A stretch of 10,496 bases of DNA, from the NCBI GenBank assembly GCA_017621295.1, contig JAGATI010000121.1, positions 1 through 10,496 on the forward strand. The letters run 5' to 3'. Below the pieces are notes generated by a model. It was not told the origin of the DNA, did no database searches, and saw nothing but the letters and a program-made list of their open reading frames with translations. Source of the stretch: Clostridia bacterium. Its GTDB lineage: Bacteria > Bacillota_A > Clostridia > TANB77 > CAG-508. The stretch's first letter is position 1; the number at the start of each line of letters is the position of its first letter. Below are positions 1 to 10,496 of the stretch, one piece after another. The position numbers were made by a program, and so were the translations under genes.

Positions 1-152
1 CCGCTTCGGTTTTAGCTAAAATTATGGGACACGCAAATGTAGCAACTACTTTAAATGTATATTGTGAAGTATTTGATAAATTTAAAAAAGAACATCTTGA
101 TATGTCCTTTGAATACCTTGAAAAACAAGGGCTTACTATTGATTTTAAATAA
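1..152 (+). CDS. Tyrosine recombinase (phage integrase), C-terminal end only
   Basis: The frame is open from the left edge (first full codon at 3) to TAA at 150-152, giving 49 residues. The segment IMGHANVATTLNVY matches the C-terminal catalytic boxes of tyrosine recombinases: the GH pair is the second His box and the Tyr closing the motif is the expected nucleophile. The following CEVFDKFKKEH is the usual tail helix of Gram-positive phage integrases. Such enzymes catalyse site-specific integration and excision between attP and attB. The 3' end faces a terminator and the truA-like attachment region, as expected for an integrase beside its own att site. The start and the N-terminal arm-binding domain lie outside the window. 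Confidence 0.93.
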   Translation, partial: ASVLAKIMGHANVATTLNVYCEVFDKFKKEHLDMSFEYLEKQGLTIDFK

Positions 153-158
153 TGATTT

Positions 159-178
159 ATACAGCCACCGTTACAGCC
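159..178 (+). repeat. Left pair of ACAGCC repeats (candidate integrase arm sites)
   Basis: ATACAGCC (159-166) and TTACAGCC (171-178) are direct repeats with starts 12 bp apart, just after the integrase stop. The same paired motif recurs at 434-452 on the other side of the truA-like segment. Paired direct repeats flanking a core are typical of arm-type binding sites for tyrosine recombinases. The repeat is seen; its function is inferred. Confidence 0.45.
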
Positions 179-249
179 TTGCATAATATTTTCAAAATAT
201 TTTATATTTATTTTAAAATATATTGAAAATGTAAAATGCTTTAATATAT

Positions 250-295
250 AGGGTTTGATATACTTTGAAATAAATTCAAAATATTTTCAAACCCT
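250..295 (+). terminator. Rho-independent terminator after integrase
   Basis: The outer stem AGGGTTTGA (250-258) pairs perfectly with TCAAACCCT (287-295). An inner stem TTTGAA (264-269) pairs with TTCAAA (275-280), and the segment between them pairs imperfectly. A T-rich tail (TATTTTTAG) follows on the plus strand, so transcription from the integrase should end here, before the truA-like segment. Confidence 0.65.
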
Positions 296-368
296 TATTT
301 TTAGTCTGCTTTTGCCATCCATTGAAGTCTTTTCCATCATATTCAATTGTTAGTTTTATATTTCTCAA
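276..368 (-). pseudogene. truA: TruA N-terminal fragment carried at the attachment site
   Basis: The minus-strand frame from a TTG at 366-368 reads LRNIKLTIEYDGKDFNGWQKQ before similarity ends at about 306, then runs nine more residues to TGA at 276-278. IKLTIEYDG.xF.GWQ is the conserved N-terminus of tRNA pseudouridine synthase A, which modifies the tRNA anticodon stem-loop (U38-U40). A GGAGAG ribosome binding site sits at 375-380, 6 nt upstream, so translation signals are kept. The fragment is about 21 TruA residues of a protein that is normally near 245, and it lacks the catalytic Asp. It is best explained as a phage-carried replacement 5' end that restores truA after integration. Alternatively it is the host 5' remnant at an attachment junction. 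Confidence 0.75.
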
Positions 369-433
369 TTCTTACTCTCCGTTCATTTTTAAGTTTTTTT
401 GTTTTATATTTTTATATTTTTTCTTCTTATATA

Positions 434-452
434 ATACAGCCTTATTACAGCC
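434..452 (+). repeat. Right pair of ACAGCC repeats (candidate integrase arm sites)
   Basis: ATACAGCC (434-441) and TTACAGCC (445-452) have starts 11 bp apart and repeat the arrangement at 159-178. They lie between the ribosome binding site of the TruA fragment and the stop of the 40-aa ORF. See the left pair for interpretation. Confidence 0.45.
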
Positions 453-465
453 TTTGAAAAATAAA

Positions 466-588
466 TTATTTTTCTTTCCAATTAAAGCCATCTTTTACAC
501 CAATTTTATAAATCTTTTCAGTATATCCTGGAAAGATTCTTTGTAATATTTTATCAAACATATTTAATTCTATCAAGTTATTCTTCAT
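466..588 (-). CDS. 40-aa protein of unknown function beside the att site
   Basis: This short ORF starts at ATG 586-588 with a strong AAAGGAGGG ribosome binding site (cctcct at 595-600, 6-nt gap), which makes it convincing despite its length. The product begins MKNNLIELNMFDKILQRIFP and ends KDGFNWKEK. It has no obvious signal peptide or membrane segment. It is cotranscribed in orientation with the TruA fragment about 100 bp downstream, so in an integrated phage its promoter could also drive the restored truA. A small integration or excision factor is possible from position alone, but I see no motif that proves it. Confidence 0.6.
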   Translation of the reverse strand: MKNNLIELNMFDKILQRIFPGYTEKIYKIGVKDGFNWKEK

Positions 589-603
589 AATATCCCTCCT
601 TTT

Positions 604-640
604 AGAGATATCTCTTACATAATATTTTACCATATTATGT
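604..640. promoter_or_regulatory. Operator-like dyads upstream of the 40-aa ORF
   Basis: AGAGATATCTCT (604-615) is a perfect 12-bp palindrome just ahead of the ribosome binding site. ACATAATAT (617-625) and ATATTATGT (632-640) form a perfect 9-bp inverted repeat with a 6-bp spacer. The larger dyad overlaps minus-strand -10-like hexamers (TATTAT at 619-624 or TAAAAT at 624-629). It is therefore placed where a repressor would control the 40-aa ORF and, after integration, truA. No good -35 is visible. Confidence 0.35.
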
Positions 641-718
641 TAAATAAAATAACTATACTGGACGATAGATACACACTTGTTTTTCATTGATATTAAGCTA
701 CTTACAAAAAACGACAAA

Positions 719-883
719 TTACGACAAATTTTTCACTAACTCATCTATATATTCACTAGCAGAGTTTTCTTCTTCTAAATTCTTTTGTGTTAGTTTAATA
801 TAATCAGATGCTTTTTTATATTCTTTGTTTTGAATAAAATCATTAATAGTATTTAATACATCATTAACTTCTTTGTTTTTCAT
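719..883 (-). CDS. Small acidic/lysine-rich protein of unknown function, 54 aa
   Basis: The start chosen is ATG 881-883 because AGAGGTG (890-896) lies 6 nt upstream; an in-frame ATG at 899-901 would put that ribosome binding site inside the gene. The product, MKNKEVNDVLNTINDF onward, is rich in Lys, Glu and Asn and probably helical, with NKEYKKASDYIKLTQKNLEE resembling a short helical-repeat unit. It has no membrane segment. It is divergent from the XRE/MutS-like pair and has a good sigma-A promoter of its own. I do not recognise the family. Position between lysis genes and att suggests an accessory (moron) or regulatory role. Confidence 0.6.
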   Translation of the reverse strand: MKNKEVNDVLNTINDFIQNKEYKKASDYIKLTQKNLEEENSASEYIDELVKNLS

Positions 884-905
884 AATATGCACCTCTTTCA
901 TACAT

Positions 906-934
906 ATTATATCTTAATTACCTATTTTTAACAA
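906..934 (-). promoter_or_regulatory. Sigma-A promoter for the 54-aa gene
   Basis: On the minus strand, -35 TTGTTA (929-934) and -10 TATAAT (906-911, perfect consensus) are separated by 17 bp. They lie just upstream of the ribosome binding site at 890-896. Confidence 0.65.
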
Positions 935-968
935 TAGTTATCGCTCATTAAACTCAAATAGCAGATAG

Positions 969-997
969 TTAAAATATTCGTTAGTTTCATTTAAAAT
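969..997 (+). promoter_or_regulatory. Probable promoter of the XRE/MutS-like operon
   Basis: TTAAAA (969-974) and TAAAAT (992-997) are 17 bp apart, and the ribosome binding site follows at 1012-1019. TAATAT at 1001-1006 is an alternative -10 without a clear -35. The heptamer ATAGTTA occurs at 934-940 and 965-971, 31 bp apart, touching the -35 boxes of both divergent promoters, so it could be an operator for the adjacent regulator. Confidence 0.4.
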
Positions 998-1024
998 AGA
1001 TAATATGAAAGAGAGGTGGTTTAG

Positions 1025-1237
1025 ATGATTCATTTAAGAGTAAAAGAAATATTAAAAGAACAAAAGAAAACAAAATATTGGTTTGTAAAAAAGATGGAAG
1101 GCGGTTATCAATCACTTTCGCATATGATGAATAATGAAACAAGCAGTATTCGTTTTGATACTTTAGAAAAAATGTGTGATGTACTTAATTGTGAAATTGG
1201 AGATATAATTGTTAGAAAGAAAGGAAAGAGAAAATAA
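1025..1237 (+). CDS. XRE/Cro-type helix-turn-helix regulator, 70 aa
   Basis: This is a small single-domain Cro/CI-like DNA-binding protein of the YozG-like type. The order is as expected: LRVKEILKEQKKTKYWFVKK (helices 1-2), then YQSLSHMMNNETSSI (turn and recognition helix), then FDTLEKMCDVLNCEIGDII, the typical closing helices of this family. The C-terminus is basic (RKKGKRK). ATG at 1025 is preceded by GAGAGGTGG. The TAA at 1235-1237 overlaps the ATG of the next gene by one base, so the two are translationally coupled. It probably regulates its own operon and perhaps the divergent 54-aa gene. The lysogeny repressor of the phage may be a different, unseen gene. Confidence 0.85.
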   Translation: MIHLRVKEILKEQKKTKYWFVKKMEGGYQSLSHMMNNETSSIRFDTLEKMCDVLNCEIGDIIVRKKGKRK

Positions 1238-1623
1238 TGAGTAAATTATTAAAACAATATGAAGAATTAAAAAAACAAGATCCTGAAAAAATTTATATTT
1301 TTAAAGTAGGTATTTTTTATAATATTTTAAATGAAGATGCCAGAATAGTCTCAAACACAATAGGTTTAAAACTAACTGATTTAAGTCCAGAAATAGTAAA
1401 ATGTGGCTTTCCAATCGCCAAATTAGAAAAATATACACATTTACTAGAATCTCATAACTTAAAATTCCAGGTAGTATCTAACCCAGCACCTTCAAATCAA
1501 AACACTTCTTATTATGACAGTATTATTAAGAAAATACAAGATATTGACTTAAATAATACTACTTGTAAAGAAGCATTTGATATATTATATAATATACAAC
1601 AAAAAATAAAAAATATACAATAA
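1237..1623 (+). CDS. Standalone MutS domain I-like protein, 128 aa
   Basis: Residues 4-80 resemble the N-terminal mismatch-recognition domain of MutS: LLKQYEELKKQDPEKIYIFK, then GIFYNILNEDARIVS (25-39), then LGLKLT-like TIGLKLTD and CGFPIAKLEKYTHLL, ending LKFQVV. In MutS the G-x-F-Y-E motif supplies the Phe that stacks on the mismatch and the Glu that contacts it. Here the Phe (F27) is kept and the Glu is Asn (N29). There are no connector, clamp or ATPase domains; MutS itself is over 800 aa. The tail from about 85 (PSNQNTSYYDSIIKKIQDID onward) is a short helical extension. It is coupled to the XRE gene. From memory, MutS-like (MSL) genes have been listed as DGR accessory genes in a survey of these elements, which would tie it to the retroelement 2.2 kb away. 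A phage-encoded mismatch-repair modulator is the alternative. Confidence 0.75.
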   Translation: MSKLLKQYEELKKQDPEKIYIFKVGIFYNILNEDARIVSNTIGLKLTDLSPEIVKCGFPIAKLEKYTHLLESHNLKFQVVSNPAPSNQNTSYYDSIIKKIQDIDLNNTTCKEAFDILYNIQQKIKNIQ

Positions 1624-1646
1624 AGAGGAGAGTTTTTTCTCCTCTT
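1623..1646 (+). terminator. Terminator of the XRE/MutS-like operon
   Basis: AAGAGGAGA (1623-1631) pairs perfectly with TCTCCTCTT (1638-1646) around a 6-nt loop. It starts at the stop codon and is followed by T-rich GTTAATTTTTATAT. Confidence 0.75.
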
Positions 1647-1702
1647 GTTAATTTTTATATCATTTTTGTAAACTTTTGCACTTTTTTTGTTATTTTTTCT
1701 CA

Positions 1703-1729
1703 AAAAATGATACATTTTGTATCATTTTT
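1703..1729 (-). terminator. Hairpin after the endolysin gene, probable terminator
   Basis: AAAAATGATAC (1703-1713) and GTATCATTTTT (1719-1729) form an 11-bp perfect stem with a 5-nt loop, 27 bp past the endolysin stop. Read on the minus strand the core stem ends in a run of six T. An outer inverted repeat TGCACT (1677-1682) / AGTGCA (1739-1744) encloses it. TATCATTTTTGTAAA occurs twice (1658-1672 and 1720-1734), so the left arm could also pair with the distal copy. Confidence 0.55.
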
Positions 1730-1755
1730 GTAAAAAACAGTGCATTTTTATTTTG

Positions 1756-2715
1756 CTACACTTTTATTAAGTTATTTTTATGTATTGCTGCAGTTACAGT
1801 TTTTCCTTTACCAATTACAACTCTATCTCCGTTTACTTCAATAACATCATAAATAGTAGAATATACAAAAGATGCCAAATTTCCACCTGTATATGTTTTT
1901 GCACCTTGCTTTACTTTTACTTTATTACCTTTTTCTATTTTTGATGAAGTAGTAATTGTTTCTACTTTTCCTGATGATATTTTTTCTACATAATCTAAAC
2001 TAATCCATCCTGCACCTGATTTAAGTTTTCCCCATTTAGATGCTCCTGTGCCTTCTTTTTCTGCGACTATTGTATAAACTCCATGATCTTTTATTTGTCC
2101 TACTACAGCATAATTTGTACCTGCATCTGCTCTTATATTTAATACATCTGCAGTTACTTTTACTAAATATCCTTCTGAAGAAGTAGGATTTGTATTTTCT
2201 GCAGGTTTTTCAATATTATTTATTTTATTGGCTTGTTCTGCAATATAATCCATTTTAGATAATAGATAATCACCAGGGCAAGTTGTAGCAGCATACATTC
2301 TATGCCATACTAAATTTTGACCTTTTACAAGTTTACCTAAATTATTTCTTTTTGCAATATCTGCAACTAATTCTATAAGTTTATTTAAAACAGCATCGGA
2401 AACAGGATAATTTCCTCCTAATGAACTATTTGATGTTTCAATAGTTACCGATTTACAATTTGAATCCCAATTAGAATTACAATAAGATGTATTTTCTTCA
2501 TCTACATATAAACCTACTTCTGCATCTTTTCCTATACCATAATTACTAGAAGCTTTTCTACTTCCGTTTTGAAATATACCACCACATTGTTTTGCAGTTA
2601 ATATTCCTGCCATATGATGTATTGCAATTTTTTCAATTTTTCTTCCACTTCTTCCAACAGTATAATTGTTAGAATGTGCAGGCACTTTTATATTTACTAA
2701 ACTTGAATTACTCAT
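1756..2715 (-). CDS. Endolysin: N-acetylmuramoyl-L-alanine amidase with SH3 wall-binding region
   Basis: This 319-aa enzyme should cleave the amide bond between MurNAc and the stem peptide to release phage progeny. Residues 25-160 form an Amidase_2/PGRP-type zinc domain. The predicted zinc ligands are H33 in IAIHHMAG, then H138 and C146 in WHRMYAATTCPGD. Residues 183-245 look like a bacterial SH3 domain (VTADVLNIRADAGTNYAVVG; WGKLKSGAGWISLDYV). The last 60 residues (KVKVKQGAKTYTGGNLASFV onward) form a second SH3-like module often found at the end of clostridial phage lysins. There is no signal peptide, so export depends on the holin. ATG 2713-2715 overlaps the stop of the 24-aa ORF (TAATG), and its ribosome binding site AAAGGAG lies inside that ORF. 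Confidence 0.93.
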   Translation of the reverse strand: MSNSSLVNIKVPAHSNNYTVGRSGRKIEKIAIHHMAGILTAKQCGGIFQNGSRKASSNYGIGKDAEVGLYVDEENTSYCNSNWDSNCKSVTIETSNSSLGGNYPVSDAVLNKLIELVADIAKRNNLGKLVKGQNLVWHRMYAATTCPGDYLLSKMDYIAEQANKINNIEKPAENTNPTSSEGYLVKVTADVLNIRADAGTNYAVVGQIKDHGVYTIVAEKEGTGASKWGKLKSGAGWISLDYVEKISSGKVETITTSSKIEKGNKVKVKQGAKTYTGGNLASFVYSTIYDVIEVNGDRVVIGKGKTVTAAIHKNNLIKV

Positions 2716-2789
2716 TATTCTTCTTCTCCTTTCCCATTTGTAAATTCTTTTTCCATTTCTTCAGATAAAACAATTTCTTTTTCTTCCAT
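2715..2789 (-). CDS. 24-aa leader ORF coupled to the endolysin
   Basis: ATG 2787-2789 is preceded by AAGGA (2798-2802) at 8 nt. The product begins MEEKEIVLSEEMEKEF and ends NGKGEEE, very acidic with no membrane segment. Its TAA (2715-2717) overlaps the endolysin ATG, so ribosomes finishing it could start the lysin. Similar tiny acidic ORFs ending in NGKG-acidic tails occur among clostridial phage tail and lysis genes, as I recall. A regulatory leader or a real microprotein are both possible. Confidence 0.5.
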   Translation of the reverse strand: MEEKEIVLSEEMEKEFTNGKGEEE

Positions 2790-2815
2790 GAAAATCATCC
2801 TTTCTTTAATAAAAT

Positions 2816-2852
2816 AAATACTGGAAGATTTTTAAGTTTTCTTCCAGTATTT
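2816..2852 (-). terminator. Strong 13-bp hairpin between holin and endolysin
   Basis: AAATACTGGAAGA (2816-2828) pairs perfectly with TCTTCCAGTATTT (2840-2852), with an 11-nt loop. In the minus direction it is followed by a T-rich stretch (TTTATTTTATT), as in an intrinsic terminator or attenuator. Read-through would be needed for holin-lysin cotranscription, unless the lysin has its own promoter, which I could not find. Confidence 0.6.
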
Positions 2853-2854
2853 TT

Positions 2855-2883
2855 ATAATGCCGTAATTTTTTTACGGTATTAT
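2855..2883. repeat. Second hairpin overlapping the holin stop codon
   Basis: ATAATGCCGTAA (2855-2866) pairs with TTACGGTATTAT (2872-2883), 12 pairs including one G-T, with a loop of five T. It lies directly beside the 2816-2852 hairpin and covers the stop codon of the 56-aa gene. The tandem pair may act together as terminator or mRNA-processing structure. Confidence 0.5.
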
Positions 2884-3050
2884 TCTGATTTACTTTCTTT
2901 TAATTGAGTACCAAAATAAAATGCTATAATCATCAAATATATTTGTTCAATATCCATTTGTCCCATTACAGCTTTATAAGCTACAACTAAAGTCAATATT
3001 AAGGTTACTAAACTTTTAACATTAATTAATTTTGCGATTTTTTCCTTCAT
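2880..3050 (-). CDS. Holin-like small membrane protein, 56 aa
   Basis: ATG 3048-3050 has a perfect AGGAGG (3058-3063) 7 nt upstream; the stop is TAA 2880-2882. The product has two hydrophobic segments, VKSLVTLILTLVVAYKAVMG (11-30) and IEQIYLMIIAFYFGTQL (34-50), a basic N-terminus (MKEKIAK) and a charged C-terminus (KESKSE). That pattern fits small phage holins with two membrane spans that open the membrane for the endolysin. Its position between the XhlA-like gene and the amidase supports this. Its ribosome binding site overlaps the stop codon of the upstream gene. Family assignment is by topology and context, not by a recognised motif. Confidence 0.75.
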   Translation of the reverse strand: MKEKIAKLINVKSLVTLILTLVVAYKAVMGQMDIEQIYLMIIAFYFGTQLKESKSE

Positions 3051-3061
3051 AACAAAACCTC

Positions 3062-3343
3062 CTATTTTAAACCTAATTTAAAAAGAGCATATGCTAGTAT
3101 TGCATAGAATAAATAATCAATTAATTTATCCCATTTCATACCTTTTTGCTCTTTTCCTTTTTGTATATCATTTTTTATTGCTGTTACAGTATTTTCAACA
3201 TTTCCCATTCTATAATCCATTTTTTCCATTATAGAATAGGTTTTTTCAAGACTATCTAGTCTTGCATCGTGTTCATCTAATCTTTTTGTATTTGACTTTG
3301 CTCTTTCTTCTAAATGAGCTATTGCAACTTCTGGACTATCCAT
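3062..3343 (-). CDS. XhlA-family lysis-associated membrane protein, 93 aa
   Basis: The N-terminal two thirds are a charged coiled coil (AIAHLEERAKSNTKRLDEHD, then ARLDSLEKTYSIMEKMDYRM), followed by one C-terminal membrane span (about 73-91, LIDYLFYAILAYALFKLGL). This is the layout of XhlA (hemolysin XhlA family), a membrane partner of the phage holin known from Bacillus prophage PBSX. ATG 3341-3343 is preceded by AGAGGAG at about 7 nt. It is the first gene of the lysis cassette, right after the terminator that closes the tail/DGR operon. Confidence 0.85.
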   Translation of the reverse strand: MDSPEVAIAHLEERAKSNTKRLDEHDARLDSLEKTYSIMEKMDYRMGNVENTVTAIKNDIQKGKEQKGMKWDKLIDYLFYAILAYALFKLGLK

Positions 3344-3366
3344 TTTTTCTCTCCTCTCTTGTAAGA

Positions 3367-3396
3367 AAAAGAAGACCTTAATCTAGGTCTTCTTTT
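3367..3396 (-). terminator. Intrinsic terminator closing the tail/DGR operon
   Basis: AAAAGAAGACCT (3367-3378) pairs perfectly with AGGTCTTCTTTT (3385-3396) around a 6-nt loop. On the minus strand the stem is followed by a T-rich tail (TTTTTCTT). It overlaps the stop codon of the chaperone gene and separates the tail module from lysis. It could also work in the other direction. Confidence 0.7.
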
Positions 3397-3890
3397 CTTG
3401 GCCATATTACATTATAGGGAAATCCTTCTTGTTTAGTAATATCCCTTAATTCTTGTCTATATTTTGACATATTATTGTTTAATATATTGCCTATTCCTTT
3501 AAATACCTTTATTACTACTGTTAATAAATTTGTTGCAGTAATTTCTTCAGGTATTTCAATTCCTAATCTGTCTATGCACATTTCCTTATCTGTTTCTTCT
3601 AATAATTTATTTCTTTGTTCTCTAACCATTGAAGCTACTTCGTTATATTCATTGTTTTTTGCAAGTTCTAACCATTTGTTGTATTTTTCTTCATTGTCAT
3701 TTAATTCTTGTTCTAATTCATCCCTGTAATTAGTATTTAGTCTGTATGTATCATAAGAATATCTTTTTTCATTATCTTCCAAACTTTCTAATTCTTGAAT
3801 ATTATCAAAAAATACAAGATCGCACTTGCCATTAATTATATTTTCTATTTCAAATTTATTTTTTGGCTGTAAGTTGCTTTCTGCTTTCAT
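3378..3890 (-). CDS. Phage tail-fibre assembly / tail assembly chaperone-like protein, 170 aa
   Basis: The C-terminal block YRQELRDITKQEGFPYNVIWP is the signature of phage tail-assembly chaperones (pattern YRQ.LRD...Q.GFP..v.WP), which help receptor-binding fibre proteins fold or load and are not part of the virion. The middle is helical and charged (QELNDNEEKYNKWLELAKNN). ATG 3888-3890 has AGGAG (3900-3904) at 9 nt. The first 35 bp overlap the reverse transcriptase gene in another frame, so the two are coupled. Its natural client is the tail protein whose C-terminus is diversified upstream. No Avd-like four-helix signature is evident, although a divergent accessory role in the DGR cannot be excluded. 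Confidence 0.75.
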   Translation of the reverse strand: MKAESNLQPKNKFEIENIINGKCDLVFFDNIQELESLEDNEKRYSYDTYRLNTNYRDELEQELNDNEEKYNKWLELAKNNEYNEVASMVREQRNKLLEETDKEMCIDRLGIEIPEEITATNLLTVVIKVFKGIGNILNNNMSKYRQELRDITKQEGFPYNVIWPRKEDLD

Positions 3891-4914
3891 TTTTAATCAC
3901 TCCTTTACACTTATTTAAATCTACATATGGTTTCACATATTTTTCATTAAATTTATAAGAATCACAATGTTTTAACCATCCATAATAGCTTAAAGATGCA
4001 CTTGCATCTTTATAAGTAATTTTTTGCTTTTTAGATATTTTTTTATATCTTCTTTTTATTCTCAAAAAATTACTTTTTCGTAAAGTAGTGTACCCTCTAT
4101 AAAATCTATATCCTAAAAAATCAATTGGTCTAGAATCAACTTTAAACAATTGCCAATTTTCTTTTAATAATAAATCTTCATTTTTTAAATATTCTTCTAT
4201 TTTATCCTTTATTTTATGTAGTTCTTTTTTGTTTCTATGAAATAATACCATATCATCCATATATCTTAAATAATATGGAACTTTTAAATCTTCTTTTATG
4301 TAATGATCTAAATTTTGTAAGAAGAAATTTGCAAACCATTGTGAAGTATAATTTCCAATAGGTACTCCCTGCTCTGCACTATCTATTATTTTGTCAATTA
4401 AATCTAATGTATCTCTATCTTTTATAATTCGCAAAAATTTTCTTTTTAAAATACTTTGATTTATACTTGGATAAAACTTTTTAATATCTAACTTCAAACA
4501 ATATTTAGTATTTTTTCTATCTCTAACAAGTATCTTTTTTAAGTATTTTAATCCATGCATTATTCCACGATTTTTTATTGAACCACAACAATATTCGTAC
4601 ATTCCTTTCATTATAAAGGGCTCTATTTGTTGCATTAATGCCCAATGTACTACTTGATCAGGATAAAAACAAGGTTTATATATAATTCTTTCTTTTTTTC
4701 TTACTCCATCGTGTATTTTCATTTCTACATATGGTTTTGGAGTATAAGTCTTTTTTGAAAGTTTATTATATATATCATCCACATAAAATATAATATTATT
4801 TATTACTTGTTGTACATTATCTCTATTCTTTTTGCCTTTTGAAGCATTTAATATAGCTTTATAGATATTATTTTTATCTATAATTTTAATATAAATATTT
4901 TTAGCTGTTTTCAT
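3856..4914 (-). CDS. DGR-type reverse transcriptase, 352 aa
   Basis: Copies the TR RNA into cDNA with errors at adenines; the cDNA then replaces VR. Motifs in order: GSIKNRGIMHG (111-121, RT2-like), LKLDIKKFYPSI with D143 (motif A), IGNYTSQ (186-192), YMDD (218-221, catalytic Asp pair) and FLGYRF (266-271). The IGxxxSQ form of motif 4 is the mark of DGR RTs, where group II intron and retron enzymes differ. There is no maturase or endonuclease domain, and the length is usual for the family. The C-terminal third is strongly basic (RIKRRYKKISKKQK), fitting RNA binding. ATG 4912-4914 follows an AGGTG site, downstream of a 137-nt spacer and TR. No inactivating change is visible in the motifs. Confidence 0.96.
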   Translation of the reverse strand: MKTAKNIYIKIIDKNNIYKAILNASKGKKNRDNVQQVINNIIFYVDDIYNKLSKKTYTPKPYVEMKIHDGVRKKERIIYKPCFYPDQVVHWALMQQIEPFIMKGMYEYCCGSIKNRGIMHGLKYLKKILVRDRKNTKYCLKLDIKKFYPSINQSILKRKFLRIIKDRDTLDLIDKIIDSAEQGVPIGNYTSQWFANFFLQNLDHYIKEDLKVPYYLRYMDDMVLFHRNKKELHKIKDKIEEYLKNEDLLLKENWQLFKVDSRPIDFLGYRFYRGYTTLRKSNFLRIKRRYKKISKKQKITYKDASASLSYYGWLKHCDSYKFNEKYVKPYVDLNKCKGVIKNESRKQLTAKK

Positions 4915-5161
4915 ATTTCACCTGGTTATCTTATTTTTGTCTACCGACTTTTCATTTAAAAGAAACTACTAGGCCAGTCCAGTTCGACTAATTTTCAGCA
5001 AGGGCTGTGGAAAATGATGTGTACTATTAAATTATTATTTCCAAAAATAAAAACACGAGCCCCACAATTCCAATTCGCATTCGAAGAAGTGTTGTTCAAA
5101 TTCCAGTACCACAAACCAGCGTTAGCACCATTGTTCGAATTACCGCCAACACGAGCAACCC
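4915..5161 (-). ncRNA. DGR template RNA: TR plus 3' spacer
   Basis: Between TR and the RT start lie 137 nt with no ORF on the coding strand. In the Bordetella phage BPP-1 system a spacer of similar position and size, 3' of TR, is required for cDNA synthesis and binds the RT complex, so this is the expected functional RNA. A hairpin is visible at 4992-5014: CAGC (4996-4999) / GCTG (5004-5007) with a 4-nt loop, then a bulge, then TTTT/AAAA. The 5' and 3' ends of the RNA are not determined; limits given are TR start to RT start. Confidence 0.55.
5052..5161 (-). repeat. DGR template repeat (TR), 110 bp
   Basis: Aligns without gaps to the VR at 5315-5424 (offset 263). There are 15 mismatches, all at positions that are A on the coding (minus) strand of TR. 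TR has 22 such A; 20 of them form ten AAY (Asn) codons, the others being one ACT and one TAC. Read in the target frame it gives GGNSNNGANAGLWYWNLNN and then TSSNANWNCGARV. Because NNY codons can never be stops, mutagenesis of the AAY codons cannot truncate the target. The plus-strand ORF over this stretch is an artefact. Confidence 0.96.
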
Positions 5162-5214
5162 ACTCAAAAGCACAAAGAAACAGGACTGTTACACATCAAA
5201 TCCCTTTGCTCAAT

Positions 5215-5243
5215 ATTATACTAAATTTAAAAATAAAAAATAA
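5215..5243 (-). promoter_or_regulatory. Possible promoter for the template RNA
   Basis: A perfect minus-strand TATAAT (5215-5220) lies about 55 nt upstream of TR, with a poor -35 (TTATTT, 5238-5243) at 17 bp. A second TATAAT (5253-5258) has no -35. An independent start would let TR RNA and RT be made apart from the long tail transcript; the evidence is weak. Confidence 0.3.
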
Positions 5244-5268
5244 CTACTCTACATTATAGTTAAATTAG

Positions 5269-5290
5269 CTGGGAGGCTGACCGCCCCCAG
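5269..5290. repeat. GC-rich hairpin downstream of VR
   Basis: CTGGG (5269-5273) pairs with CCCAG (5286-5290) and GGC (5275-5277) with GCC (5283-5285), with one bulged A and a 5-nt loop. It begins 25 bp past the 3' end of VR and 10 bp after the stop codon, beside a G-run, in otherwise AT-rich DNA. Hairpin or cruciform structures just downstream of VR promote target recognition in the Bordetella phage DGR. There is no T-run, so a terminator is unlikely. Confidence 0.55.
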
Positions 5291-5299
5291 ACCCCCGTT

Positions 5300-7036
5300 T
5301 TACTGGTGTTTAAGAACACGAGCCCCACAAGCCCAACTCGCACTCGAAGAAGCGCCGTTCAAAACCCAGTACCACAAACCAGCGTAAGCACCACCGTACG
5401 AAGAACCGCCAACACGAGCAACCCTGTTTCCTGCGTCCTGATAATAATAATCACTAGTTCCTGAAGAACTTCCACCACCTAATTCTGTTGGAAATTGTAT
5501 TAATGGATGATTTATATCAAATCCTAATGTTTTTGGATAACCATTAGTATCACTATTTGTATATCCTAATGCTTCATATGGTGCATCGAATTTATCACTT
5601 GCATATTGTGATGGATCATAACAAATATAAGCCAATCTATCTTTTATATTTATACCATCAACAAACATAAATATATTTGAATGTATTCCTTCTATTCCTC
5701 TGTAAATTACATTGTGTTTGCTATCATTTACTAAACATCCTGATTTCATACCTAATTCATCGCATTGCCCTGCAGATTGAACACAAGTCCAAATTGTAGT
5801 TGTTAATGTTATGTTTGCTACTGCTTCATCCAATACAATTTCTTTTCCTGTTGTTTCTCCTGATTCATAATTATTTATTGCTGTTATAGTTCTTATTACA
5901 GATGATGCACTATCATATGAACCAATTCTTACTTGTTGCCCTACCACAAAAGCATTTCCTGCTGTTGTGTTTACTATAAATTTATTTGTATTTGTTTCTG
6001 CTACTAAAGCAACATCTCCATTATTATGTCTCATAGAAGAACATCCATTACCTAATGCACTTTGTGAATTAAAAGTTGCATATTCTACTAAATATAAGCA
6101 TTGAATCGCAAAATATCTCCAATCCATTAAGCAATAATCTTCACCTAGATTTTTTACTAAATTTCTATATGTTACTATATTCTTAAAATCAGCCCCTGCT
6201 ATCCCACTATAACTATGTAACAATCCATCTTCTCCAACACCAGTTAAATATCTAGCTATATCAAATTCTTTTATTTCTGTAAATCCACTTTTTGCAAAAT
6301 CAGCAATTAAAATATATTGATAATCATTTTCTTGGTATAGCTTTATCCAAAATGTTGGTATATGCGTATATACATCTCCATTGCTTCCATCGAATTTAAA
6401 ATCTGCATCTCCATAATATGCTTTTTTCTTTCCTGTTGCTAAATCTAAATTGAATGAAATAATATCTTTCCAAGGAGAAAGATTATCAAAATCATTTTGA
6501 ACAGCACTTCCGTTTTTTGTTGCGTTTGCTACTAGCCCAACAGAATCTTCTATTCTTTCCCAAGATACTGAAGTGTTATTTGAAATTTTTCTCCTTACTC
6601 CATATACATGACCTCTTGTAGTTTCTATATTTTCAAGGTTTTCTTCTATATCTTCTAATCTAGCATCTACAGTATCATAAGTTTTACCTTTTACTGCTGA
6701 TGTTCTTGCATTTGTTACTTCTTCATCTTTTATTTCTATTTTTTTATTAGAAATAGTTAAAGCCTTACCACCTAGAGTAAGACCTTCTAATAGATTTACT
6801 TGTGCACCTGCAGCAATTCCATTTAATTTTGTTAATAGTGCTGCAGTAAAATCGTTAGTAGATAATCCTTTTCCTGTAACTTTATCTACTTTTCCATCAT
6901 TTATTTCTTTCATTTTGTCATCGATTTTTTTCCAGTTATCATTAACTGCCCTATCTATGTCGTAACTAGAATCCAAATCTTCCGAGTTGTTAGTATCCCA
7001 CATGAATAAATTTAAAAAATCTGTAAATTTAGACAT
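5300..7036 (-). CDS. DGR-diversified tail/receptor-binding protein, 578 aa
   Basis: This is the variable protein of the retroelement. The N-terminus (1-80) has features of phage tail-fibre proteins: DIDRAVNDNWKKIDDKM and VDKVTGKGLSTNDFT...AGAQVN. A short coiled coil follows (about 120-140, VDARLEDIEENLENIE). The C-terminal half is likely a C-type-lectin fold, as in Mtd and other DGR targets, ending RVARVGGSSYGGAYAGLWYW then GASSSASWACGARVLKHQ. VR covers residues 539-574. Residues already altered from TR are 545, 547, 548, 551, 558, 561, 562, 565, 567 and 569; N560 is a mutable Asn still equal to TR. The scaffold (GLWYW, GARV) is constant. ATG 7034-7036 has AGGAGG at 7 nt, abutting the upstream stop. 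It should bind a host receptor. Confidence 0.93.
   Translation of the reverse strand: MSKFTDFLNLFMWDTNNSEDLDSSYDIDRAVNDNWKKIDDKMKEINDGKVDKVTGKGLSTNDFTAALLTKLNGIAAGAQVNLLEGLTLGGKALTISNKKIEIKDEEVTNARTSAVKGKTYDTVDARLEDIEENLENIETTRGHVYGVRRKISNNTSVSWERIEDSVGLVANATKNGSAVQNDFDNLSPWKDIISFNLDLATGKKKAYYGDADFKFDGSNGDVYTHIPTFWIKLYQENDYQYILIADFAKSGFTEIKEFDIARYLTGVGEDGLLHSYSGIAGADFKNIVTYRNLVKNLGEDYCLMDWRYFAIQCLYLVEYATFNSQSALGNGCSSMRHNNGDVALVAETNTNKFIVNTTAGNAFVVGQQVRIGSYDSASSVIRTITAINNYESGETTGKEIVLDEAVANITLTTTIWTCVQSAGQCDELGMKSGCLVNDSKHNVIYRGIEGIHSNIFMFVDGINIKDRLAYICYDPSQYASDKFDAPYEALGYTNSDTNGYPKTLGFDINHPLIQFPTELGGGSSSGTSDYYYQDAGNRVARVGGSSYGGAYAGLWYWVLNGASSSASWACGARVLKHQ
5315..5424 (-). repeat. DGR variable repeat (VR), 110 bp
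   Basis: The 3' end of the tail-protein gene and recipient of TR-derived cDNA. Relative to TR the coding-strand changes are nine A to G, four A to T and two A to C, and none at G, C or T. Similarity ends sharply at both sides (first non-A mismatches at 5314 and 5425). Four codons remain after the repeat before the stop. Confidence 0.96.
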
Positions 7037-7049
7037 TTTTATTCCTCCT

Positions 7050-8825
7050 TTAATTTATTTTTGTTCCGTTTATATAAACATCACCATTCCAAATTTGTAG
7101 TGCTCCACCTAAAGATTCATCATACATTCCATTTACAGCAACTCCATTTCTTGTTATTGCAAGTCCTGGTTTTCCACTTCCCAGTACAAAATCGTATTTA
7201 TCTGTTGTTAATTTATCTGATATTATAACTTCTATTATATAAGATTTATTTATATCAAAACCATTTGCTCCTAAATCTCCCTTTATTAATCCTTCAAATG
7301 AGAATGTTTTTCCATCTCTTTTAGGTGTTAATACTGTTTCACCAGTTTTCCAAGTTGATGATGTTGTTTCTCTATACTTGTATGTACAGCTTTTTATAGC
7401 ATTTAATACAGTACCAAATCCACCTTCCCATATAGTTCCACTAAAAATAAGATTTACTATTGATCCTATTCCATTTTCTCTAATTGCATCTACCTTATTT
7501 ATAGCAACAGCTGAATAATCTATGTATGTAGATGGAGATATTTGTTTTGGTGTACTATTTCCTCTACTATCTATTGCATACATAGTAAATATATTGCTTT
7601 TAGCTGAATTTATAGTTGCTTGTACATTTGAATTAGAGGAATAATTTACATCTACTTGTTGACTTCCAACAACAAATCTATATTTACTCATCGAAGCATA
7701 ATTTTTCGCAACAGCCTTATTTGCTGTTGATATAGTTGCTCTTACATTAGAATATCCTTTTATAATCGTTTGATTATTTCCTGTTAATGCTTTTGTTGTG
7801 TTATTTATATCTTCATAAGTAAAATTGCTAAATGTTGGATTACTATTTACTACATTTAAAGTACCGATTTTTTCACTATAATACTCTGAATTTCCATAAG
7901 TAATTACTCCAACTTTAATTGAATTTGAATTACTATTTGGAAAATATTGCAACATAGATAAAATTTGTGCTGCTGACCAAGTATAACTTGTGTTTGTTGT
8001 CTTATTTGTTGTTAATCTTCTTGTACCACTTGGGCAATCTAAAAAATAAGCAATTTGATTTCCACTTGGATTACTACAATTTACTGTTAAAGAATTATTA
8101 CTATTTAAACTAAAATTATCACCTGGGCTTGTTATTGTTGCTTTATTCTTTGTAGTTATAGTTATTGTTCCACTTTCTGACCAAAGGCCACTATCAGCCC
8201 TTCTTAATCTTACTTTAACTTTATATGCAGTATTTGGTGCTAGTCCTCCTATTGTAAATGTACCACTTTTATTATCTCCTGCAACAGAATCGCCTGCATC
8301 AGTCCAAGCACCACCATTAAGTGAATATTGTGTCCAATCTCTTTTAGGATCACAAGTCCATTTTACACTTATTGAATTTAAAGCACTACCATTATTATAA
8401 ATATTTATACTATTTAAATGTCTTGGAATAGTATCTAATTCTACTGTTGTTGATGCTGTTATAGTATCATAATATGTTCCACTAATTGTTGCTCTAATAG
8501 GATATTTAATTGACAAACCTATTGATTTTTTTCCATCAGTTCCGTGGTAAACCCTAACAGTTCTTGAACCTAATAGAGTAAATGTGCTCCAACTTCCACT
8601 ACTAGATTTTGATATACTTGGTGCAGTAAAATTAGCAGAATCGCCATTAATTGATGAGTTAGCATCACTTCTTGCACCTACATATAAGCTGTAGTTTGTA
8701 TCTAAATAAGCTGATAATGTAACATCTGTGTAATTTCCACTTATACTTTGTACACCGCTCCAAACTCCTCTTACGACATAATGACCACTAACTATTGAAT
8801 TACTAAAACTTCCTGATAAAGCCAT
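7050..8825 (-). CDS. DUF859-like phage minor structural protein with FN3 domain, 591 aa
   Basis: The N-terminal 130 residues are Ser/Thr/Gly-rich beta structure (YTDVTLSAYLDTNYSLYVGA; GSRTVRVYHGTDGKKSIGLS). Residues about 133-227 look like a fibronectin type III domain (GAWTDAG..., then TFTIGGLAPNTAYKVKVRLR), and further beta modules follow. The end, LAITRNGVAVNGM...GDVYINGTKIN, is like the DUF859 family of siphovirus tail proteins found in Gram-positive phages. It probably lies at the tail tip or fibre between the hub protein and the receptor-binding protein, matching its gene order. ATG 8823-8825 has AGGAGG (8834-8839) at 8 nt, over the upstream stop. No part of it resembles TR. The family name is from pattern memory. 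Confidence 0.75.
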   Translation of the reverse strand: MALSGSFSNSIVSGHYVVRGVWSGVQSISGNYTDVTLSAYLDTNYSLYVGARSDANSSINGDSANFTAPSISKSSSGSWSTFTLLGSRTVRVYHGTDGKKSIGLSIKYPIRATISGTYYDTITASTTVELDTIPRHLNSINIYNNGSALNSISVKWTCDPKRDWTQYSLNGGAWTDAGDSVAGDNKSGTFTIGGLAPNTAYKVKVRLRRADSGLWSESGTITITTKNKATITSPGDNFSLNSNNSLTVNCSNPSGNQIAYFLDCPSGTRRLTTNKTTNTSYTWSAAQILSMLQYFPNSNSNSIKVGVITYGNSEYYSEKIGTLNVVNSNPTFSNFTYEDINNTTKALTGNNQTIIKGYSNVRATISTANKAVAKNYASMSKYRFVVGSQQVDVNYSSNSNVQATINSAKSNIFTMYAIDSRGNSTPKQISPSTYIDYSAVAINKVDAIRENGIGSIVNLIFSGTIWEGGFGTVLNAIKSCTYKYRETTSSTWKTGETVLTPKRDGKTFSFEGLIKGDLGANGFDINKSYIIEVIISDKLTTDKYDFVLGSGKPGLAITRNGVAVNGMYDESLGGALQIWNGDVYINGTKIN

Positions 8826-8837
8826 CTCCTACACCTC

Positions 8838-10496
8838 CTATAATAAACTACTTAACCATATTTGGGAATCTACTTGTTGAATTAACATTCCTGATATTTG
8901 TGCTTTTCCTCTACATACCATTTCTTCAGTTTCCATTCCTTTGTCTGTAAATTCGGTTTTTGTTTCATTGGTATTTACATTGTTAATTCTTACACCATCG
9001 GCATCGGCTTTCAATTCTGTATTTTTTGTACTTGATCTTATTCTTAAGCCTTTTCCGATTTGTACAGTATCTGTAATTGTTTCATTAGCATTTTGTGTCC
9101 AGGTTTGTTTTACATCACCTAAATTTCCCATTAAATCACATAAAATAAACGCATCATTTGTATCAGAATAAACTTCAAATTCCAATGAATTAGAAGTTAC
9201 TTCAATTACAAATGTTTTCTCTTTAAATTGGTCTCCTGTACTTTCAATATCCCAACTTTCTTCATTTATACTAATAGAACCTTTTGCAAGTTCTGTTATT
9301 TTTTTGTAAAGGAAACTAATTGTATATATTCCGTTTTTTACTTGAACTACTTGCTTTGCTGTTCCGATTTTGACTTTATATCCAAGTCCACTTACCGAAT
9401 TATTTTTTATTTCTGTGTTTGAAAATTCTTCAATATTTCCTGTAAAGTTTTCGGCAGAATATAAAAATATATTTCCTCCACCTGTTGTAGAAACAGTATT
9501 GGTAAGACCTTCTAATGTTTGTTTTAAACTTTCAATTTGTTCTTTTGTACCATCTTCTACACTTTGAATTTTTAATTCTGTACTTTCTAAATCCATTTCA
9601 ATAGAATTTAACTTACTATTACTATCACCTTGTTGTTCTATTAATAATTTAATTTGATTTGCTTGTTTATTACATATAATTTCTGTATTGGTAAGTCTTT
9701 TTTCAATTCCAGTTGCATATTCATATTTTGTTTCTGAATAATTTGTTTCTTCTGTATAGCTTTTTCCTTTTATTCCTGAATCAATATTTTCTATAATATT
9801 TAACATTATAGATTTAAATTCCTCACCATTTAGATTTTTTAGAGTAACAACATCACCAAATTCAAAATAGCCAAATCCAAAGCTAGTAAATTCAAATACA
9901 TAGTATTGTAAACCATTTATTTGATTATAAATATCTACAATAAAATCTTCCCTATTTTTATCCATTATTTGATTATTATCTATTCTTATGGTCTTTCTAT
10001 CTGAAGCTTCCATATTTGTTGGATAATAAATATTATCTTCTTGTGGACTTCTTCCTAAAACTAAAGAGTTAAAAGTTCCTACTTGTTTTCCTATTGTTAA
10101 TTTTTCTAAATCATTTTCATCAATAGTTTCCCCAGTTTCTTGTGGATATGCTACATATAAATCTTTGTTGAATATCTTTATAAATCCACCTGCTACTGCT
10201 GCAATTTCATCTAATATATCACGATATGTTAAATTTAATCCTGCATATTTATCTTCATATATTCTTTTATTGGCATTAACAAAATCATTTGTTTTTAATG
10301 TAAAACCAAACTTATTACATATTGCTTGTAAAAGAATAAGAACTGTTATTTCATCTTCATAATTCAAATTTAAAGGATCATCATCATATTTAATATGTGT
10401 ATCTATCAAATGGTCAAATAAATATAATTTAGTAGAATTTTTATCTACTACAGCCTCTTTATCATAAACAACATATTCTCCATAATCTACATATTC
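8838..10496 (-). CDS. Tail-tip/baseplate hub protein (prophage endopeptidase-tail type), N-terminus outside window
   Basis: The frame stays open to the right edge, so the gene begins beyond it; 552 residues are visible and the TTG at 10407-10409 is an internal Leu codon. The visible part resembles the C-terminal portion of siphovirus Tal-like proteins: a hub domain (AGLNLTYRDILDEIAAVAGG, then FGFGYFEFGDVVTLKN), a long coiled coil around 9500-9720 (TNTEIICNKQANQIKLLIEQ..., SVEDGTKEQIESLKQTLEGL), a beta domain, and the closing ISGMLIQQVDSQIWLSSLL. These proteins form the tail tip and trigger DNA ejection. Whether it carries a peptidase domain cannot be judged here. Confidence 0.8.
   Translation of the reverse strand, partial: EYVDYGEYVVYDKEAVVDKNSTKLYLFDHLIDTHIKYDDDPLNLNYEDEITVLILLQAICNKFGFTLKTNDFVNANKRIYEDKYAGLNLTYRDILDEIAAVAGGFIKIFNKDLYVAYPQETGETIDENDLEKLTIGKQVGTFNSLVLGRSPQEDNIYYPTNMEASDRKTIRIDNNQIMDKNREDFIVDIYNQINGLQYYVFEFTSFGFGYFEFGDVVTLKNLNGEEFKSIMLNIIENIDSGIKGKSYTEETNYSETKYEYATGIEKRLTNTEIICNKQANQIKLLIEQQGDSNSKLNSIEMDLESTELKIQSVEDGTKEQIESLKQTLEGLTNTVSTTGGGNIFLYSAENFTGNIEEFSNTEIKNNSVSGLGYKVKIGTAKQVVQVKNGIYTISFLYKKITELAKGSISINEESWDIESTGDQFKEKTFVIEVTSNSLEFEVYSDTNDAFILCDLMGNLGDVKQTWTQNANETITDTVQIGKGLRIRSSTKNTELKADADGVRINNVNTNETKTEFTDKGMETEEMVCRGKAQISGMLIQQVDSQIWLSSLL

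Follow-up and report, generated by a model that had tools for sequence, protein, structure and literature searches.

A probably active, phage-borne DGR with no detected avd gene and with an RT-18 RNA between TR and reverse transcriptase

The variable tail gene and the TR/VR pair

The window, i.e. the whole stretch of 10,496 nucleotides that was analysed, carries on its minus strand a variable target gene, a TR, a reverse transcriptase (RT) gene and a tail-fibre assembly gene. The target gene (5300–7036, minus strand, 578 aa) matches the tail protein family phrog_5302 (E 9.6e-51). VR (5315–5424, minus strand, 110 bp) lies in frame at the 3' end of this open reading frame, as an earlier note on this DNA had proposed. 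TR (5052–5161, minus strand, 110 bp) is offset from VR by 263 positions and contains, when read in the VR frame, ten AAY codons plus TAC and ACT. The earlier note had also described an ungapped 110-bp alignment with differences at TR adenines only, and this was fully borne out. The 15 differences (nine A>G, four A>T and two A>C) affect 15 of the 22 adenines and none of the 88 other positions (p = 1.5e-13 for all 15 falling on the 22 adenines under random placement). TR and VR thus differ solely at template adenines, which is a defining property of DGRs. Lengthening of the alignment by 4 bp brought in a single non-A difference, T/C at 5051, immediately beyond the 3' junction. No pair was obtained in 63 scans that assumed C, G or T instead of A to be mutable (window and L001–L020, first 12,000 bases, for each of the three bases).

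The strict TR/VR scans retain only segments without a non-A mismatch, and therefore the zero non-A counts of the strict comparison of L001 and the relatives are partly built in. An unfiltered search that drops this rule detected the repeat at 58 of 78 loci, the changed bases being 807 of 1699 A, 38 of 1360 C, 65 of 1780 G and 138 of 2233 T. No clean A-specific pair was present in 19–20 of 81 sequences and in 8 of 40 genome loci in the strict scans, truncated or decayed ones included, which we counted against our interpretation. Several loci are near-duplicates, so that locus counts do not equal independent events.

VR and TR end in the same A-free 16 nt (5315–5330 and 5052–5067, respectively, both on the minus strand), which we refer to as IMH-like in VR and IMH*-like in TR by analogy. 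Accordingly, VR closes the target gene in frame with an IMH-like 3' end, as is expected of a DGR. A GC-rich hairpin with the 5-nt loop GGTCA follows 3' of VR (5269–5290, minus strand); its DNA fold had a z-score of −2.65, with 3 of 200 shuffles equally good. Hairpins with a 5-nt GRYCA loop occur behind VR in 53 of 60 loci. Conservation of the hairpin was also gauged against a background of random stretches of the same loci without G+C matching. In the available part of PMC3240598, the DGR hairpin loop is given as the 4-nt GRNA; the window differs from the avd-type pattern in this respect.

The AlphaFold model of the target protein had as its first PDB matches TaqVP, a DGR variable protein (5vf4, Foldseek E 1.4e-7), with a loose overall superposition (rmsd 11.3 over 447 columns). 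No PDB match was obtained with the target sequence alone. A PDB search with target alignment A3, comprising 34 of 131 target-like ORFs, many of them duplicates, returned 5vf4 as its sole match (E 0.065, covering VR). The predicted resemblance to TaqVP supports the lectin-like C-terminus suggested previously, and from the tail family and the modelled fold we infer that this part of the protein may represent a receptor-binding tip.

The reverse transcriptase and the RT-18 RNA

The RT gene (3856–4914, minus strand) encodes 352 aa matching PF00078 and phrog_1423 (E 3.4e-113). The motifs IGNYTSQ and YMDD reported in the earlier note were confirmed intact in the window ORF, and [IVL]GxxxSQ and YMDD are common to it and Brt of BPP-1. 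The closest solved structure is 8ub7 with 97 bits, compared to 47 bits for group II intron RTs, and this comparison together with the motifs identifies the enzyme as a DGR-type RT. Its end overlaps the tail-fibre assembly gene (3378–3890, minus strand; Phage_tail_APC, PF16778, E 7.5e-12), which is a neighbour and not a known part of the DGR mechanism. In most of the close loci listed, such a gene directly follows RT. The ORF after RT was also considered as Avd and rejected, as it matches tail-fibre assembly families.

The gap between TR and RT is occupied by an RNA (4930–5007, minus strand) that belongs to the Rfam family RT-18 (RF03021; 62.8 bits, family cut-off 41.3); in BPP-1, the Phage_DGR RNA takes the same slot. 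RT-18 was recovered by Rfam in 19 of 19 close loci and by our model R1 in all 73 close loci to which it was applied, 52 of which had served to train it. The model was built on alignment A1, comprising 52 of 62 distinct spacers, and was searched against 76 of the window and L001–L080 (without L023, L030, L054, L055 and L069) and 66 further loci. Covariation was strong, with two-sided changes in 11 of 12 pairs and 97.3% of cells paired versus 70.4% in shuffles. Folding of the window spacer as a single sequence gave no signal (z 0.15). We consider it quite likely that RT-18 acts as the template RNA's spacer domain in avd-less DGRs. The loci compared here point to a role of RT-18 and, on the basis of three loci, of RT-17 as well. 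Among the literature matches listed, none named RT-18 RNA; the search was thin in subscription journals and we claim no priority.

Avd and the MutS-like protein MSL

Avd is essential in BPP-1. No avd was detected among the 10 window proteins scanned, nor in 16 viral records of relatives (0/16) and nine of MSL phages (0/9), with BPP-1 as a positive control; a PF05635 search of 22 records gave no match, left the control BPP-1 likewise unmatched and is therefore uninformative. The gene that characterizes avd-type, BPP-1-like DGRs was thus not found in the part of the phage covered by the window. 'Lineage 3' DGRs without avd are described in the available part of PMC7290462, and the earlier designation of the element as a complete DGR is thus retained in qualified form: no avd was found, as in a published lineage.

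On the plus strand, an HTH_26 regulator gene (1025–1237; PF13443, E 4.3e-12) overlaps by one base the start of a gene (1237–1623, plus strand) for a 128-aa stand-alone MutS domain I, MSL (PF01624, E 7.5e-14), a probable accessory. This operon is located about 3 kb from the DGR on the opposite strand, beyond the lysis genes. The span 3378–7036 assigned to the element in the earlier note includes the cassette but leaves out the MSL/HTH operon at 1025–1623. The modelled MSL adopts the fold of MutS domain I (Foldseek E 1.4e-6 to Taq MutS, prob 1.00). The mismatch-reading motif of this domain, Phe-x-Glu, is altered: Phe occurs in all sequences, and Glu is replaced by Asn in 28 of 32 covering sequences and by C, V, I or A in the others. 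Alignment A2 comprised 31 of 33 MSL rows, the incomplete L103 and L162 being excluded.

MSL was present near 28 of 50 close DGR loci and absent near the other 22 and near 70 of 70 distant ones. In IMG/VR, 23 of 27 MSL loci, from two RT lineages, had a DGR-type RT and/or an A-specific repeat. Three of the other four (L176, L179 and L182) have at most 3.2 kb downstream; L198 is a partial MSL match, and the 7.9 kb that follow it contain no RT. All eight HTH relatives found in IMG/VR were on MSL contigs. In L167 and L168, MSL immediately precedes avd-RT. MSL as a replacement of Avd is unsupported, since it adjoins avd in these two loci and is absent from 22 of the 50 close ones. According to the accessible portion of PMC10053308, a MutS-like DGR accessory consisting of a stand-alone MutS domain I (PF01624) has already been published under the name MSL. 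The window MSL differs in that it shares a separate operon with an HTH gene and is encoded on the strand opposite to the DGR, compared to its position directly before avd-RT in L167/L168.

Activity, alternatives and relation to known DGRs

A spacer-pattern search for near-identical phages yielded only the contig of L001. Over their first 900 nt, the RT genes of the window and of this sister phage, L001, share 93.2% identity, and the TRs of the two differ at 6 of 110 sites. At all five differing non-A sites each VR matches its own TR, and 15 of the 21 adenines common to both TRs correspond to positions where the VRs differ. As read from these alignments, this pattern shows that VR has been rewritten in both lineages since their split, and the claim of recent activity gains indirect support from it. 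VRs are identical within some contig sets (L068/L069 and L052/L054/L055), which was counted against our interpretation. Identification as a DGR draws on the adenine specificity, the RT class, the shared A-free 16-nt end, the hairpin, the CLec-like target and dozens of relatives with the same layout. Judged by sequence, the element is a real and probably active DGR. By layout and content, i.e. target-TR-RT order, no avd found and a CLec-type target, it is lineage 3-like.

We considered it very improbable that the element is a fossil whose VR was rewritten earlier and which has since stopped, e.g. for lack of Avd. The missing avd would fit this explanation, but RT is open with intact motifs, non-A positions show no differences (0/88), and VR follows its own TR at the diverged non-A sites. 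Somewhat less remote, though still improbable, is an active DGR to which another host DGR supplies Avd in trans: bAvd scored above the cut-off in 8 of 18 host MAGs of relatives, and the four bAvd examined adjoin their own DGR RTs. However, the other 10 MAGs, which may be incomplete, had no bAvd above the cut-off, and the avd-type loci L166–L169 and BPP-1 gave no R1 match, indicating that their RNAs differ from that of the window; the published avd-less lineage 3 DGRs also argue against this explanation. There is virtually no chance that RT belongs to the group II intron, retron or defence RTs and lies next to unrelated repeats. The best NCBIfam match was indeed group_II_RT_mat (88.9 bits), but all six NCBIfam matches were far below their cut-offs, and TR/VR pairs go with the RT in relatives. 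With 8ub7 as the nearest solved RT, a group II intron or retron RT was rejected; PADLOC reported a generic RT resemblance only, which does not inform the class.

A further alternative concerns MSL only, which might be a bystander of the phage backbone outside the DGR. Its position past the lysis genes on the opposite strand and its absence from many close and all distant loci are in favour of this, and we regard it as a distinct possibility, albeit not the preferred one. In contrast, the frequent co-occurrence with DGR-type RTs or A-specific repeats in IMG/VR, the location directly before avd-RT in L167/L168 and the published accessory role point to a link with the DGR.

We thus favour, with high confidence, a phage-borne, avd-less, lineage 3-like DGR with the following retrohoming model, whose steps are largely transferred from BPP-1. 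RT would bind the TR-spacer RNA via the RT-18 fold, and priming at the spacer would be followed by copying of TR with errors at adenines. The cDNA would then take the place of VR, its point of entry being the 16-nt 3' end common to both repeats, which the hairpin marks. As a result, up to 12 codons could vary at the C-terminal tip of the tail protein, which presumably alters receptor binding. MSL may contribute to this process; that it does so by sitting on mismatches of the cDNA/VR heteroduplex is a guess. That MSL shields the mutated heteroduplex from host mismatch repair appears unlikely, and a shade more doubtful is the combined proposal in which the orphan Rfam RNAs RT-18 and RT-17, as spacer domain, and a five-base-loop hairpin form an Avd-free retrohoming machine while the altered MutS-domain-I protein shields the heteroduplex.

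CrAssphage LMMB, a lineage 3 example with target-VR-TR-RT order, no avd and a CLec-type target in a phage tail (PMC7290462, as far as accessible), shares the layout, the lack of avd and the CLec-type tail target with the window, and its TR/VR pair was found (L207). Its RT is 38% identical to that of the window; its spacer contains no Rfam RNA above the cut-off (15.9 bits with R1), and, unlike in the window, no GRYCA hairpin was seen behind VR. Lactobacillus phage LBR48 has an RT 51.7% identical to that of the window and, as in the window, RT-18 (702–777) just upstream of RT (at 822). TR/VR was not found in this stretch, the record starting 821 bases before RT. BPP-1 resembles the window in the order VR gene-TR-RT, the adjoining tail and lysis genes, the structured RNA between TR and RT and the hairpin 3' of VR. 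It differs by the presence of avd (123 bits), Phage_DGR RNA instead of RT-18, a 4-nt hairpin loop and an RT of 26% identity.

Tail-varying phage DGRs, including those without avd, are already known. With the 73 close loci examined for RT-18, a compact natural set is available for comparing the spacer RNA, the hairpin at the target and the accessory protein. We propose purification of an Avd-free RT-RNA complex, and the survival of DGR-made mismatches under host mismatch repair becomes testable.

The template and variable repeats

As the earlier note had observed, the template repeat (TR, 5052–5161, minus strand) and the variable repeat (VR, 5315–5424, minus strand) aligned without gaps over 110 bp, and every one of the 15 mismatches in this alignment occurred at a TR adenine. 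The substitutions comprise 9 A>G, 4 A>T, and 2 A>C. Seven of the 22 adenines were unchanged and the non-A positions were identical throughout (88/88); under random placement, the probability of all 15 differences falling at A is 1.5e-13. A T/C mismatch is located at 5051, immediately beyond the 110-bp core. Read in the VR frame, the TR contains ten AAY codons, TAC, and ACT, 10 of these 12 being altered in the VR. The interpretation of the locus as a diversity-generating retroelement (DGR) was likewise upheld.

An unfiltered diagonal search yielded a repeat scoring >35 in 58 of the 78 sequences with a reverse transcriptase (RT) of at least 50% identity, the window included. The remaining 20 comprised 19 with too little upstream sequence and locus L007, which gave a low score. 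Changed bases in this search amounted to 807/1699 for A, 38/1360 for C, 65/1780 for G, and 138/2233 for T, the non-A changes stemming mostly from a few noisy loci (e.g. L088, L089, and L097). The RT genes of the window and of the sister phage locus L001 are 93.2% identical over the first 900 nt. Of the 110 TR positions, 6 are not shared by the two elements. Five of these do not involve A, and at all five the VR matches its own TR in both elements. The two VRs differ at 15 of the 21 shared TR adenines. Since each VR follows its own TR and the VRs diverge at shared adenines, we concluded that the VR was rewritten from the TR in both lineages after they split. Pairs of loci with the same TR and VRs unlike at 11–18 adenines (L083/L084, L002/L086, L021/L022, and L035/L113) point the same way. 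The VRs of L009 and L010 differ at 3 adenines, and corresponding VRs are identical in L068/L069 and in L052/L054/L055.

Two further arrangements were observed. In L015, a TR/VR-like pair 2 kb upstream of the RT (offset 1456) has 2 of 23 A changed, suggesting a freshly copied or little-used VR. Eight distant relatives (L049, L052, L061, L062, L066, L072, L074, and L080) carry a single TR matching two or three VRs of its own locus and are multi-target DGRs.

Reverse transcriptase, target and phage context

The RT (3856–4914) matches PF00078 and phrog_1423 and reached no NCBIfam cut-off. Among solved structures, 8ub7 came closest (97.1 bits); we take this entry, labelled 'Reverse transcriptase' and 328 aa long, to be Brt of Bordetella phage BPP-1, with which the length is consistent. 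Group II intron RTs scored 47 bits. According to record titles, RT relatives occur in MAGs of uncultured Clostridia, Bacilli and similar, several from animal gut, and more distant ones also in Bacteroidota.

The target (5300–7036, minus strand, 578 aa) is a tail protein of phrog_5302. Its AlphaFold model has a mean pLDDT of 80.1, with low values across much of the first 140 residues. The top three PDB matches of the model were all TaqVP (E 1.4e-7 to 3.5e-7, TM 0.42–0.44 by target length, rmsd >10), a DGR variable protein described as having a CLec fold (PMC6328139). Mtd of BPP-1 matched with an E of only 0.12, and a profile of 34 target-like proteins matched 5vf4 with an E of only 0.065, the aligned part being the VR. 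Target residues ~340–416 are missing from several homologues (e.g. L048, L088, and L009) and may form a domain inserted into the CLec-like body.

The surrounding genes encode tail, tail-fibre assembly, and endolysin proteins. Inspected by eye, positions 1–152 (+) presumably encode the C-terminal end of a tyrosine-recombinase-like protein (MGHANVATTLNVY), which suggests a temperate phage. Directly behind lies a 41-nt inverted repeat (183–298, 80% complementary) that may be a terminator or attachment region.

Structured RNA elements and the apparent absence of avd

Rfam placed an RT-18 RNA (RF03021, 62.8 bits) in the TR–RT spacer at 4930–5007, and RF03021 directly preceded the RT in all 19 close loci submitted. 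The corresponding slot of BPP-1 (2750–2882, flanked by TR 2887–3020 and brt 1756–2742) holds RF03022, Phage_DGR. Over 52 spacers, 97.3% of cells were paired, compared to 70.4% in shuffled and 21–43% in slid alignments. Two-sided changes occurred in 11 of 12 RT-18 pairs, a count also met by 87 of 500 shuffles; none of the 500, however, equalled the observed covariation score or the number of cells changed on both sides. R1, a covariance model of this spacer RNA, matched 59/76 and 44/66 sources, once per source, on the RT strand and near the RT start. These matches cover every one of the 73 close loci searched, of which 52 had served to build the model, and 30 further loci with distant RTs. No R1 match was obtained in the remaining distant-RT sources, BPP-1, the avd-type loci L166–L169, or the divergent-RT loci L177, L180, L181, L190, and L191. 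Among four named phages searched, LBR48 gave a good match (50.2 bits), Arawn and Perkons weak ones (23–24 bits; Perkons also one on the wrong strand, 27.2 bits), and CrAssphage LMMB no clear match (15.9 bits). RT-17 (L036, L042, and L115) and/or RT-18 (L037 and L042) exceeded Rfam cut-offs in 4 of 10 distant RT loci submitted, as did RT-18 in LBR48 and L111. The BPP-1 spacer is described as folding, recruiting bRT-Avd, and priming cDNA (PMC12875486); we infer that RT-18 is most likely its counterpart within the template RNA. In L009, L010, L088, L093, and L094, the TR detected lies 270–362 nt before the RT (elsewhere ~90–155) and RT-18 still adjoins the RT; the larger distance perhaps reflects a second TR or an insertion.

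A hairpin with a GC-rich stem and the 5-nt loop GGTCA lies 3′ of the VR (5269–5290). Of the 60 loci with TR/VR, 53 have a hairpin with a GRYCA loop no more than 60 nt from the end of the VR. No such hairpin was found at this distance in L110, where the hairpin is farther away, in L043, where the loop is GAGCA, and in L114, L094, L024, L027, and L109. Across 52 distinct sequences, the 70 nt after the VR had a mean folding energy of −19.5 kcal/mol versus −8.7 kcal/mol in segments drawn at random from these loci. Guo et al. describe phage DGR hairpins whose loops are 4-nt GRNA, and report that BPP-1 function is nearly lost once the loop is lengthened by even 2 nt (PMC3240598). The window loop keeps the initial G and final A but is one base longer. 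Some distant relatives have predicted 4-nt loops (e.g. L029 and L041), and many have no clear hairpin.

Avd, the usual DGR helper protein, was not detected among the 10 window proteins scanned. PF22296, which scored 123 bits on the positive control BPP-1, was absent from 16 viral records of relatives and 9 further viral records, all possibly fragments. A custom Avd profile matched solely L164–L170 among the loci scanned. bAvd exceeded the cut-off in 8 of 18 host MAGs of relatives, and the four such genes examined each adjoin their own DGR-type RT. Since avd is reported missing from lineage 3 DGRs (PMC7290462), an avd-less DGR as such is already known.

The MSL and HTH operon

MSL (1237–1623, +) consists of MutS domain I alone (PF01624, E 7.5e-14) and directly follows an HTH_26 regulator gene (HTH). 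Its model (pLDDT 87.0) matched Taq MutS in Foldseek with an E of 1.4e-6. MutS reads mismatches through a Phe-x-Glu motif; in MSL the Phe is kept and Asn replaces Glu in 28 of the 32 sequences covering the motif. MSL and HTH were each found in 28 of 50 close loci with 4.7 kb or more of sequence past the RT start, and in none of 70 distant loci. Relatives of the HTH_26 gene from IMG/VR all lay in MSL contigs (8/8). A DGR-type RT was present in 22 of 27 IMG/VR MSL loci (15 close, 7 divergent). An A-specific repeat occurred in all five divergent-RT MSL loci scanned and in L178, which lacks an RT match; none was found in the MSL loci L176 and L198. L167 and L168 have the gene row MSL-avd-RT.

The HTH-MSL pair also accompanies a second type of DGR, observed in L190 (6830–13485) and, similarly, in L177, L180, L181, and L191. 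The RT of this type, with YTDD and IGSQPSQ, is 23% identical to that of the window, and an A-specific TR/VR is present. An ORF of ~171 aa without a Pfam match lies between target gene and TR, the position of avd in BPP-1.

MSL has already been published as a DGR accessory (PMC10053308). In the account of the rebuilt BPP-1 system, mutS was removed so that DGR substitutions would be preserved, and an 18-nt insertion reporter was unaffected by its removal (PMC12875486). On the basis of these mutS results, a role of MSL as a shield is at most conceivable. The window element belongs to a known kind of DGR and comes with additional features: a spacer RNA assigned to RT-18, the 5-nt hairpin loop, and the MSL/HTH operon.
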